DNA of 64,000 nt, taken from the NCBI RefSeq assembly GCF_002443295.1, contig NZ_BAOS01000028.1, positions 1-64,000 of the forward strand, in the 5' to 3' direction. The position numbers and the translations under genes were made by a program. The notes beneath the pieces are model-generated. The model was not told where the DNA came from. It did no database searches and was given only the letters and a program-made list of their open reading frames with translations. Positions 1-64,000 of the stretch are shown here, piece after piece (position 1 is the first letter of the stretch; each line of letters opens with the position of its first letter). This DNA comes from Candidatus Scalindua japonica (GTDB lineage: Bacteria; Planctomycetota; Brocadiia; Brocadiales; Scalinduaceae).

Positions 1-444
1 GTGCTGGAGATTGTGGACTCTTTAGACAACCTTGAGGGGCGGGTCAGGCATGAGCTTATGCATGTGGCTGACCAGTTAAACGAGAAGTTCCAACATAAAG
101 AAAGTCTTGTTCCACCAGAAGGGACCGGTGCATTCAGAAGGTATAAATACCTGTGGAATGTATATATAGACAGTCGCCTTATAAAGAGCGGTAACCCTTC
201 CTACGATACTCAGGATGCCAGAGAAAAGGAGATAGCTGAGTGCTATCCAGAGCTGAGTGAAGATCTCAGGAAAAAATGTTTTGATTTTCTCTGGGGAATT
301 GAGAGCATTGATTTCGAGCAGATTTCAGCAATGAGTTACGATCTATTTTCAACGTTTGATGAGCTTCGGTCTCTCGCCGAATCGCATGGAGAAAAGCAGG
401 TTACGTTTGAGACAATGGAGGAGCTGAAAAACTACGGAAATTAG
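1..444 (+). CDS. C-terminal part of a putative zinc metallopeptidase-like protein (cut by window edge)
   Basis: The reading frame is open from the first base, so the true start probably lies outside the window. The visible 147 residues begin just before a His-Glu-Leu-Met-His motif (H17, E18, H21 of the visible part), the HExxH pattern that binds catalytic zinc in many metallopeptidases. The remainder is acidic and helical, with no signal peptide or membrane segment in view. I do not recognise the family, and an HExxH motif can occur by chance in a helical protein, so peptidase activity is an inference. It stands alone: a non-coding gap follows, then a gene on the other strand. Confidence 0.55.
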   Translation: MLEIVDSLDNLEGRVRHELMHVADQLNEKFQHKESLVPPEGTGAFRRYKYLWNVYIDSRLIKSGNPSYDTQDAREKEIAECYPELSEDLRKKCFDFLWGIESIDFEQISAMSYDLFSTFDELRSLAESHGEKQVTFETMEELKNYGN

Positions 445-794
445 AAAGCCCCATTTGAAGGGGGAATAGATAGACAGGTAGTATGTTTTTCACTTTATTG
501 CACATGTGAAAATGTATATCTGGTTGGCAAGCTGCTTTGCAAGCTGATAAGCACTATTGACTTAAAACTTTCGTTAACACTATGACGAATGGACTAGAGA
601 GAAACTTTATGCTGTCAATTTTTCAGGCAACTGCAAATTTACTATAAATTTTCTGCAATCAACAGAAAAATTGTTATAATCACCGGCATATCCATTCAGC
701 TACAAAGAATTAGTTGCACAAACAGACCCTTCCAAAAACATTCTAACCCAGATGACGCTGGTTTTTAATGCACAAGTTTAATCAATTTGCAAAT
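445..794. other. Intergenic region, no gene seen
   Basis: About 350 A+T-rich bases lie between two converging genes. A short G/C-rich inverted repeat sits just after the upstream stop codon (cccc...gggg near 450-465) and could end transcription of the first gene. I see no convincing open frame, RNA gene or repeat. Confidence 0.5.
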
Positions 795-1217
795 TTATAG
801 GATTCCCGCATGTTTAAGCGCATCTGCCACCTTCTCATCCTTTATTGCCAACTCTTTCAGCACTCGCTCTATCTTATCTTCCCGCTCCTCAAGCTCTCTG
901 TTTTTTTTTACCGCAGGCGCAAGAGTTGTTCTCCTGTCCCACAGTACAAAGCTGAAAATGGCAAAGATTCCTGCAAGAACCACATATGTAAGATTTCTTA
1001 AATCGGCGATATCGCCCTGAAGCTCACCTCTTAAGTTGGCGATATCCCCTTTAAGCTCACTTCTTAAATCATCAATCCTTTTGTTGATTGCCTTCTGCCA
1101 TTCATCAAGCCTGATCAGCATCTCCCTGTCTTGCCGTATAAAAGACGCGTCACTGGCATACCCGACGCACGAGAAACTTAATATCGACAGCATTGCGATT
1201 AAAATTACTTTCTTCAT
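795..1217 (-). CDS. Small secreted or membrane-anchored coiled-coil protein
   Basis: A 140-residue protein. It starts with a signal peptide (MKKVILIAMLSILSFSCVGYA); a cysteine lies in the hydrophobic core but without a convincing lipobox. A helical stretch follows with repeated Arg-Ile-Asp-Asp-Leu-Arg and Gly-Asp-Ile-Ala-Asp-Leu-Arg heptads (about residues 45-75), typical of a coiled coil. A membrane helix lies near residues 78-95, and the tail is charged and helical. The layout suggests a periplasmic coiled coil anchored in the inner membrane. The function is unknown and no neighbour points to a pathway. A second heptad-repeat protein of similar size lies at 6068-6466. Confidence 0.6.
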   Translation of the reverse strand: MKKVILIAMLSILSFSCVGYASDASFIRQDREMLIRLDEWQKAINKRIDDLRSELKGDIANLRGELQGDIADLRNLTYVVLAGIFAIFSFVLWDRRTTLAPAVKKNRELEEREDKIERVLKELAIKDEKVADALKHAGIL

Positions 1218-1381
1218 CGATTAATAGCACCTTCCAATCTCGGAGTTCCATATTCGTACTTAAAGAATAGTATCAAAGATTTTAATCAATTTGTCAAGAT
1301 GAAAGATTTATGCTTAGTGTTGAGTCTACAAAAAAGCTTTTTTATATGAAAATTGGTGTGGAAATACGAGTCTAAATACAA

Positions 1382-1425
1382 AAACCCAAGCCAAAACGGG
1401 GGAGGAAATGTTTTGACCTGGGTTT
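1382..1425. terminator. Hairpin of unknown role
   Basis: The 16-base arms 1382-1397 and 1410-1425 pair at 14 of 16 positions around a G-rich loop, with A/T runs on both sides. No gene on either strand ends directly next to it. It lies in the gap between the porin and the coiled-coil protein, so it may be a stray terminator or a dispersed palindrome. Nothing else is visible in the 345-base gap except the porin terminator. Confidence 0.35.
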
Positions 1426-1506
1426 CTACACAAACTTTAAAATTTGCGCAGCATAAAAAATACATCATACATCAAAAACTTAGTTCTTGATAATTCTCCG
1501 CCTGTC

Positions 1507-1558
1507 AATTGGTAAAGGTTATTATGGCAGACGGAGATAATAAAAACAGTAACCAATT
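1507..1558 (-). terminator. Likely terminator of the porin gene
   Basis: An interrupted inverted repeat follows the stop codon of the minus-strand porin gene. The outer arms 1507-1513 and 1552-1558 and the inner arms 1519-1525 and 1537-1543 are each perfectly complementary. Its position directly downstream of the porin supports transcript ending or 3' protection. Confidence 0.45.
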
Positions 1559-1562
1559 AACA

Positions 1563-3143
1563 TTAAAATACGTATTCTGTGCCAAAAGCAAGTACGATTT
1601 CATCGTCATTAGTAAATTCGCCATCAGCACCATGTACCAGGCCCATACCGGCTTCCTCTTGAGCGTCTGAAACATTGTACTTGTTATACCTGATTTCAGG
1701 TCTCAGCAGAAGGTTATTCGCAATGGTAATATTATGCGTATATGTTATTGAATACATTGAATGACCAAAGCCCTTTGCGCCGTCATCGTCATCAAAATAT
1801 TCATACCTGAGAGCACCCTGCTGATTATCAGTGAAATCATACATTGCATAGTATACCATCGCCCACCAGTGAGCGCTGCTGCCTGCGCTATTGTCTGCAG
1901 CAAGAGTTGCTGAGCCATCATCAAAACCATTCTCCTTAGCACGACCGTGGTCCCAGTTAAACCCAAGGCTTAACTTATCAACCTGTGGTAATGCATAGGT
2001 CATTACCACATCGTACATAAATACATTTTGACTGGAATTACTGCCATTAAAGCCCCCAGAGCCATCCATAGATGTTTCCGGTCCGTTTATTGCGGCTAGG
2101 GAGATGAAGAAATCGTCATTAGGCTGGTAAGAAAGGTAAGCTCCGTATGACTTTCCCTCATTGTTATCTATATAAGTATCCCATCCATTAACATAGTAAA
2201 GTTTTAATCCCCATTTGTCACTAGGAAGAAATTCAGTTACATCAAAACTTACACCCATGTGTGTAAATGGTATCGCATTATTGTAAACCATACCGTGCGT
2301 ATAATTTGGGTTACCAATGTTTTCTACCAACTCATAGCCAATCCAGGTATACATTTTTCCCATGGTAATTGGAAGTTTCTTTCCAAGTACCGGCGCATTC
2401 CAGGTAATATTTGCTACTGCTAAAGAAAATCTATCGTTTGTACCTGAATCATTAGCACCAGAAACAGAAGCATCAAGAGAGGCATCATGAGAGTGTGCTA
2501 AAGTGGTGCCTGTTCTGCCTGCTGCTGTGCCTCCAAGCGTAGTAGTTGCTGCAGAAGCGGCATCATCATTTCCAGGGCCAAAGAAAGTAATACCTTGTGT
2601 CAATTCGCCCATATATATATGAGCCTGCCAGCCTATCGGGTGTTCGTCGGTTGCTTCCTTGTCAAAAAACATTGCAAAGTTTTGTAGCGAAAATGTGTTG
2701 TCATCATTTTCACCTATGAAGTTTACCTTACGATTTGCATTCCTGTTAGAAACATTTTCACCGGAGTTTCTCAGGTTATACATGAAATTGGTATCGATAA
2801 AACCACCAACGGTTACACCTTTGAACAAACCGCTTAAAATTGCAGAGCCTGCCATTGCCTCATTAACTGCGGAAGAGATATCTTCGCTCATTATTTCAGC
2901 CCTGATTTCGTCTTTGAAATCAGCCGTTATGACATCTCTCAGGCCAATTGTTGCCTCTTGTATATCAGCCTTTGTTTCGCTTTTAAGTTCGGCCATTAAC
3001 TCTTGCTTGAGTTCTGCCTTTAATTCTTCTCTAAGTTCAGCTTTCAGCGCTTCCATATCTATACTCTGCGCAAAAGAGACACTGCCTAACATCAAAACTG
3101 CGAACATTGGCAGCAACAAATAAAATTTGATTTTAGCTATCAT
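1563..3143 (-). CDS. Outer-membrane beta-barrel porin (BBP2/OmpL-like) with N-terminal coiled coil
   Basis: A 526-residue protein with a clear signal peptide ending near AQS. Residues 28-75 form a regular helix rich in Glu, Leu and Lys (EELKAEL-type repeats), and the rest alternates short aromatic strands with Gly/Asp/Asn-rich loops and ends in Tyr-Val-Phe. A terminal aromatic residue is the usual barrel-assembly signal. The segment starting GVTVGGFIDTNFMYN resembles the first strand of porins annotated as OmpL-like or BBP2. The coiled coil may trimerise the pore or reach towards peptidoglycan. It is monocistronic, with an AT-rich 900-base upstream region and a hairpin after the stop. Substrate specificity cannot be read from the sequence. 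Confidence 0.8.
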   Translation of the reverse strand: MIAKIKFYLLLPMFAVLMLGSVSFAQSIDMEALKAELREELKAELKQELMAELKSETKADIQEATIGLRDVITADFKDEIRAEIMSEDISSAVNEAMAGSAILSGLFKGVTVGGFIDTNFMYNLRNSGENVSNRNANRKVNFIGENDDNTFSLQNFAMFFDKEATDEHPIGWQAHIYMGELTQGITFFGPGNDDAASAATTTLGGTAAGRTGTTLAHSHDASLDASVSGANDSGTNDRFSLAVANITWNAPVLGKKLPITMGKMYTWIGYELVENIGNPNYTHGMVYNNAIPFTHMGVSFDVTEFLPSDKWGLKLYYVNGWDTYIDNNEGKSYGAYLSYQPNDDFFISLAAINGPETSMDGSGGFNGSNSSQNVFMYDVVMTYALPQVDKLSLGFNWDHGRAKENGFDDGSATLAADNSAGSSAHWWAMVYYAMYDFTDNQQGALRYEYFDDDDGAKGFGHSMYSITYTHNITIANNLLLRPEIRYNKYNVSDAQEEAGMGLVHGADGEFTNDDEIVLAFGTEYVF

Positions 3144-4056
3144 TCATTTACCTCCCCATAACATAATAAAAAATTAAAATTCTATAATTTTCCAGCATGC
3201 ATAAACGGACGCTACACACCAGAAAATACACATACATATAAAGGCTTTAAATACTTTCAATATACTAAAACGGCTGATATCGTCTGACGCAAACTGGCTA
3301 ATATCAACTGCAATCATACCTAACTACTGCGTACAATGGTCGTTATTTAATCAAAATAAAAAGTAAAGTCAAGAAAAAAATCATGCCACCGGCAAGTCCT
3401 ATCAGGCTTCCGGAGGGGAAAACATGGACAATTAAATGATTAGTATTATAATATGCTGAATCAATTTAACGTTGCCGATGGCCATGAATTACAAGACATT
3501 TTTAATTTGCAAAGCAGCCCATTTTAAGTCACGAGTAGTAAGAATAAGCGCAATAATAGTGCCAAAGCATGTATGTTTTCAATAAAGAAATATTTCAAGT
3601 ATTGTAATTAGCAACTCTTAATTCTTTAAACGAGGTCATTGTACCCGAAAAAGGTCCTTATTATCTAGGGCTTCCGACTTGGTCGTCCATACAATAGATA
3701 GCCAGAGTTTCCGTACAAATATTTATTATACTTTTTTTCTGTTTTAAAACAAAAACAAACTGTATATGGGTAAATAAATTGTCAAATATGCGCCAGTTAT
3801 AATTAAAATTAGTATACTATTCGAATCATCCAAATATTATTTCTGTATATATAAATTTATTAAGTGATTGAATAAATAAGGATTATGACATGGTGTATAT
3901 ATCATGAACCCTTTAAACTGCTTTCTCTTTTTCTGAAGTGTCAGATTTTTGATGAAAAGCCAATAAAATAAAAACCGTCAAACTTCAGCCTATATATTAT
4001 ATTAATTATAGATTTATCATAAAATTGTTTGTTCAAAGGGTATATAATCCATTATT
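3144..4056. other. Long AT-rich intergenic region, no gene seen
   Basis: About 900 bases separate the divergently transcribed porin and endonuclease V genes. The region is very A+T-rich with long A and T runs, and no frame on either strand has protein-like composition. It probably holds the promoters of both genes. I could not identify a defined operator or RNA gene. Confidence 0.5.
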
Positions 4057-4779
4057 ATGAAATATCAGAAACTTCATCCATGGAACGTAGACTATAAAAG
4101 GGCAGCCGAGATCCAGGGGAGATTAGAGAAGAGCATTGTTTTAATATGTGCGGCAAAAAACTTTAAAATTATTGCCGGGGCAGATGTTTCTTATTTACCC
4201 ACACGCACCATCCGGGAAGGTAAACGCAGTTCGACAGGTACGAAGAAGGGTAAAATGTTTTATGCGAGCGTAATGGTGTTTGAGTTAAAAACAATGGAAA
4301 GAGTTGAGGCAGTTACGGCAAGCGGCATAGTTGATTTTCCTTATATCCCCGGCTTACTGAGCTTTCGGGAGTCGCCAATTTTACTGAAAGCATTTGCAAA
4401 GATTAAATCAAACCCTGATGTGATTATATTAGACGCACAAGGCATCGCGCACCCTCGTGGAATCGGTTTGGCATCTCATATTGGGTTGCTGTTAGATAAA
4501 CCAACAATCGGATGCGCAAAAACCAGGCTGATAGGTGATTATAATGAAGTGGGTGAAGAGATGGGTTGTTATTCCCCTCTTACCGTGCAGGATAAAGTTG
4601 TGGGTGCGGTGCTCAGAACGAGAAAAAACGTTAAGCCGGTTTTCGTATCTCCAGGCCACAAAATCGATTTAAAAACGTCCATTGGTCTTATTTTGAAGAG
4701 CTGTCGTGGGTGCCGACTTCCAGAGCCGATAAGACAGGCACACAACCTGGTTAAGAAAACAGCAACCGGCAAGGAGTAA
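4057..4779 (+). CDS. nfi: Endonuclease V (deoxyinosine 3' endonuclease)
   Basis: A 240-residue protein of normal length for the Nfi family, which nicks DNA one base 3' of deaminated adenine (inosine) to start repair. Family signatures are visible: the first metal-binding aspartate in GADVSY, the YIPGLLSFRE block, the second aspartate and the GIAHPRGIGLASHIG block, and the late CAKTRL segment. The usual Asp-Gly before GIAHPR is Asp-Ala-Gln here, a mild variant. An insert rich in Lys, Arg and Thr lies around residues 50-65, between the first two blocks. It is a single gene with no operon partner. Confidence 0.9.
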   Translation: MKYQKLHPWNVDYKRAAEIQGRLEKSIVLICAAKNFKIIAGADVSYLPTRTIREGKRSSTGTKKGKMFYASVMVFELKTMERVEAVTASGIVDFPYIPGLLSFRESPILLKAFAKIKSNPDVIILDAQGIAHPRGIGLASHIGLLLDKPTIGCAKTRLIGDYNEVGEEMGCYSPLTVQDKVVGAVLRTRKNVKPVFVSPGHKIDLKTSIGLILKSCRGCRLPEPIRQAHNLVKKTATGKE

Positions 4780-4815
4780 AAGTGTTTTGTAAAGTGTCAT
4801 ATTAAGGAAAGCGCG

Positions 4816-5181
4816 TTAGCTACCAGAATCTTTTTCTCTCCTGGCATCTTTTTGAACTTGAGCACAGTTTTTATCTTTTTCTTTCTTGATTTTCTCTGCA
4901 ACCTGAGCAACAAATTCAGGGTTTCCCTCAGCAGCAGCTTTCTTCTTCGCATCTTCCTTCATCTTTTTTACATCAAATATGTCACCCAGGCACTCTTCGG
5001 CTGCGCTACACCATACCACACAAGTAGGGGCTTTGTCTTTAAATACAGTTTCCCCGCATGTACAGTCTGCTTTCTCCTCGTCACTCCAGATCTCAATCAT
5101 GCTGCCACATTTAGGGCACTTTCTTTCAAGTGGCTCGGGCACCATGGTCTTCATACTACCGGGACATCTGACTTTTGCCAT
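4816..5181 (-). CDS. Small cysteine-rich zinc-ribbon protein
   Basis: The chosen start (MAKVRCPGS, 121 residues) has AGGTGG about nine bases upstream; the open frame extends four codons further to a GTG. The N-terminal half carries CPKCGS, then CTCGE, then a Cys-containing VVWCSAAEECLGD segment, so at least one zinc ribbon or rubredoxin-like knuckle is likely. The C-terminal half is a highly charged Lys/Glu helix. Similar small proteins occur in anaerobes without assigned function, and I cannot name a role. It faces endonuclease V tail to tail. Confidence 0.65.
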   Translation of the reverse strand: MAKVRCPGSMKTMVPEPLERKCPKCGSMIEIWSDEEKADCTCGETVFKDKAPTCVVWCSAAEECLGDIFDVKKMKEDAKKKAAAEGNPEFVAQVAEKIKKEKDKNCAQVQKDARREKDSGS

Positions 5182-5373
5182 TTCAGCTACCACCTATTCC
5201 TAATAATTACAAATATTCAATGTATTTATACTATATGAAATACGATATACCGTCAAGTAGTTTTTACGGTTGTGCCTGTTTATTTAAGAATTGACAGCTA
5301 AAGAAATATGTGCGAAAAATGATCTATAATTCTAATAGTTCAGTATACTGGAAATTAAGCAGAAAGGTATTTT

Positions 5374-6057
5374 ATGGATATCACGAAAAGGGCATTAGGG
5401 CGGAATAAAATAAGAGAGATTGACCGAAAAGCAATAGATGAATATGAAATCCCCGGAATTATATTAATGGAAAACGCGGGCAGGAATGTTGCGGAAGAGG
5501 TTTTAAAGATGCTGTCCGGGATAGATAAAGCCAGGGTGGCTATATTTTGTGGAAAAGGAAATAATGGTGGTGACGGTTTTGTTATTGCTCGCCATCTTTA
5601 TAATAAAGGAGTGAATGTCTCTGTCTTTTTAACAACTGAGATATCTCGTGTTCTTTCTGAAGGTGACGCCTCAACAAATCTGAAGATTCTGCTGAATATG
5701 AATTTTAAAATACGAGAGCTAAAGGAAGAGCATATTGAGGAAGTTGTAAAAACGCTTCACGATTATAATATAATTGTTGACGCAATCTTCGGGACGGGTT
5801 TAAGCGGTGAAGTAAGAGAGCCTGTAAGGACCCTGATAGAGAAAATTAATGAAACCGATATTCCTGTTGTCTCTGTTGATATACCTTCCGGTTTGGGTTG
5901 TGATGATGGTGTTGTGCTTGGGGTTGCAGTGAAAGCCGCAAAAACAGTCACATTCGTTGCTCCGAAAACCGGCTTTTTTCAAGGACAAGGTAAAGAATAT
6001 ACCGGAGAACTGATAGTGTCAGATATAAGTGTACCTAAGGAGTTGACTGTATCTTGA
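5374..6057 (+). CDS. nnrE: NAD(P)H-hydrate epimerase (YjeF N-terminal domain)
   Basis: The protein epimerises the R and S forms of damaged, hydrated NAD(P)H so that the partner dehydratase NnrD can restore the cofactor. Its 227 residues correspond to the N-terminal YjeF domain alone. The signature GKGNNGGDGFV, the ENAGRN segment near residue 37 and the Asp-Ile-Pro-Ser-Gly-Leu motif of the Rossmann-like fold are all present. The C-terminal kinase-like dehydratase domain, fused in many bacteria, is absent, so NnrD must lie elsewhere. A GAAAGG ribosome site precedes the ATG. It converges with the coiled-coil gene that follows. Confidence 0.88.
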   Translation: MDITKRALGRNKIREIDRKAIDEYEIPGIILMENAGRNVAEEVLKMLSGIDKARVAIFCGKGNNGGDGFVIARHLYNKGVNVSVFLTTEISRVLSEGDASTNLKILLNMNFKIRELKEEHIEEVVKTLHDYNIIVDAIFGTGLSGEVREPVRTLIEKINETDIPVVSVDIPSGLGCDDGVVLGVAVKAAKTVTFVAPKTGFFQGQGKEYTGELIVSDISVPKELTVS

Positions 6058-6067
6058 TATTCTGGTT

Positions 6068-6466
6068 CTACCGCTTTAACAATACCCGTTCTTCAAGCAC
6101 TTCCATTCGGTGGAGTATATCTGCCGTTACGGAATCCTCTCGCTTCAAACGTTCCATTTCTTTTTTGATTTCTCCTATTTCTATGTAAACAAAATCTAAC
6201 CTTTTATTTGTATCGTCAATTCGTTGATTTATCCCATTAACGCTTTTGTTTGTATCGTCAATTCGTTGATTAATTGCATCAATTCTTTTGTTTATTTCGT
6301 CAATCCGCCTGCTATTACTAAGAACATTTTCATTGATCATCACCATCTGTTTTTCCAGAGCTTCTTGACGGATGCGGATCTCGTTTATCCCTTCCTGCAG
6401 TTTACTGAGTTCGGGTAAAATCAGAGTTTTGATACTATTTATAATGTTCTCTTTTATATCAGACAT
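6068..6466 (-). CDS. Coiled-coil protein with heptad repeats
   Basis: The preferred start is MSDIKEN (132 residues); four extra codons are open upstream. The centre (about residues 45-95) repeats the seven-residue unit Arg-Ile-Asp-x-Ile/Thr-Asn-Lys/Gln at least six times, a strong coiled-coil signature. The DNA repeats too: a block of about 23 bases recurs at 6207 and 6247. There is no signal peptide or membrane helix. It lies just downstream of the ubiquitin-like sulfur-carrier gene on the same strand (25-base gap), so it may belong to that SAM-controlled transcript. Function unknown. Confidence 0.6.
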   Translation of the reverse strand: MSDIKENIINSIKTLILPELSKLQEGINEIRIRQEALEKQMVMINENVLSNSRRIDEINKRIDAINQRIDDTNKSVNGINQRIDDTNKRLDFVYIEIGEIKKEMERLKREDSVTADILHRMEVLEERVLLKR

Positions 6467-6491
6467 ATGTACTCTCAAAAATATATTACTA

Positions 6492-6782
6492 TTAGCTGGC
6501 GGCTATGCGTCCTCCTGCTATTGCCGGTACAATTGAAATCTGATCTCCATCATTGACCGGAGTCTCCTGGTTATCTTTAAACCTTATATCTTCATCATTA
6601 AGGTAGAAATTAATAAACCTTCTGATCTGTCCGTTTTCATCACAGAGACGCTCCTTAAATCCTTTGTGATTAGATTCAAGATTATCAATCACTTCTTTGA
6701 TAGAGTTACCCTCTACAGTAACTTCTTCTGATCCGTTTGTTAACGACCTTAATGGTGTTGGAATTCTTACTTTAACCGGCAT
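6492..6782 (-). CDS. MoaD/ThiS-family ubiquitin-like sulfur carrier with a tail beyond Gly-Gly
   Basis: A 96-residue beta-grasp protein with the MoaD/ThiS layout: an N-terminal strand (VKVRIPTPLRSLTNG), a helix in the middle and a C-terminal VPAIAGG. Carriers of this family are adenylated at the terminal glycine and converted to a thiocarboxylate that donates sulfur. Here five residues (RIAAS) follow Gly-Gly, so the protein needs trimming before it can be charged, as is known for carriers processed by JAMM-type proteases. An AGAGG site precedes the ATG. It lies 111 bases downstream of the threonine-synthase-like gene and probably shares its SAM riboswitch. That context favours methionine or cysteine sulfur transfer over molybdopterin synthesis. 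Confidence 0.82.
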   Translation of the reverse strand: MPVKVRIPTPLRSLTNGSEEVTVEGNSIKEVIDNLESNHKGFKERLCDENGQIRRFINFYLNDEDIRFKDNQETPVNDGDQISIVPAIAGGRIAAS

Positions 6783-6893
6783 GACGATACCTCTTTCTTT
6801 TTAATGATATAAGTTATCTTTGGAATATTACCTTTTTTTCTTGCTAAACTCAGCGCTGCATTTTATTCAATCGCATGTGTATTGTCAAAACGT

Positions 6894-8138
6894 TTAAGCA
6901 GTACAAACTTCTCTTTTTTCCATAAAAGCGTTAAAACTCTCTATATTTGCGTCAATTACACACGGTTTTTCTACTTTATCCATTACCGCTTCCAACGTTT
7001 TCAGACCATTTCCGGTGATACAGATCACGATAGACTCATCTCGCGGTAATCTACCCTGATCTATAAGTTTTTTTGTTACAGCTACAGTTACGCCTCCCGC
7101 AGTCTCAGTAAAAATACCCTCAGTTGATGCCAGGAGCTTTATCCCCTCAACCAGCTCATCATCAGAAACATCTTCTGCATATCCGCCACTCTCATTGATA
7201 GCCTTTACAGAGTAATACCCGTCAGCCGGATTTCCAATTGCGATAGAATGGGCAATCGTATCCGGTATAACGGGAGCGATCACATCACTGCCTTTCTTTA
7301 CAGCAGTAGAAATCGGTGAAGAACCGGAAGCCTGAGCGCCATAGAGTGATGTATTGGATTTATCGATTAATCCCAATTCTGTCATTTCCTTTACCGCTTT
7401 GCCTATTTTAATTACCAGAGAGCCGCCTGCCATAGGCACAACTACATGCTTAGGGGCCTTCCAGCCAAGCTGCTCTATGATTTCATAACCGTAAGTTTTG
7501 GAACCTTCCGCATAATACGGACGGATATTGATGTTTGCAAAAGCCCAACCATATTTATCCGCAATTTCTGAACACATCCTGTTAACACCATCATAATTAC
7601 CGTCTATACCTATGACGTTTGTTCCATAAATCGATGTGCCTATAACCTTTCCCTGTTCCAAATTTGCGGGCATAAAGATATAGCTTTCAAGATTACCCTG
7701 CACTGCCTGTGCGGCAACTGAGTTTCCAAGATTACCGGTTGTGGCGCATGCAACGGTCTTAAAGCCGAGTTCTTTCGCCTTGGAAAGAGCTGCTGAAACC
7801 ACTCTGTCTTTAAAAGAGAATGTGGGGAAATTTACTGAATCGTTTTTTACATATAGCTCCTCTACGCCAAGTTTTTTTGCCAGATTATCAGCCTTGACCA
7901 ATGGAGTGTATCCAACCTGGGCCCCCACAGTAGGCTCACCATCAAGAGGTAAAAGTTCCTTATACCTCCACATGGTTTTCCCTCGTGATTCAATTTTTTC
8001 TCTACTTATTACTTTTTTAATTTCTTCATATTTGTAATCAACTTCCAACGGGCCGAAGCAGAAACTGCAAACATGAAGAGCCTCTTTAGGGTAATCTTTT
8101 CCGCATTCTCTACATTTAAGACCTTTAACAAAACTCAT
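6894..8138 (-). CDS. thrC: Threonine synthase-like PLP enzyme with N-terminal zinc ribbon
   Basis: A fold-type II PLP enzyme of 414 residues, annotated by family as threonine synthase (O-phosphohomoserine to threonine). The PLP lysine lies in SFKDRVVSA; the phosphate-binding loop resembles TTGNLGNSVAAQA, and GITGNGLK-like glycines occur near the C terminus. The N terminus carries CRECG...CSFCFGPLE, a four-cysteine ribbon found in one ThrC subfamily. The start MSFVKG has GGAG six bases upstream; an earlier ATG abuts that site and is unlikely. Transcription is under a SAM-I riboswitch and a sulfur-carrier gene follows. That is unusual for threonine synthesis and suggests a role in homocysteine or cysteine formation. 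Enzyme specificity is an inference. Confidence 0.8.
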   Translation of the reverse strand: MSFVKGLKCRECGKDYPKEALHVCSFCFGPLEVDYKYEEIKKVISREKIESRGKTMWRYKELLPLDGEPTVGAQVGYTPLVKADNLAKKLGVEELYVKNDSVNFPTFSFKDRVVSAALSKAKELGFKTVACATTGNLGNSVAAQAVQGNLESYIFMPANLEQGKVIGTSIYGTNVIGIDGNYDGVNRMCSEIADKYGWAFANINIRPYYAEGSKTYGYEIIEQLGWKAPKHVVVPMAGGSLVIKIGKAVKEMTELGLIDKSNTSLYGAQASGSSPISTAVKKGSDVIAPVIPDTIAHSIAIGNPADGYYSVKAINESGGYAEDVSDDELVEGIKLLASTEGIFTETAGGVTVAVTKKLIDQGRLPRDESIVICITGNGLKTLEAVMDKVEKPCVIDANIESFNAFMEKREVCTA

Positions 8139-8160
8139 ATTCATCTCCAGACATTAATAA

Positions 8161-8195
8161 AAAAGCCTCTTCTTAATCACAAGATAAGAAGAGGC
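8161..8195 (-). terminator. Riboswitch expression-platform terminator
   Basis: A perfect 11-base stem (8165-8175 with 8185-8195, nine-base loop), followed on the minus strand by a run of T. It stands between the SAM-I aptamer and the start of the thrC-like gene. The 5' arm resembles the TAAGATAAG bases next to the aptamer P1 stem, so an alternative antiterminator pairing is plausible. High SAM should favour this terminator. Confidence 0.85.
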
Positions 8196-8206
8196 TCTGC
8201 GACATT

Positions 8207-8316
8207 CTTATCTTATCTTCCCCTAACAGGTAGGAGTTAGCACCGACATCCCGGCATGCTGCCAGGATCGGTTGCTGTGGTTTCTCAGGGCCAGTCCCTC
8301 CACCACTCTTGATAAG
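8207..8316 (-). promoter_or_regulatory. SAM-I (S-box) riboswitch aptamer
   Basis: Read on the minus strand, the leader has the S-box core in order: a CTTATCAAGAG P1/P2 start, GGTGGAGGGACTGGCCC, a GAAACC-type block, CAGCAACC, a P3 hairpin around the GCATGC region, and a closing GATAAG that pairs with the first bases as P1. This is the conserved architecture of the SAM-I family (Rfam RF00162). It lies directly upstream of the terminator and the thrC-like gene, so S-adenosylmethionine should repress this transcript. An apparent 64-codon frame through it is not a gene. Confidence 0.93.
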
Positions 8317-8395
8317 CTCCAATTTTCGTTTAAGTATTTTAGTGAAATTCCAGTTTAAAGTCAACAATATTATGTAACACTTGGCTAATTGCCAA

Positions 8396-9742
8396 TCACC
8401 AGGTGTCAGAAATGTGCCTGATAACCATTCCAGTCATAAGTTTAGGGTAAAAATATGTTGCCTTGGGGGGCATCTTATGTCTTTTGGTTGCAATATCTCT
8501 GATCTGACCTATTTTTGTAGGGTTAAGGAAAAAGGCGATCTGGAACTCTCCTTCGTTCACTTTTCTCACTGAATCTTCTATGCCCTGAACATATTTGACA
8601 CTTTCAGATTTTGAAATATTTCTTGCCTGAATACCCAGTACCCTATCAAATATGACTCCGTGTAAAATCCCGGTATCAATAGTTTTCCATTCAGAATATT
8701 CATCTGTTAAAATCGGATCAAGAAGTTTTTTGTCACGCAGTGTCAGAATATAGAGTTTGTTTTCACTCTCACCGATGTACATTGCAATTTTATGTTTATG
8801 TGCATCTTCACTGAGTTTTTGTGTTAATGTTTCAGCCTTGCAATCACTTCCCAAATCGCTGATATCAAAAATCTCATTTAACGCATTCTTTATCTTTTCA
8901 GGATCAAGATCTAGTATATTTCTGGCCAGTCTGTGTGTTGGTAATATCTGAAGTCCCGGGTCTTCCATAGAGACGCACATCATCATGATATAGTCTGACG
9001 GAGAATCTCCGTTACTACTTTGTTCTTTATCACTGCCATTTACAAAATCTCTGTAGAAAAGTGCTGTTTCATAGCGATGGTGCCCGTCCGCAATAAACAG
9101 CGCCCGGTCTTTCATTTGTAAAATTAACTCATTAATAATTGCTTTGTCTTTTATGGGCCAGAGCGAATTTCTGACACCATAAATATCTGTAAAATCAATA
9201 TCATGAGTTACACCGCTTCCCGGATCTCCTTCAGACACTTTATGCAAAAAGTTTGATATTTTACTCCCTTCGTCTTCAAAGAATGTAAACACCTGACTAA
9301 GGTTTGCGTTAGTGGCTTTCATCAAATTCATCCTGTCTTCTTTTGGCTTTGAAAGTGTATGTTCATGCGGATAAATTTCACCAGTTTCAAAATCTTCCAG
9401 TTTGACTAAAGAAATGAACCCTCTTCGTATGTACTTCTTACCAGATAATGTGAACTCTTGTGCATAGATATAAATAGCAGGCTCCGCCTCCTCTTTCAGA
9501 ACCTCTTCTTTTCTCCATGTATCAAAGGATTCTCCGGATCTTGTATATTTGTTATTGGATTGATCGTCTCCGGGTAATTCTTTACTCAGGATCAGTCGTA
9601 TTATGTTGTTCGGATGTAGTTTATAATAGTCATCTCTCTCATTTTCAGATATAACGTCGTAAGGAGGAGTAATCACTTTAGAAATATCTTCTATTTTATC
9701 AGGATTATATCGTAATCCCTTGAATGGTAATACCGTCGCCAT
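8396..9742 (-). CDS. DUF1015 family protein
   Basis: A 448-residue soluble protein matching the DUF1015 layout. The N terminus reads VLPFKGLRYNPDKI...VITPPYDVIS, the centre has the invariant ADGHHRYETA motif (near residue 220), and the C-terminal region contains FFLNPTKI...MPPKATYFYPKL. Family members are annotated as ParB/SerK-related or phosphatase-like, but the bacterial reaction is not established to my knowledge. It has full length and no membrane segment. It shares its strand with the ackA-pta genes upstream and ends next to the riboswitch leader, which begins the next transcript. Confidence 0.85.
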   Translation of the reverse strand: MATVLPFKGLRYNPDKIEDISKVITPPYDVISENERDDYYKLHPNNIIRLILSKELPGDDQSNNKYTRSGESFDTWRKEEVLKEEAEPAIYIYAQEFTLSGKKYIRRGFISLVKLEDFETGEIYPHEHTLSKPKEDRMNLMKATNANLSQVFTFFEDEGSKISNFLHKVSEGDPGSGVTHDIDFTDIYGVRNSLWPIKDKAIINELILQMKDRALFIADGHHRYETALFYRDFVNGSDKEQSSNGDSPSDYIMMMCVSMEDPGLQILPTHRLARNILDLDPEKIKNALNEIFDISDLGSDCKAETLTQKLSEDAHKHKIAMYIGESENKLYILTLRDKKLLDPILTDEYSEWKTIDTGILHGVIFDRVLGIQARNISKSESVKYVQGIEDSVRKVNEGEFQIAFFLNPTKIGQIRDIATKRHKMPPKATYFYPKLMTGMVIRHISDTW

Positions 9743-9839
9743 ATATTAGTCCTAATAAGTATTAATGATTTATAGATAAAAAAAGATTTTACCATATTAA
9801 TCTTTTCTTGAGAATGGCAAAAAAATAATTATATCTATT

Positions 9840-11939
9840 TTATGACTGTGCCTGTATTGCGGTTATCGCTATAGTATAAAAGATGTCTTCCACGAGACAT
9901 CCCCTGCTGAGATCGTTTACAGGTTTCTTTAAGCCTTGTATTATCGGGCCTATGGCAATTACGCCTGACGTCCTCTGCACCGCCTTATATGTATTGTTGC
10001 CTGTATTTAAATCAGGAAAAATAAAGACGGTCGCATTGCCGGCAACTTTGCTGTCCGGTAGTTTGATTCTGGCCACACCCGGATCAATGGCGGCATCGTA
10101 TTGTATCGGGCCTTCAATAAGCAAATCGGGCCTTTTGTGCCTTACAATTTCTGTCGCCTCTCTTACCTTATTAACCTCCGGCCCCTTTCCGGATTTGCCG
10201 GTAGAATATGAGAGCATGGCAATGTACGGATCTATACCGAAATTTTCAGCAGTATCCGCGCTTGTGATGGCGATATCCGAAAGCTGCTCGGCAGTCGGCA
10301 TAGGGATGATCGCGCAATCTCCGTAAACAAGCACACGGTCTTTCAGGCACATGAGGAATATACTGGAAGCATTTTTAATGTCGGGCTTTGTTTTAATTAT
10401 TTCAAATGAAGGCCTGATTGTCTGCTCTGTTGTGTGGACCGCGCCGGAAACCAGCCCATCTGCATCTCCCTTATATACCATCATAGTCCCAAAATAGATT
10501 GTGTCCTGCATCCGGTCTTGCGCGTTATCCATTGTGTAATGTTTATGTTTTCTCAGTTCATAATAGGTGTTAGCATAATCCTCAAATTTTTGTGATTCTT
10601 TGGGGTTTATGATATCGATTCCGTTATCCAGTTTCAATCCTGACATGGCAACTTTTTTCATAATCAGGTCCTTGTCTCCCAGGAGTATTATATCGGCGAT
10701 GTCCCTGTCCCTCGCCCACACCGCGGCTTTTAAAGTCCTGTCGTCATCACCCTCAGGAAGGACTATACATTTCTTTTCTGAGCATGCCCTCTCTAATATT
10801 TCGTATTTGAATATTTCCGGTGTCCGTTTCCTTATCTTTTCCAGTTTCAGTTTATCGTTTATCTTTTCATAATCGACATGTCTGTATACCAGGTCTTTCG
10901 CGATATCAATCTTCTGGAAATCATTTGAAGATACGTTGACCGCAAGAGAGTTGATTTTATTTGCAGCCTCTATTGTGTTGCTCCTTACACTGAAAACAGG
11001 AAATGATAAATCAGACAAAGTCCCAATTATATTCATTATATTGTCATTCGGGACAAGATCTCCTGTTAAAACAATTCCCGATATGTTTGGGCAGGAGGGG
11101 GAGATCAAGGATGTTATACAGCCAAGTAGTATCTCAGTCCTATCCCCTCCGGTAATAATAAGAGTCCCGTCATTAATGTACTTAATGGCATTTTCAAAGT
11201 GCATCGAGGCGATTATGGTTTCAACCGCAATATTAGAAAGAAAACTCTTTCCAAACAGAACTTCTGCATCAAGGCTTCTGGCGATATCGTATAAGCGTGG
11301 TTTCGGCAGGGTAATATCATGTGGGACAGTACCCAGATAATCTATTTTCCATTTTTTAAATAACTTTCTCAGCGATTTATCAACTTCTTCAAATCTTTCA
11401 GGCTCAACTTTATTGACAATAACACCCAGGAAATCACAGGACTGTTCAACAAATGACTCTCTTGCTGTTAAGAGACCGGAGGATATTTCGGCTATCGACT
11501 TTCCATATCCGTCTTCAATAAGGATTATTTCGGCATTCAGATTATTCGCGATGTCAGCATTTATATCAAATTCAAAAGCTGACTTCATCCCTAAATAGTC
11601 GGTGCCGTCAATAATAACTATGTCTTTGTCTTTTGCTATTTTTCTGTATGAGTCCTGTACTTTGTGAAAGAAATTTTCTTCATTATTATTTGTTATGTAA
11701 TTATTTAACTCTTTCATGGAGACCGGGTTAATGCATTTCAATTCGTCTTCAATACAGAATGTTTCCTTTATCATTATTGATTCTTTATCGTGAGTATCTT
11801 TTGCTCTGTATTTCTGGCCTATGGGCTTGAAGTAACCGACATTTGTCACCAGGCCCCTGAAGGCATTAATTAACCCAAGGCAGATTATACTCTTCCCGGA
11901 TTTTGGACCGGTAGATGCCAGGTAGATATTTTTTGCCAT
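9840..11939 (-). CDS. pta: Phosphate acetyltransferase, long form with BioD-like and DRTGG domains
   Basis: Interconverts acetyl-CoA and acetyl phosphate. At 699 residues it is the long, E. coli-type enzyme. The N-terminal P-loop-like domain (STGPKSGKSIICLGL, residues 8-22) resembles dethiobiotin synthetase, a DRTGG regulatory domain covers about residues 215-330, and the C-terminal catalytic domain begins near residue 375 (ACSEKKCIVLPEGDDDRTLKAA). The catalytic part includes MMVYKGDADGLVSGAVHTT and the closing PVNDLSRGC motif. It starts 20 bases after the ackA stop with an AAAGGAAC site, so the two genes form one operon. With CooS and citrate synthase in the window, the pair links acetyl-CoA to acetate and ATP. 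Confidence 0.95.
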   Translation of the reverse strand: MAKNIYLASTGPKSGKSIICLGLINAFRGLVTNVGYFKPIGQKYRAKDTHDKESIMIKETFCIEDELKCINPVSMKELNNYITNNNEENFFHKVQDSYRKIAKDKDIVIIDGTDYLGMKSAFEFDINADIANNLNAEIILIEDGYGKSIAEISSGLLTARESFVEQSCDFLGVIVNKVEPERFEEVDKSLRKLFKKWKIDYLGTVPHDITLPKPRLYDIARSLDAEVLFGKSFLSNIAVETIIASMHFENAIKYINDGTLIITGGDRTEILLGCITSLISPSCPNISGIVLTGDLVPNDNIMNIIGTLSDLSFPVFSVRSNTIEAANKINSLAVNVSSNDFQKIDIAKDLVYRHVDYEKINDKLKLEKIRKRTPEIFKYEILERACSEKKCIVLPEGDDDRTLKAAVWARDRDIADIILLGDKDLIMKKVAMSGLKLDNGIDIINPKESQKFEDYANTYYELRKHKHYTMDNAQDRMQDTIYFGTMMVYKGDADGLVSGAVHTTEQTIRPSFEIIKTKPDIKNASSIFLMCLKDRVLVYGDCAIIPMPTAEQLSDIAITSADTAENFGIDPYIAMLSYSTGKSGKGPEVNKVREATEIVRHKRPDLLIEGPIQYDAAIDPGVARIKLPDSKVAGNATVFIFPDLNTGNNTYKAVQRTSGVIAIGPIIQGLKKPVNDLSRGCLVEDIFYTIAITAIQAQS

Positions 11940-11959
11940 TCTGGTTTGTTCCTTTAACG

Positions 11960-13177
11960 TTAAGGTTTGTCTATAATCTGTGCCGTGTCTCTGGCTATTA
12001 CCAACTCTTCATTTGTTGGCACACACAACACCCTGACTTTAGAATTCTGAGTGGTCAATTCTCCTTCTATTCCAATAGCTTTCTTGTTCTTATCTTCATC
12101 AAAGTCAATACCAAGATATTCCATGTCAGTACAACACATACTCCTTATAAGTGCGGCGTTTTCTCCGATTCCACCGGTAAAAACAATTACGTCCGCACCG
12201 TTCATTGTCGCTGAATACATACCGATATATTTCCTGATCCGGTATGAGTACATCTGTAAAGCGAGCCTTGCTCTGTCGTTTCCTTCTTGATACGCCTTAA
12301 TAAGGTCCCGCATATCAGAACTGATTCCTGAAATTCCAATCAGGCCGCATTCATGGTTCATCAACATGTCACACTCATGCGGGCTGAGCCCCTCCTTCTC
12401 CATAATGAAGAGGACCATTGCGGGATCAACATCACCACATCGAGTTCCCATTATCAGCCCTTCCAAAGGCGTGAATCCCATGGATGTATCCATAGATTTA
12501 CCATACTTAACCGCTGCAACACTGGCCCCGTTTCCAAGATGACACGTAATTATTTTTAATTCCTGAATGCTCTGACCAACAATCTCTGCCGCCTTGTGCG
12601 CAACATAGAAATGGCTTGTTCCGTGAAATCCGTATCGTCTGAATCTATACTTCTCATAAAATTTATAGTCAAGTGCGTAAGTATAAACATAATCTTCCAT
12701 TGTCTGGTGAAAAGCAGTGTCAAATACGGCTACCTGTGGAATGCCTGGCAGCAGTTCTTTACAAACAAGTATTCCCTTCAAATTATGAGGATTGTGAAGT
12801 GGAGCGAGTTCACTACAGGCATCTATCTGCTTAATAGTATTGTCTGTTATAAGCACTGATTCCGTGAAATGCTCTGCTCCGTGGACAACTCTATGTCCTA
12901 TTGCCGCGACTTCACTCTTATCACCAATAACGCCAGACTGGCTATGTGTGATGTCTTCGATAATCTCTGAAATTGCAGAATTATGATCAAGTGTATCGCA
13001 CTCTCTGGTAAGGTCTTTGTCACCAAATTTGAATTTTATGAGTGATTGTGGCAGTCCGAGCCTTTCAACTATTCCACTGGCCAGAACATTCTCATCGGCC
13101 ATATTAATAAGCTGAAATTTAACCGAAGAACTGCCACTGTTAATCACCAGGATGTTTAAATGACTTTTTCTTTTCAT
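11960..13177 (-). CDS. ackA: Acetate kinase
   Basis: Forms ATP and acetate from acetyl phosphate and ADP, or the reverse. The 405-residue length and motifs match the family: NILVINSGSSSVKFQL at the N terminus, GHRVVHGAEHF, the active-site region FDTAFHQTM, RRYGFHGTSH, HLGNGASVAA, and the C-terminal FTGGIGENAALIR. No key residue is missing. It is the first gene of the ackA-pta operon. A 45-residue possible frame and a repeat-rich gap lie upstream. Confidence 0.96.
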   Translation of the reverse strand: MKRKSHLNILVINSGSSSVKFQLINMADENVLASGIVERLGLPQSLIKFKFGDKDLTRECDTLDHNSAISEIIEDITHSQSGVIGDKSEVAAIGHRVVHGAEHFTESVLITDNTIKQIDACSELAPLHNPHNLKGILVCKELLPGIPQVAVFDTAFHQTMEDYVYTYALDYKFYEKYRFRRYGFHGTSHFYVAHKAAEIVGQSIQELKIITCHLGNGASVAAVKYGKSMDTSMGFTPLEGLIMGTRCGDVDPAMVLFIMEKEGLSPHECDMLMNHECGLIGISGISSDMRDLIKAYQEGNDRARLALQMYSYRIRKYIGMYSATMNGADVIVFTGGIGENAALIRSMCCTDMEYLGIDFDEDKNKKAIGIEGELTTQNSKVRVLCVPTNEELVIARDTAQIIDKP

Positions 13178-13232
13178 GTATTATCTGCCTCTGTTTAATT
13201 TGAGTAATCTTCCTTTCCGTTTATCCGGTTTT

Positions 13233-13373
13233 TTAATTTCGCGCTTCCTGCTCTGTATTGTGGTGTCGGGTTGACCTGTATTCCTGGAAAAGCAGCGGTT
13301 GGCCTGTTGCCTCAATTACATCACGCCAGAGTTCCTGGTGTGGGGCGATGCGTTTTCTGCCTGAAACTGCCAT
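13233..13373 (-). CDS. Possible small protein upstream of ackA
   Basis: A 46-codon frame (MAVSGRKRIAPHQELW...) is preceded by AGGGG about 12 bases before the ATG. It has a balanced, protein-like composition in an otherwise non-coding gap and ends 55 bases before ackA. I recognise no family. It could be a leader peptide, a small protein or chance. Confidence 0.3.
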   Translation of the reverse strand: MAVSGRKRIAPHQELWRDVIEATGQPLLFQEYRSTRHHNTEQEARN

Positions 13374-13528
13374 GCACTTAAACCCCTATAGCAATTTGCC
13401 TTATCGCCATAGTCACATCGCATTATTATACTTTTATTATTTGGTACGTCTATGTTAAAACCGGATAAAACGTCCAATTTTTATACATTTATAGTTAGTG
13501 GTAATTTGGGACTGTCCCCCACCCCCCC

Positions 13529-13571
13529 CCAGAACTTCAATGTCGGGCTGGCGAACGGATTCATCCGGGTG
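13529..13571. repeat. Dispersed 43-bp repeat, copy 1
   Basis: The 43 bases match the reverse complement of 53897-53939 with four mismatches. Both copies lie between genes. A C-rich tract (13516-13530) adjoins this copy. It is probably a degenerate mobile or palindromic repeat family of the genome. Confidence 0.6.
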
Positions 13572-13728
13572 TGGAAACGAGCCCTACATATTCTGATCAA
13601 GAATCGCTCAGTTCAGGTTAATAGTAAATTAGTAAGAAAAAAGAGTGCTTCCCGAGAAAAAAAAGTTAGAATGATTAACAGAAATCTATGTGAAATAAGT
13701 TAGATTACTATAGAGACGAAAGACTATC

Positions 13729-13796
13729 CTTCGACTCCCTGTCCTTACCGGCCAAGGCGGGCGCTCACGATGACGTCACACTGGGCGAAGTCGAAG
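13729..13796. repeat. Imperfect palindromic intergenic repeat
   Basis: Eight-base complementary ends (CTTCGACT at 13729-13736, AGTCGAAG at 13789-13796) enclose a G+C-rich stretch that contrasts with its AT-rich surroundings. Nothing in it looks coding. It resembles short palindromic elements scattered through many bacterial genomes. Confidence 0.4.
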
Positions 13797-13954
13797 TGTT
13801 ATAACATTGAATTTCCTATGCATCAAGTTAAGCATTCGGCAACTTTTTTTGGTTGATAACTTACGTAGTGTTTTCAGTATATATACAATGCGTTGCATAG
13901 ACAAAACGAGTTTGTCTATGTAACCCTACAGAATCAAAGACTTTGAAATTACTA

Positions 13955-14341
13955 ATGAAAAAATACTCAATAGATCTTAAAAATTTGAAAAGAGAGGTAC
14001 GGCTGGACTATTATAAAAGCTCTGGTCCCGGCGGCCAGCACAAGAATAAGACAATGTCTTGTGTGAGGTTATATCACAAGCCTACAGGGATAAGGGTAGT
14101 CGCAACGGAATCACGTTCTCAAATTAAGAACAGAGAGCTTGCCTTTAAAAGACTCCAGGTGAAGCTAATGGAATTAAACATCGAAGAGAAAGAGCGGATC
14201 CTTACGAGAAAACCCCGCTATGTGAAGGAACAGATTCTAAAAAATAAAAAAAACGATCTGAAAAAAAACAGACCAGAAAAAGAGTTTCCGGGGATGACCC
14301 GGAATGAAGGGCTGAAATTTTTTTTTAAGACCGGAGTTTAA
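13955..14341 (+). CDS. Release-factor-like protein with GGQ domain
   Basis: About 128 residues containing the peptidyl-tRNA hydrolysis motif in SSGPGGQHKNKTMSCVRL, followed by a basic Lys/Arg-rich tail. It lacks the codon-recognition domains of RF1 and RF2. Such stand-alone GGQ proteins (ArfB/YaeJ-like or RF-like) release peptides from stalled or aberrant ribosomes; which activity this one has is an inference. The start is uncertain: an upstream TTG at 13943 is in frame, but the ATG at 13955 looks better. The lipoprotein gene begins 72 bases downstream on the same strand. Confidence 0.75.
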   Translation: MKKYSIDLKNLKREVRLDYYKSSGPGGQHKNKTMSCVRLYHKPTGIRVVATESRSQIKNRELAFKRLQVKLMELNIEEKERILTRKPRYVKEQILKNKKNDLKKNRPEKEFPGMTRNEGLKFFFKTGV

Positions 14342-14412
14342 AGGCATTGACAGTTGTATTTTATTTAAATACAATGGATGCTTATATTTATGAACTTATA
14401 ATTTAATATCTA

Positions 14413-15417
14413 ATGAAAAGGTTTATCTCTTTTTTAAAGAACCTTAAAGGTTTAATTGTTTTAGTTTTAATTGCATTATGCACTGCGGGATGTTTCTCTC
14501 GAAACAGTGATCGAAAGACCACGGGAGACGAGCCTTTCTTTCAGGATGAAGCAGGTCTTGCTGAACATGGCAAGAAAACGACTCTGGACAGATTGTATCA
14601 GCTTGACCCGGGAGATAATGAGTTTAAAATTTCTGACAACTACTATACAGACCCTCCCAGGAAGATCGCAATTCTCCCTTTTGATAATCTGGTAGGAGGT
14701 AAATATATCCTGAACTCAGTCCCTATCCCCAGGTTTAGCAAGAAAAAGACGGATGGTTGGAACTGGACTTACGCGAACAGATTGAGAAGGTTTTTCTTTG
14801 GCCATTTTGCGTCAAGAGAATTTGTAGATATAGAGCTAATGTATATAGACGGTATGTTGCAGGAACTTGGGGTCTCAACACCCAATGAGTTATATAAGAT
14901 GCCTGCCCAGGAGCTGGGCAGAATACTTGGCGCTGATGCACTGATATATGGCAAAGTGACAGAATATAAAAACTCCTATTACGCACTCTATAAACAGATC
15001 AGGATTGGATTAAGTATCAAATGTGTTTCTACGAAAGACGGCTCTCTCTTTTTTGAAGGCGAACAGGTAAGGCATGACAATGATATCCGTGTGGCAACAA
15101 ACCCTCTTGATATGGTAATCGCATCGTTCCAGAATTCGATGAGCATGAGAGACGTTTACGCGGCAAGGGCCAGTGAGGAGGTAGTCCGTGAGTTAGTTTT
15201 AAGAATCCCTATTGTTAACTCATTTATTGAAGAGGAAGAAAAGCGTATTAAAGAAAGAATCAAAGAGCAACTCTCATTTCTGCCAACGTCGGATACGCCG
15301 GTATCTGATAAAGGCAATGATGGCGATACCGCCTTTCCACATGTTCATGACGATATTGAAAAACGTACACAAGCACAGACCTTCCCATCTGATACTCTTA
15401 AATATGGAGTACAGTAA
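14413..15417 (+). CDS. Lipoprotein, GNA1162/CsgG-like fold
   Basis: A 334-residue lipoprotein with signal peptide and lipobox LCTAGC (lipidated Cys27). Downstream, KIAILPFDNL and LGADALIYGKVTEY are the strand and helix pattern of the CsgG/TolB-N-like superfamily. The segment MRDVYAARASEEVVRELVLRIPI resembles the end of the DUF799 (GNA1162) family. The C-terminal 60 residues are a charged helix and a low-complexity tail. GNA1162-type proteins sit in the outer membrane with poorly known roles. It is followed by a long perfect hairpin that probably ends the transcript. Confidence 0.65.
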   Translation: MKRFISFLKNLKGLIVLVLIALCTAGCFSRNSDRKTTGDEPFFQDEAGLAEHGKKTTLDRLYQLDPGDNEFKISDNYYTDPPRKIAILPFDNLVGGKYILNSVPIPRFSKKKTDGWNWTYANRLRRFFFGHFASREFVDIELMYIDGMLQELGVSTPNELYKMPAQELGRILGADALIYGKVTEYKNSYYALYKQIRIGLSIKCVSTKDGSLFFEGEQVRHDNDIRVATNPLDMVIASFQNSMSMRDVYAARASEEVVRELVLRIPIVNSFIEEEEKRIKERIKEQLSFLPTSDTPVSDKGNDGDTAFPHVHDDIEKRTQAQTFPSDTLKYGVQ

Positions 15418-15438
15418 CCCCGTTCGGGCAGGCGTGTT

Positions 15439-15484
15439 ACGGTATTTTAAATCATTAACTGGTTCAAATGATTTAAAATACCGT
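15439..15484. terminator. Perfect 18-bp inverted repeat after the lipoprotein gene
   Basis: The arms 15439-15456 and 15467-15484 are exactly complementary over 18 bases, with two more pairs possible outside and a 10-base loop. It begins 22 bases after the lipoprotein stop. There is no strong T run, so it may be a terminator that works on both strands or a dispersed palindrome. Confidence 0.55.
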
Positions 15485-15721
15485 AAATCGTGTTGATTGA
15501 ACCGAAACTTTTAGATTCAGGCTGCCCGCCGGAAAAACGTGTTGGTCTGGCAAGCCTGAACCAGCTACAGAATTTCAATTTCGACCTACTTCGTCGGTAA
15601 AAATAAAATAAATAAAGATAGATGGCAAAAAATTGGCCCAACAAATTGATACAAGTGCATGTTTGGATTGGTGCGACTCATAAATCAGATGAGGACGGAG
15701 GGATCATCCTCACGTACCCGC

Positions 15722-16633
15722 TCAGTTATGGTGCACTTCAGGACGGTTTATGTATGCAGAAGATGCAACTTTGTTCTGTGATTGTACCTTTGCTGTTGCT
15801 ATTAACCTTTCCACAATTGGTTTTGTCAGGTCTTCTTTTACGTTAAGGTCGCCGGGGTTCTCCTGTACGAGATTCAAGATGGTTAATACAAATGCTGCCA
15901 TGGTATCTATGGGTTGTACAAGAGTAGGTTCTGTCTGTTCAGCGGTCTTGAAAAATTTAAACCTGCCTTTTCTCTCCCCGTGTTCATCTGTATATAGTTC
16001 AACAATTGTGTAACTGCCTTTAACTGTCTCAGATAAAACACTGTCAAATAATTTCAGGAGTGCCTCTTTCTGTGTGCTCAAATGCTCATAACCTTGTCGA
16101 TAATTGCCTTGTGAATCCAGAGCTCCTGCTATTCTGAACCACCCGTGAAATGATATTGTTTTAAAAAATTTCTTTATCTTTCCGCCATATATTATCGGTT
16201 CTGCTATTTCTTTCTTCACAAGAAAGTATAGCTTTGGCATATTTGCCGTATAGCTGTAAGACCTGATATCCGCATTGTAGACCAGATATTTAATAAACTC
16301 TTTATCTTTAATAGTATATTCATTGATTTTATGGCCAAGTTGTCCCCACTGTTCTATAACATCTGACAATTGGTGTTCGGGTATTTCTAACATCTTCACT
16401 GTAGTATATCCGTTTTTTTTGATGTTTACATGTTCTGAGATTATACTGCCTGTATCTGCCTGCCTGTCCCTGATATTTATTATTGCTGTTTGGTATTTAG
16501 CGGGTATTGCAGATGTTGCGGCATAAACTTCCTTGTGTCCTATATAGGCCAAAGGAGAAAGAGGGTTTACCGGATTTATTGTAAAAGCTAATATAATGAA
16601 GCTAATGTAAATAGTACGTATTATTCTCTGCAT
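15722..16633 (-). CDS. Secreted protein of unknown function
   Basis: The start MQRIIRTIYISF is preferred because GGGGA lies 11 bases upstream; six earlier codons are also open. A hydrophobic signal segment (residues 5-18) is followed by a mature domain of about 270 residues with mixed helix and strand character and no cysteine clusters. I recognise no family. The pentapeptide-repeat gene lies 121 bases upstream on the same strand and is also exported, so the two may be co-transcribed. Confidence 0.6.
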   Translation of the reverse strand: MQRIIRTIYISFIILAFTINPVNPLSPLAYIGHKEVYAATSAIPAKYQTAIINIRDRQADTGSIISEHVNIKKNGYTTVKMLEIPEHQLSDVIEQWGQLGHKINEYTIKDKEFIKYLVYNADIRSYSYTANMPKLYFLVKKEIAEPIIYGGKIKKFFKTISFHGWFRIAGALDSQGNYRQGYEHLSTQKEALLKLFDSVLSETVKGSYTIVELYTDEHGERKGRFKFFKTAEQTEPTLVQPIDTMAAFVLTILNLVQENPGDLNVKEDLTKPIVERLIATAKVQSQNKVASSAYINRPEVHHN

Positions 16634-16754
16634 AAGTACCGGTCCCCACATTAAGTTTGTTTTTTTAATATAAGCAGTTGTGTTGCGTTAGTTACTCTTA
16701 TCGGTACTATGAGAAATAACTTTAGTTCTTTTTTGGATTTTTTTATGACTTCGG

Positions 16755-17792
16755 TTATTTATCAGCTTTGTGCTGTTCTATCTGTTTGAAGGTTATGTCT
16801 TCCGGCAGGCGTGTACGTATATCAACGATGGCCAGTGCGAGTTGCTTCATCGTTATGTTTTTTACTTGCCTCAAATCGGCCCCGCGTAAATCGACATCGC
16901 GCAGGTCCGACCTTGACAGGTTTGCACCGGTCAAGTTTGCTGCCAATAATTTTGCCTTCTGTAAGTCTGCTCCCGAGAGGTCCACTCCCTGGAGACTCGC
17001 GCCTGTCAAATCTGCCCTTTGAAGGTTTGCCTGCTTCAAATTTGCGCCCTGCAGGCTCGCGTTCTTCAAGTTTGCCTTTTGAAGATTCGCCTCCCACAAG
17101 TTTGCATCATGCAGGTTTGATGCTGACAAATTTGAATGTGATAAATTTGCTCCCGTCAGATCTGCCTTCTGAAAGGATGACCACGGCATCTCCGCTCCTT
17201 CAAAATCTCCCCATCGCAATAACATCCCTTTCGCATCCGCACCTTCCAGCATTTTAATACCTAAAGCGCTTTTCAACCTGTCCTTGTTGTATTTTGGTAT
17301 ATCCCCAAACGTTATACCATCCGGAAATTTTGTCTTTTTATCATATACAGCTACAGCAATCTGCCGGAGGAAGAGATTTTTAGCGCCAGCTAGATTCGTT
17401 CCACGTAAGTCTGTTTCTTCCAGATTTGTCCGGGACAGATCCGCCCCGCGTAAATCCGCCTCCTTCAGGTTCGTCGTTCTCAGATTTGCCCCCGATAGAT
17501 CTGTTCCCTGCAAGTTTGCCCGCGCCAGGTTCACCCCCTGCAGATTGATCCATCGTAGATCTGTCTTTGTCAAGTCAGCTCCTGCTAACGAATCAACACC
17601 CAGCCTTCTCTTAAGCTTCTCTTCTTCGTATCCGATGTCGCCTTCCTGCAGTGCTGCCTTATTCCTTTTCACAGTAACAACGTTATGCCTGGAAACCTCA
17701 GTTGTATATGCAACTGACAATTCGAAAAGCGTACAAAAACAAATTCCGAAACCTACAATTAGTAAATATCTTTTTGAACTGTTTTTAACCAT
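16755..17792 (-). CDS. Exported pentapeptide-repeat protein
   Basis: About 345 residues from MVKNSSKRYLL (AAGGTG upstream; ten earlier codons are open). After a signal peptide, two blocks of A(D/N)LxX pentapeptides form right-handed quadrilateral beta-helices, at about residues 70-140 and 180-310. Each block ends with a similar cap: LRQIAVAVYDKKTKFPDGITF and MKQLALAIVDIRTRLPEDITF. The protein is therefore an internal duplication of a helix-plus-cap unit. Pentapeptide proteins are structural or binding modules, and the target here is unknown. Confidence 0.85.
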   Translation of the reverse strand: MVKNSSKRYLLIVGFGICFCTLFELSVAYTTEVSRHNVVTVKRNKAALQEGDIGYEEEKLKRRLGVDSLAGADLTKTDLRWINLQGVNLARANLQGTDLSGANLRTTNLKEADLRGADLSRTNLEETDLRGTNLAGAKNLFLRQIAVAVYDKKTKFPDGITFGDIPKYNKDRLKSALGIKMLEGADAKGMLLRWGDFEGAEMPWSSFQKADLTGANLSHSNLSASNLHDANLWEANLQKANLKNASLQGANLKQANLQRADLTGASLQGVDLSGADLQKAKLLAANLTGANLSRSDLRDVDLRGADLRQVKNITMKQLALAIVDIRTRLPEDITFKQIEQHKADK

Positions 17793-18035
17793 TTTCAACA
17801 CGCACCTTACGGCCAATAACACAAAAATACAGATGTCCCCTCCAGCAAAATTGCAAAAGTAATGACAATATTACCAGTTTATTCCTTGTTATCAAACCCT
17901 ATTGAATTAGATACAATTTCTCATTTATTATTTGCACTTGACATAATGTTAAAACTATCATCAAATAAGTATTATACACTTAGTTGTGTGGCTCTAGTTA
18001 GTATGGTAAGAAGATGAGACTTTGATATGGTATAC

Positions 18036-19118
18036 TTAGAAACCTATTTTTTTCTCTGTTTCCACTTTATTTTCTTCAAGCAACTCAGAAAGTTGTTTTG
18101 TCAGCTTTTTCGCGTCAAACTCGGCAATCTCGTAGATCCAGTTTTTGTGCCGTGCTGACATCTTTTGTGCTTTTTCCCGGGCTAATAGTTTTGCTTCTTT
18201 CTTCTTTAGTTCCTCTTCAGATTCGACAACACCCTGCTCTTTTGTAACTGGTGTTTTGTCTGTAAACTCTGTACTGCATGTTATATATGATTTATCATCT
18301 TTTTTTGCTATTTTTAATGTATAAACCGTTGAATCCTTCAAATAGCAAATGTACTCTTTATTAAAAGTCAGCCCTGAATCAGCAGTAGGGTTTTTCATTA
18401 CATCTTCAAATCTCAAGTTATTTAATACCGTAAACACGCTCTTCGCATCATCGGCTTTCTGCTTTTTGCCCGGTGGAAGATCTTCTATTACAACCCCCTC
18501 TGTATCATCTCCGGATTTAAGTTTATAGGTTTCACTTGATGAGCTGACAGTTACAGATTTAATTTCTTGACGATCTACGGTAATAATGTTTCTGTTAACA
18601 TAATTCATCACATCATCTTTAATCCAGGGTCGATCAAGTGTAACGTATACTTTGTCGCCTGGAATTACTCTGACAAATGTACCGCTTCCCTGGTCCTTGT
18701 TTTTGCCTATAATAATACCAACCAGTAGCTCTGAATCAGATGTAAGAAATTTTATTACACTGTTGGCATCTTCTTCCGCCACACCAAGGTCTTTGTGGTT
18801 TAACGGATTGTCTGTAAAAAGTCCCTCAACCTTTATGTCCATGCATGATGTTATAAAGCTGTTTATAGCTGCTGATTCAGCGGGGTAATTGTCTTTGTTA
18901 ACAACAACAAATTGGTTTCCATCACGTTTCAGGGTAAACGCTTTATCGCTGGTCCCCAGACTGATAGTATCAATGTTTGAAGGATCCAGTCCCTGAATAA
19001 GGTGGGCTGATGTCTCCATCGCACTCCTGGTTCTGTTAGAAAAATGTGCCTGAACTATTGCCCAGGAAACCATGCATACGGTAATAATACCTAAAATTAT
19101 AAGTTTTTTATTGCTCAT
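18036..19118 (-). CDS. DUF4340 domain protein, last gene of the Gld-type ABC operon
   Basis: A 360-residue protein with one N-terminal membrane helix (residues 5-22) and a periplasmic, strand-rich DUF4340-type region (FTLKRDGNQFVVVNKDNYPAESAAI...). DUF4340 proteins typically accompany GldG-like and ABC permease genes. The C-terminal segment KNWIYEIAEFDAKKLTKQLSELLE is characteristic. It starts 43 bases after the GldG-like stop. Its role is unknown; the conserved neighbourhood suggests it works in the same envelope complex. Confidence 0.8.
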   Translation of the reverse strand: MSNKKLIILGIITVCMVSWAIVQAHFSNRTRSAMETSAHLIQGLDPSNIDTISLGTSDKAFTLKRDGNQFVVVNKDNYPAESAAINSFITSCMDIKVEGLFTDNPLNHKDLGVAEEDANSVIKFLTSDSELLVGIIIGKNKDQGSGTFVRVIPGDKVYVTLDRPWIKDDVMNYVNRNIITVDRQEIKSVTVSSSSETYKLKSGDDTEGVVIEDLPPGKKQKADDAKSVFTVLNNLRFEDVMKNPTADSGLTFNKEYICYLKDSTVYTLKIAKKDDKSYITCSTEFTDKTPVTKEQGVVESEEELKKKEAKLLAREKAQKMSARHKNWIYEIAEFDAKKLTKQLSELLEENKVETEKKIGF

Positions 19119-19161
19119 ATTGAATGTTTTTCAATCAAACTTTCTGATTTGTTTTTCTGGT

Positions 19162-21162
19162 CTATGCATCACTTGCATGACTTATATAATGTCTTTTTCT
19201 TAAAGATCGGCGTACGCCTAATACTATGGCAATTATTAATATAATTGCCGGAGCCATTAACATATTAAAATTCCTGAGTTTATTGCCAAGGCTTTCAATC
19301 CTCTCCCGCCTCTTCATCTTTACATTTCTAAGCTTTCGTTGTGCGTCATGCAATTTAATTTCAAGATCTTTCTTTTTCTGTAAAATCGAACTTCCAATAA
19401 TCTCCTCATCTCCTTCTTCAGCGCTTGAAACGATAGCGTTCAGTTCATTTTGAAAACCTAGAATTTCAGCATTTATTCTGGCCTCTTCATTTGCCGTTTC
19501 TCTTTCTGCCTGTTTTTCAATACGATCAACTACTACAAATGGTCTCCTCATATTGCCACGTGATCTTATAGAGATCAGGTCACTGGATCCTCTCAACTCA
19601 TCAATTGTATTCAACAAGAGAGTACCGTTATCTCCAATAGCCATACTGCCAATAAATGTCCTTTGATATGCCACCATATCACTTATAAAATCAACGTCTG
19701 AGAAAACTGCTACTGTACAATCTTCAGCTGCTTCTGTTTCACCCGTTACCCTCTTTTTGGTGGTTTTGTTCTCTTTGCCTGGGCCTTCAGGTCCAGTTTC
19801 GGCTTCTTGTTCATTTGTCTCTATCTCCTCTTCGATCTCAATGCCTTCAGGAAAACTACTCTTAAACTTGCCGGTAAGCAGATATCCCATAATTACCGGC
19901 TTTGTACCCTCTACAAACTTATTCATGAGTTGTGATGGGTTTGGCATCATCAATTCATATGGACTGCTGGTAGTCCAGCTGTTACCCTTGTCTGTTGTCG
20001 CCAGAAGTGGTCTCCTGTCAATCTTCACAATATCCTCTTTTTCTCCAGAATTATCTACTTCATTTAACACACCGGGAAATAACATTCTTACTTGATTAAG
20101 ATCAGCGGTAATTACACTGTCAGGATTAAAGCATTGTGAAGTCAAGCCGAGAAAGCCTATTATATTTTCTGGCCTCTGGTTTGCCATTATTGAAGCCTTT
20201 AACGCTAAATTACGATCACCGGCAAAAGTCCTTTTTGGCATTTCTACTCCCCAATTACGTAAAAGAAGATTCAAATCCGAACTTTGGGAAGGGGGCACGC
20301 CTCTCTGCAATGCCATTTGGTCCGGTTGTTCCGCAAAACAGTGAGGATCAACGCAAATTACTGTCCTGCCACCTTTAAGCACAAACTGATCAATTGCAAA
20401 TAACGTCTTCTCCGGCAAATCCTTTGGATGAATAACCAGTAAAATATCAACATCCTTTATCTCACTCACATCAGCAGCAATACTGTTTACTTCGTACTGT
20501 TTGCGTAGGTGTTCAATGACCGTCCAGGCAGGTTCTGTCTTCTGGCCCTGCATTCGCATCATCTGGGCCATGTAACCACTTACGTTGCTACCCATAACAG
20601 GCAATGAGCTTAAAACGCCTAATTTCGTCTTCTGCCTTGTTATTGCGGTATCTATTAAATAACTTATGTCATATTCAATAAAATTTTGTCTTTCAGGAGA
20701 AAAGAGAGGAATAGTCTTTTCTACTCCAAACTGTGTCTGCACTACAAGGCCGAAAAAGAAACTCTCCTCATCGGTTATCGGAAATCTCTGCAAACCATAT
20801 CTCAGGGCCTGTACCTCTTCATCTGAAAACGGTCTTGGATCAATTATCTGCAAATCAACCATACCCTTTGAAGCAGAAACATACTCTTCCAGTAATGACT
20901 TTACAAACTGATAGTAGTTATTGAAATACTGGATTTGATCTGACCCCTTCAGAGCAGCGGTTTTCGCGTAATAGAGCTTAACCCTGACCGGCTGGTTCAG
21001 TTTGGATAAAATAGCCCTGGTGCCATCTGAAAGCGTATAGAGACCCTGTTCAGTCACATCAACCTTAATTGATTTACCTATATTCTGGCAAATACTTATT
21101 GCGCTGAACATAATTACCAGGACAAGGATTACTCCGATAATTACCCGTATAATTCTGTTCAT
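19162..21162 (-). CDS. GldG-like ABC transporter auxiliary protein
   Basis: A 666-residue protein with an N-terminal membrane helix (residues 5-27), a large periplasmic GldG/ABC-auxiliary domain (TEQGLYTLSDGTRAIL, IKDVDILLVIHPKDL, YLIDTAI) and a C-terminal membrane helix (MLMAPAIILIIAIVLGV) before a basic tail. A coiled coil at about residues 565-635 precedes the last helix. A low-complexity acidic linker lies near residues 440-475. The ATG overlaps the permease stop as TAATG, so translation is coupled. In Bacteroidetes GldG belongs to gliding motility; outside gliders the function is not established. Confidence 0.88.
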   Translation of the reverse strand: MNRIIRVIIGVILVLVIMFSAISICQNIGKSIKVDVTEQGLYTLSDGTRAILSKLNQPVRVKLYYAKTAALKGSDQIQYFNNYYQFVKSLLEEYVSASKGMVDLQIIDPRPFSDEEVQALRYGLQRFPITDEESFFFGLVVQTQFGVEKTIPLFSPERQNFIEYDISYLIDTAITRQKTKLGVLSSLPVMGSNVSGYMAQMMRMQGQKTEPAWTVIEHLRKQYEVNSIAADVSEIKDVDILLVIHPKDLPEKTLFAIDQFVLKGGRTVICVDPHCFAEQPDQMALQRGVPPSQSSDLNLLLRNWGVEMPKRTFAGDRNLALKASIMANQRPENIIGFLGLTSQCFNPDSVITADLNQVRMLFPGVLNEVDNSGEKEDIVKIDRRPLLATTDKGNSWTTSSPYELMMPNPSQLMNKFVEGTKPVIMGYLLTGKFKSSFPEGIEIEEEIETNEQEAETGPEGPGKENKTTKKRVTGETEAAEDCTVAVFSDVDFISDMVAYQRTFIGSMAIGDNGTLLLNTIDELRGSSDLISIRSRGNMRRPFVVVDRIEKQAERETANEEARINAEILGFQNELNAIVSSAEEGDEEIIGSSILQKKKDLEIKLHDAQRKLRNVKMKRRERIESLGNKLRNFNMLMAPAIILIIAIVLGVRRSLRKRHYISHASDA

Positions 21163-21893
21163 TAACCGGTTTTCCTTTCATCTAACATGAAACTACACGC
21201 TGCAATCCATCCGATTATCAATAAAATGAAATAAGAAATATCACTAAACTCCAGGACCCCTTTCTGGATAGATTCAAAATGTGATTGAAGGCTCATGCTG
21301 CCGATGGCAGAAACCAGACCGGAAGGTAAGAAAGTTGAAAGATAGTTAAGGGTCGTCGGCATGCCGGCATATACAAGAATTGCACAGGCAACCACTGAAA
21401 GTACAAAACTTATCACCTGATTTTTGCTGACCGCCGAAAAGAAACATCCGATGGCAAGAAAGCTTCCGGCCATCAGGGCGCTCCCCAGATATCCCATTAT
21501 AATTAAGCTGGGATCCGGATCACCTAAATAGCTGACGGTAATAACCATCGGGAAAGTTAAAGCCAGCGCGATTACGAGGAAAAGCCATGCAGCAAAGAAC
21601 TTGCCCAGGACAGCCTCTATTACGGTGATCGGTAGAGTGAGGAGAAGTTCTATGGATCCGATCCTTCGTTCATCAGACCAGAGACGCATAGATACCGCAG
21701 GTACCAGGAAGACAAATAAAAGCGGCATATTCATAAAGAACACCTGCATATCTGCCTGCCTTATTTCAAAAAACCCCTGCTTAAAAGTCAGGTATCCTGA
21801 AAAGAAAAGAAAAACAATAAGGAATACGTATGCGACAGGTGTCGCAAAGTAAGACTTTAATTCTCTTTTGAATACGGCATTAAAGCTATTCAT
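21162..21893 (-). CDS. ABC-2 type transporter permease (GldF-like)
   Basis: A 243-residue membrane protein with six predicted helices. It starts with the cytoplasmic segment FKRELKSYFATPVAYVF and contains LRLWSDERRIGSIELLLTLPI, the coupling-helix motif typical of GldF/NatB-type ABC-2 permeases. It lies between the ATPase and the GldG-like gene, with 24 bases to the former and a one-base overlap with the latter. The exported substrate cannot be inferred. Confidence 0.9.
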   Translation of the reverse strand: MNSFNAVFKRELKSYFATPVAYVFLIVFLFFSGYLTFKQGFFEIRQADMQVFFMNMPLLFVFLVPAVSMRLWSDERRIGSIELLLTLPITVIEAVLGKFFAAWLFLVIALALTFPMVITVSYLGDPDPSLIIMGYLGSALMAGSFLAIGCFFSAVSKNQVISFVLSVVACAILVYAGMPTTLNYLSTFLPSGLVSAIGSMSLQSHFESIQKGVLEFSDISYFILLIIGWIAACSFMLDERKTG

Positions 21894-21917
21894 TCACTGT
21901 TTCCTATGTTAATTAAT

Positions 21918-22637
21918 TTAAATCTCTTTCGTCCTGGTAATTCTTCGGAAAATCTCATCCAGACCGCACTTATACTCTTCCTTTAACTTTTCAGGTGTAG
22001 AGTCAACCTGTATCTCCCCCTTCGATATAATAATGGCCCTGGAGCAGACAGCATCTACTTCTTCAAGAATATGGGTAGAGACAATAATACATTTATCCTT
22101 AGACATTCTGTTTATCAGCTCCCTGACCTCATGTTTTTGATTAGGATCAAGTCCATCAGTAGGTTCGTCAAGGATCAGGACCTCCGGATCGTGTATCAGT
22201 GTTTGCGCTAATCCCACGCGGCGTTTATACCCTTTTGAGAGCGTCTCGATTGTCTGATGATATACGGATTCGATTGAGCACATTGGGACAATACGATCCA
22301 ACGCCTGTTTTCGCCTTTTGTTCTTAATGTCCCTTGCGTCACACACAAAACCTAAAAAATCACCAACAGTCATTTCATTGTATAATGGTACGTTTTCAGC
22401 CAGATAGCCTAAGGACTTCCTTACTTCGACCGGACTCTTTAAAATGTCGTACCCACAGATTGTAGCAGACCCACTATCCGGTTTTAAAAAGCAGGCCAGC
22501 ATCTTCATCAGCGTACTCTTACCTGCACCATTAGGGCCGAGAAACCCCAACACCTCACCTTTATCGACGTTAAAGGTGACACCGTTAACGGCTACTATAG
22601 ATCCAAAATTTCGACTCAGTTTATTGATACTTATCAT
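21918..22637 (-). CDS. ABC transporter ATP-binding protein (GldA-like)
   Basis: A 239-residue nucleotide-binding subunit with Walker A GPNGAGKST, the Q-loop region, signature LSKGYKRRVGLAQ, Walker B VLILDEPTDGLDP and the switch histidine in VSTHI. It is the promoter-proximal gene of a four-gene operon (ATPase, ABC-2 permease, GldG-like, DUF4340). It should drive the membrane complex encoded downstream. Confidence 0.92.
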   Translation of the reverse strand: MISINKLSRNFGSIVAVNGVTFNVDKGEVLGFLGPNGAGKSTLMKMLACFLKPDSGSATICGYDILKSPVEVRKSLGYLAENVPLYNEMTVGDFLGFVCDARDIKNKRRKQALDRIVPMCSIESVYHQTIETLSKGYKRRVGLAQTLIHDPEVLILDEPTDGLDPNQKHEVRELINRMSKDKCIIVSTHILEEVDAVCSRAIIISKGEIQVDSTPEKLKEEYKCGLDEIFRRITRTKEI

Positions 22638-22786
22638 GTGAATAATTTATTATCTATATAATCATTTAATTTAAATATTATATTATAATTTTTTATACAA
22701 TACACAATTTATGGCTTACTGGTTCCCACAAAACTAAAAAAACTTTTGTTGGGATATAAATCTTTGAAAAGCAACACGTAAACTGG

Positions 22787-24427
22787 TTATAATTTATCCT
22801 TGATCGGTAGTGCTAATACCCATTTATCAAGTTTTTTCGAGTAAATCTCTTCTCTACTATTTTTTTCAACCAATGGCAACTTCAGTTTTACATTAATATC
22901 TCTATCTTCTGCTGTTTTAATGAAATCTTCTATTACCTCTCTTACATCATAATCAATACTATTGCTTTTGCTCATATCAATGGTCACACATGTCTTGCCT
23001 GGTATCCTTGACAACTCTTTTATAATTGCCCCTTTATTTAAAAAGTTAACATCTTCCGCCAGAGTAATTCTTGTCTGTTTTTCTCCGTTACTTGTCTCGA
23101 TATGTAAAAAATGAGAATTTTTGTAGTTACGGATTAAAACGACAGCAGCTCCGACACCGCACCCCAGTCCCAGCCCGACCAGCAAATCTACAAAAACTAT
23201 TCCAAGAATAGTGACGATGAAGGGTAGAAACTGGTCCCATCCAAGTTTATATATTTGAATAAAGAGAGAAGGTTTTGACAATTTATATCCAACCATTATG
23301 AGTATACAGGCAAGAGCGGATAATGGTATAAGATTAAGTACACCTGGAATCAATGCAACACAAATTAACAGAAAAACTCCATGAAGAATAGTAGATAGCT
23401 TAGTCCTTGAATCGGCATGAATATTGGCAGAACTTCGAACAATAACCTGTGTAATTGGCAATCCACCAATCAATCCTGATATTATGTTTCCGGTACCCTG
23501 AGCAAATAACTCCCGGTTGGTTGAGGTAACTCTCTTGTGAGGGTCCAGTTTGTCGGTAGCCTCCACACATAAGAGCGTTTCTAAGCTGGCGACAATTGCA
23601 ATCGTTGCACCTAGAAAATAAACGTCTTTATTACCTAATTGGCTGAAATCAGGAAAGCTGAATTGTGAAAAAAATGATGAAATACTACCTGCAACCGGAA
23701 CACTTACCATGTGTTCCGCGCCTATGGTATATTGAGGAAAATAACTTTTTAATATAAGCTGGCAGCAGATAGAAGCGGCTACAACAACTATGGGACCTTG
23801 TATCAATTTAAATATGCTATATTTTTTTGTCAGATACAATTCCCACAACAATAAAATCATTAAAGAAATAGCGGCAACTATTACTGCACCTGGAGTTATA
23901 TGACCGAGAAGAAGTTTCCAGATTAATGTAAATGTGTTTTCACCGTCTACCTGGATAAAAGAATCACTGCCCATCCACTCTTTATCAAATCCGAACGCAT
24001 GCGGAATCTGTTTTAAGATGATGATGATACCGATCCCGGAGAGCATACCTTTTATAACCGTAGATGGAAAAAAATATCCGATAACACCTGATCTTGCCAA
24101 TCCAAGTATTATTTGTATCACTCCCCCGATGATAACAGCAAGTAGAAATATCTCGAAAGAGTCCATTCTCTCCAACGCATCCAGAATGATTACCGCCAAT
24201 CCTGCCGCTGGCCCACTCACTCCATGCGCAGAGTCACTTATCGACCCTACTACTATACCACCAATTATTCCGGCAATAAGGCCTGAAAATAGAGGCGCTC
24301 CACTTGCCAATGCAATCCCAAGACACAGCGGCAATGCCACAAAAAATACTACTATGCTAGCCGGAATGTCCTCTTTGAAATGAGAAAACATTCCATGTTT
24401 TATTCTTCCACTTTCAATCTCAGCCAT
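22787..24427 (-). CDS. SulP family anion transporter with STAS domain
   Basis: A 546-residue transporter. About 12 membrane helices span residues 20-440, beginning with the SulP signature DIPASIVVFFVALPLCLGIALASGAP and including VSGPAAGLAV, then a C-terminal cytoplasmic STAS domain (about residues 455-535, with VTIDMSKSNSIDYD). SulP proteins carry sulfate, bicarbonate or other anions in exchange for, or together with, protons or sodium. The substrate cannot be set from the sequence, although bicarbonate would fit a CO2-fixing cell. It is a single gene with a weak ribosome site. Confidence 0.9.
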   Translation of the reverse strand: MAEIESGRIKHGMFSHFKEDIPASIVVFFVALPLCLGIALASGAPLFSGLIAGIIGGIVVGSISDSAHGVSGPAAGLAVIILDALERMDSFEIFLLAVIIGGVIQIILGLARSGVIGYFFPSTVIKGMLSGIGIIIILKQIPHAFGFDKEWMGSDSFIQVDGENTFTLIWKLLLGHITPGAVIVAAISLMILLLWELYLTKKYSIFKLIQGPIVVVAASICCQLILKSYFPQYTIGAEHMVSVPVAGSISSFFSQFSFPDFSQLGNKDVYFLGATIAIVASLETLLCVEATDKLDPHKRVTSTNRELFAQGTGNIISGLIGGLPITQVIVRSSANIHADSRTKLSTILHGVFLLICVALIPGVLNLIPLSALACILIMVGYKLSKPSLFIQIYKLGWDQFLPFIVTILGIVFVDLLVGLGLGCGVGAAVVLIRNYKNSHFLHIETSNGEKQTRITLAEDVNFLNKGAIIKELSRIPGKTCVTIDMSKSNSIDYDVREVIEDFIKTAEDRDINVKLKLPLVEKNSREEIYSKKLDKWVLALPIKDKL

Positions 24428-24707
24428 CGTATAATCTCCAATACTGTATCTGCTAAAATCAATAGTAAAAGCACATACAGTAATTTTTTATATGAACAGG
24501 TGGTACATTGATAGATGTACTCGACACATAAATTTCTGTAAGCACTTCATTGATACCAATCCTGCTTATTATAACAGCTCCAATTAATATTGCGCCTAAT
24601 ATTTCTGTACAGCATTCATGGTGACTTCGAAAATGGGATATGAGGGATTTGGAATATACACTTTCTTACATTTTTTAATATTGTCAATTATATTATTACG
24701 TTGATTC

Positions 24708-25310
24708 TCACCCAACTTTTGGTAATTTGATAATGATCTTATCACCATCGTGCTCCATCTTTACTCTGGTGCTATCAACTCCCTGGGGCACAGGAAATGA
24801 ACGGCGAAATGTAGAGCTTGAGAATTGTCTGGAATTTCCATTTTTACTTTTCTCTCCTGATTTTTTCTCAACGGTACCGGAAATCTTTATCTGTCCATCT
24901 TCCACACGGATATCGAGTTTTTGATCAGAAAGACCTTTGATAATAACGTCGTAATAGACAAAGTCCTCATCTTCTCTAATTTGAATATCTCCGGGATCTC
25001 CTCCTCCAAACTTATTCTTAAACCACGAATCAAAAATTCCACCACCTTGATCATCATCGAGTTTACCAAACTGCCGCATCATGCTCTCCTGCATTCTTCT
25101 CATCTCATCAAAAGGGGATTTACTGGATCTGAAGAAATCATCATCAAAGAAAGAATCAAGTGTTTTATCCATACTTTCTTCATGATTGGATAATTTGTCA
25201 ATGGTAGTAATTTCATATTTTCCATTGGTCCTATAGCTTTGTACAGCAAACAGTACTGCGGCGCCGAGGGCAAAACATAACACACCGATAGTTATCTGAT
25301 ATTTTAACAT
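24708..25310 (-). CDS. Membrane-anchored Hsp20-type small heat-shock protein
   Basis: The start MLKYQITIG has AAAGG nine bases upstream; an earlier ATG abuts that site. An N-terminal membrane helix (about residues 5-22) is followed by a flexible Asp/Phe-rich linker and an alpha-crystallin domain (DIQIREDEDFVYYDVIIKGL to IIIKLPKVG). The anchor suggests chaperoning on the periplasmic face of the membrane, which is unusual for this normally soluble family. It lies 3.4 kb from four soluble Hsp20 genes, with an insertion element between. Confidence 0.8.
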   Translation of the reverse strand: MLKYQITIGVLCFALGAAVLFAVQSYRTNGKYEITTIDKLSNHEESMDKTLDSFFDDDFFRSSKSPFDEMRRMQESMMRQFGKLDDDQGGGIFDSWFKNKFGGGDPGDIQIREDEDFVYYDVIIKGLSDQKLDIRVEDGQIKISGTVEKKSGEKSKNGNSRQFSSSTFRRSFPVPQGVDSTRVKMEHDGDKIIIKLPKVG

Positions 25311-25439
25311 TACGAACATCCTTTCTTAATGAACATATTACTCACAAAGACTTCCCAATAGCGATAAGAACCGCCAGGAACGCTCCAAAATCACTTCTCC
25401 AATTCCACGATTAAAAACCTCTTCATTTAAAGGTAGATA

Positions 25440-25693
25440 TGGTGGCTCCATATTACGCTACCGGTACCACCATTGAAAACGAAAGAGACAGACCTTTTAT
25501 AGCCATAATGATCGTTTACAGTATAGCTACTATAAAATATCCTGCTGACCGGCTTTGATTCCTTATCCGTGATGCTGCGGTGGCAGTATATTTCAGTATT
25601 TTATCATCTATCGTTATAGCATGTTGGGTAACAACCTTGTTAGGAGGACCAAGAACACCACTCTTCTTCTGACTTTCAGAATTTTCCTCATTA
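25440..25693 (-). pseudogene. Relic of an S10 family serine carboxypeptidase-like gene
   Basis: Translated on the minus strand, one frame gives NEENSESQKKSG...VVTQHAITIDDKILKYTATA. After one frameshift near 25575 the next frame reads DKESKPVSRIFYSSYTVND, then RSVSFVFNGGTGS. This order matches the start of the mature S10 domain: a TQHxITIxxKxxxYTATA strand, an IFYxxYT strand and the FVFNGGPGS oxyanion motif. Stop codons follow directly and the rest of the enzyme is missing. The 5' end abuts the insertion element, which probably landed in this gene. Confidence 0.7.
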
Positions 25694-25698
25694 TTTAG
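25694..25698. repeat. Target-site duplication, left copy (TTTAG)
   Basis: The five bases TTTAG directly outside the left inverted repeat are repeated at 27707-27711 directly outside the right one. This is what a transposition event leaves behind. Confidence 0.65.
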
Positions 25699-25727
25699 GG
25701 TCCGAGAAAAAATAACTTTACAATCTT
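25699..25727. repeat. Left terminal inverted repeat of the IS
   Basis: Begins with GG and ends with the 17-base block AATAACTTTACAATCTT, whose exact reverse complement stands at 27678-27694. Confidence 0.85.
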
Positions 25728-25740
25728 GAGGCCAGAATTC

Positions 25741-26750
25741 TCAACAATTAATTAGTCGATATGTATCCACCGTTTGGAAGAAGTGTATAGTTCCACTTTG
25801 GTATAGTGTTATGTGGCCTAATCTTAATAGTCTTGAAATCTTCATCTGAAATTTTTTCCCTTTTATATAATTTTTTCTAATCAGGTATGCTCTAACGTTT
25901 AAACCCGTATTGGTTTTTGTACTTCTTATATACTTCAAAACAGTTTCATAACTTTTTAGTGGAGTGCCTTGCCAATTTTTAGATATTTCACTAAACAACC
26001 TATGTTCTATGGGATGCCATTTTGAGGCTCCGGCTGGATAATGGCAAACTGTAGCTTCCATACCATATTTATTGCAGAGTAATTCATTCAATTTTAACTT
26101 CTACATTCTGGATCTATAGCCGTTCGTACCTCCAGAATCTACTAAAATTAGTATTTTTCCAGAGTGAGGATACATCCTTTTGCCATAGCATTTCCACCAC
26201 TTTATAATATTTTCCACTACGAATTCGGATGTTTCACTTGAAGTAAATTTGTTTTCTTTTTTATCCCAGAGAGATTGGGATACATGTACAAAACCTTCAT
26301 ATCGCTGAACATCAAGTATCCCGCCGGGAATGGCTCTTCCTATGCCATAGTTTTTAAAGTCGTGATCAAAAACTAAATCGGATTTTTTTTGTATCTGGTT
26401 CCTGGATTTCTAAAATTGCCTATCATTTCTTTAGATTTTGTATCTACGCTTATCACAGAATAACCATGTTTTACAAACTCCTCACGCTTGTTCTTGCTAT
26501 ACTCAAACTGCTCGTTTCTTTCTTCCCGCTCTTCCTTTCTTAGCTTTTTGCCTCCATTTGATATTTTTTTACTGTTACATCGAAGAGAATAGTTCGACTC
26601 TTTGATTAATGTCCCAACCGCTTTCCTGCTGACTTCAATTCCAAGAAAAGTCAATTGTTCTGCAATTTTTCCAGGCGTTCTTCTTATCCACTTCACGCCC
26701 TTCCCTATAGGATCTCCTGTTTTTTCATATTCCATGAGATTTTCAATCAT
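25741..26750 (-). pseudogene. Catalytic part of the ISAzo13-type transposase, broken
   Basis: This continues the transposase reading frame after an A-run frameshift near 26755. First comes a 125-codon frame (26373-26750) containing GVKWIRRTPGKIAEQL and VISVDTKSKEMIGNF, which includes the first catalytic aspartate. A second frameshift occurs in an A/T run near 26380. The sequence goes on through FVHVSQSLWDKK and ILVDSGGTNGYRSRM, the second aspartate block, where a TAG replaces the tryptophan codon usual in the family (near 26102). The last frame (25741-26091) has the HRLFSEISKNW motif with the catalytic glutamate. Three separate lesions make the gene non-functional. Confidence 0.82.
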
Positions 26751-27522
26751 CTTTTCTATTTCCAGGCTTTTTTTTTATGGGTCTTCTGCCACCTCCTTTT
26801 TTACGAACACGTTCAACCTCTAAATCATAGTCCATAATTTCTTTTCGTCCTTTTGCAACGGTGTGGCAATCAATCCCTAAGAGTTTTGAAATTATTTGAT
26901 CTCCGCCATATCCTATCTTTATTGCTTCCAACCCTGAATAAAGGCGTTTTTGCTTTTCATTGAGAAGGCTTGAAAACAATACTATTGCTGCTTCCAATTC
27001 ATGTTGCAGCAAACCATCTTCAACCTTTCCTGATTTGCAATCTTGATCATACAAATATTCCCTTCTGCGAATCACTTGTTTTGTTTGAACATCTGAACTT
27101 ATCGAGAAATAAACGTAAACACCAGCTATCCTTTTTCTACAAAGACACTTCCTCTTAAAAAGGTTAATAAGGGACTCTTTAACGGAAACATGAAGAATAT
27201 CATCAAGCTCGATAACCGAATATCCCTTCTCAGATTTCATTACAAATACTTTTGTAGTCTCCAACAAGGTCCCGTAGGTTGAAAACCAAACAGATTGAGA
27301 AGACCACAAACCGAGATCGTCAAACTTGATAGTCTTCTCAAGCGCATAGTATTTTCCTCGGTGAGAATAACTTGTTCTCAAGGGCAATTCCCTCAACTTC
27401 CTAAATACCGTCATCCGAACATCCGTGCCCAATACTTTCTTTAAATCCTCCATCGTGGCGATTTTATACTGTTCAAGATGCCTTTTTATCCTTGCTGACG
27501 AGTAAGTCCCTGTCTTTGCCAT
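26743..27522 (-). CDS. N-terminal part of the ISAzo13-type transposase with extra DNA-binding-like domain
   Basis: A 259-codon frame at the start of the IS transposase. Residues 175-250 match the normal N-terminal region of ISAzo13 transposases (LLNEKQKRLYSGLEAIKIGYGG, a helix-turn-helix, then RKKGGGRRPIKKK). About 165 residues precede it, reading ARIKRHLEQYKIATMEDL...TVFRKLRELPLRTSYSHRGKYY, a winged-helix-like pattern that the usual transposase lacks. The frame runs off in an A-rich run and ends after an out-of-frame PGNRKDD. It is the 5' part of a disrupted gene, and an independent function is unlikely. Confidence 0.75.
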   Translation of the reverse strand: MAKTGTYSSARIKRHLEQYKIATMEDLKKVLGTDVRMTVFRKLRELPLRTSYSHRGKYYALEKTIKFDDLGLWSSQSVWFSTYGTLLETTKVFVMKSEKGYSVIELDDILHVSVKESLINLFKRKCLCRKRIAGVYVYFSISSDVQTKQVIRRREYLYDQDCKSGKVEDGLLQHELEAAIVLFSSLLNEKQKRLYSGLEAIKIGYGGDQIISKLLGIDCHTVAKGRKEIMDYDLEVERVRKKGGGRRPIKKKPGNRKDD

Positions 27523-27677
27523 GTTACAATTTCTCCCATATTCTTATAATAAGATGAATTGTAACATGGCGAGGCTGTTTGTGCAAGCTTGACTATACCA
27601 ATCTCTCCTGGTTTTTAAGCGCTCATTACACATTTTAGCAAAATGCGCGAAATCATATGCTTGTGACAGTTCTGCTA

Positions 27678-27706
27678 AAGATTGTAAAGTTATTCTTTCT
27701 TGAGCC
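27678..27706. repeat. Right terminal inverted repeat of the IS
   Basis: Reverse complement of the left end with 25 of 29 positions matching. It is followed directly by TTTAG, the repeat of the left flank. Confidence 0.85.
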
Positions 27707-27907
27707 TTTAGTTCACTTAGTACAATAGGATTCTGTAAAAAGTAAATACAAACTAAACTAATGTAAGAGCCGATATATTTACCAGAAGGAAATAAAATTA
27801 TAGTTTAAAGAAAATATTTCATTAAGTTTTCTGGAACTACTCAGAAAATGGTATATGAGGGAACCATAAAATAAAGTTTTTAAAATCTGTTTCTTACTCT
27901 CCCGGTG

Positions 27908-28210
27908 TTACTTTTTACCAGGTTTAACATAAATAAAGTCTTTATTTATGTTAAAAATGTCCTTGCTGATTCCTGGAACATTCAAAAATTCTTCTACCGT
28001 TTTAAAATTTCTAACAGTCTCACGGTACTTTATAACAGCGTCTGCTTTAGCGAGATCGACACCGCCAAGTGTAACTAATTCATGCCTGTCAGCAGTATTG
28101 ATATTGACCTTGCCATAAAGTATTTCTCTAGACATAGCCGGTCTACTAGTAACGCTAATAACAAAAATAAAGATTATAATGCTAAACAGTAATTTTTTAT
28201 TATTAAACAT
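27908..28210 (-). CDS. Secreted ComEA-like helix-hairpin-helix protein
   Basis: A 100-residue protein with an N-terminal hydrophobic signal (residues 8-24) and one helix-hairpin-helix repeat: VNINTADRHELVTLGGVDLAKADAVIKYRE, then FKTVEEFLNVPGISKDI. ComEA proteins bind DNA outside the inner membrane during uptake; the same small form also occurs in bacteria without known competence. The ATG has an AAAGGAGG site. The protein lacks the long N-terminal part of Gram-positive ComEA. No other competence gene is nearby. Confidence 0.82.
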   Translation of the reverse strand: MFNNKKLLFSIIIFIFVISVTSRPAMSREILYGKVNINTADRHELVTLGGVDLAKADAVIKYRETVRNFKTVEEFLNVPGISKDIFNINKDFIYVKPGKK

Positions 28211-28678
28211 TTTTAACCTCCTTTTAATTAAAAAAGTTATTCATGGCCCCTCATATACCATATATATTCTTCTTTTTTTTGCTCTTAGCAAAATTGATTT
28301 TCAAGACTTTCTTTTAATCTGATGAACATAGCTTCTCCTTGCCAATCTTGCAAAGAGCCCGTAAGAAACGGTAAAAATGTAAAAAAACTAGTCAAATTTT
28401 TATACAACCTCGGTTTTAAATTTGTTCCCATGGTGTTTTCAAATTTACTTCCTAACCCATGCAGAAATTTAATCAGTTCTATTATCATTGTCCTAAATAA
28501 CTAATAGGCATGAAGTCGCTTTACATACTCTTTTTTGTATTTTGCTATACAATCAAAAAAATTACTTTGTTACATATTCATGTTGATAGTCAATGCTCTG
28601 TCAATCTACGGTAATCAGTGAGAAGGCACAATCATCCTCTATAGTTGAATATGGTAACAAGGCTTATTTAGAAAAACA
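28211..28678. other. Intergenic region, no gene seen
   Basis: About 470 AT-rich bases. Two overlapping frames of about 60 codons on opposite strands (28285-28504) have no ribosome site and no recognisable motif, except a Cys-x-x-Cys on the plus strand, which is insufficient evidence for a transposon fragment. Confidence 0.45.
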
Positions 28679-28708
28679 TTATGGGGGAGAGAAAATACTC
28701 CCCCATAA
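28679..28708 (-). terminator. Terminator of the small heat-shock gene cluster
   Basis: A perfect 11-base stem (28679-28689 with 28698-28708) with five G-C pairs in a row. On the minus strand a T-rich tail follows. It lies 13 bases beyond the stop codon of the last Hsp20 gene. Confidence 0.8.
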
Positions 28709-28721
28709 AACTTCTGCACAA

Positions 28722-29228
28722 TCATTCAGATTTAACTTCAATCTTTCGTACATTTTCCTGTGCTTTTGTGCTCTTAGGCAGATTTATTTTGAGCACACCT
28801 TTCTTAAAAGCTGCCTTGATGTTCTCCTGCTCAACTTCGCAGGGAACCTGCAGGGAACGGTAAAAAGACCCATAGCTTCTCTCTACATGATAATACTCTT
28901 TATCCTTTTCCTCTTTCTCCTGTTTCTTTTCTCCTTTAATAGTGAGTACATCGTCTCTCAAAGAAATATCAACGTCATCTTGATCCATTCCCGGTACCTC
29001 TACGGTAACTTCAATCTCTTTGTCATTTTCACTTACATTCACCTTTGGTGAAAATTCGACTAACCTCTCTTCCTTAAAAGGCAGGGAAGGAAATCTGTCG
29101 AAACCTCTAAAGAAATCATCAAATAATCGGTCCACTTCTCTATGAAGCGTAGCAACAGGATGTTGAAGTTCAGGTTGCATCTGCTGCTGTTTCTTCCTGT
29201 TCCATGTTATTAAATCTCGCCAAGCCAT
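28722..29228 (-). CDS. Hsp20 small heat-shock protein (fourth of the cluster)
   Basis: A 168-residue ATP-independent holdase. The N-terminal arm includes LHREVDRLFDDFFRGF. The alpha-crystallin domain runs from about residue 60 to 155 and ends with the dimer motif GVLKINLPKS. Its central block is close to that of the 30309-30746 protein (ITIKGEKK with a Glu/Lys run, YHVERSYGSF), so the two are probably paralogues. AAAGGAGG precedes the ATG. It lies 132 bases after the third Hsp20 gene and is followed by a strong terminator. Confidence 0.93.
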   Translation of the reverse strand: MAWRDLITWNRKKQQQMQPELQHPVATLHREVDRLFDDFFRGFDRFPSLPFKEERLVEFSPKVNVSENDKEIEVTVEVPGMDQDDVDISLRDDVLTIKGEKKQEKEEKDKEYYHVERSYGSFYRSLQVPCEVEQENIKAAFKKGVLKINLPKSTKAQENVRKIEVKSE

Positions 29229-29360
29229 TGTAGGCCTCCTTTCTGTTAAAAATTAAAGTTTTCGATGTGTAGGAATTATTTCAATTTACGTCATCGTGAT
29301 GACTCAATTTAATCATCCATTCCTTGTTACTTACTGAAAGAAACCTTATGCCAATCTTAG

Positions 29361-29771
29361 TTACTTGATCTCAATCTTCCTTGGCAGAGATTCCTCTGCC
29401 TTTGGCAATGTCAGAGTCAATACTCCATCAGAGAGATTCGCGTCAATCTTTGCCGTATCGATAATGTTTGATACGGTGAATCTTCGGGTATAATGACCTA
29501 CATTATACTCGGTATATACCGGATTAAGATTTTCATAAGGTGAATGGTCTATCTTGGCATCAACTTCCAGGTTGTTATTTTCAAGAGTGATATTTACATT
29601 TTCCTTTCGAACGCCCGGAACATCCATAACTACCACAAGGCTTTTTTCCGTCTCTGCAATATCAGTCTTAGGAATATAATACTTTCCCGGTACGGTTCTC
29701 TCCCCGGCATATTCGGTTTTTTCCGGCTTCCTGTTTTCAGCTTTTGTTATATCTTTCGTTTCCTTACTCAT
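29361..29771 (-). CDS. Hsp20 small heat-shock protein (third of the cluster)
   Basis: 136 residues. A short N-terminal arm rich in Lys and Glu is followed by an alpha-crystallin domain (PKTDIAETEKSLVVVMDVPGVRKENVNITLEN to LTLTLPKAEE). It lacks the Glu/Lys run in the loop seen in the first and fourth paralogues and belongs with the second protein. It starts 20 bases after the second gene with GAAAGGAGG, so they are co-transcribed. Confidence 0.92.
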   Translation of the reverse strand: MSKETKDITKAENRKPEKTEYAGERTVPGKYYIPKTDIAETEKSLVVVMDVPGVRKENVNITLENNNLEVDAKIDHSPYENLNPVYTEYNVGHYTRRFTVSNIIDTAKIDANLSDGVLTLTLPKAEESLPRKIEIK

Positions 29772-29791
29772 GATATCCTCCTTTCAAATAA

Positions 29792-30211
29792 TTATTGGAT
29801 TGTAATCTGTTTTGGTTTGTCTGCTTCCGCACGTGGTAGAGTAAGTAAAAGAAGACCGTCCTTATATTCCGCTTTTACCTTATCGGCTTCAACGTTAACG
29901 GGCAGTCTCACTGTCCTGTCAAATTTCGAGGAATCGCGCTCAACACGGTGATAGCTGGTATTTTCACCGTACTTTATGGTGCGTTCTCCTGCAAGTCGTA
30001 ATGTGTTTCCTTTCACTTCAATATTCAGGTCCTCCTTTTTTACACCGGGTAATTCGGCGACCAGAACCATTTCGCCATCCTTCTCAAAAATGTTGACCGG
30101 TGGATTCACACCTCGACTCGTTGTTGCGCTATCAAAAAATCCTGTATTAAATGAACGATCCATTGCTTCCTGTAAACCTAATAATGTTTCAAGTGCTCCT
30201 GGTAATAACAT
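29792..30211 (-). CDS. Hsp20 small heat-shock protein (second of the cluster)
   Basis: 139 residues from MLLPGALETL, set by AAAGGAGG nine bases upstream; an earlier in-frame ATG has no such site. The alpha-crystallin domain covers about residues 35-130: PPVNIFEKDGEMVLVAELPGVKKEDLNIEV, RLAGERT, then GLLLLTLPRAEADKP. It is separated from the first gene by a strong hairpin and runs closely into the third. Confidence 0.93.
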   Translation of the reverse strand: MLLPGALETLLGLQEAMDRSFNTGFFDSATTSRGVNPPVNIFEKDGEMVLVAELPGVKKEDLNIEVKGNTLRLAGERTIKYGENTSYHRVERDSSKFDRTVRLPVNVEADKVKAEYKDGLLLLTLPRAEADKPKQITIQ

Positions 30212-30263
30212 GTTAGACCTCCTTTCAAATTTAATAAAATTTCTCTTATAAACCATTTTTGAA

Positions 30264-30298
30264 TGTTGAGATGCGGGACAAAACCCCGCATCTCAACA
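30264..30298. terminator. Perfect hairpin between the first two Hsp20 genes
   Basis: The 14-base arms 30264-30277 and 30285-30298 are exactly complementary around a 7-base loop. It begins 11 bases after the stop of the first Hsp20 gene and lacks a T run on either side. It may end or attenuate transcription, or stabilise the upstream message, giving unequal levels of the paralogues. Confidence 0.65.
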
Positions 30299-30308
30299 TG
30301 TTACAAAT

Positions 30309-30746
30309 TCAGGCACTCTTAACGGCAATCTTCTTTGTCTCTGACTTCTCCATCTTTGGCAGAATAATTTTAAGAACGCCCTGATGTTCCTTCGCTTCTA
30401 CCTTCTCTTTGTTGACTTGTGCAGGAAGTTCAATTGTACGGGTGAAACTACCATAAGTCCTTTCAACCCGATGATAAGATTTTTCCTTCTCTTCCTTCTC
30501 TTCCTTTTTTTCTCCCTTTATTATCAGCATGTCATTTACAATTGAGATATCAATATTTTTTGGATCAACTCCGGGGATTTCAGCATTTACGATAATATCG
30601 TTGTCTGTTTCAGCGATATCAATATCAGGATTCCATCCACCCCCAGGAGATTTTGTATTCCAGAAGTTATCAAACAGCTTGCTCATATCATCATTAAATG
30701 CATCGAATAAAGGTAATCTATTCAATCTTATTAATTCCCTTTTCAT
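30309..30746 (-). CDS. Hsp20 small heat-shock protein (first of the cluster)
   Basis: 145 residues from MKRELIRLNRLPLF, chosen because AAAGGAGGG stands eight bases upstream; the frame is open 36 codons further but reads as leader sequence. An alpha-crystallin domain with NPDIDIAETDNDIIVNAEIPGVDPKNIDISI, a Glu/Lys loop, YHRVERTYGSF and GVLKIILPKMEKSE. It is the promoter-proximal member of the run of four. I see no CIRCE-type inverted repeat upstream. Confidence 0.93.
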   Translation of the reverse strand: MKRELIRLNRLPLFDAFNDDMSKLFDNFWNTKSPGGGWNPDIDIAETDNDIIVNAEIPGVDPKNIDISIVNDMLIIKGEKKEEKEEKEKSYHRVERTYGSFTRTIELPAQVNKEKVEAKEHQGVLKIILPKMEKSETKKIAVKSA

Positions 30747-31043
30747 TTTATGTCCCTCCTTTAAACTAAGCGTTATTGTAATTTTATATTTCTTTTTGAG
30801 ATCTTTTCTCTCTTTGTTTATTAAACGTAGCAAGGGGTGTGCCAAAATATGCAAGGTGCTATAAACACATGACTTGTGTGTTTGATCACAAAAAATAGTA
30901 TCTTTTTAAGCAAAAACGGGAATGAAATTTCCCTTTTATGCTGGGTTTTCATTCTCATATAGAATAAACTGTAGGAGAAAGCGGAACAAGTGTTAGTGGT
31001 ATGATGTTATTGTTTATGAAATATGGACTTATATATATGATGA

Positions 31044-31085
31044 TTAAATTACAAAAGGGAACAATGATTCCCTTTTGTAATTTAA
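31044..31085. terminator. Strong two-way terminator after the WD40 gene
   Basis: The 18-base arms 31044-31061 and 31068-31085 are exactly complementary, with A and T runs at their outer ends. The structure overlaps the WD40 stop codon by a few bases, so it ends minus-strand transcription immediately. Confidence 0.8.
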
Positions 31086-32125
31086 TAGTGTATTTGCTTC
31101 CATTTGTATTCGTCGGGGTTGCTGATCCTGGCGGTTACCATGTCCTGTCTGTTGTAAGCCTGAATATGGCCCTTTCTTTCTGAGCTGTCCGGGTCAAGGG
31201 TGTTTACTATATTTCCCTCTTCATCCTGCTCAACGATCTTTAGCTTTTCAGGATTCTCTGTATAAAACCAACGCTCATCCATACCCTCTTCCTGCGGACA
31301 TGTCCACAATGCATGGTCTTTGTAAATATGTAGAGTCGCGATATTACTGCCTGTTTCAACATCCCAGAACATCACCGTTCCATCTTGACTGCCGGTGATA
31401 ATGTGGTTAGTTGTCGTGTCATAACAGAGACCGATAATACCCGCCTTGTGACCCTTGAAAACATTGACACATTGTCGGCTTTCAAGGTCCCACTGCCTGC
31501 AGGTCATATCATTGCTTACGGTAAAGGCGTAGCTCCAGTCATTATTCGTTACTACATTAAAAACAGTTGTTGTATGGCCGGTGAAAGTCTTTATGCATTT
31601 GCCGCTTTCAATGTCCCATGATTTGGCAGTGTTATCTTCGCTACATGAGATTAATTTATTTTCTGTAGGATGAATAACAATAGCAAGAATATATTCATTA
31701 TGTCCTTTTAAATCCCTGGTAGAGTTATCCTCCCTGTTGTGTATTCTAATCTCTTTCCCGTTCGCAATAGCAAGATACTTGCCGTTATGATCCAGATGAC
31801 AAATATAATCAAAACCTGAGAGCGTCTCAATACATTCACCGGATGTGGTGTCCCACTCCTTTACGGCGCCACCATGGTCACCGCTAAAGAGCCGTGTGCC
31901 ATCATTAGTTAATGCTATACTATAAACCCGACACTTATGGCCCTTGTAAATTACCTGGCATTTCCCTGTTTTAAGGTCCCATTTTCTTGCTGTCCCATCC
32001 CAGCTGCCGGTATAGAGATATTTGTTGTCATGGCTTAGACACGAAGCTCTTACCATACCTTCATGGCCAATAAAGGTTTGAAGGGGCGTCAACCATGGTC
32101 CCGCTAAAGAGCCGTGTGCCATCAT
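31082..32125 (-). CDS. WD40 repeat protein, C-terminal part (gene split by a tandem duplication)
   Basis: A frame of 347 codons with six to seven WD40 repeats, seen from motifs such as GSWDGTARKWDLKTGKC, SGDHGGAVKEWDTTSGEC, SCSEDNTAKSWDIESGKC and GSQDGTVMFWDVETGS. The first residues (MMAHGSLAGPWL) do not look like a protein start; they come from reading the duplicated DNA in another frame. Removing one 220-base unit joins this frame to the upstream one in phase as a single protein of about 577 residues. WD40 propellers are protein-binding scaffolds, and no catalytic domain is attached. It ends in a strong terminator. Confidence 0.75.
   Translation of the reverse strand: MMAHGSLAGPWLTPLQTFIGHEGMVRASCLSHDNKYLYTGSWDGTARKWDLKTGKCQVIYKGHKCRVYSIALTNDGTRLFSGDHGGAVKEWDTTSGECIETLSGFDYICHLDHNGKYLAIANGKEIRIHNREDNSTRDLKGHNEYILAIVIHPTENKLISCSEDNTAKSWDIESGKCIKTFTGHTTTVFNVVTNNDWSYAFTVSNDMTCRQWDLESRQCVNVFKGHKAGIIGLCYDTTTNHIITGSQDGTVMFWDVETGSNIATLHIYKDHALWTCPQEEGMDERWFYTENPEKLKIVEQDEEGNIVNTLDPDSSERKGHIQAYNRQDMVTARISNPDEYKWKQIHY
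31881..32087. repeat. Tandem duplication inside the WD40 gene, copy A (207 bp)
   Basis: All 207 bases are identical to 32101-32307. Both copies are preceded by ACCATGGTC, with one extra A in copy A. The period is 220 bases, which is not a multiple of three, so the duplication breaks the gene. Confidence 0.95.
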
Positions 32126-33035
32126 TAGTTAATGCTATACTATAAACCCGACACTTATGGCCCTTGTAAATTACCTGGCATTTCCCTGTTTTAAGGTCCC
32201 ATTTTCTTGCTGTCCCATCCCAGCTGCCGGTATAGAGATATTTGTTGTCATGGCTTAGACACGAAGCTCTTACCATACCTTCATGGCCAATAAAGGTTTG
32301 AAGGGGCTTGCCGGTTGTAAGCTCCCACAGCTTTACCATCGCGTTGCCACCGGCAGTCACCAGAAACCGGCCATCTTTGCTTATACATAAAGACCTGATT
32401 GCTATCACATCACCGCTTCCAAGGGTATTAATACACTCTCCGGTTTTTACATCCCAGACCCTGGATGTATTGTCAAATGATGATGAAATGATTTTTTCAT
32501 CATCAGATATAAAATCAAAGGCCGTAATGTCACGAGTATGACCATTCATCTCCTTGATGAGCATACCAGTCTTAACATTATAGAGACGAATTGGCTCATG
32601 ACCTATTGAATTGGAATTACCTTCGGCCACTACAAACTTTCCATTTTTAGAATAGGCTACTGCCCATATCTCAGAGTTAAACGTGTCGAATTCTTTAATC
32701 AACCTACCGGTTTCAGCATTCCAGAGTCTAAGCAGTTTGTCTCTGCTTCCTGTAACTATATACCGGAAGTCGGAGCTTAAAGCAAAGCAATCAATCATTC
32801 CCCCATTCTCCTGAATAATCGCCCTTACACGACCTGTGATGACATCCCATTCAAGCAATGTGCCGTCAGCGCTACCGGATAATATCTTTGTTTCATCCTG
32901 GTTAAAGGCTACTTTAAAAACACTATTTGTATGTCCCTCATATGTTTTAACCACAAGATCGGTCTCTAAATTCCAAAGTTTTACTGTTCTATTCTCCAAA
33001 ATTTGTGTCGTTTGTATTACTTGAATCATCTCCAC
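32061..33035 (-). CDS. WD40 repeat protein, N-terminal part (gene split by a tandem duplication)
   Basis: A frame of 324 codons with seven WD40 repeats (GSADGTLLEWDVITGRV, GSRDKLLRLWNAETGRL, SSSFDNTSRVWDVKTGEC and others). It runs out of phase after the duplicated block and ends in an unrelated TMVDAPSNLYWP tail. The start is doubtful: the frame begins inside the 3' end of the upstream transposase gene, and the first complete repeat starts only at about residue 16, so the original N terminus may be lost. With copy B removed, the sequence continues into the 31082-32125 frame. Confidence 0.72.
   Translation of the reverse strand: MEMIQVIQTTQILENRTVKLWNLETDLVVKTYEGHTNSVFKVAFNQDETKILSGSADGTLLEWDVITGRVRAIIQENGGMIDCFALSSDFRYIVTGSRDKLLRLWNAETGRLIKEFDTFNSEIWAVAYSKNGKFVVAEGNSNSIGHEPIRLYNVKTGMLIKEMNGHTRDITAFDFISDDEKIISSSFDNTSRVWDVKTGECINTLGSGDVIAIRSLCISKDGRFLVTAGGNAMVKLWELTTGKPLQTFIGHEGMVRASCLSHDNKYLYTGSWDGTARKWDLKTGKCQVIYKGHKCRVYSIALTNDGTRLFSGTMVDAPSNLYWP
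32101..32307. repeat. Tandem duplication inside the WD40 gene, copy B (207 bp)
   Basis: Identical to 31881-32087. The 13 bases between the copies (32088-32100) contain a partial copy of the left junction. Perfect identity implies a very recent event or an assembly error. Confidence 0.95.
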
Positions 33036-33540
33036 CCCAATCCGGTGGATAAAGCCCGTCTCTTACACATCTATGAAATGTTGAATATGGCCAATCATTG
33101 ACACTTTTGACCAAACCATGCTTTACCGGGTTAAAGTGTACGTAATTCATATGCTTATTAAAATCATCTTCATCACGGACCATGTGCTCCCAGAATCTCC
33201 GTTGCCAAATTGTAGATTCACGATATTTACGCTTTGAGTTAGTCATCCATTCATCTTTATACAAAAACCCTTTGGTTCTTTTTGAAAACCATGCTTTGAT
33301 CAATCCCCAGCGCTTTGAGAAATCACTATCTCCTTCCGGTAGTGACCAAATACAATGAAGATGTTCCGGCAGCAACACCCAGCTATCAATTTTAAATGGA
33401 TATTTTCTCTTCACCTCATTAATAACTTCATGAAGAATGTTTCGACTTTCCAGTTGGGTCAGAAAGCGTTGCCGATTAAATGTAACAACCGTAAAAAAGA
33501 AAGTCCCACCGGGTACAAATGCTCTTCGAAAGTTCGGCAT
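32989..33540 (-). CDS. REP-associated tyrosine transposase (RAYT, IS200-like Y1 family)
   Basis: The start MPNFRRAF (183 residues) is chosen; 23 upstream codons include the REP palindrome and do not look like protein. The protein has the TnpA-REP pattern: FVPGGTFFFTVVTFNRQ at the N terminus, the HUH-type His-Leu-His in LLPEHLHCIWSLPEGD, a WGLIKAWFSKR helix, WQRRFWEHMVRDE, and the catalytic tyrosine helix HMNYVHFNPVKHGLV. RAYTs cut and rejoin single-stranded REP hairpins. Two inverted GTAG-type REP palindromes lie just upstream, which supports the assignment. Its 3' end overlaps the WD40 frame by 47 bases. Confidence 0.92.
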   Translation of the reverse strand: MPNFRRAFVPGGTFFFTVVTFNRQRFLTQLESRNILHEVINEVKRKYPFKIDSWVLLPEHLHCIWSLPEGDSDFSKRWGLIKAWFSKRTKGFLYKDEWMTNSKRKYRESTIWQRRFWEHMVRDEDDFNKHMNYVHFNPVKHGLVKSVNDWPYSTFHRCVRDGLYPPDWGGDDSSNTNDTNFGE

Positions 33541-33570
33541 AATTATTTTCACCTTCCGTACATTTTTTTT

Positions 33571-33591
33571 GTAGGGCAGGCAATGCCTGCC
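33571..33591 (+). repeat. REP palindrome with GTAG foot, left member of the pair
   Basis: GTAG is followed by a perfect 8-base stem (33575-33582 with 33584-33591) and a one-base loop. A GTAG tetranucleotide at the hairpin foot is the mark that RAYTs recognise. Confidence 0.8.
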
Positions 33592-33616
33592 ATTTTCATC
33601 TAAACACAAATAAAAA

Positions 33617-33637
33617 GGTAGGCAGTGCCTACCCTAC
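33617..33637 (-). repeat. REP palindrome with GTAG foot, right member (inverted)
   Basis: A perfect 8-base stem (33617-33624 with 33626-33633) followed by CTAC, that is GTAG on the other strand. It is inverted relative to 33571-33591 with a 25-base spacer, the arrangement of a bacterial interspersed mosaic element. Confidence 0.8.
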
Positions 33638-33997
33638 TGGTGTAAAGGCAACTGGATGGTCCAGTTTTTAAATCACGCCTCAACTTTGTGTCATTATACA
33701 AAAAAAAATACCACCCATTCAATGTACATTATCGTTAATTCTGTGAAAAATATTGGGTATTTAGAATGTACTACATCTTGTAGATATGGGCAATGGCATT
33801 GAATTAGCGATTTTCTTGCAGACTGTTTTTTATCAATTTTAACTTGATGTGCGGGAATCCAGATTGAACGAGTCACATAGATTCCGAGGAATTCGGGTAT
33901 GACAAAAGCGGTATACGTAAAAACCTAACCGGATGACGCTGAATAAAATAGTAGTAACACAGTTACTGCACTCCAGCTTTCTTGAAGCAGGTTATTA
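33638..33997. other. Intergenic region, no gene seen
   Basis: 360 bases between the REP pair and the membrane protein gene. A 60-codon minus-strand frame (33694-33876) has no ribosome site and biased composition. No structure stands out. Confidence 0.45.
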
Positions 33998-34708
33998 TTA
34001 ATGGCAGCAATGTTCTACTGCCAGATTGGATAGTTTCAGTATTAAACTTGAAATACCTATAAACATTAGAAAAATGCCAATGTATATTGATGCTTTACCG
34101 TTAAAATGTTTAATTGGTTTTTTAACCAATAGTGAAATGCCGGAAAGTGCGGGTAGAGTTCCTATCCAGAAAGATGTCAGTAGTACCCCACCCCAGAGTG
34201 GGTTGTTTGTCGCGACCGCGATTAAAATAAAACCGTATAACCATCCACACGGTAACAGGGGACTCAACAGACCTATGAAGAAACTTGAAACAAAATGAGA
34301 GGTTTTACTTTTTAGTAATCTGCCAACCCTATTCTGGTAAAAAAGCCTCAGGAAAGCAGGTTGTTTAATATGTAATTGCCCTTTTCTCATGATGTTGAAT
34401 CCAATAACCAGGAAACTAATACTTAAAAAAACCGTTGAGACAAGAGAGATATATTTCATCTCAGAGTTGATAAACTCTGATCCCAGGAATCCGGCCAGAG
34501 CGCCCACACTGAAATAACCAAGCAGGCGTCCAAGGTGATAATTTAACAGGCCCTTTCTGCTTTGCGCACCTGCTGTCATTGCCAGCCCTCCGCACATTCC
34601 GACACAGTGTATACTGCCGATAATGCTGGCTGCAATAATTGAAAAAGGTACCATGGCGGGCAGCATGTCGTTTATCTTATTAAGTATATTATTAGACAGG
34701 TCCAGCAA
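33998..34708 (-). CDS. TauE/SafE (DsbD-like) membrane protein of the cbb3 operon
   Basis: A 236-residue protein with six membrane helices. The N-terminal motif IHCVGMCGG (H34, C35, C39) and the later LPCGWLYGF are typical of the small DsbD_2/TauE-SafE-like proteins often found in cbb3 oxidase operons. The cysteines and histidine, and a C-terminal HCCH tail, suggest copper binding or thiol-redox transfer; copper delivery to the oxidase is an inference. The start overlaps the end of ccoG by 17 bases, so the two are translationally coupled. It is not CcoH, which seems absent here. Confidence 0.8.
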   Translation of the reverse strand: MLDLSNNILNKINDMLPAMVPFSIIAASIIGSIHCVGMCGGLAMTAGAQSRKGLLNYHLGRLLGYFSVGALAGFLGSEFINSEMKYISLVSTVFLSISFLVIGFNIMRKGQLHIKQPAFLRLFYQNRVGRLLKSKTSHFVSSFFIGLLSPLLPCGWLYGFILIAVATNNPLWGGVLLTSFWIGTLPALSGISLLVKKPIKHFNGKASIYIGIFLMFIGISSLILKLSNLAVEHCCH

Positions 34709-36089
34709 GTGTAATTTCCTTTCTATATTTCTGTGTTCTCTCTTTTGATTTTGTCACAATGTGTAATATGAATTTATGGTAGCTTCTTCCCTCTAAAATC
34801 GACTTTGGGAATTTTATAAAAATGTGATTTTTCTTTGCCTGGCCAGGTGGAATTGTAACCGGAAGCGTTACCGCAATAACTTCTATCTCTTTGCTTATAA
34901 TATGTTCTGATCGTATGATATCAACTTCAATTTTTTCAGTACTCTGGTTTTTAAAGTTAAGCGTAAAATGGTTTGCGATTAAAGTTTTCTCTTTTGCTGT
35001 TTCAAGCACCTGATAAGGGCTTTCATGTGCCCTCAAAACAGTGATGTCTAAACCTGATCTGTTAAAGATAAACAAGAACAGTCCGATAACTGAGAAAATA
35101 GTCAACCCGAGGTAGATATTTGTCTTCATCTTCCAGAAGATTTTTTTTTTGCCTTTCAGTCCGTTTTCAGATTCATATCGTATAAGCCCCTTCGGTTTAT
35201 TTGTTATCCGCATAATCTCGTTACATGCATCTATGCAGGAGGTACAGGCGATACATTCCATCTGGATACCGTTACGAATATCAATGCCTGTGGGGCAGAC
35301 AGCAACACATTTAAAGCAGTTTATACAATCACCCCTCTCTTCAGATTTAACATTTCCCCCCTTTCTAGGCTCTCCTCTCTTTGCATCATAAGCAACTACA
35401 AGAGAATCCTCATCCATTAACACGGACTGAAGCCTGCCGTATGGACATATGATTGTGCAGAGGCGTTCTTTAAACCATCCGAAGTTCAGGAGAATAATGA
35501 GTGTAGTGGTGTTTACTATTAAAAAGGTAAAAATGTTTTCAGAGGGTGAGCCCAGGGACATTGACAGGAGCTCTCCAGGACCGGTAAAGTATGCAAAAAA
35601 GGTGTGCGACAGGATTAAACTTACAGTGAAAAACAGAAGCCATTTGACAACTCTCTTTAAAATTTTTTCTTTGTCAAAAGAGGTTTCGTGAAGCTTCTTT
35701 CTGGCAATGTGATTCCCTTCCACAAGAGTTTCAATCCTTCGGAATAGTCCATCGACAGGGATTGTCTGAGGACAGGCCCAACCGCACCATACTCTTCCCC
35801 AAACCGAAGTAACAAATAACAACGCCAGAGCAAAACCAGCTAATACAAAGAAAAGCAGTGGCGCGTCGTGTCCCCAGAAACTGATACCAAAGAACGTAAA
35901 TCTGCGATCGGGTATATTAATGAGGATGGAAGGTAAGCCGTTTATTTTAATCCAGGGGAGCAGGATGAAAACGACTATTAACACCCATTGAGAAAGGTTC
36001 CTGTATTTTCTAAAGAAACCATGTGCCGCCATTGGGAACTGATTTATGTGAAAACCGTCTTCCGGGTGTTTTTGAATACTTTCCTGCAT
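34692..36089 (-). CDS. ccoG: Cytochrome oxidase accessory protein CcoG (FixG/RdxA)
   Basis: A 465-residue iron-sulfur membrane protein needed for cbb3 maturation, probably reducing copper for insertion. Four to five membrane helices are visible, with VWCGWACPQTIPVDGLFRRIE and ERLCTIICPYGRLQSVLMDEDS. A bacterial ferredoxin-type pair of [4Fe-4S] motifs follows (CINCFKCVAVCP, then CIACTSCIDACN), and a C-terminal FixG immunoglobulin-like domain from about residue 350. It follows ccoP with one intervening base. Confidence 0.95.
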   Translation of the reverse strand: MQESIQKHPEDGFHINQFPMAAHGFFRKYRNLSQWVLIVVFILLPWIKINGLPSILINIPDRRFTFFGISFWGHDAPLLFFVLAGFALALLFVTSVWGRVWCGWACPQTIPVDGLFRRIETLVEGNHIARKKLHETSFDKEKILKRVVKWLLFFTVSLILSHTFFAYFTGPGELLSMSLGSPSENIFTFLIVNTTTLIILLNFGWFKERLCTIICPYGRLQSVLMDEDSLVVAYDAKRGEPRKGGNVKSEERGDCINCFKCVAVCPTGIDIRNGIQMECIACTSCIDACNEIMRITNKPKGLIRYESENGLKGKKKIFWKMKTNIYLGLTIFSVIGLFLFIFNRSGLDITVLRAHESPYQVLETAKEKTLIANHFTLNFKNQSTEKIEVDIIRSEHIISKEIEVIAVTLPVTIPPGQAKKNHIFIKFPKSILEGRSYHKFILHIVTKSKERTQKYRKEITLAGPV

Positions 36090-36090
36090 T

Positions 36091-36687
36091 TTATTCTTCT
36101 ACAAGCTCACCGTCAGGTTCTTTTGCATTGTCTACCTTTGTCCCTTGTATCGATTTTATATAAGCGGCTATATGCAGGATCTCTTCTTCAGACATTCTCT
36201 CTTCCCATGCGGCCATACCTTTTTCCGGAATTCCTGTTCTTATAGAAACTGCTATATCGCTAATCTTCCCTTTGCCATGCAGCCAGTAATTGTCAGTGAG
36301 ATTTGGTCCGATCATGCCTTGTCCGGAATCCCCATGGCAGAGGGCACATTGATCACTAAAAATCTCTCTTCCATCTGCCAGGGCATCAGGATCTTGCAAT
36401 AGAGATGAAAGTTCACTTTCGTTTACTTCAGGTTTTTGTATAGACGCTTCTGTCGATACCTGTGACTCTGTTTGCGCTTCTTTTAATTTTATTGCATAAG
36501 ATTCCAGAATTTTATTCTTGCTGTTACTTCCAAAATGATAGCCGGTAAGGAAAACAGCCAGCAGGGCGGTAAAGTAGAAAATATACATTAACCATTTAGG
36601 GCAGGGGTTATCATATTCAGTGATACCATCGTACTCATAGCCCTCTAATAACTTGTCTTCAAACAGTTGAGTTTTATCTTCACTCAT
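36091..36687 (-). CDS. ccoP: cbb3 oxidase subunit III, monohaem CcoP
   Basis: A 198-residue membrane-anchored cytochrome c that passes electrons to the oxidase. The N terminus has the CcoP anchor pattern (YDGITEYDNPCPKWLMYIFYFT), then a linker and one cytochrome c domain with CALCH and a GMAAW methionine ligand region. Canonical CcoP has two c-haems; only one CxxCH is present here and the protein is about 100 residues shorter than the dihaem form. The ATG overlaps the ccoQ stop by four bases. Confidence 0.92.
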   Translation of the reverse strand: MSEDKTQLFEDKLLEGYEYDGITEYDNPCPKWLMYIFYFTALLAVFLTGYHFGSNSKNKILESYAIKLKEAQTESQVSTEASIQKPEVNESELSSLLQDPDALADGREIFSDQCALCHGDSGQGMIGPNLTDNYWLHGKGKISDIAVSIRTGIPEKGMAAWEERMSEEEILHIAAYIKSIQGTKVDNAKEPDGELVEE

Positions 36688-36854
36688 GTCAGATTCTCCT
36701 CACGAAGTGGTAGTTGAGATAAATAATCATAGTGTTTTTTCGAACCTTTTCTGTAAATCATAAAAACAGCACCTATAAAGACAGATAAGAATAAAAAAAG
36801 TGCGATTGCTATTAAATATATATTATTATATTGGGATAATGCCAGCTGTTTCAT
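36684..36854 (-). CDS. ccoQ: cbb3 oxidase small subunit CcoQ
   Basis: A 56-residue single-helix protein (MKQLALSQYNNIYLIAIALFLFLSVF, then a Lys/Tyr-rich tail with HYDYLSQLPL). The start is set by AAAGGAGG at the very end of ccoNO, eight bases upstream; eight earlier codons lie inside ccoNO. CcoQ stabilises the core complex. Its position between ccoNO and ccoP is the usual one. Confidence 0.88.
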   Translation of the reverse strand: MKQLALSQYNNIYLIAIALFLFLSVFIGAVFMIYRKGSKKHYDYLSQLPLREENLT

Positions 36855-36855
36855 A

Positions 36856-38985
36856 TTATTCTCCTCCTTTCTGCCCAAGGGCCTGTAGGTAGGCGATCAA
36901 AGCGGTTATCTCCCTGTCTGATACGTCTAATTTTACTCCCTGCTTTTTCAGGCCTTCTGCAATCTTCTTTGCCTGTTCTTTTGCGTGATTATCCGCATTA
37001 GACAGGTCCTCATCTGAATAAGGAACACCCAGTTTCTTGAAAAGTGATACTTTTCCCCCCAAACTGCTGAAATTGATTTTTGATGTAATCAGCCAGGGGT
37101 AAGCGGGCATAATCGATTCTTTAATAACCGCTCGTGGGTCTTCCATGTGCATGTAGTGCCAGAGATCCGGATATTTTTTGCCAAGCCGCGCCAGATCAGG
37201 ACCGGTACGTTTAGAACCCCACTGAAACGGTCTGTCATACATGGACTCTTCGATTGTAGACCTAGGTCCATATCTCAACTCATCAGAATGTAGTGTGCGA
37301 ATCATCTGAGAATGACAGGTAAAACAGCCTTCTTTCACGTATATGTCTCTTCCTGCCAGTTCTAATGGTGTAAAAGGCTCAACTTTCTTTTCTGTTTTAA
37401 CGTATTTATTTATAGAGAGCGTTGGCACAATCTCTATTATTGAGCCGACTAATATGGCGATAAGGGCCAGAATAGTAAATGTGGCAGCCATTCCTTCAAG
37501 TTTTCTATGTCCATGTTCAACATGAACCGGTGCGGTTGAGGATGTTTTAACTTGTACGGTATCGTCTGGCAGCTCTTTTGGCGCCTGTTTTATCGTTTTA
37601 TAAACATTATAAAGCAGGAGAATAAAACCCCCCAGGAACAAGATACCACCTAACGCACGGAAGAGGAATAGAGGGAAAATCCGTATTACCGTTTCCACAA
37701 AATCCGGGTATACAAGACGGTCATTTGCATCCACAGCTCCCAGCATTAAACCTTGAGTAATTCCAGCTGCCAACATGGAAACGTAATAAAAGAGTATTCC
37801 CAGGATACCAATCCAGAAATGGATGTTTGCCAGTGTCTTACTGTATAATTCAGTTTTCCATAATCTTGGTACGATAAAATATATCATTCCAAAAGAGAGA
37901 AAACCGTTCCAGCCCAGTGCTCCTAAATGTACATGTCCAACTATCCAATCAGTATAATGTCCCAATGCATTTACCGCCTTTATCGATAAAAGCGGCCCTT
38001 CAAAGGTGGCCATTGCATAGAAGGTTATGGCTGCAACTAAAAATTTTATGATAGGATCTGTTCTCAATAAATGCCATGCGCCTCGAAGTGTCAGTATTCC
38101 GTTAACCGCTCCTCCCCAGCTTGGAGCCCAAAGCATAATGCTGAATACGGTAGCTAATAATTGAAGCCATTCTGGCAATGCGGTGTTTAAAAGGTGATGG
38201 GGTCCCGCCCAGATATACATGAAAATGAGAGACCAGAAATGTATGACTGAAAGTCTATAACTGTAGATGGGCCTGTTTACTGCCTTGGGCAGATAATAGT
38301 ACATTAAACCCAGGAAGGGAGTGGTTAAGAAAAAGGCAACGGCATTGTGTCCAAACCACCATTGAACAAGGGCATCCTGGATACCAGCAAAAACTATGTA
38401 ACTTTTGAATGGGCTTACAGGTATACTTATTGCGTTCACAATATAGAGAAGCGCAACAGTAACAATAGTAGCTATGTAGAACCAGATAGCTACATACAGA
38501 TGTTTTTCATTACGTTTTAGTAGTGTGCCAAAGAAATTGATGGCAAAGACAACCCAGATTAGTACAACCGCAATATCTATAGGCCATTCCAATTCGGCAA
38601 ACTCTTTACCCTGCGATAAACCAAGGGGTAGCGTAATTGCGGCTAAAGCAATAATAAATTGCCATCCCCAGAAATGAAGTAGACCCATTCCATCAGAAAA
38701 CATCCTTGTTTTCAAGAGTCTTTGTGTAGAATGATAAATACCAGCAAAGATGGCATTTCCAGCAAAAGCAAAAATTGCTGCATTGGTGTGTAATGGTCTT
38801 AAGCGACCAAATGTTAACCATCCGGTAATGTTAAGCTGTGGAACTGCCATTTGTAAAGCGATGATTATTCCCACCAACATAGCAATTGTTACCCAGAATA
38901 TGGTTGCAAGGGTAAACATCCTGACTATTTTGTCATTATATTTAACCAGGACCACGCCGGAGTTGGTATCATTCGAAGAGCTCAT
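36856..38985 (-). CDS. ccoNO: Fused cbb3 cytochrome oxidase subunits I and II (CcoN-CcoO)
   Basis: 709 residues uniting two normally separate subunits. Residues 1-480 are the 12-helix CcoN with the haem and copper histidines visible in RPLHTNAAIFAF, WWFGHNAVAFFL, AGPHHLLNTALPEW and WIVGHVHLGALGWNG. After another membrane helix (about residues 500-520), the CcoO cytochrome c domain has CFTCHSQMIRTL and a methionine-containing IMPAYPWL. It reduces oxygen with high affinity while pumping protons. Fused NO forms are known in some phyla. It is preceded by an AGGAA site and directly follows ccoS. Confidence 0.95.
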   Translation of the reverse strand: MSSSNDTNSGVVLVKYNDKIVRMFTLATIFWVTIAMLVGIIIALQMAVPQLNITGWLTFGRLRPLHTNAAIFAFAGNAIFAGIYHSTQRLLKTRMFSDGMGLLHFWGWQFIIALAAITLPLGLSQGKEFAELEWPIDIAVVLIWVVFAINFFGTLLKRNEKHLYVAIWFYIATIVTVALLYIVNAISIPVSPFKSYIVFAGIQDALVQWWFGHNAVAFFLTTPFLGLMYYYLPKAVNRPIYSYRLSVIHFWSLIFMYIWAGPHHLLNTALPEWLQLLATVFSIMLWAPSWGGAVNGILTLRGAWHLLRTDPIIKFLVAAITFYAMATFEGPLLSIKAVNALGHYTDWIVGHVHLGALGWNGFLSFGMIYFIVPRLWKTELYSKTLANIHFWIGILGILFYYVSMLAAGITQGLMLGAVDANDRLVYPDFVETVIRIFPLFLFRALGGILFLGGFILLLYNVYKTIKQAPKELPDDTVQVKTSSTAPVHVEHGHRKLEGMAATFTILALIAILVGSIIEIVPTLSINKYVKTEKKVEPFTPLELAGRDIYVKEGCFTCHSQMIRTLHSDELRYGPRSTIEESMYDRPFQWGSKRTGPDLARLGKKYPDLWHYMHMEDPRAVIKESIMPAYPWLITSKINFSSLGGKVSLFKKLGVPYSDEDLSNADNHAKEQAKKIAEGLKKQGVKLDVSDREITALIAYLQALGQKGGE

Positions 38986-39019
38986 TTTCCTGTTCCTTTC
39001 CCATAATTTGGAGTTGGTT

Positions 39020-39187
39020 TCAAATCTTTACTTTCTCTTGTTTGTCATTCCAGTCATCAATCAGTATCTTATGGGCAGGCGTTTCAAGGTCATCGAATTG
39101 TTCCTCTTTGACAGCCCATAAGAAAAAAAAGACAAAAAACGATACTAAGATAATTGCAATAGGAATCATAACATATAGAATCGTCAT
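39020..39187 (-). CDS. ccoS: cbb3 oxidase assembly protein CcoS
   Basis: A 55-residue protein that is easily missed because of its size. It begins MTILYVMIPIAIILVSFFVF, a single membrane helix, then FFLWAVKEEQFDDLETPAHKIL, the CcoS hallmark in which a short acidic segment with Asp-Asp-Leu-Glu follows the helix. CcoS is needed to insert cofactors into CcoN. It lies between ccoI and ccoNO (34 bases before ccoNO), the expected place. Confidence 0.88.
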   Translation of the reverse strand: MTILYVMIPIAIILVSFFVFFFLWAVKEEQFDDLETPAHKILIDDWNDKQEKVKI

Positions 39188-39324
39188 CTGTAATAACCCA
39201 TTTTATAAATATAAATGTATTTGGTACTATTGTGCCTGGCAAGCAGCCTGACTTAAATATTGTAATAAGCTTTACAGCTTCTAAACAATAATGATTGTTG
39301 GTTGGTCATTCTATCAAATATAGT

Positions 39325-41796
39325 TTAATTGTTAAGTGAAAAATTTATTTTGTTAAATCTTCTCAAAAACCTTGTTCCCAGGGCAGAGGAAGACAGTACT
39401 ATTATTGAACTGGCTGGCATCAATATCGCTGCCGTAAAAGGCGAAATATAGCCCAAAAGGGCTGCAACTCCACCGGCAAAATTATAGATAAAAGAAAAAA
39501 CAAGATTTCTTTTTATGACGCGAAAGGTGTTCTTGCTTAATAAGATCAAGTCTTTTACCGGTGAAACTCCTTTTCTGGTGACATAAATATCGGCGGCAAC
39601 TAAACAAGTTTCCACGCTCCCCTGAACTGCAATACTCACAGTATCAGAAGACATGGCAAGCGAATCGTTTGCTCCATCCCCAACCATTAAAGAGTCAGGG
39701 AAATTTTTTATTATGTCGTTTTTTCTCTCAGGAATAAGATTCGAGGAAAACTGTTCATTTGCTATATGAAGTTTTTTTGCGACGCTTGAAACAGGTATAC
39801 TTTTGTCACCGGACAAGATGTGTGTCTTTATGCCCATGGAGTTTATATGGGCAATTGTCTCTTTTGCGTCACTATGAAGCCTATCACCCAGGCATGCGTA
39901 TACGATAAGTTTTCCGTTTTTATATATAGAAACAAGGCTTGATATAATGTCAGTATCATCTTTGTCATTTCCATCAGGTAACGCTGATACTATTTTGTAA
40001 TTATCATTGTCTATTATTCCGGATATTCCGGATCCGGGAATTTCTCTTAAAGAGTGGACGGGCAATTTCTTTATACATTTCTCTTCGAGGTGCTTTACTA
40101 AAGTTCTGGCTATAGGATGCTGTGAATACACCTCGATTGAATAGATCGCATTAAGAGTTTCCTGATCAGGAATATAATTATCCGATTCTGCAAAGAGAGG
40201 AGATTTCCATGACAAAAACTCAAAGTGACCTTGAGTAAGCGTACCAGTTTTGTCAAAAAAAGCATTTTTTACATAATTCAGTTTTTCAAGAGATTCGGCA
40301 TTTTTTATTAAATAGCCTTTCCTGGCGGCTTTTTTTAATGACAAGCTTTGTGTTAGTGGTGTTGCGAAGGCTAATGCACATGGACAGGCCAGAATGATTA
40401 AAGCGAGAGTGCGTTTAATCGCTTCAGTAGGGTCTATATTAATATAAAAGGAGAAAAACAGTGCTCCTGCTACAAGGATGAAAATGCTGAAATATTGTGC
40501 TGCCTTATCGGTTAATGAAATTAATGGGGTTTTATTATAAATCTGCTCCTCTACTTTTTTCAGTATTTGTCCGATTCTGCTGTTACCAGCAGTATGTTTT
40601 ACCAGAATTTTTGCATAACCCGCAACAACCTGAGTGCCTGCATAGATGGAAGAATCTTTAAAGAGCTTTTGAGGAAGGCTTTCCCCTGTGAGGATAGAAG
40701 GGTTTATATTTACCCATTCGTTCAAGACGATTCCATCAGAGGGGACACGTTCTCCCTCCTTAATAAGTACTTTATCATCAACGTTTAAATTTCTTGCGGG
40801 AACTTTGTCATAATCATTACTTTTGTTATTCCAACGGTGACAGATTTGTGAGTCAAGAAATGTTTGCATATATGAACTATTTATAAATGTCTGTTGGGTT
40901 CTACTCAATAGATATCTGCTTGCTAAAAGTAGAAAGATTAGTGTCGATAGCGAATCAAAATAGAAATCATCATTGCCCTGGATTAAATTAAACAGGCTTA
41001 GAACAAAACCAATAATTACTGCTACCACAATTGGCAAGTCTATACTTGGACGTCCCGTTTTCAGCGAACGCCACAGACTTCTATAAAACGGCTGGGCACA
41101 GTAGAGGAGTACAGGTAGAAAAAAGGCAAGATTCAAATATCCAAATAAAACGGCCATTTGTCCTTTTAGCCCTGAGTAAAGAGAAAAAGAGAACAACATA
41201 ATATTTCCTGCACAGGCAGCAGCAACTCCCAATTTCATTAATTGCTGATGATTTTCTTTCTTTTGGAAATATTTTGCTTCATCAAGGCTTTTAATAGGGT
41301 AGGCTTTATAACCTAAAGCAGAGAGAACAGATGCCACTTTGCCAAAGTACCCCGGTTCTTTTAATGAAATAAGCAGTGTGTTCTGGCTCATATTTAAATG
41401 TACATTCTCAACTTGAGGTACCCATTCAGGGATTTGATCGATGATCCAGAGGCATGCGGTACATTGAATGCCTTCTACGAAAAACCTCATACTTTTGTTA
41501 TTATCAATGCCTGCCGAATAGTCTTGCAAAAAAGACTTGGTATCCAGGAAATCATATTCAGGCAGGCTGGCAGATGGTTTATTAATTAGAGAAAAGTTTC
41601 CTTTTTTTAATATTTTGTTGACCGTTTCGCATCCCCAACAACAAAATGCATCACCATCATTATTGAAAACGGATTTATCTCTATCGGTAATGGCGATACC
41701 ACAATGTGTACAGTTTGAACACTTATTGGTTAAACTCACAGTACTGTCATCAGCTTGTTTTTTTGTCTCTTGGGTAGCCATGTATGAATTGTTCAT
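39325..41796 (-). CDS. ccoI: Copper-translocating P-type ATPase CcoI (FixI)
   Basis: An 823-residue P1B-type ATPase that exports copper for cbb3 assembly. The N terminus has a Cys-rich domain (CSNCTHCG, FCCWGCETV) typical of the FixI/CcoI branch, then a heavy-metal domain with C112 and C115 in GIQCTACLW. The core shows TGES, the LACPCALAFATPL membrane motif for copper, the DKTGTLT phosphorylation site, HP in SQHPIARTL and GDGANDSLAM. It is the first gene of the operon. The start may be the second ATG (MATQETKK), since neither has a clear ribosome site. Confidence 0.93.
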   Translation of the reverse strand: MNNSYMATQETKKQADDSTVSLTNKCSNCTHCGIAITDRDKSVFNNDGDAFCCWGCETVNKILKKGNFSLINKPSASLPEYDFLDTKSFLQDYSAGIDNNKSMRFFVEGIQCTACLWIIDQIPEWVPQVENVHLNMSQNTLLISLKEPGYFGKVASVLSALGYKAYPIKSLDEAKYFQKKENHQQLMKLGVAAACAGNIMLFSFSLYSGLKGQMAVLFGYLNLAFFLPVLLYCAQPFYRSLWRSLKTGRPSIDLPIVVAVIIGFVLSLFNLIQGNDDFYFDSLSTLIFLLLASRYLLSRTQQTFINSSYMQTFLDSQICHRWNNKSNDYDKVPARNLNVDDKVLIKEGERVPSDGIVLNEWVNINPSILTGESLPQKLFKDSSIYAGTQVVAGYAKILVKHTAGNSRIGQILKKVEEQIYNKTPLISLTDKAAQYFSIFILVAGALFFSFYINIDPTEAIKRTLALIILACPCALAFATPLTQSLSLKKAARKGYLIKNAESLEKLNYVKNAFFDKTGTLTQGHFEFLSWKSPLFAESDNYIPDQETLNAIYSIEVYSQHPIARTLVKHLEEKCIKKLPVHSLREIPGSGISGIIDNDNYKIVSALPDGNDKDDTDIISSLVSIYKNGKLIVYACLGDRLHSDAKETIAHINSMGIKTHILSGDKSIPVSSVAKKLHIANEQFSSNLIPERKNDIIKNFPDSLMVGDGANDSLAMSSDTVSIAVQGSVETCLVAADIYVTRKGVSPVKDLILLSKNTFRVIKRNLVFSFIYNFAGGVAALLGYISPFTAAILMPASSIIVLSSSALGTRFLRRFNKINFSLNN

Positions 41797-42637
41797 GACG
41801 TTTATATATCGCGGATATTAAAGGTAAGGATAAAATAATAGCATATTAAATTATAATCCAATCTTTTGTATAAAAGGTGCTTCCTTCTTGTTCCCATAGG
41901 CATCACTGTATTGCCAACTATGGATTGCCAATACAGTAGTTGTTACAAATACAAAAAAACTATTATAAATATATGTTTAACTTTCTTCACTTGGTGAGGT
42001 CTCATTTTACCACTGGTTTTCTGTAATTTAAATGAATAAAATACGATTATATTTAATTAGTATTTTCGGTAGGCATTGAATTAATGCGTGTAGACCCTCG
42101 TGCAAAAGGGGTCACCTTCTCTCAACAAAAAGGGGGATATTTATAGCCTGTTTTTTGACTGGTGTGAGTTACAATGATGTCGCCAATTAATCTGGATAGT
42201 TTTCCATTCATAAAGGATTATTCCGCAATATTAGTGCCAAATACTTATTTTCGCAGACAACAGTCTTTTTTGTATCATAAGCTTTATTATAGCAGAGCAT
42301 TAAGTATTGGCAAGCAATATCGCCCAAGGTTGGCTATGAGGTTTGTAATTAATTATTGCGAAAATATTGCAGCCTGGCGGTAGTTTACTAATAGTAAATT
42401 ACGATATATTTTCGCAATATGAGTTGGTAGTTAATAGTGAGGTTCATCGTATCGTAAGAGAATTAATTGGAGATAAACAAAATAGAATAGGTTTTTGTTG
42501 ATCCGGTCGTCTGTCCTGTTTACCAATGTAAGGAGAACTAAAACCCTGAGTACATTTTTTGTTAGGGAACTGAAGCATGCCGTTTTTCATTATTAAGACA
42601 TTAATAGATAGGTGTTTCAGTGGATTCAGATTAAAGC
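41797..42637. other. Long intergenic region upstream of the cbb3 operon, with nested palindromes
   Basis: About 840 AT-rich bases that should hold the ccoI promoter. I see no gene: the frames at 42174-42383 and elsewhere lack ribosome sites and protein-like composition. A nested inverted repeat at 42354-42419 is the only clear structure. Confidence 0.5.
42354..42419. repeat. Nested inverted repeat
   Basis: The outer 14-base arms 42354-42367 and 42406-42419 are exactly complementary. Inside lies a separate perfect palindrome, TTTACTA/TAGTAAA, at 42384-42398. It may be a cruciform or protein-binding site; no gene ends next to it. Confidence 0.5.
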
Positions 42638-42763
42638 CTATTCATCAATCTTGCACCTCATCTTCTGGCGACAACAGTTCAGAGTTCCATCCCCACCTTT
42701 TATTACTACAACTTCAGCTCCACATATTTCACAATAGTATAATTCTGTTTTATGCGAAGGCAT
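42638..42763 (-). CDS. Desulforedoxin-like mini-protein
   Basis: A 41-residue protein that shows CEICGAEVVVIKGGDGTLNCC: cysteines C11, C14, C30 and C31 in the CxxC...CC spacing of desulforedoxin and the N-terminal domain of desulfoferrodoxin, which bind one iron. It lies directly downstream of a ferritin-like gene on the same strand (21 bases after its stop). An electron-transfer role in peroxide or superoxide reduction is inferred from this context. No downstream partner domain is present. Confidence 0.7.
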   Translation of the reverse strand: MPSHKTELYYCEICGAEVVVIKGGDGTLNCCRQKMRCKIDE

Positions 42764-42784
42764 TTTATAGCTCCCTGATTTATA

Positions 42785-43243
42785 TCAGTTTTCTTTATAT
42801 ACTACATCATCATATTCTGTTTCAATTTTTTCTTTGTGTTCAAGCTCTTCTGCTGCAAGTTCCTCAAAGAGGCACTTGACATCTTCACTGGTAACAACCT
42901 TTAACATCCTGGCATAGAATTCATAAGCTTTCTGTTCTCTCTTCATTGCGTGTACCATTATATCTTGAGATGTTGAATCCGGAGTAATCTCTTTGTCCAT
43001 CAAATAATCACTTACATGAAGATCATGTGTTTGTGGAACGGTATGATGTTCATGAGCAACATCGTCTAGATTAAAGTTTTCCAATTTCACCTTATGTTTC
43101 AGTTCAATACTTGCAAATTCCTTTAGTAATGTTTTTGCAGAAGGATCTTTTGCTACATCTGCTGCTGTTGCGTAAAATTCACTTGCGTCAGTTTCATATT
43201 GAATTGCCATATCCATAATTTCTTTCAGCTGCTTGTGAGCCAT
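42785..43243 (-). CDS. Ferritin-like (rubrerythrin-type) di-iron protein, copy 2
   Basis: A 152-residue four-helix protein. Its helix motifs carry the carboxylate and histidine ligands expected of the family: ETDASEFYATAA, EFASIELKHKVKLE, KREQKAYEFYARM and ELAAEELEHKEKIE. The rubredoxin domain of true rubrerythrin is missing but is supplied nearby as separate mini-genes. Such proteins reduce peroxide or handle iron. A TAAGGAGG site precedes the ATG. It is paralogous to the neighbouring 43271-43732 gene, 27 bases upstream, so the pair arose by tandem duplication. Confidence 0.88.
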   Translation of the reverse strand: MAHKQLKEIMDMAIQYETDASEFYATAADVAKDPSAKTLLKEFASIELKHKVKLENFNLDDVAHEHHTVPQTHDLHVSDYLMDKEITPDSTSQDIMVHAMKREQKAYEFYARMLKVVTSEDVKCLFEELAAEELEHKEKIETEYDDVVYKEN

Positions 43244-43270
43244 TTTTTTAACCTCCTTAATAATATAGTA

Positions 43271-43732
43271 TTATTCACGATACATTATATCCCAGAACAG
43301 GGCCTCAATATCCTCTTTGTGTTTAGTCTCTTCCTGTGCCAGCCAGGTAAACAATTTTTTTAAATCTGAATCTTTCACGTGTTCAGACATATTGCGATAA
43401 AATTCATAGGCCTTTTTCTCTCTTTTTGCCGCATAAACGAGTACGGCCTTAAAATCAGGGGTTTCACCAAGGCCTTCATCTGTATCAGTAAGGAATTCTG
43501 TTATTCCCTGTCGAGATGTTTCAACTGTTTCAATTTTTAATTTTTCAAGCGTTTCCGCATTAAAATCCTCAAGCATCTGTTTATGTTTCAGCTCTTCTTC
43601 TGCAAACCTGTTTAAGACACTCTTTGTTTGTAAATCTGTCATCTTGTCTGCAGCATTTTTGTAAAGCATGTACGTGCCATTTTCCTTAGCTGCAGCTCTC
43701 TTTAAAATCGACTCTATCTTTTCGTTTTGCAT
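43271..43732 (-). CDS. Ferritin-like (rubrerythrin-type) di-iron protein, copy 1
   Basis: A 153-residue relative of the next gene, with the helix motifs KENGTYMLYKNAAD, RFAEEELKHKQMLED, KREKKAYEFYRNM and WLAQEETKHKEDIE giving two ExxH-type iron-binding helices pairs. It has no rubredoxin domain. The start overlaps a 48-codon Cys-rich frame by 25 bases. Peroxidase or iron-storage function is inferred from family and context in an oxygen-defence cluster. Confidence 0.87.
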   Translation of the reverse strand: MQNEKIESILKRAAAKENGTYMLYKNAADKMTDLQTKSVLNRFAEEELKHKQMLEDFNAETLEKLKIETVETSRQGITEFLTDTDEGLGETPDFKAVLVYAAKREKKAYEFYRNMSEHVKDSDLKKLFTWLAQEETKHKEDIEALFWDIMYRE

Positions 43733-43854
43733 AATAATTTTTTTGCTATCATTATCTGCCTACAGCTACAGCACTTAATCACTCCGCCACCATCAATTGT
43801 AATGTCAAATTCAGTTCTAAATATCAATTTACATTCACTTTCCGTTCTGTTCAT
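43708..43854 (-). CDS. Possible Cys-rich mini-protein between rubredoxin and ferritin genes
   Basis: A 48-codon frame starts inside the end of the rubredoxin-like gene and overlaps the start of the ferritin-like gene. It contains GGGVIKCCSCRQIM, a three-cysteine cluster resembling the second half of the desulforedoxin-like protein at 42638, but the first CxxC pair is missing. Overlaps on both sides suggest translational coupling or a decayed copy. Uncertain. Confidence 0.4.
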
Positions 43855-43990
43855 CTTCAGGAATGAAATCTTTAGGAACATAATTGGTTATTTCTCTGAA
43901 TTCGCATGTTTTATCACATGAAGGACATTTTTCCGGAGGCTCATTTACATCAAGTTCATAACCACAGTTATCACATTTCCATTTATTCAT
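43835..43990 (-). CDS. Rubredoxin-like mini-protein
   Basis: A 51-residue protein with WKCDNCGYELDVNEPPEKCPSC: C6, C9, C22 and C25 form the Fe(Cys)4 site with the short spacing of the rubredoxin domain of rubrerythrin. It therefore looks like a rubrerythrin rubredoxin domain encoded separately from its ferritin-like partner, which follows two frames downstream. It would carry electrons from the FAD oxidoreductase at 44350 to the di-iron proteins; that is inferred. Confidence 0.82.
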   Translation of the reverse strand: MNKWKCDNCGYELDVNEPPEKCPSCDKTCEFREITNYVPKDFIPEDEQNGK

Positions 43991-44046
43991 AAAAAGCTCT
44001 TTTAGTTATCTGTCTTAAAAAATATTTCTATATATTACTTAATAAT

Positions 44047-44322
44047 CTAATCAGTGACTGCTTTCTTTCGCTCCATTCTCTGCCCACAGCACTCCAAAAT
44101 ACCTGCTGTCTCTTCTACAACTGCTATTTGCTGTCCACATTTTTTGCAGATATAAGTCGCTCCCCCAACGGGGTTGGGATGAACTGAAGTCCAGGTTGCC
44201 ATCATACCCTCAACAAGTTTCATCTCCTGCCCACAGCAGACAAGCACTCCAAAAGCACCTATCTTCACTTCGACTTTTTGCCTGCAAATCTCACAAAAAT
44301 ATACCTGGCCTTTTTGTCCCAT
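44047..44322 (-). CDS. Tandem desulforedoxin-like protein (two iron sites)
   Basis: 91 residues containing two copies of the desulforedoxin motif: C10-x-x-C13 with C29-C30 and C59-x-x-C62 with C78-C79, each followed by Gly-Gln-x-Met. Natural desulforedoxin is a homodimer of one such unit, so this protein may be a covalent dimer. It lies 27 bases downstream of the FAD oxidoreductase gene, which marks it as a likely electron acceptor of that enzyme. Confidence 0.78.
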   Translation of the reverse strand: MGQKGQVYFCEICRQKVEVKIGAFGVLVCCGQEMKLVEGMMATWTSVHPNPVGGATYICKKCGQQIAVVEETAGILECCGQRMERKKAVTD

Positions 44323-44349
44323 TTTACATTTTCTCTATTATTATATTAA

Positions 44350-45723
44350 TTATTTTAACATCTTCTCAGTTACTTTTAGTTCAATACCGCAAGCCGGACA
44401 AGTTATTTTATCTCCAGCCTTTGCGTCAGGTGGTATTGGAAGTTCAAGCTTACACACAGGACATAAAAAACCACGAAAACTACTTATTCGAGAAAACATA
44501 TCAAACATCTGCTTTAAAAGCTTTTTATCAATATCTGAATAATTCGTTTTATTTTTTATAACCTTTGTAATCTCTCTGGCTTCCTGAACATTGCCGATAA
44601 AGAGAGCTCCTACTACTCTGTCATTTTTCAAGACAAGTTTTTTATAAACATCAATCTCGGGATGAGGGTAATCACCCCTCACTATGTCATAGTCGCCATT
44701 TAATTGATTTGAGACTCCGATTGAAACTATATCAATTCCACATATTTGTGTTGCGCTGATACTTGCGACCTCATCATATTCCGCATTATTTCCTGCCATA
44801 TTTGAACCTGCAACCTGCCCCTGTTGCCACGCTTTTAACCATCGGACATTAATTTCAGGAATTTCAGAGTCCGGGTCGATTGGCAATTGAGCTACATCAC
44901 CGGCGGCATAAATATTGTCATAATTAGTTAGCATTTTATTGTTTACCAAAACACCGTTATCAGTGTTTACACCACTATTCGTCAAAAAACCGATGCTGGG
45001 CTGCAGCTTATCAACAATACCAAGAACCTGACAGTCAATTTGTTCGCCATCTGTTGTGATTATCCCATTAACTAACCTGTTTTTTATAAACACCTCTTTT
45101 ATGTCTGTTTCATGTTTTACCTTAATGCCCTTGCCTTTTAATCTTTGCATAAGTATATCAGATGCATCTTTATCCATGATTTCAGGCCATAGTCTATTCC
45201 CACGTAATAAATAGGTTACTTCAAGTCCGCTACTAAGTAACGCTTCTATTAACGCTAATGTCAAAAAATCTTCTCCGACTACCACCGCGTTCTTGGCGGA
45301 TTTAATCTTTTCCTTTATGTTTTTGGCATCATCAATTGTTTTCAGCTGGACGATGCCTCCATTTAAGTCGCTTCCTGGATAGCTCCTTCTTTTTATAAAC
45401 CCTCCAGTTGCAATCAGTAATGAGTCATAATTAATTGTAGAATCGTCTTTTAAAATAATTTCATTAGCGTCAGGCTTGATACCGGTTACTGTCTTACCAA
45501 GGCAAGTAGTAATATTGTTATCTTCATAAAAAATCTTCTTTTTTCCCCATAATCTCTCTTCTTCGATCTTTCCAGCAACAAATTGCGGAAGTTGTGGCCT
45601 GTAATAGAAAGCGTAAGCTTCGTTGCCAATTATTGTTATTTTACAACCGGAGTCATGTTTTCTGATTGTTTCCGCAGCCTTTATACCGGCAACGCCATTA
45701 CCAATGATTACGTGCTCTGCCAT
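44350..45723 (-). CDS. FAD/NAD(P)-dependent oxidoreductase with C-terminal zinc ribbon
   Basis: About 457 residues from MAEHVIIGNGVAGIKAAETIRKHD, the FAD-binding GxGxxG. An NAD-binding Rossmann core follows (AVVVGEDFLTLALIEALL), then the FAD-contact segment NIYAAGDVAQL, as in NADH-rubredoxin and nitrite reductase-type reductases. The usual glycine-rich NAD loop is altered to GEDFLT. The last 55 residues add a CPVCKLELPIP...CPACGIEL ribbon, a built-in rubredoxin-like or zinc domain. It heads a run of rubredoxin, desulforedoxin and ferritin-like genes, so it probably feeds NAD(P)H electrons to them. Confidence 0.85.
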   Translation of the reverse strand: MAEHVIIGNGVAGIKAAETIRKHDSGCKITIIGNEAYAFYYRPQLPQFVAGKIEEERLWGKKKIFYEDNNITTCLGKTVTGIKPDANEIILKDDSTINYDSLLIATGGFIKRRSYPGSDLNGGIVQLKTIDDAKNIKEKIKSAKNAVVVGEDFLTLALIEALLSSGLEVTYLLRGNRLWPEIMDKDASDILMQRLKGKGIKVKHETDIKEVFIKNRLVNGIITTDGEQIDCQVLGIVDKLQPSIGFLTNSGVNTDNGVLVNNKMLTNYDNIYAAGDVAQLPIDPDSEIPEINVRWLKAWQQGQVAGSNMAGNNAEYDEVASISATQICGIDIVSIGVSNQLNGDYDIVRGDYPHPEIDVYKKLVLKNDRVVGALFIGNVQEAREITKVIKNKTNYSDIDKKLLKQMFDMFSRISSFRGFLCPVCKLELPIPPDAKAGDKITCPACGIELKVTEKMLK

Positions 45724-45988
45724 CTTTAAAACTTTCAAAAAATTGTGTGTGAAATAAAAACAACTTAATTATAAGTGGATAGTTTACCTTATAAGATCAT
45801 TCTAGTCAACCTTTTGATAGGGCAAACCTTCTGTTAATGAAAATAGAGTTTGTGATTTACAAGAACGGTGTGTGTTTATGTACAATGATGACAAATTCCA
45901 CAGCTGAAATAGAGTGGGAAAACCGTTGGCGCCTTTTTTATTTGAAGAAGAGTGCTTTTCGCCTTAACGATGAAAAGTCTGGATATTA

Positions 45989-46420
45989 TTATACTTCAAA
46001 CTCGGCAGCCCAGAGATCATGTTTATTACAGAAGCTGGTAGCGTAAAGCGTTGTGGTGTCCCATGCATATTGAGAACTGATATCTTTTAGTTCAAATACT
46101 GATTTTGCTGTAGCATCAGAGGGGGAAAAAGTTTTTTCTCCCAGCACTTCTCCACATTTGGTAACTATTGTATGTCTAACGATATAGTGTTCTTCGCTCA
46201 TACCGTGGATAGTCGTGACGGTTACCTTATTTCCTGCAACTTTTACATTTGGCATGTGTCCTTTAACCTTCTTAGACCATTTACCCGGATAATGTTTTGT
46301 ATAAACAATGCCTTTGGGGAAAGAACAAGTTGGACCAGCTGATACTGGAGATATACGGCCTGCCACCACACCGGCAGCTACTGCTAATGATGATTTTAAA
46401 AACGTTCTCCTGGCTGACAT
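45989..46420 (-). CDS. Tat-exported superoxide reductase (neelaredoxin type)
   Basis: 143 residues from MSARRTFLK (AAAGGA eight bases upstream of this ATG). A twin-arginine signal peptide is followed by a centre-II superoxide reductase domain. The iron ligands appear in KGHMPNV, IHGMSEEHYI and SFCNKHDLW, giving the four-His one-Cys site. The enzyme reduces superoxide to peroxide without releasing oxygen. A folded, iron-loaded Tat substrate fits a periplasmic or paryphoplasmic location. A second, cytoplasmic enzyme is encoded at 51097. Confidence 0.85.
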   Translation of the reverse strand: MSARRTFLKSSLAVAAGVVAGRISPVSAGPTCSFPKGIVYTKHYPGKWSKKVKGHMPNVKVAGNKVTVTTIHGMSEEHYIVRHTIVTKCGEVLGEKTFSPSDATAKSVFELKDISSQYAWDTTTLYATSFCNKHDLWAAEFEV

Positions 46421-46426
46421 AATCAT

Positions 46427-47232
46427 TTTCCTTTATAATGAGTGTTAATGAAATAATCGTTAGAAATATTAAACATCTGGTAAGTATTTATAAATGTTGT
46501 CCTTGTATAAAGATAGCAATATTTATACCAATAATTTTTTTTCGTAGCCAAATACATATGGTAATACGTAAGGATTAAAACGACAAGGCCTTACAATTTT
46601 ATGTAAAAACATAATATACACGCTTTATAAAATAAAGCGAAAAATTTGCGCATAAACCTGCTTTAAACAAAGATTTTAGCCGTAATTTATGCGCTATATA
46701 TTAATATTCCAATACTTGGTTTTATTTTAATAATATCGCCTTTGTGTGTAATGGCTTATTATATCAGTGCTTATGGGTTGTTTTTATTTTGTATGTAATT
46801 ATTTCATTGTGGGTATCAATATTGCTAGTGATAAGTTACATTAAAAAGTAGTTAAAAGCTGTTCTTCCTGATCGCAGGAAGAACAGCTTAAATCAGATTA
46901 AAGTATTTTAAATAAATAATCCGATATTTATTTATATTACCGAACCATTAGTTTGCGGTTAGTTTTTGCGCGTGTATTTTATTATTATTATTGTCTCTAA
47001 AGTTGTCATCTCCGTATGCCTGCTCGCCCGGGTATCTATAAGGGCACGCTATTTGTGATTGAATTCTGGACAAACGGCTATTTGGAGACTGATACAAGGA
47101 GTTCTCATAAACAATGGCCACAATTAGAAAGATCTAACCTGGCAAGACAGATTGCTAAATGTGAGGATCTTATTTTTGTACAAGAAAATTTTTTTTTAAC
47201 ATTTTCAGTGATGTTAAAAAGGGAAGGAAAAA
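46427..47232. other. Long intergenic region between divergent genes
   Basis: About 800 bases, very AT-rich (46430-46850). It must hold promoters for the superoxide reductase and the acetolactate-synthase-like gene. The only clear structure is a strong hairpin at 46856-46889. The frame at 47016-47249 has no ribosome site and does not look coding. Confidence 0.5.
46856..46889. terminator. Perfect 14-bp hairpin in a long gene-free region
   Basis: The arms 46856-46869 and 46876-46889 are exactly complementary with a 6-base loop. Runs of A before and AT-rich bases after make it terminator-like on either strand, yet no gene ends near it. It may end an unannotated short RNA. Confidence 0.55.
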
Positions 47233-48876
47233 ATGATGAAAGCTTCTGATTTATTTGTTAAAGCCCTTGAAAATGAAGGAGTCGAGTATGTGTTTGGGAT
47301 ACCTGGTGAAGAAAATTTAGATTTTTTGAATTCCCTTAAAGATTCGAAAATAAAGTTAATTATAACCCGTCACGAACAAGGTGCCGGTTTTATGGCAGCT
47401 ACCATTGGCCGATTAACAGGTAAACCAGGAGTTTGTCTTTCCACACTAGGACCCGGAGCAACCAATTTAGTGACCCCGGCAGCTTATGCTAACTTAGGCG
47501 CTATGCCCATGCTCATGATTACAGGGCAAAAGCCAATAAAGAAAAGCAAACAAGGCCGCTTCCAGATTATTGATACTGTTGATATGATGCGTCCTCTTAC
47601 CAAATATAGTAAGCAAATTGTTAACGGCAATAGTATTCCATCTATGATTAGAGAAGCCTTCAGGATAGCCCAGGAAGAGCGTCCGGGGGCAGTGCATCTG
47701 GAGTTGCCTGAAGATATTGCTGCCGAAGAGTGTGAAGAGCGCATATTTGAGACAGTTGGTTATCGGAGGCCAGACGCAGATGATCAGGACATCTCAAAAG
47801 CAGCCAAGATGATACAGGAAGCCAAGATGCCTCTAATCCTGATAGGCGCTGGAGCTAATCGTAAGCGAACAAGCAATGCTCTTAAGAAACTGATTGAGAA
47901 AACACAAATTCCTTATTTTACTACCCAAATGGGCAAAGGGGTAGTTGATGCGAGGCATCCGCAATGTTTAGGAACAGCTGCATTGTCAGATAATGATTTT
48001 TTACACTGCGCGATTTCCCGGGCCGATTTGATTATCAATATTGGTCATGATGTGATAGAAAAACCTCCATTTTTTATGGTTGATCGCCAAAAAGTTATTC
48101 ATGTTAACTTTTTCCCCGCACATGTGGACGATGTTTATTACCCGCAACTCATTATTGTTGGCGATATCGCGACTTCCGTAGAACATCTTGCTCGACATGT
48201 GGTAGAAAAGAGTGTCAACTGGGACTTTTCGTATTTCAAACGTATTCAAGAGGATGTGAAGCAGCATTTAGCAAAATATGTCAAGGATGATCGTTTTCCA
48301 ATACTCCCGCAAAGAGTTGTTCGTATAGTAAGAGAACACGTTCCTGAAAATGGTATTGTCAGTTTAGACAATGGCATTTATAAAATATGGTTTGCCCGAA
48401 GTTATCAATGTTATCATCCAAATACTCTTCTTCTGGATAATGCTCTGGCAACTATGGGAGCGGGATTGGCGTCTGCTATAGCTGCCAAAATTATAGAACC
48501 TGACAAGAAGGTGGTTGCCGTTTGTGGAGATGGTGGCTTTCTGATGAACTCTCAAGAACTGGAGACTGCCACCAGGCTGAACTTAGACCTGACAGTAATT
48601 GTTCTGAATGATGGTGCTTATGGAATGATCAAGTGGAAACAAGCAGGCATGGGCTTTGATGATTTTGGTTTGGATTATAATAACCCCGATTTTGTTAAGT
48701 ATGCTGAAAGTTATGGAGCTGTCGGCTATCGTCCTGATAGTGTGCAGGATTTTTCCGATAAATTGGATAAAGCACTGAATACTCCTGGTATTAACCTGAT
48801 TGATTTAGCCGTTGACTACTCTTTAAACCATAGTATATTGAATGTGTTACTCAAAGAAAAAACCTGTATTTTGTAA
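47233..48876 (+). CDS. Acetolactate synthase-like ThDP-dependent enzyme
   Basis: 547 residues of the acetohydroxyacid-synthase large-subunit family. The N-terminal domain has the catalytic glutamate in RHEQGAGFMA, the central domain resembles the FAD or nucleotide-binding fold, and the C-terminal ThDP motif reads GDGGFLMNSQELETA...LNDGAYGMIKWKQ. It lacks a neighbouring small regulatory subunit and resembles the catabolic AlsS branch. An aldehyde dehydrogenase gene follows at 22 bases, so the pair may process the same carbonyl compound; the substrate is unknown. GGAAGG precedes two adjacent ATG codons. Confidence 0.85.
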   Translation: MMKASDLFVKALENEGVEYVFGIPGEENLDFLNSLKDSKIKLIITRHEQGAGFMAATIGRLTGKPGVCLSTLGPGATNLVTPAAYANLGAMPMLMITGQKPIKKSKQGRFQIIDTVDMMRPLTKYSKQIVNGNSIPSMIREAFRIAQEERPGAVHLELPEDIAAEECEERIFETVGYRRPDADDQDISKAAKMIQEAKMPLILIGAGANRKRTSNALKKLIEKTQIPYFTTQMGKGVVDARHPQCLGTAALSDNDFLHCAISRADLIINIGHDVIEKPPFFMVDRQKVIHVNFFPAHVDDVYYPQLIIVGDIATSVEHLARHVVEKSVNWDFSYFKRIQEDVKQHLAKYVKDDRFPILPQRVVRIVREHVPENGIVSLDNGIYKIWFARSYQCYHPNTLLLDNALATMGAGLASAIAAKIIEPDKKVVAVCGDGGFLMNSQELETATRLNLDLTVIVLNDGAYGMIKWKQAGMGFDDFGLDYNNPDFVKYAESYGAVGYRPDSVQDFSDKLDKALNTPGINLIDLAVDYSLNHSILNVLLKEKTCIL

Positions 48877-48898
48877 CAAGAGAAAGAGGATTTATAAA

Positions 48899-50290
48899 AT
48901 GACGGTTATCAAGGTAAATAGACCCCATGACCAGAGTCTAATCCAGGAAGTACCTGAGATGGATGCTGAAATACTGGAGAATATTTTAAGTAAAGCCAGC
49001 CGGTTATTTCTCAATCCTGAGCGTTGGCTGCCTGCCTACGAACGGATTGAAATTTTAGAAAGAGCTGCTCAAATTATGACCGGGCAGATTGATAAGTTGA
49101 CGAAGAACGCCGCTGAAGAGGGTGGCAAACCATACCATGATTCAAAGGTGGAAGTCTTAAGGGCGGTCAACGGAGTTAAACTTGCAGTAGAACATATTGC
49201 ACAGATAAAAGGAGAGCAGATCCCTATGGGGCATACACGCACTTCTTCTCAACGCCTGGCCTTTACTATGAGAGAACCTATTGGTGTAGTTGCCTCAGTG
49301 AGTGCTTTTAACCATCCTCTGAATTTAATTATTCACCAGACAGTTCCGGCAATCGCCGTGGGTTCGCCTGTCATTATTAAACCTGCTAAAGCCACTCCAC
49401 TCTCCTGTTTCGCATTCATGGATATCTTAAAAGAGGCCGGTTTGCCCGATGGTTGGTGTACCGCTTTTATTGGAGCGACAGAACTTACTGAAAAACTGGT
49501 GACTGATTCGCGTATTAATTATCTCTCTTTTATCGGTTCTGCCAAAGTTGGCTGGTATTTACGATCAAAACTATCGCCGGGTACGCGCTGTGCACTGGAG
49601 CATGGCGGGGCTGCTCCTGTTATTGTGGAACCCGACGCGGATTTAGACGAGATGTTACCGGGGCTGCTTAAAGGTGGGTTCTATCATGCGGGCCAGGTTT
49701 GTGTTTCTGTGCAACGTGTGTTTGTTCATGATAAAATTTGTGATGAAGTGGCACAAAGGTTAGCAGCTATGGCGAAGGAACTTATTGTCGGTGATCCTCT
49801 GGATGAGAAAACAGAAGTAGGTCCTCTTATTGAACCCGGAGAAGTTGATCGGGTTGAACAGTGGGTCAATGAAGCTGTTGAAAAAGGAGCCGTTTTGCTA
49901 TGTGGAGGCCAACGGCTTTCGAACTTCTATTATGCTCCAACTGTTCTTTTAAATCCACCGGAAGATACAAAAATTTCAAATTATGAAGTATTTGGTCCGG
50001 TGGTTTGTCTCTTTAGTTATGCAGACCGAAACAAGGCAATCGAACAGGCGAATTCTTTGCCTTACGCCTTTCAAGCATCCGCTTTCACCAGTAATCTTGA
50101 TGCCAGCCTGGAGATTGTAAAAAAGCTGAATGCTACAGCAGTCATGGTCAATGACCATACTGCATTTAGAGTTGATTGGATGCCGTTTGGTGGTCGAGAT
50201 GAATCTGGTATTGGTATGGGTGGCATTCCATATTCTATGGAAGAAATGACACGTACAAAAATGATGGTTATTAAAAATAAATATTTGTAG
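48899..50290 (+). CDS. NAD(P)-dependent aldehyde dehydrogenase
   Basis: 463 residues from MTVIKVNRPHD, set by AGAGG about nine bases upstream; the frame is open 19 codons further, into the previous gene. The catalytic cysteine is in AGQVCVSVQRVFVH, the general-base glutamate in LEHGGAAPVIV, and the cofactor segment in FIGSAKVGW. The C-terminal PFGGRDESGIGMGG fits branches acting on lactaldehyde, phosphonoacetaldehyde or similar small aldehydes. It is co-transcribed with the ThDP enzyme upstream. Exact substrate unknown. Confidence 0.88.
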   Translation: MTVIKVNRPHDQSLIQEVPEMDAEILENILSKASRLFLNPERWLPAYERIEILERAAQIMTGQIDKLTKNAAEEGGKPYHDSKVEVLRAVNGVKLAVEHIAQIKGEQIPMGHTRTSSQRLAFTMREPIGVVASVSAFNHPLNLIIHQTVPAIAVGSPVIIKPAKATPLSCFAFMDILKEAGLPDGWCTAFIGATELTEKLVTDSRINYLSFIGSAKVGWYLRSKLSPGTRCALEHGGAAPVIVEPDADLDEMLPGLLKGGFYHAGQVCVSVQRVFVHDKICDEVAQRLAAMAKELIVGDPLDEKTEVGPLIEPGEVDRVEQWVNEAVEKGAVLLCGGQRLSNFYYAPTVLLNPPEDTKISNYEVFGPVVCLFSYADRNKAIEQANSLPYAFQASAFTSNLDASLEIVKKLNATAVMVNDHTAFRVDWMPFGGRDESGIGMGGIPYSMEEMTRTKMMVIKNKYL

Positions 50291-50381
50291 AAATTACCAC
50301 CTGATAGATTATTTTGTTACAATAGGGAACTATGAAAACCGAGTTATTTTCTAATTTAACAATATTAGGAGAATACACATC

Positions 50382-50960
50382 ATGGCAAAGAAAAATGTGA
50401 AGTTAATTCCGGTGTTTATTTTAATGTTATTCTTCACTGGTTCTAAAGTAACTGCGGAGGAGCCAGCAGATTATTTTATGGATATTCCTAAAAAGCCTTT
50501 ACAGGTAATGGAGGAATTGTACAAATCGATTAAGGGTTTGGAATTAGATCATGCGAGAAAGATGGCACTGACGCTTGATGAACTTTATAAAACCTACATA
50601 GTCCTTATTACTGAAGAGTATGTTGATAACCCTTCAGTACTGCCTGCTGCTACATTATCTAAAAGAGTTTTTAAAGCAATGGATAAGAAAGGTTGGTACA
50701 AAACGAGGTTGCTGGACGCAACCGGTACTCCATTTAATCCGGAGAATAACCCCAGAGATGGGTTTGAGAGAGACGCTATTAACGCAATGATATCGGGAAG
50801 AACATATTTTGAAAAGGTTGAAAACATTGAAGGCAAAGACCACCTGAGGGTGGTTACCAGTGTACATGCAGTCATGAAAGGATGTATCACCTGTCACCCC
50901 ACAAGTAAGGTTGGCAAATTGCTGGGCGGTATCGCATACATTATTCCCTTAGAAGAATGA
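50382..50960 (+). CDS. Exported DUF3365 (Tll0287-like) c-haem protein
   Basis: 192 residues with a signal peptide (about residues 5-24) and a soluble domain with FNPENNPRDGFERDAI and YFEKVENIEG, the pattern of DUF3365, a PAS-like periplasmic haem-binding fold. The single CxxCH (C168, C171, H172) is near the C terminus within MKGCITCHPTSKVGKLLGG, as in this family. A periplasmic redox sensor or electron carrier is likely. An AGGAG site ten bases upstream fixes the start. The superoxide reductase gene follows. Confidence 0.85.
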   Translation: MAKKNVKLIPVFILMLFFTGSKVTAEEPADYFMDIPKKPLQVMEELYKSIKGLELDHARKMALTLDELYKTYIVLITEEYVDNPSVLPAATLSKRVFKAMDKKGWYKTRLLDATGTPFNPENNPRDGFERDAINAMISGRTYFEKVENIEGKDHLRVVTSVHAVMKGCITCHPTSKVGKLLGGIAYIIPLEE

Positions 50961-51096
50961 TAAGTTTGAAATGTCTAAAGTTAACAAATGCGGTTTAAAC
51001 CGTTCGGGCTGCTTAAACAGCTTAAACAGCTTTCCGCACCCTGTGGTTTGTATTTAAATTACAATATAATATTATGAATCTTTTAGGAGAGATACA

Positions 51097-51471
51097 ATGT
51101 CAAATGATAAAGCACTATTTTGTAAAGTTAATAAACCGGAAGATGTAGAGCCGGATTCTCCGGTGGCGAAAAAACATACACCCGTTATTACTGCACCAGC
51201 TGTTTTTAAGGTGGGTGAGTTTTACGATGTAAAGATTACCGTTGGAGAGATAGAGCATCCGAATGAAAACGAACATTTTATACAGTGGATTGAGTTCTAT
51301 ATCGGAGGTGTATATCTGGGAAGATTTGATTTCGCACCGGTAATGACAAAACCGGAGATAACCATTCCTTTGAAACTGAGTCATCGGGGACTCGATTCTA
51401 CGTTGCGGGCAGTAAGCCGTTGCAATTTACACGGTCTCTGGGAAGGTTCTGTGCCGGTAAAGGCTGAATAG
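51097..51471 (+). CDS. Cytoplasmic superoxide reductase (neelaredoxin type)
   Basis: 124 residues without signal peptide. The centre-II iron site is complete: H27 (KKHTPVI), H54 and H60 (IEHPNENEHFIQWIEFY), C109 and H112 (RCNLHGLWEG). The glutamate that usually precedes the first histidine (Glu-Lys-His) is replaced by Ala-Lys-Lys-His; some active family members also lack it. There is no N-terminal desulforedoxin domain, but separate ones are encoded at 42638 and 44047. AGGAGAG precedes the ATG and a hairpin follows the stop. Confidence 0.9.
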   Translation: MSNDKALFCKVNKPEDVEPDSPVAKKHTPVITAPAVFKVGEFYDVKITVGEIEHPNENEHFIQWIEFYIGGVYLGRFDFAPVMTKPEITIPLKLSHRGLDSTLRAVSRCNLHGLWEGSVPVKAE

Positions 51472-51480
51472 TTAAGCATA

Positions 51481-51519
51481 AAGAACACCTGCCTCACACA
51501 TACACAGGCAGGTGTTCTT
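51481..51519 (+). terminator. Terminator of the superoxide reductase gene
   Basis: A perfect 14-base stem, 51481-51494 with 51506-51519, beginning nine bases after the stop codon. There is no long T run. Confidence 0.7.
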
Positions 51520-51535
51520 AGAGGTCTCTCTGCAG

Positions 51536-51586
51536 AACCTCTCTTTCGAGAGGATTCCAGAGTGGAGTCCTCTCGAAAGAGAGGTT
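51536..51586. repeat. Dispersed palindromic repeat, copy 1
   Basis: The 19-base arms 51536-51554 and 51568-51586 are exactly complementary. The central bases and arms are shared with 53961-54006, so it is a repeat family and not only a terminator. Confidence 0.65.
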
Positions 51587-51597
51587 GGTTGATAATT

Positions 51598-51622
51598 GTA
51601 GGGACACGATGCTTCGTGTACC
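51598..51622 (+). repeat. REP-like hairpin with GTAG foot
   Basis: GTAG followed by an imperfect hairpin, ACACGA pairing with TCGTGT. It shares the GTAGGG start of the REP pair next to the RAYT gene at 33.6 kb, but the stem sequence differs. Confidence 0.45.
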
Positions 51623-51647
51623 TATATACATTACGAAATAGATTTCA

Positions 51648-53060
51648 ATGGATAGTGAAAAAAAACAGTTCCGTATTGAAAAAGATTCTTTAGGTGAAGT
51701 AAACGTGCCGCTAGAGGCATATTATGGCGCTCAGACAGTCAGAGCACTGGAAAACTTCCCGATCAGTGGTATAACTCCTCATTCCGTTTTTACAAGGTCC
51801 ATGGTCTATATCAAACGGGCTGCCGCAAAGGTGAACAGTGAGCTAGGATGCCTGGATGATAAAAAGAGCAATGCAATTATTAACGCTGCTGACAGGATAA
51901 TAGCGGGTGAGTTTCAAGACCAATTTATTGTTGATGTTTATCAGGCAGGCGCTGGTACATCATGTCATATGAATGTGAATGAGGTGATAGCTAATATTGC
52001 AATTGAATCTTTAGGCGGTGAGAAGGGAGACTACTCCTTTATACATCCAAATGACCATGTCAACTTTGGGCAATCGACAAATGATGTCTTTCCAACCTCA
52101 ATGAGGATTGCAGCGTTATTTCTTTTAACAGAGCTATTTCCTTTAGTAGATGAACTGGCAGACGCACTCCATGGAAAAGCAGAAGAGTTTGATAGTATCA
52201 TAAAATCTGGAAGAACACATCTTCAGGATGCAGCGCCCATAAAGATTGGTCAGGAGTTTTCCGGTTACACAACATCTGTTGCAAAAGCGGGAGAAAAGAT
52301 AAAAGGGGCAAGTGACGCATTAAAGGAGTTGGGTATTGGCGGAACTGCCGTAGGAACTGGACTGAATACCCACCCTGGCTATGCGAGGAAGATTGTCAAG
52401 GAGTTGGAAAAATTAACGGGTTTAGATGTAAGGGCCACTTCCAATTATTTCGAGGCAATGCAGAGTAATGCTTCTATTTCTGAAGTTTCGGGTACTCTGA
52501 AAGTATTAGCATTAGAGATGATCAGGATCGCAAATGATCTGCGTCTTTTAAGTTCAGGCCCAAAGACTGGCCTGGCCGAGATAACACTCCCCGCAGTACA
52601 GCCGGGTTCCTCAATCATGCCGGGTAAGGTTAATCCGGTTATGGCTGAAATGCTGAATATGGTCTGCTTCTCTATAATAGGAAATGATCTTACTATTACC
52701 ATGGCATCCCAGGCAGGGCAATTTGAATTAAACGTCATGATGCCTGTAATGCAGTACAAACTACTGGACTCACTTACAATACTGACAAATGCCTTGAAGG
52801 TTTTCACAAATAAGTGCGTAAAAGGTATAACGGTAAATGAAACCCGGTGTTATCAATATGCCACCGGCAGTATGGCGATAGTAACCGCTTTGAACCCATA
52901 TATTGGATACTCAAAAGCCGCAGAGGTGGCAAAGGAGTCGCTATCATCCGGCAAATCAATAAAGGAAATCATTCTGAAAAAAAAATTAATGTCTGAAGAA
53001 AAACTTGATGAACTGCTTTCACCTGTATCAATGACTAAACCGGGTTTTATTGCAAAATAA
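51648..53060 (+). CDS. aspA: Aspartate ammonia-lyase (aspartase)
   Basis: 470 residues of the fumarase/aspartase superfamily. The shared signature is GSSIMPGKVNPV. Several segments point to aspartase: QAGAGTSCHMNVNEVIANIAIE, SGRTHLQDAAPIKIGQEFSGY, GTGLNTHPGY and LPAVQPGSSIMPGKVNP. The reaction is L-aspartate to fumarate and ammonium, or the reverse. Such an enzyme links nitrogen assimilation to the citric-acid cycle, whose first enzyme is encoded at 58975. A long terminator follows. Confidence 0.88.
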   Translation: MDSEKKQFRIEKDSLGEVNVPLEAYYGAQTVRALENFPISGITPHSVFTRSMVYIKRAAAKVNSELGCLDDKKSNAIINAADRIIAGEFQDQFIVDVYQAGAGTSCHMNVNEVIANIAIESLGGEKGDYSFIHPNDHVNFGQSTNDVFPTSMRIAALFLLTELFPLVDELADALHGKAEEFDSIIKSGRTHLQDAAPIKIGQEFSGYTTSVAKAGEKIKGASDALKELGIGGTAVGTGLNTHPGYARKIVKELEKLTGLDVRATSNYFEAMQSNASISEVSGTLKVLALEMIRIANDLRLLSSGPKTGLAEITLPAVQPGSSIMPGKVNPVMAEMLNMVCFSIIGNDLTITMASQAGQFELNVMMPVMQYKLLDSLTILTNALKVFTNKCVKGITVNETRCYQYATGSMAIVTALNPYIGYSKAAEVAKESLSSGKSIKEIILKKKLMSEEKLDELLSPVSMTKPGFIAK

Positions 53061-53096
53061 TACCCTGGTTGTAAAAAAGAATAGATCAATTATTAC

Positions 53097-53196
53097 CCGC
53101 TAAGGAAGTCAGGAATTACAGGAAGCGAGAAAAGACAAATAATTTGTTTTCTAATGCTTTTTTCTGAACTTCCTGTTTTTCTTAGCGGTTTTTTTT
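53097..53196 (+). terminator. Rho-independent terminator of aspA
   Basis: A long hairpin whose foot is 53097-53104 pairing with 53181-53188, followed directly by eight T residues (53189-53196). Inner bases pair too (CAGGAAG with CTTCCTG). Confidence 0.75.
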
Positions 53197-53210
53197 AAAT
53201 AAACTTATCC

Positions 53211-53789
53211 ATGAAACCAGCTTATGTATTGGGAATAGCCGGCAGCCCCAGAAGGAACGGAAATACAGAACTTCTTATAAGGGAGTTTATGAGGGGTGCT
53301 GAGGCTGGCGGTCATAAGACCGAATTAATTATACTTACTAAATTAAAAATATCGCCATGCACATCCTGTGGTTCCTGTCAGAAGAGTGGTAAATGCATTA
53401 TTGATGATGATATGCAGTTGATGCATAAAAAACTTCTTGAGGCTGATTGTATCGTCGTTGCCTCTCCCATTTATTTTTGTGGGGTAAGTGCCCAGCTGAA
53501 ATCATTTATTGATCGCTGCCAGACTTTGTGGTCTCGAAAATATGTTCTTCACGAGGCATTGATAAGCCCAGACAGGGGGAAACGTTCAGGATATTTTATT
53601 TCCACGGCAGGGTCTAAAGACTATAATGAAGTTTTTGAAGGGGCCATTTATGGTGTAAAGGCTATTTTTAGCACTCTGAATATAGAATACTCGGGTGAGT
53701 TGCTTTTTAAAGATATGGAATATAAGGGTGACATTCTTAAGCATCCTGATGCGATGAGGATGGCATTTGAAATGGGCTCATCGTTGTAA
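53211..53789 (+). CDS. Iron-sulfur flavoprotein of the NADPH-dependent FMN reductase/flavodoxin family
   Basis: 192 residues. The FMN phosphate-binding loop is GSPRRNGNTELL near the N terminus, and a flavodoxin-type SPIYFCGVSAQLKSFIDRC occurs in the centre. Between them lies CTSCGSCQKSGKC, the compact CX2CX2CX5C motif that carries a [4Fe-4S] cluster in archaeal and anaerobic iron-sulfur flavoproteins. These enzymes detoxify oxygen or peroxide or shuttle electrons. The start follows the aspA terminator closely, so it has its own promoter in a very short gap. Confidence 0.88.
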   Translation: MKPAYVLGIAGSPRRNGNTELLIREFMRGAEAGGHKTELIILTKLKISPCTSCGSCQKSGKCIIDDDMQLMHKKLLEADCIVVASPIYFCGVSAQLKSFIDRCQTLWSRKYVLHEALISPDRGKRSGYFISTAGSKDYNEVFEGAIYGVKAIFSTLNIEYSGELLFKDMEYKGDILKHPDAMRMAFEMGSSL

Positions 53790-53896
53790 ATAGTTTTTGT
53801 TTCTTCAGGAATTTATGTTTTTCCTTTAGGGTTCGTTTTTCCGCCTGAATGACAAAACGGGCAGGTCAAAAGAACCTTGGTTGGAGACTATTTGCC

Positions 53897-53939
53897 CGCC
53901 CGGAAGAATCCGTTTGCCAGCCCGACAATGAAGTTCTGG
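53897..53939. repeat. Dispersed 43-bp repeat, copy 2
   Basis: Matches the reverse complement of 13529-13571 with four mismatches in 43 bases. It lies 21 bases from the palindromic repeat at 53961-54006. Confidence 0.6.
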
Positions 53940-53960
53940 CGGGGATGCGAGAAACCGCCC

Positions 53961-54006
53961 CTCTTTTTCGAGTGGAGTCCAATGCTGGAATCCTCTCGAA
54001 AAAGAG
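53961..54006. repeat. Dispersed palindromic repeat, copy 2
   Basis: The arms 53961-53972 and 53995-54006 are exactly complementary over 12 bases, with an imperfect inner stem. The centre, GGAGTCC...GGAATCC, is the reverse complement of the centre of 51536-51586. Confidence 0.65.
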
Positions 54007-54054
54007 AAATAGATCCCGACTATTTTATAATTTTTTTTAAAAGGATTGTTACAA

Positions 54055-54630
54055 ATGATAAAGATCATAAAAAATTTGAGTATCATGAGTATCGTCTTTT
54101 TAATAGTTTTCACATCAGGGCTATTGAGATCGGAAGAATCAGCTTTACCCGCGCCTGATGAATCACTGAAAACTTTCCTGATTGGAAGCAGAGACGCAAA
54201 ACGTCAGCAGTGCAGTGAGGAGGTGGCTCCTGCGTTAGGAAGAAAATGTTCTTTCTGTCACAATGTCAGTGTTACTGAATTTACAGAAAAAGGAGATAAG
54301 GCAAAGTTTATGATGAAAGCAGCAGTCGCGCTTGGTGTAAAATGTATATTTTGTCACGCTGGTAAAAAGAGGTTTACAGAGAAACTGGAAGTGGCAGCTA
54401 AAATGTTTAAACTTGCAGAAATGATGGATGTCGAATGCAGCTTTTGCCATGCGGGAAAAGGGAATTTTACTCATGCGGGAAAGACGGCAAAGACTGCTAT
54501 GGTCCTTCAGAGATGGGCTAAAAAAGGTAATAAAAAGTGTCTGGAATGTCATGATAAAAAGAAGAAATTTGAATTGAACTTTCATGGTTGGGAGATCCTC
54601 AATGCCCAGAAGGGGCTTTTGGGTATGTAA
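54055..54630 (+). CDS. Exported tetrahaem c-type cytochrome built of repeated modules
   Basis: 191 residues from MIKIIKNLS, with AAAAGG upstream; an in-frame TTG three codons earlier is less likely. A signal peptide is followed by four CxxCH sites: CSFCHN, CIFCHA, CSFCHA and CLECHD. The first three are each followed about eight residues later by FT, then by a helix rich in Ala, Lys and Met. The protein is thus a tandem array of about 40-residue haem modules. I do not recognise a named family. A periplasmic electron carrier is the safest call. Confidence 0.85.
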   Translation: MIKIIKNLSIMSIVFLIVFTSGLLRSEESALPAPDESLKTFLIGSRDAKRQQCSEEVAPALGRKCSFCHNVSVTEFTEKGDKAKFMMKAAVALGVKCIFCHAGKKRFTEKLEVAAKMFKLAEMMDVECSFCHAGKGNFTHAGKTAKTAMVLQRWAKKGNKKCLECHDKKKKFELNFHGWEILNAQKGLLGM

Positions 54631-54684
54631 TAATTTATTCGTATTTGGTTAACATTATGAACCTTTTTTTAAGGAAGAAAGATA

Positions 54685-54879
54685 ATGGTAAAAGTAAAAA
54701 CATTCAGTACACAACTAAGAATTTTTCATGTTAAGGAAGAACTGGACTTGCTTGATAAGACGGTCAATGATTTTATAAAGAAGAACAAAATCAAAAAAGT
54801 AGTTTCCGTTAGTGATTCGTCAACCGCAAATGTTGATGGTGGAACAATGGGCTTAATACGCGTAGTTGCTTACGAATAG
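54685..54879 (+). CDS. Small conserved-looking protein
   Basis: 64 residues, preceded by TTAAGGAAG about nine bases before the ATG. The pattern is strand, helix, strand, strand: VKVKTFSTQLRIF, LLDKTVNDFIKKN, KVVSVSDSS, LIRVVAYE. This resembles small Cse60-like or DUF proteins of about 60 residues, but the match is weak. It follows the tetrahaem cytochrome on the same strand at 54 bases. A hairpin follows at 54915-54952. Confidence 0.6.
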   Translation: MVKVKTFSTQLRIFHVKEELDLLDKTVNDFIKKNKIKKVVSVSDSSTANVDGGTMGLIRVVAYE

Positions 54880-54914
54880 GGAAAGTTAGCGCAAAGCTGA
54901 GGTAAATTGGAGTG

Positions 54915-54952
54915 CATCATCCCTGCCTGACGAATGGCAGGCGGGGATGATG
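54915..54952 (+). terminator. Hairpin after the small protein gene
   Basis: The 15-base arms 54915-54929 and 54938-54952 pair with one wobble. It lies 36 bases after the stop at 54879. Confidence 0.55.
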
Positions 54953-55072
54953 ATGCGTATTTAATCCGTGACGCTCACAAAAAAACTGGTGTACGGCGGT
55001 TACTGCACGCCATAAAGGGAGAAATGTTTACCTATAGCATGGAATATAGAGGTTCGTCTGGCAAATTTATAC

Positions 55073-55261
55073 CTAAACCCTTTCGAGTTTCACTAATGTT
55101 TCAAAAGAACAAAGTGTGGGTCGTCTTCCTGGTGAACCTTCTATTATAGAAATCAGATTATGATTGAGAAGTTCTCTTGTAAACCTTGCCGTACTGGTAG
55201 CAGGTATGCCGCTTTTTTGTTGTATATTTGTTATTTCTACAAACAGGATTTGTAAATACAA
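55073..55261 (-). pseudogene. Possible remnant of a winged-helix (Fic C-terminal-like) protein
   Basis: A 62-codon frame reads EITNIQQKSGIPATSTARFTRELLNHNLISIIEG, then SPGRRPTLCSFETLVKL. This is the helix-turn-helix-wing pattern seen at the C terminus of Fic proteins and in small regulators. No ribosome site precedes it and the rest of the gene is absent. It could be a relic. Confidence 0.3.
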
Positions 55262-55803
55262 AATCTAATGTATTAACACTCCATTGTGAAGAAAATATAT
55301 CTGAAAAAACTGTTTTCATGTTTTCGTATAGGGTGCTTATTTTTTCAGTAATATTCAGGTTGCTGATAGCCTGTTTTTCAACCGCTTACAGAAAAAAACA
55401 CACCATTTTTCCCAGTCACCATTTTTTGAAACATTTCTTTTAGTGTCTATATAAAGATATTTTTTTTCTTAAAAATATCCACTTATATAAAAATGAGGTG
55501 CGGACATAGCCGAAAGTCCCGGATTTCCATATAACATTTGAAATTTATATTTGACAATATGTAATCATTGTTGTGTAATAACAGTAGTATCTCTTTAGTG
55601 GTTTTGATTAGAATTTTTAATTTTGTGAGTCAAGTTTCTGTGAATTTTTTAAATAAATAACTCAGCGACAATCCTTTGTTCAGGAGAATCGTTTTACTAA
55701 CATATCAATTGGGTCAGACTTACACGGAAAAGCTGCATATGATATTTAACTGCTATTATCTAACGTTCATATGAAAATAGCCAAATTTAAAGGAGTGTAT
55801 AAA

Positions 55804-57765
55804 ATGACTGAAAAAACTAAAAAGAATTATGAAGGTGCTGATCAGGAATCTCTTGAATTACTTAAAAAGATGGAAGAGCACGGCATAGAGAGCTCTTATG
55901 ACAGATACGATGCGCAGCAGCCGCAGTGTGGTTTTGGTAAGATTGGTCTCTGCTGTAGACATTGTCAGATGGGGCCGTGCAATGTTGATCCGTTTGGCAG
56001 AGGGCCGAAGAAAGGTGTATGTGGTGCTGACGCGAACACAATTGCTGCGAGGCATTTTGTCCGCTATGTTGCCGCTGGTACTGCCGCACATTCGGATCAT
56101 GGTAGATCGGTTGCTGAGCTTTTGATAGCAACCGCCAGAGGCGAGGCCAAGGGCTATCGCGTTACGGATGTGAATAAGCTCCATGAAGTCGCAAGGTTAT
56201 TTGATGTTTCCACGGAAGGCCGTAAGACAAATGAGATAGCCGAGGAGGTTGGTGAAATGGCCCTTGCCGAGTTCGGCAAGGCCTATGGCACTCAAAAGTT
56301 TGCGAATAAAGCCCCGGAAGCCAGAATAAAGTTGTGGGAAAAACTGAAGATTACCCCACGTGCAATAGACAGAGAGGTTACTGAATCGATGCATCGTACT
56401 GGTATGGGAACTGATCAGGACTATAAAAACCTTATAATGCAGGCGTGTCGTACCTCATTGGCTGATGGCTGGGGTGGTGCGATGATAGCGACAGAGCTTC
56501 AGGACATACTTTTTGGAACACCGAAGCCTACACGCGGAACGGCTAATCTTGGTGTAATCAAGGAAGATGAGGTGAATATCCTTGTACATGGACACGAGCC
56601 GCAGATGTCTGAGATGGTAGCTGTTGCAGCGTCTGATCCGGAGTTAGTAAAAGAGGCAGAGGCCGTTGGTGCAAAAGGTATCGCTATCGCCGGTATATGC
56701 TGCACTGCTAATGAGATGTTGCTCAGACATGGGATACCGCTTGCGGGGCATATGAAGATGCAGGAGATGGCTATCGCTACAGGTGCTGTAGAGTCTATCG
56801 TGGTGGATATACAGTGTGTGATGCAGGGAGATGAAGAAGTGGCCCGGGCTTTTCATACAAAGATGATAACGACTTCACCAAAGGCAAAAGTAGATGGAGC
56901 AATGCATATAGAGATTAACGATGAAAACGCTTATGAAAAGGCAAAGGATATAGTAAGGCTGTCAATCGAGAACTTTTCTAACCGAGATAAGACAAAAGTA
57001 TATATTCCAAAGGGTAAGAAGTCAGATGTGGTGGTTGGGTTTACCCACGAGACAATAAAATATATGCTTGGAGGCAAGTTCAGGGCTTCATACAGGCCGC
57101 TTAATGACAACATAATGAATGGCAGGATACGAGGAGTTGTTGGTGTGGTAGGCTGTACGAGTTCAATATTGTGGCCGGATCAGTTGCCGTATATGAACCT
57201 GGTGAATGATTTGATAGCGAATGATATACTTGTCGTCCAGACGGGGTGTGCGGCAGCAGAGTGTGCGAGAGAAGGAATGATGGTCCCTGAACATATGGAG
57301 GTTGCAGGGCCTGGTCTCAGGGAGGTGTGTGAGGCGGTTGGAATGCCTCCGGTACTGCATGCCGGTTCATGTGTAGACAACAGCAGGATACTGATAGCAT
57401 GTTCAGAGATGGTTAAGGAAGGTGGGCTTGGTAATGATATCAGTGAGTTGCCGGTTGCGGGAGTCTGTCTTGACTGGATGCATGAGAAGGCATTGGCCAT
57501 TGGTCAGTACTTTGTAACAAGTGGAGTATATACGTTGTTTGGTACCAAGTCACCGGCTGCCGGAGCGCCGGATGTTGACAAATTTCTAAGTGAGGGACTG
57601 GAAGAGATAGTAGGAGGTAAGTGGGCATTTACTCCTGATCTTGTGGAGATGGGTACTCTCATAAAGGAGCATATAGAGAAGAAGCGTGATGCATTGGGAA
57701 TAAACGAGAAGAAAGAAAGAAAACTTTACGATATGGAAGACAGGAGAGCACTTGCGGTTGACTGA
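55804..57765 (+). CDS. cooS: Anaerobic carbon monoxide dehydrogenase, catalytic subunit CooS
   Basis: 653 residues from MTEKTKKNYEG, fixed by AAAGGAG ten bases upstream; 11 earlier codons are open. The N-terminal cluster ligands are CGFGKIGLCCRHCQMGPC and GVCGAD (clusters B and D). The active-site C-cluster ligands are found in GICCTANE, VVGCTSS, TGCAAAECAREG and HAGSCVDNSR. The enzyme interconverts CO and CO2 and, paired with acetyl-CoA synthase, supplies carbonyl for acetyl-CoA. No acetyl-CoA synthase, CooC or CooF gene adjoins it. Length and composition match monofunctional CooS of anaerobes. Confidence 0.96.
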   Translation: MTEKTKKNYEGADQESLELLKKMEEHGIESSYDRYDAQQPQCGFGKIGLCCRHCQMGPCNVDPFGRGPKKGVCGADANTIAARHFVRYVAAGTAAHSDHGRSVAELLIATARGEAKGYRVTDVNKLHEVARLFDVSTEGRKTNEIAEEVGEMALAEFGKAYGTQKFANKAPEARIKLWEKLKITPRAIDREVTESMHRTGMGTDQDYKNLIMQACRTSLADGWGGAMIATELQDILFGTPKPTRGTANLGVIKEDEVNILVHGHEPQMSEMVAVAASDPELVKEAEAVGAKGIAIAGICCTANEMLLRHGIPLAGHMKMQEMAIATGAVESIVVDIQCVMQGDEEVARAFHTKMITTSPKAKVDGAMHIEINDENAYEKAKDIVRLSIENFSNRDKTKVYIPKGKKSDVVVGFTHETIKYMLGGKFRASYRPLNDNIMNGRIRGVVGVVGCTSSILWPDQLPYMNLVNDLIANDILVVQTGCAAAECAREGMMVPEHMEVAGPGLREVCEAVGMPPVLHAGSCVDNSRILIACSEMVKEGGLGNDISELPVAGVCLDWMHEKALAIGQYFVTSGVYTLFGTKSPAAGAPDVDKFLSEGLEEIVGGKWAFTPDLVEMGTLIKEHIEKKRDALGINEKKERKLYDMEDRRALAVD

Positions 57766-57871
57766 TAAGCAATTCAGTTGAGGTCAATCTGACCGGCGCA
57801 TGCTTACTACATAAAGATTAGTTAATTGAAAAATTTATTCGATAATTTGAAGAAGGCTTATGAATTTACAA

Positions 57872-57920
57872 CCCCTCCTTTCCACTCCGCCATGCCGTTT
57901 GGACGGGTGGAAAGGAGGGG
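57872..57920. terminator. Strong hairpin after cooS
   Basis: The 14-base arms 57872-57885 and 57907-57920 are exactly complementary and G+C-rich. It lies 107 bases after the cooS stop within a frame without coding features. It could end transcription or be another dispersed palindrome. Confidence 0.55.
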
Positions 57921-58026
57921 GATTAAGGTTCTTGGTTTTTTTTATTCGGGGAAAATTCCAGGTATTCTGTGTCCGGGTAAGAGGGGGGCTTTCTCAAATT
58001 TTTTATTAAAAATGTCCTGAAAAAAC

Positions 58027-58704
58027 ATGAGATTAATTAATTTTTCATTATTCACTTTTCTCCTGGTTGCTATTGTGTCGTTTTTCAATGCAGTGATAGC
58101 TGATGAGAAAGAGTGGCATCTTGCTTATGAGGCCGATGGAATCAATGTTTACAAGCGTATTACTGAAGGATCGAAGTTCTTTGAGTTCAACGCTGTGGGT
58201 AATCTTCAAGGAACAGTTTCCGAGTATCTATCTGTAATACTTGATACTGATGAACATCCGGATTGGGTGCCTCGTTGTTTACAGACACAAAAAATTGAGA
58301 AAATTAGCGACCAAGAGCTCATTATATATGCGGTTTATGCTGGCGTCTGGCCGACATCTGACCGGGACTATGCCGCAAGGATGTCTATAACTTCCAAGCC
58401 GGATGTACAGACTATACGCGTAGATATTGAGCGTATTGAACTAACGGATGTAATTCCTGGCACTACAGACAGGGTACACATTCCACATTTGAAAAGTAGC
58501 TGGATATTTGAGCAAATCGGCCGGAATTTAACTCGTGTTGAGCTCCGTGCTCATGTGGACCCGGGTGGCTGGATACCTTCCTGGTTGGTAAATTGGGGAT
58601 ATCGGGAAATTCCTTACCAATTTCTGAAAAATTTGGAATCTCAAGTCGCCAAGCACATAGACTATAAGCTATCGTTAGCAAAAATACCAGTTGATCCACA
58701 TTAA
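58027..58704 (+). CDS. Exported START-domain (SRPBCC) protein
   Basis: 225 residues with a signal peptide (about residues 1-25). The START fold follows: KEWHLAYEADGINVYKR, FEFNAVGNLQGTVSEYLSVILDTDEHPDWVPRC, WPTSDRDYAAR, then VELRAHVDPGGWIPSWLVNW near the end. START proteins bind lipids or other hydrophobic ligands in a deep pocket. A periplasmic location suggests lipid or sterol-like transport or binding; the ligand is unknown. No operon partner is evident. Confidence 0.85.
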   Translation: MRLINFSLFTFLLVAIVSFFNAVIADEKEWHLAYEADGINVYKRITEGSKFFEFNAVGNLQGTVSEYLSVILDTDEHPDWVPRCLQTQKIEKISDQELIIYAVYAGVWPTSDRDYAARMSITSKPDVQTIRVDIERIELTDVIPGTTDRVHIPHLKSSWIFEQIGRNLTRVELRAHVDPGGWIPSWLVNWGYREIPYQFLKNLESQVAKHIDYKLSLAKIPVDPH

Positions 58705-58974
58705 GCAGTGGTCTAGAAATAATTAACAAATAACGTAAATGACGCCTGGATCACAGGTTCTGCAAAGATACTCCGAAAAACCTTCATACTTCACATTGAC
58801 ATCTTGAAGCAATTGAAAAAAAAGAGTTGTTACTGAGACAAAATATTAATATCATATTGCCATTTAGTTTTTCTGTTATTAATAGTTAGTAAAAGATTAG
58901 AAAGTGAAACTCTCTTCCTCGTACAAAAGCAACAATAAATTATCGGCTTGAGAGACTAAGGAGTGCATTACAAT

Positions 58975-60267
58975 ATGGAAACAATATCACTAAAAGACGA
59001 CCAAAAAGAGTTCTCGCTTCCCGTGGTTACAGGCACGGAAAATGAAAAAGGGATAGACATATCAACGCTACGTTCAGAAACTGGTTATATTACCCTTGAC
59101 CCGGGTTATGGCAATACCGGTTCATGCCAGAGTAGTATTACCTATATAGATGGAGAGAAGGGTATTCTTCGCTATCGTGGTATACCTATAGAGGAGCTGG
59201 CCCTGAACAGTAATTTTATTGAAGTTGCGGACCTTTTAATATGGGGTAGTCTTGCTACCAGGGAGATGGGAGAGAGATTTACTAATATGCTAACGGATAA
59301 TGCCCTCCTGCATGAAAGCCTGAAACACCATTTTGAAGGATTTCCATTTGATGCTCATCCAATGGCAATGCTTTCGGCAATGGTTAATGCGTTGAGCTGT
59401 TATCATCCGGTACTTACCAAACCTCACAATCCTAAGGAAATTGAGAAGGCGGCGGCAATCCTGATAAGTAAAATCCGGACGATAGCGGCTTTTTCCTATA
59501 AAATGTCCCGTGGCGAGCCGTTTATCTATCCTAAGGCCAGGTACAGTTACGCGGAGAACCTGCTGCATATGATGTTCTCTTTACCACACGAGCATTACGA
59601 AGTGCATCCGGAAATAAAACGGGCTATAGATATAATTTTGATATTACATGCCGATCATGAGCAGAATTGCAGTACGTCGACAGTGCGTATGGTTGCTTCT
59701 TCAGGTGCTAATCTTTTTGCTTCTATATCTGCCGGGATAGCAGCACTTTGGGGGCCTCTACATGGTGGAGCTAATCAGGCGGTGATTGAGATGTTGGAGA
59801 AAATTCATTCAGGTAATCTGGGTGTTAAAAAATGTATTGAGATGGCAAAAGACAAAGAAAGCGGTTTTCGCCTGATGGGTTTCGGCCATCGAGTTTACAA
59901 AAACTTTGATCCACGCGCCCAGATCCTTAAAGAATTATCGGCAAAGGTCTTTGATGTGTTAAAACACAAAGACCCTCTGTTGGATATTGCACGAGAATTA
60001 GAGGATGTTGCATTGCGCGATCCATATTTTGTCGAACGTAAGCTCTATCCCAATATTGATTTTTACAGTGGAATTATCTTCCGTGCTGTAGGCGTGCCGA
60101 CAAATATGTATCCTGTATTTTTTGCCATTGGCCGCTTACCCGGCTGGATTGCACATTGGAGAGAAGCTACCGCAACTAACAGGTTGCAGATTGCACGACC
60201 CAGGCAAATTTATACCGGCCCTGCTAAGCAAAGTTATATACCGGTAGATCAAAGATCTCACACTTAG
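58975..60267 (+). CDS. gltA: Citrate synthase
   Basis: 430 residues from METISLKD, set by AAGGAG about 12 bases upstream; a GTG four codons earlier lies next to that site. The three active-site regions are seen: HADHEQNCSTSTVRMVASSG, GPLHGGANQAV, GFGHRVYKNFDPRA and the catalytic aspartate in YPNIDFYSG. This is the classical si-type enzyme. It commits acetyl-CoA and oxaloacetate to the citric-acid cycle. It lies 16 bases upstream of a small unknown gene. Confidence 0.95.
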   Translation: METISLKDDQKEFSLPVVTGTENEKGIDISTLRSETGYITLDPGYGNTGSCQSSITYIDGEKGILRYRGIPIEELALNSNFIEVADLLIWGSLATREMGERFTNMLTDNALLHESLKHHFEGFPFDAHPMAMLSAMVNALSCYHPVLTKPHNPKEIEKAAAILISKIRTIAAFSYKMSRGEPFIYPKARYSYAENLLHMMFSLPHEHYEVHPEIKRAIDIILILHADHEQNCSTSTVRMVASSGANLFASISAGIAALWGPLHGGANQAVIEMLEKIHSGNLGVKKCIEMAKDKESGFRLMGFGHRVYKNFDPRAQILKELSAKVFDVLKHKDPLLDIARELEDVALRDPYFVERKLYPNIDFYSGIIFRAVGVPTNMYPVFFAIGRLPGWIAHWREATATNRLQIARPRQIYTGPAKQSYIPVDQRSHT

Positions 60268-60282
60268 TAAAAGGAGAAGACA

Positions 60283-60681
60283 ATGGGGAAATCAACTGAT
60301 GCAGGTAGTCTGGGAATGCTTGGGAGCAGCAGATCTACTGCTGAGATAACTCAAGAAGTTAAAGAGATTAATAAATCAGGGAATAACTGGGTTTGTGGTT
60401 ACGTTAATGTCCAGCACAAAAAAGTCGGTGACTTGACGATTAAATGTACTGGATGGAACTTCAGCACACCAAAACCTGGTACCGTTATATGCCAGGCAAG
60501 ACAGGAGGAAAATGTTGATAACGACTGGCCGGACCAGTTTGCAATACAGGTTATTGAAACCGGTAAGAACTTTGTAAAGATCAGGATCCGACGCATTGAT
60601 AAATGTGCTGACGAATCACCGGGATGGGCACAAAACCTGCGCATTGATATAACGGTTAATGACTGGAGCACGAAGGAATAG
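60283..60681 (+). CDS. Small soluble protein of unknown function in the gltA operon
   Basis: 132 residues preceded by AAAAGGAG. A Gly/Ser-rich start (DAGSLGMLGSS) leads to a strand-rich domain: WVCGYVNVQHKKVGDLTIKCTGW, DQFAIQVIETGKNFVKIRIRRID, LRIDITVND. I recognise no family. Sixteen bases separate it from gltA, so it is probably co-transcribed with it. A hairpin follows at 60755-60794. Confidence 0.65.
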   Translation: MGKSTDAGSLGMLGSSRSTAEITQEVKEINKSGNNWVCGYVNVQHKKVGDLTIKCTGWNFSTPKPGTVICQARQEENVDNDWPDQFAIQVIETGKNFVKIRIRRIDKCADESPGWAQNLRIDITVNDWSTKE

Positions 60682-61361
60682 CGGCTTAATTAAATGTGTG
60701 TATTTTTTTTCGTGTAAGTTCTCGAAATTAGTGTCTTCTGTTCTGCACCATAAAAATATGGGATGAGGATCACATTGACCCCTCACCCCATATTCCAAAC
60801 CTTGCTATTTTACATCATAACCGATTTTATAGCTTCTGCTTAAGTAGATTAGTTGACATGCTTGTAAGTTCAATACATTATTAATATTCTATCTTTTATA
60901 TCTGCGAAGTAATATAAGTAGTAGTTTCACGCAACATATATCATTTATGTTATTGGTTATATTTTGCTGCAAACCGTTTACTAAAAATAGTTATACTAAT
61001 TAATTTTGTAACATTTGGTATGGCAAGTGCTCATATAGTGTAGTATGGAGTGGTTTCATAATAAATAAATCCAGAATGCGAAATTATTGCAAGGTTGCTG
61101 GAGTCTCAAGTGAAAACACGAAAATTATGCAGATGGACCAGGGGGGGTGAAATAGGGTGCTGTTTCGGTTCTACTTCTTTCATCTAGTCCATTGTTTCTT
61201 ATTTCAATGTTTTTCTATGTTATTTTTCATGAAAACAGGAATGCGAGTGGGAGGTTCGGCTGTTTGATTTTGCTACGAAGCAACCAGCTTGACTTAAATG
61301 AGATTTAAAACATAAAAATAGTCTTAAAAGGTAAATTTGAACTTTTACAGGAGGTTGAAAA
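60682..61361. other. Intergenic region, no gene seen
   Basis: About 680 AT-rich bases. The hairpin at 60755-60768 with 60781-60794 probably ends the gltA transcript (13 of 14 pairs). The rest has no frame or repeat I can support. Confidence 0.5.
60755..60794 (+). terminator. Hairpin after the gltA-linked gene
   Basis: The 14-base arms 60755-60768 and 60781-60794 pair with one mismatch. A-runs lie upstream; no strong T run follows. Confidence 0.55.
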
Positions 61362-61679
61362 ATGTCTTACGAATTACCTGCACCGTTTAAGGAAATCGCA
61401 AGGGAGTACCCTGATGTTTGTGAGGCTTTCCAGAGCCTTGGGACGCAATGTCACAATGCGGGACCTTTAGACGAAAAAGAGAGAAAGCTTGCAAAGCTTG
61501 GTATAGCTATTGGTACCAATTCAGAGGGTGCGGTTCATTCTGCAGTAAGAAACGCGCTACAGGCGGAGTTATCAAAAGAAGAGATCATGCACGTTGGTAT
61601 ACTTGCCATTACAACGGTTGGTCTGCCCAATGCAATAGCTGCTATTACGTGGATTAAAGACTTACTTGACAAATCGTGA
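61362..61679 (+). CDS. Carboxymuconolactone decarboxylase (AhpD-like) family protein
   Basis: 105 residues, preceded by CAGGAGG. The fold pattern is KERKLAKLGIAIGTNSEGAVHSAVRNALQAELSKEEIMHVGILAITTVG. The histidine of the family motif is kept (GAVHSAVRNAL), but the redox cysteine pair of AhpD is absent, its place being taken by Ser-Glu-Gly. It is therefore not a thiol peroxidase partner; a decarboxylase-like or unknown role remains. It stands alone. Confidence 0.85.
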   Translation: MSYELPAPFKEIAREYPDVCEAFQSLGTQCHNAGPLDEKERKLAKLGIAIGTNSEGAVHSAVRNALQAELSKEEIMHVGILAITTVGLPNAIAAITWIKDLLDKS

Positions 61680-61876
61680 ACAGGAGTGAGAACTCAGTCC
61701 GGCCTGTTTTCCCCGGACGTGCACAGGCATTTTCGAGATGATTCAGGAATTTCAGTCCCTCAAAAGTAGAATTTTTGCCAGAGGAGTGAGTCATGCGTTA
61801 AATATATTGTGTTTATTTACTCTTTTGCTTAATCGGGTGATTCCTCAGGGTTAACCTATCTAAGAGGCTTATATAC

Positions 61877-62563
61877 ATGACAATAACGCCCATGTACATA
61901 AGCCTTTTTTTATTCACACCTTTCCCTGCTTTCTTTGAGAAGTACTTTAAAATGTTCGGTTTATTGTATCAGGCGCTCGTTTTAAACTATGCGCTTGCTG
62001 TGTATAGTGTTTTCGTTACCTTATCAAGATATATGCAATATTCTGAAACAGATGCAATCGCGATCATTGAACGATTTAAAAAAAGACCAATCATTGATCT
62101 TGATACGTTATTTAATAGAGGAATAGTGCCCGTGTATAAAGATGTTGCCGGTGAAACCGCAGGTGCGATCCTTGCTTTGAATCCAGAAAACCCCTGGTGG
62201 TTAACATGGGTGATTAAAATTACGTTCAAAAGTACGTTGGGGAAATGGACTGGTAAAAAGTTTATTACTCCTTTTTATAAAGAGAAAAAAGGCTATGGTA
62301 TTAATCTGTTTAACAGCAGAAATTTTCCTCAATATTTCAAGTTTGATACCTACATTAAAAATGCGTATGTTGACGGCAAACCTTCTCTTGCTTTAGATTA
62401 CCGGCCGTATCATCTGTGCACCATAGGTCTGGTAGATGAGGTGAGAAAGATTAAAGATGGACAATGTTTAGGGCGAGCATATTATATATTTCCATGGAGA
62501 AGACAAGCGTGGTTTGTCGGGTACTTTGTTCTGTGTAACTTAGGCAAGGATTTCACGAGTTGA
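61877..62563 (+). CDS. Protein of unknown function with GxWxGK motif
   Basis: 228 residues from an ATG with AGAGG nine bases upstream. The N terminus has one or two hydrophobic helices (residues 5-55), then a strand-rich region with GKWTGKKFI, GYGINLF and VDGKPSLALDYRPY, and later CLGRAYYIF. GxWxG and GKPxLxLDY patterns occur in DUF4334-type and similar lipocalin-like proteins, though the match is only suggestive. The first 25 residues look like a signal anchor. Confidence 0.65.
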   Translation: MTITPMYISLFLFTPFPAFFEKYFKMFGLLYQALVLNYALAVYSVFVTLSRYMQYSETDAIAIIERFKKRPIIDLDTLFNRGIVPVYKDVAGETAGAILALNPENPWWLTWVIKITFKSTLGKWTGKKFITPFYKEKKGYGINLFNSRNFPQYFKFDTYIKNAYVDGKPSLALDYRPYHLCTIGLVDEVRKIKDGQCLGRAYYIFPWRRQAWFVGYFVLCNLGKDFTS

Positions 62564-62837
62564 AACGAAAAAACAGACAAATTTGCCACAGATCTTCACA
62601 GATAAAGTGAGCATTTTGACATTAAAATTCTTTTGCATTAAATATAAATCATCTCCCAATCCGTTGACAAAATGGTAATTATCACATTTTTTCTTGAGTT
62701 TAGTAAGAAAAATTATATTGGAACCTATTCAAAAGAATTATTTGTTTTAATGTAAATAACAAAAACAATTATTATAGTTTAAAAAGCATTGTTGGGCGAG
62801 GCCGGTTTCGCGGAGAACAAAATCGGAAATTTATTAT

Positions 62838-63807
62838 ATGATGCAACCTCGCTCCCCCGACGGGAGGGTGAATCTAGAATTAAATATGAGGTTAGGGGTC
62901 TATGAAAGCCTTATGTCAATCCGATTTCTTGTAAAATTACCAAACCGGAAGAAGCACCTACGCTTGAAAGGACTCCGGAAAAAAACAAGCCAGGCTTATT
63001 GGCGTGCCATCCTACGGATCGGTGATAATTTTGACAAGCGAATACACCAGCTATCTAAACTGCACCTACTTGAGAATTTGTCCAATCTCCTCAATACCCA
63101 TTCTTGGAGCGCAGTCAAATTAGACCTCTACGGACTAATTTTTTTCTACACTCATGTGCTTCATAAGGTTTGGGAGCAAGTAAATCTTATACAACCACCC
63201 ATTGCGCCACGTTTGCCGGAATTGGGCCCCTAATAATGAAGCCCACCAACTTTTCCAGGTGACGAGAAAACTCAGTTACCGGGCCTTCTACTTTGTTCTT
63301 TACAGTCTTGGTCTCCGCCTGGGTGAAGGACTACGTCTTGAGGTTAGCGATGTCGATTCTCAGCGAATGCGGGTGCATATCCGCGATAGCAAAGGCAATA
63401 AAGACCGTTTCGTACCCCTGCCAAAGGTAACCCTGAATCTCTTACGCCGTTTTTGGCTTGTTCATCGCAATCCTGTCTTTCTATTTCCAGGCCGTCATGG
63501 TGGCTTGAAATCAGCCCACCTGGCAAAAACACCTCTGAATAGAAATGGCGTTCAGGCCACTCTGCGTAAGGTAGCCCGGGAGTGTGGAATTAAAAAAAAA
63601 TTACACCACACAGTCTGCGACACAGCTACGCAACCCATCTGATTGAGGCGGGTGTTGATCTGCTTGAAGTACAAAAAATCCTCGGCCACCACAGTATTTT
63701 AACCACTGCCAAATATACCCACCTGACCTCTCATACAAATCGTAATGCCTTGCAATTAATTAATGATTTGATGAATGGTTTTTCCATAGAATGGGGGAAT
63801 GTTATAT
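62838..63807 (+). pseudogene. Tyrosine recombinase/integrase broken by two disruptions
   Basis: The first frame (62838-63233) carries an N-terminal core-binding domain (SWSAVKLDLYGLIFFYTHVLHKVWEQ). It is cut at 63231 by stop codons. The second frame (63202-63642) resumes at NEAHQLFQVTRKLSYRAF, then the catalytic SLGLRLGEGLRLEVSDVD and SKGNKDRFVPLP. After an A-run near 63592 the frame shifts again: the sequence [27 protein letters not shown], with the catalytic His-Arg-His, continues to about 63807. All catalytic parts are recognisable but not in one frame. It adjoins an IS91-type transposase, a common pairing. Confidence 0.85.
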
Positions 63808-64000
63808 GATATCTCTCTCCTCTATAATTGAGACCTTCATTGCTGACTTTATCACTCTTTATCATGGTTCGATCCTGCCAAGTCAATTCAAAGCCCTGGC
63901 AGCCATGAAGGATTGTCGCACTACGCAAAGCCGCGTCATGCTGGTCCAATGTAATGACTGTGAAAAACAGGTTTTTGTACCGCACTCCTGCGGTAACCGC
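63806..64000 (+). CDS. IS91-type transposase, N-terminal fragment (cut by window edge)
   Basis: An open frame of 65 codons that runs off the right end. It begins [16 protein letters not shown] and shows [19 protein letters not shown], then [19 protein letters not shown], the zinc-binding N-terminal domain of IS91/Tnp Y2 transposases. The ATG overlaps the end of the integrase relic, as in IS91-like two-gene elements. The rest lies outside the window, so intactness is unknown. Confidence 0.78.

Follow-up and report, generated by a model that had tools for sequence, protein, structure and literature searches.

The window, the complete stretch of 64,000 nucleotides of contig C28 analysed here, comes from the 4.8 Mb genome of the marine anammox bacterium Candidatus Scalindua japonica and carries a row of genes for a FAD flavoprotein (PNDOR), small iron–cysteine proteins, two ferritin-like proteins and a superoxide reductase (SOR). 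The locus raises the question of what this set of proteins does together and where its electrons come from. The initial annotation described it as a modular oxygen-defence cluster built of exchangeable single-domain parts, in which one NAD(P)H reductase serves several iron-protein terminal reductases.

Gene content and organization of the locus

All seven genes of the initial annotation were present where it had placed them, and all lie on the minus strand (Table 1). The genes from PNDOR through the single desulforedoxin Dx1 are separated by gaps of 20–105 nt, so their co-transcription is plausible. A scan of the locus detected no terminator-like site between the cluster genes and returned 23 promoter-like sites versus 18 expected. 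The Tat-SOR gene lies upstream, 265 nt from PNDOR, and this spacing ranges from ~115 to 490 nt in relatives. Three further features absent from the initial annotation were located: a C-terminal ribbon of PNDOR, the remnant of a decayed desulforedoxin, and a signal-less SOR gene on the plus strand.

Table 1. Features of the locus, with window coordinates, strand and the matches on which each assignment is based.
Feature	Position	Strand	Basis
Tat-signal superoxide reductase, 1Fe type (Tat-SOR)	45989..46426	-	PF01880 5e-8 and TAT_signal; SARRTFLKS signal (RR-x-F-L-K)
PNDOR, FAD flavoprotein, 457 aa, rubredoxin-reductase-like family	44350..45723	-	PF07992 8e-47, PF18267 4e-11
Degenerate NAD(P)H motif G-E-D-F-L-T, PNDOR residues 150-155, in the GxGxxG position	45259..45276	-	
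PNDOR C-terminal ribbon CPVC-x17-CPAC (C421, C424, C442, C445), LysW-like	44389..44463	-	PF21344 2e-5
Tandem desulforedoxin Dx2, 91 aa, eight Cys	44047..44322	-	two PF06397 domains
Rubredoxin-like domain, surviving half of a former Rbx-Dx fusion	43835..43990	-	PF21349 3e-9
Decayed desulforedoxin half: frameshifted, CxxC lost, CC kept	43740..43857	-	alignment with 7 relatives
FerA, ferritin-like di-iron protein, COG1633 type	43271..43732	-	PF02915 6e-14
FerB, ferritin-like di-iron protein, paralogue of FerA	42785..43243	-	PF02915 4e-11
Single desulforedoxin Dx1, 41 aa	42638..42763	-	PF06397 2e-10
Second SOR, cytoplasmic-type 1Fe, without signal	51097..51471	+	conserved neighbour in the window's clade, outside the operon

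Conservation of gene order and neighbourhood

Gene-order conservation, which the initial annotation had named as a check, was assessed by searching 16 Scalinduaceae genomes for PNDOR. The gene was present in 13 of them (68–86% identity) and missing from three; in all 13 carriers, PNDOR, the rubredoxin (RbxDx) gene and FerA were adjacent in this order. The retention of the order in relatives indicates that the clustering is not due to chance. The wider arrangement seen in the window, with the tandem desulforedoxin, FerB and Dx1 beside cbb3-oxidase genes, is shared by five of the 13, and the remaining relatives carry FerB–PNDOR–RbxDx–FerA or PNDOR–RbxDx–FerA(–Dx1). Tat-SOR was also seen at the locus in four of the five relatives with the same arrangement; the contig of the fifth breaks off within the FAD gene. 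Relatives with other arrangements have Tat-SOR genes too, at other genomic places. The conserved core is PNDOR–RbxDx–FerA, with Tat-SOR being a neighbour in one clade.

Elsewhere in the Scalinduaceae, some clusters adjoin the gene of a FUR-family regulator, while others have SodC, an AhpC-type peroxiredoxin and a ferritin as neighbours; in some relatives an IscU-like gene is adjacent as well. Anammoxibacter encodes the ribbon-bearing flavoprotein between ferritin-like genes, followed by genes for a FAD-linked oxidase and an Fe-S protein. NAD-competent relatives of PNDOR in other phyla have rubrerythrin, desulfoferrodoxin, rubredoxin, FprA or SOR as neighbours. The conserved order and the neighbours in relatives (FUR, SodC, peroxiredoxin, SORs and cbb3 oxidase) support the role in oxygen or peroxide defence that had been assigned to the locus.

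Ferritin-like proteins and the broken rubredoxin fusion

FerA and FerB retain a complete 4-Glu/2-His set of di-iron ligands (E17, E47, H50, E105, E135 and H138 in FerA numbering). The predicted FerA model (pLDDT 82) is a ferritin-like bundle, for which the best Foldseek matches were 2fzf and 2oh3 (COG1633), then ferritins and the rubrerythrin 1ryt, all with E > 0.001; the FerA sequence profile matched 2fzf at 1e-15, and weak MbfA erythrin matches were also obtained. Both proteins have the di-iron domain of a classic rubrerythrin and neither chain continues into a rubredoxin domain at its C terminus. Three classic rubrerythrins with this C-terminal domain are encoded elsewhere in the genome, and separate parts therefore coexist with fused ones. 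The possibility of an organism without fused rubrerythrin was rejected on the same finding.

The rubredoxin gene has a different history in the window than its present length suggests. In 13/13 relatives it encodes 77 residues comprising a rubredoxin domain and then a desulforedoxin domain, with all eight cysteines invariant (C6, C9, C22 and C25 in the former; C50, C53, C69 and C70 in the latter). A DNA alignment with seven relatives revealed that a 16-nt insertion disrupts the frame of the window copy, and that its second half carries a 3-nt deletion removing part of the CxxC motif, plus a 6-nt insertion; the desulforedoxin remnant is still readable out of frame (~43857–43740). Because there are several separate changes, a simple sequencing error is unlikely. 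A naturally stand-alone gene was rejected by this alignment, and the "rubredoxin mini-protein" of the initial annotation is better described as a truncated Rbx-desulforedoxin fusion. No other full-length Rbx-Dx fusion was detected among 294 Planctomycetota genomes, in which matches covered one half only.

Flavoprotein PNDOR

PNDOR starts with the ATG at 45723, the same as in relatives, and contains Pyr_redox_2 and Rubredoxin_C domains; its closest solved sequence is 3klj, the NADH:rubredoxin oxidoreductase (NROR) of C. acetobutylicum. It shares with NRORs the Rubredoxin_C domain and the FAD motifs, all intact (GNGVAG, ATGG and YAAGD), and lacks the NAD(P)H-binding GxGxxG. At that position Scalindua has GEDFLT as its second Rossmann motif; the counterpart is GDSFLA or GESFLA in Anammoxibacter, and a single Phycisphaerae genome has GESMVS. 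None of the 17 proteins that form the ribbon clade keeps GxGxx[GA], whereas 64 of the 75 ribbon-less relatives do. The acidic residue usual after beta-strand 2 is also missing in the ribbon clade, and Scalindua PNDOR has another residue in place of Gly in ATGxxP, a later motif.

The C-terminal CPxC...CxxC ribbon is common to all 17 proteins, and its four cysteines are invariant (15/15 sequences). These proteins constitute one clade (tree support 99/92) and are nearest to Chloroflexota proteins, whose motif, GGSFIA, is degenerate in part (support 93/91); the Phycisphaerae sequence is a long branch of unsure placement. Brocadiaceae possess a different reductase with an intact motif, and the separate clades in the tree led us to reject the idea that the Scalindua protein is the Brocadiaceae reductase with a decayed NAD site. 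The ribbon matches the LysW profile PF21344 at a value below the curated cut-off, and this resemblance suggests that its metal is zinc rather than iron. The AlphaFold model of PNDOR (pLDDT 53) was too poor for use. Since the whole clade is devoid of GxGxxG and has an added C-terminal ribbon, NAD(P)H appears doubtful as the electron donor of PNDOR; loss of the motif does not by itself prove that NAD(P)H binding is lost.

Superoxide reductases

SORs occur at four places in the genome: Tat-SOR, the second SOR of the window, C28:65329–65703 and a C5 copy. The second SOR and the one at C28:65329–65703 have no signal, and the C5 copy lacks a start as well as the first His ligand. Tat-SOR contains all the iron ligands (H57, H74, H80, C133 and H136), which align with those of other SORs. 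Its twin-arginine signal and a centre II liganded by four His and one Cys place it in TAT-SOR, an established class of SORGOdb (PMC3116461); it departs from this class in its modest match to the Pfam SOR profile and in having Gly before the first His ligand, H57, where the aligned ordinary SORs have Lys.

Desulforedoxin and SOR domains are never found in one chain genome-wide, which excludes a desulfoferrodoxin and agrees with the earlier view that the two are encoded separately (PF06397 and PF01880 matches at different genome places). The broader idea of exchangeable single-domain parts holds only in part: the rubredoxin was formerly a fusion, Dx2 has two domains, and three fused rubrerythrins are kept. 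Judging from its signal, Tat-SOR is probably exported; it would then not be reduced directly by cytoplasmic carriers and would be unlikely to share their reductase. The picture of a lone NAD(P)H reductase that supplies several terminal reductases is not supported: Tat-SOR has this export signal and forms a separate gene block, and PNDOR has lost the fingerprint.

Tandem desulforedoxin and the complex I operon

Dx1 and both domains of Dx2 show the desulforedoxin pattern (CxxC ... CC in a domain of ~36 residues), and the eight cysteines and parts of the linker of Dx2 are invariant across 14 aligned sequences. Of 59 Brocadiales genomes, 40 carry Dx2, counting that of the window, and each of these belongs to the Scalinduaceae or Brocadiaceae; the remaining Planctomycetota sampled gave no full-length match. 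In every one of the 34 Dx2-bearing anammox genomes from outside the clade of the window, the gene stands beside nuoG on the same strand, and in nearly all of them it also adjoins nuoH, the exceptions being partial matches or contig ends. Within the clade, it belongs to the PNDOR operon in 6/6 genomes (27 nt behind PNDOR in the window), and the nuoG–nuoH junction, read in four of the six with the window's included, measures 69–156 nt without any trace of Dx2. The simplest history would be that, in this clade, Dx2 left the complex I operon and joined the defence operon. Among the titles and abstracts listed by searches of the open-access literature, we found no report of a desulforedoxin in anammox bacteria, in complex I or in a complex I operon.

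Proposed function and alternative readings

On balance, the Scalinduaceae probably use the operon PNDOR–tandem Dx–Rbx[-Dx]–FerA–FerB–Dx1 as a peroxide-defence chain in the cytoplasm. PNDOR would pass electrons to the small Fe(Cys)4 carriers, namely the rubredoxin and desulforedoxin domains, from which they would reach the di-iron proteins FerA and FerB and reduce H2O2 to water. PNDOR itself has probably ceased to accept electrons from NAD(P)H by the usual route, its donor more likely being a protein, and the separately encoded neighbour Tat-SOR would remove superoxide in the exported compartment. Peroxide defence with FerA and FerB as putative terminal peroxidases is supported by the neighbours in relatives and by the precedent of ferriperoxin, a rubrerythrin-like protein without a rubredoxin domain and a proven peroxidase (PMC3317640). 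Ferriperoxin and FerA/FerB are alike as stand-alone di-iron ferritin-like proteins that need an external electron carrier; they differ in that FerA and FerB are of the COG1633 type and that the partners of ferriperoxin are FNR and NADPH (PMC3317640).

A canonical NROR chain, running from NADH through the FAD protein to rubredoxin and desulforedoxins and on to peroxidases and SOR, would agree with the family of PNDOR, its Rubredoxin_C domain and its similarity to 3klj. It would also agree with PMC10156729, in which the Scalindua locus SCALA7_22340, by inference the same gene as PNDOR, is annotated as NROR. The replacement of GxGxxG and of the acidic residue throughout the clade, the altered ATGxxP motif in Scalindua and the Tat signal on SOR nevertheless make this reading unlikely. 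Still less probable is an iron-handling module in which FerA and FerB would act in iron storage or oxidation, the Cys4 proteins as iron buffers or shuttles, and FUR as the regulator: the ferritin-like fold, the MbfA matches and the adjoining FUR-family and IscU-like genes would suit it, but rubredoxin-type carriers and a rubredoxin-reductase-like flavoprotein stand beside FerA in every relative, and SodC, peroxiredoxin and SOR are among the neighbours.

A further reading, compatible with the peroxide-defence chain, concerns its electron source. Dx2 may be a complex I accessory that in this Scalindua clade links the electron pool of complex I to PNDOR, so that complex I or a shared donor supplies the defence chain. 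Its constant place beside nuoG and nuoH outside the clade, its invariant cysteines and conserved linker, and its disappearance from the nuo operon in favour of a position behind PNDOR are consistent with such a link, but genes that lie together need not encode proteins in contact with each other. Dx2 may instead have a role in assembling complex I or in inserting iron, and its relocation may be neutral; we regard the link as a tentative possibility. The more specific proposal that Dx2 is a companion of anammox complex I, encoded between nuoG and nuoH and carrying electrons between complex I, or its donor, and other proteins, and that after its move in one Scalindua clade it feeds PNDOR in place of NAD(P)H, is more speculative and rather unlikely.

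Relation to known systems and implications

In Clostridium, Dfx, rubrerythrin and FprA receive their electrons through NROR and rubredoxin. The Scalindua operon resembles this system in its flavoprotein family, its small Fe(Cys)4 carriers and its terminal proteins of the di-iron peroxidase and SOR types, and differs from it by the lost NAD(P)H fingerprint, the gained C-terminal ribbon, carriers of the desulforedoxin type and ferritin-like proteins without a rubredoxin domain. Dx1 and the copy on C13 are equal in size to the desulforedoxin of Desulfovibrio gigas and have the same cysteine pattern, whereas Dx2 is a covalent tandem and Rbx-Dx a hetero-fusion. PMC10156729 cites the NROR of C. acetobutylicum and already lists NROR, SOR and Rbr for Scalindua; the operon is not mentioned in the available parts of the Scalindua oxygen papers (PMC10156729 and PMC13253579), and the word desulforedoxin does not occur in PMC13253579. 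The general scheme of one electron chain serving several iron proteins is already known. The new elements are a flavoprotein that bears the ribbon and lacks the NAD(P)H fingerprint, an Rbx-Dx carrier that is broken in this species, and a tandem desulforedoxin that complex I shares.

These results bear on the electron source for detoxification in oxygen-exposed anammox bacteria, and on marine nitrogen loss. If PNDOR is truly independent of NAD(P)H, the existing NROR annotation would need correction. They also bear on what feeds or drains anammox complex I, for which the conserved desulforedoxin in its operon offers a specific and testable candidate for a site where electrons enter or leave.

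Superoxide Reductases and Neighboring Mobile Genes

Besides the Tat-signal superoxide reductase (SOR), the genome has three further SOR genes. In all Scalindua Tat-SORs, that of the window and its relatives alike, the first His ligand is directly preceded by Gly, whereas aligned ordinary SORs carry the Lys of the active-site loop at this position. The SOR copy on another contig, C5, lacks its N-terminus and the first His ligand, and is adjoined by transposase and integrase genes. A gene pair consisting of an integrase fragment and a transposase is present in at least three copies in the genome, two of which adjoin an SOR gene.

Other Genes in the Window

The product of the cbb3 oxidase gene, 709 aa long, reads as a fusion of CcoN and CcoO whose C-terminal portion contains a cytochrome c motif. 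A single stretch of the window also holds genes for five small heat-shock proteins of the Hsp20-like type, four of them consecutive.

Tandem Desulforedoxin and Ribbon Flavoprotein in Other Genomes

In the 34 anammox genomes that have the tandem desulforedoxin gene outside the window's Scalindua clade, it lies in the nuoG/nuoH interval of respiratory complex I. In the Chloroflexota flavoproteins, which form the sister clade of the ribbon flavoproteins, GxGxxG is replaced by GGSFI(A/S)YE. Downstream of the ribbon flavoprotein, Anammoxibacter carries a half-ferritin gene (72–77 aa), together with genes for a FAD-linked oxidase (GlcD-like) and a CCG/4Fe-4S protein (GlcF-like); the latter two could possibly represent an alternative electron source.

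Locations of the features described (L-numbers denote loci)
Feature	Location	Strand
Tat-SOR	window 45989-46426	-
Further SOR gene	window 51097-51471	+
Further SOR genes	L143:5330-5704; L142:2778-3071	
Integrase fragment and transposase pair	window 62838-63642	+
Further copies of the pair	L142:460-2483; L147:4362-6027	
cbb3 oxidase	window 36856-38985	-
Hsp20-like genes	window 24708-30854	-
nuo operons with tandem desulforedoxin, other anammox genomes	L163-L172, L190-L213	
Chloroflexota sister-clade flavoproteins	L073, L079, L083, L097, L098, L112 and others	
Anammoxibacter flavoprotein surroundings	L048:8415-13964; L049:7483-13715
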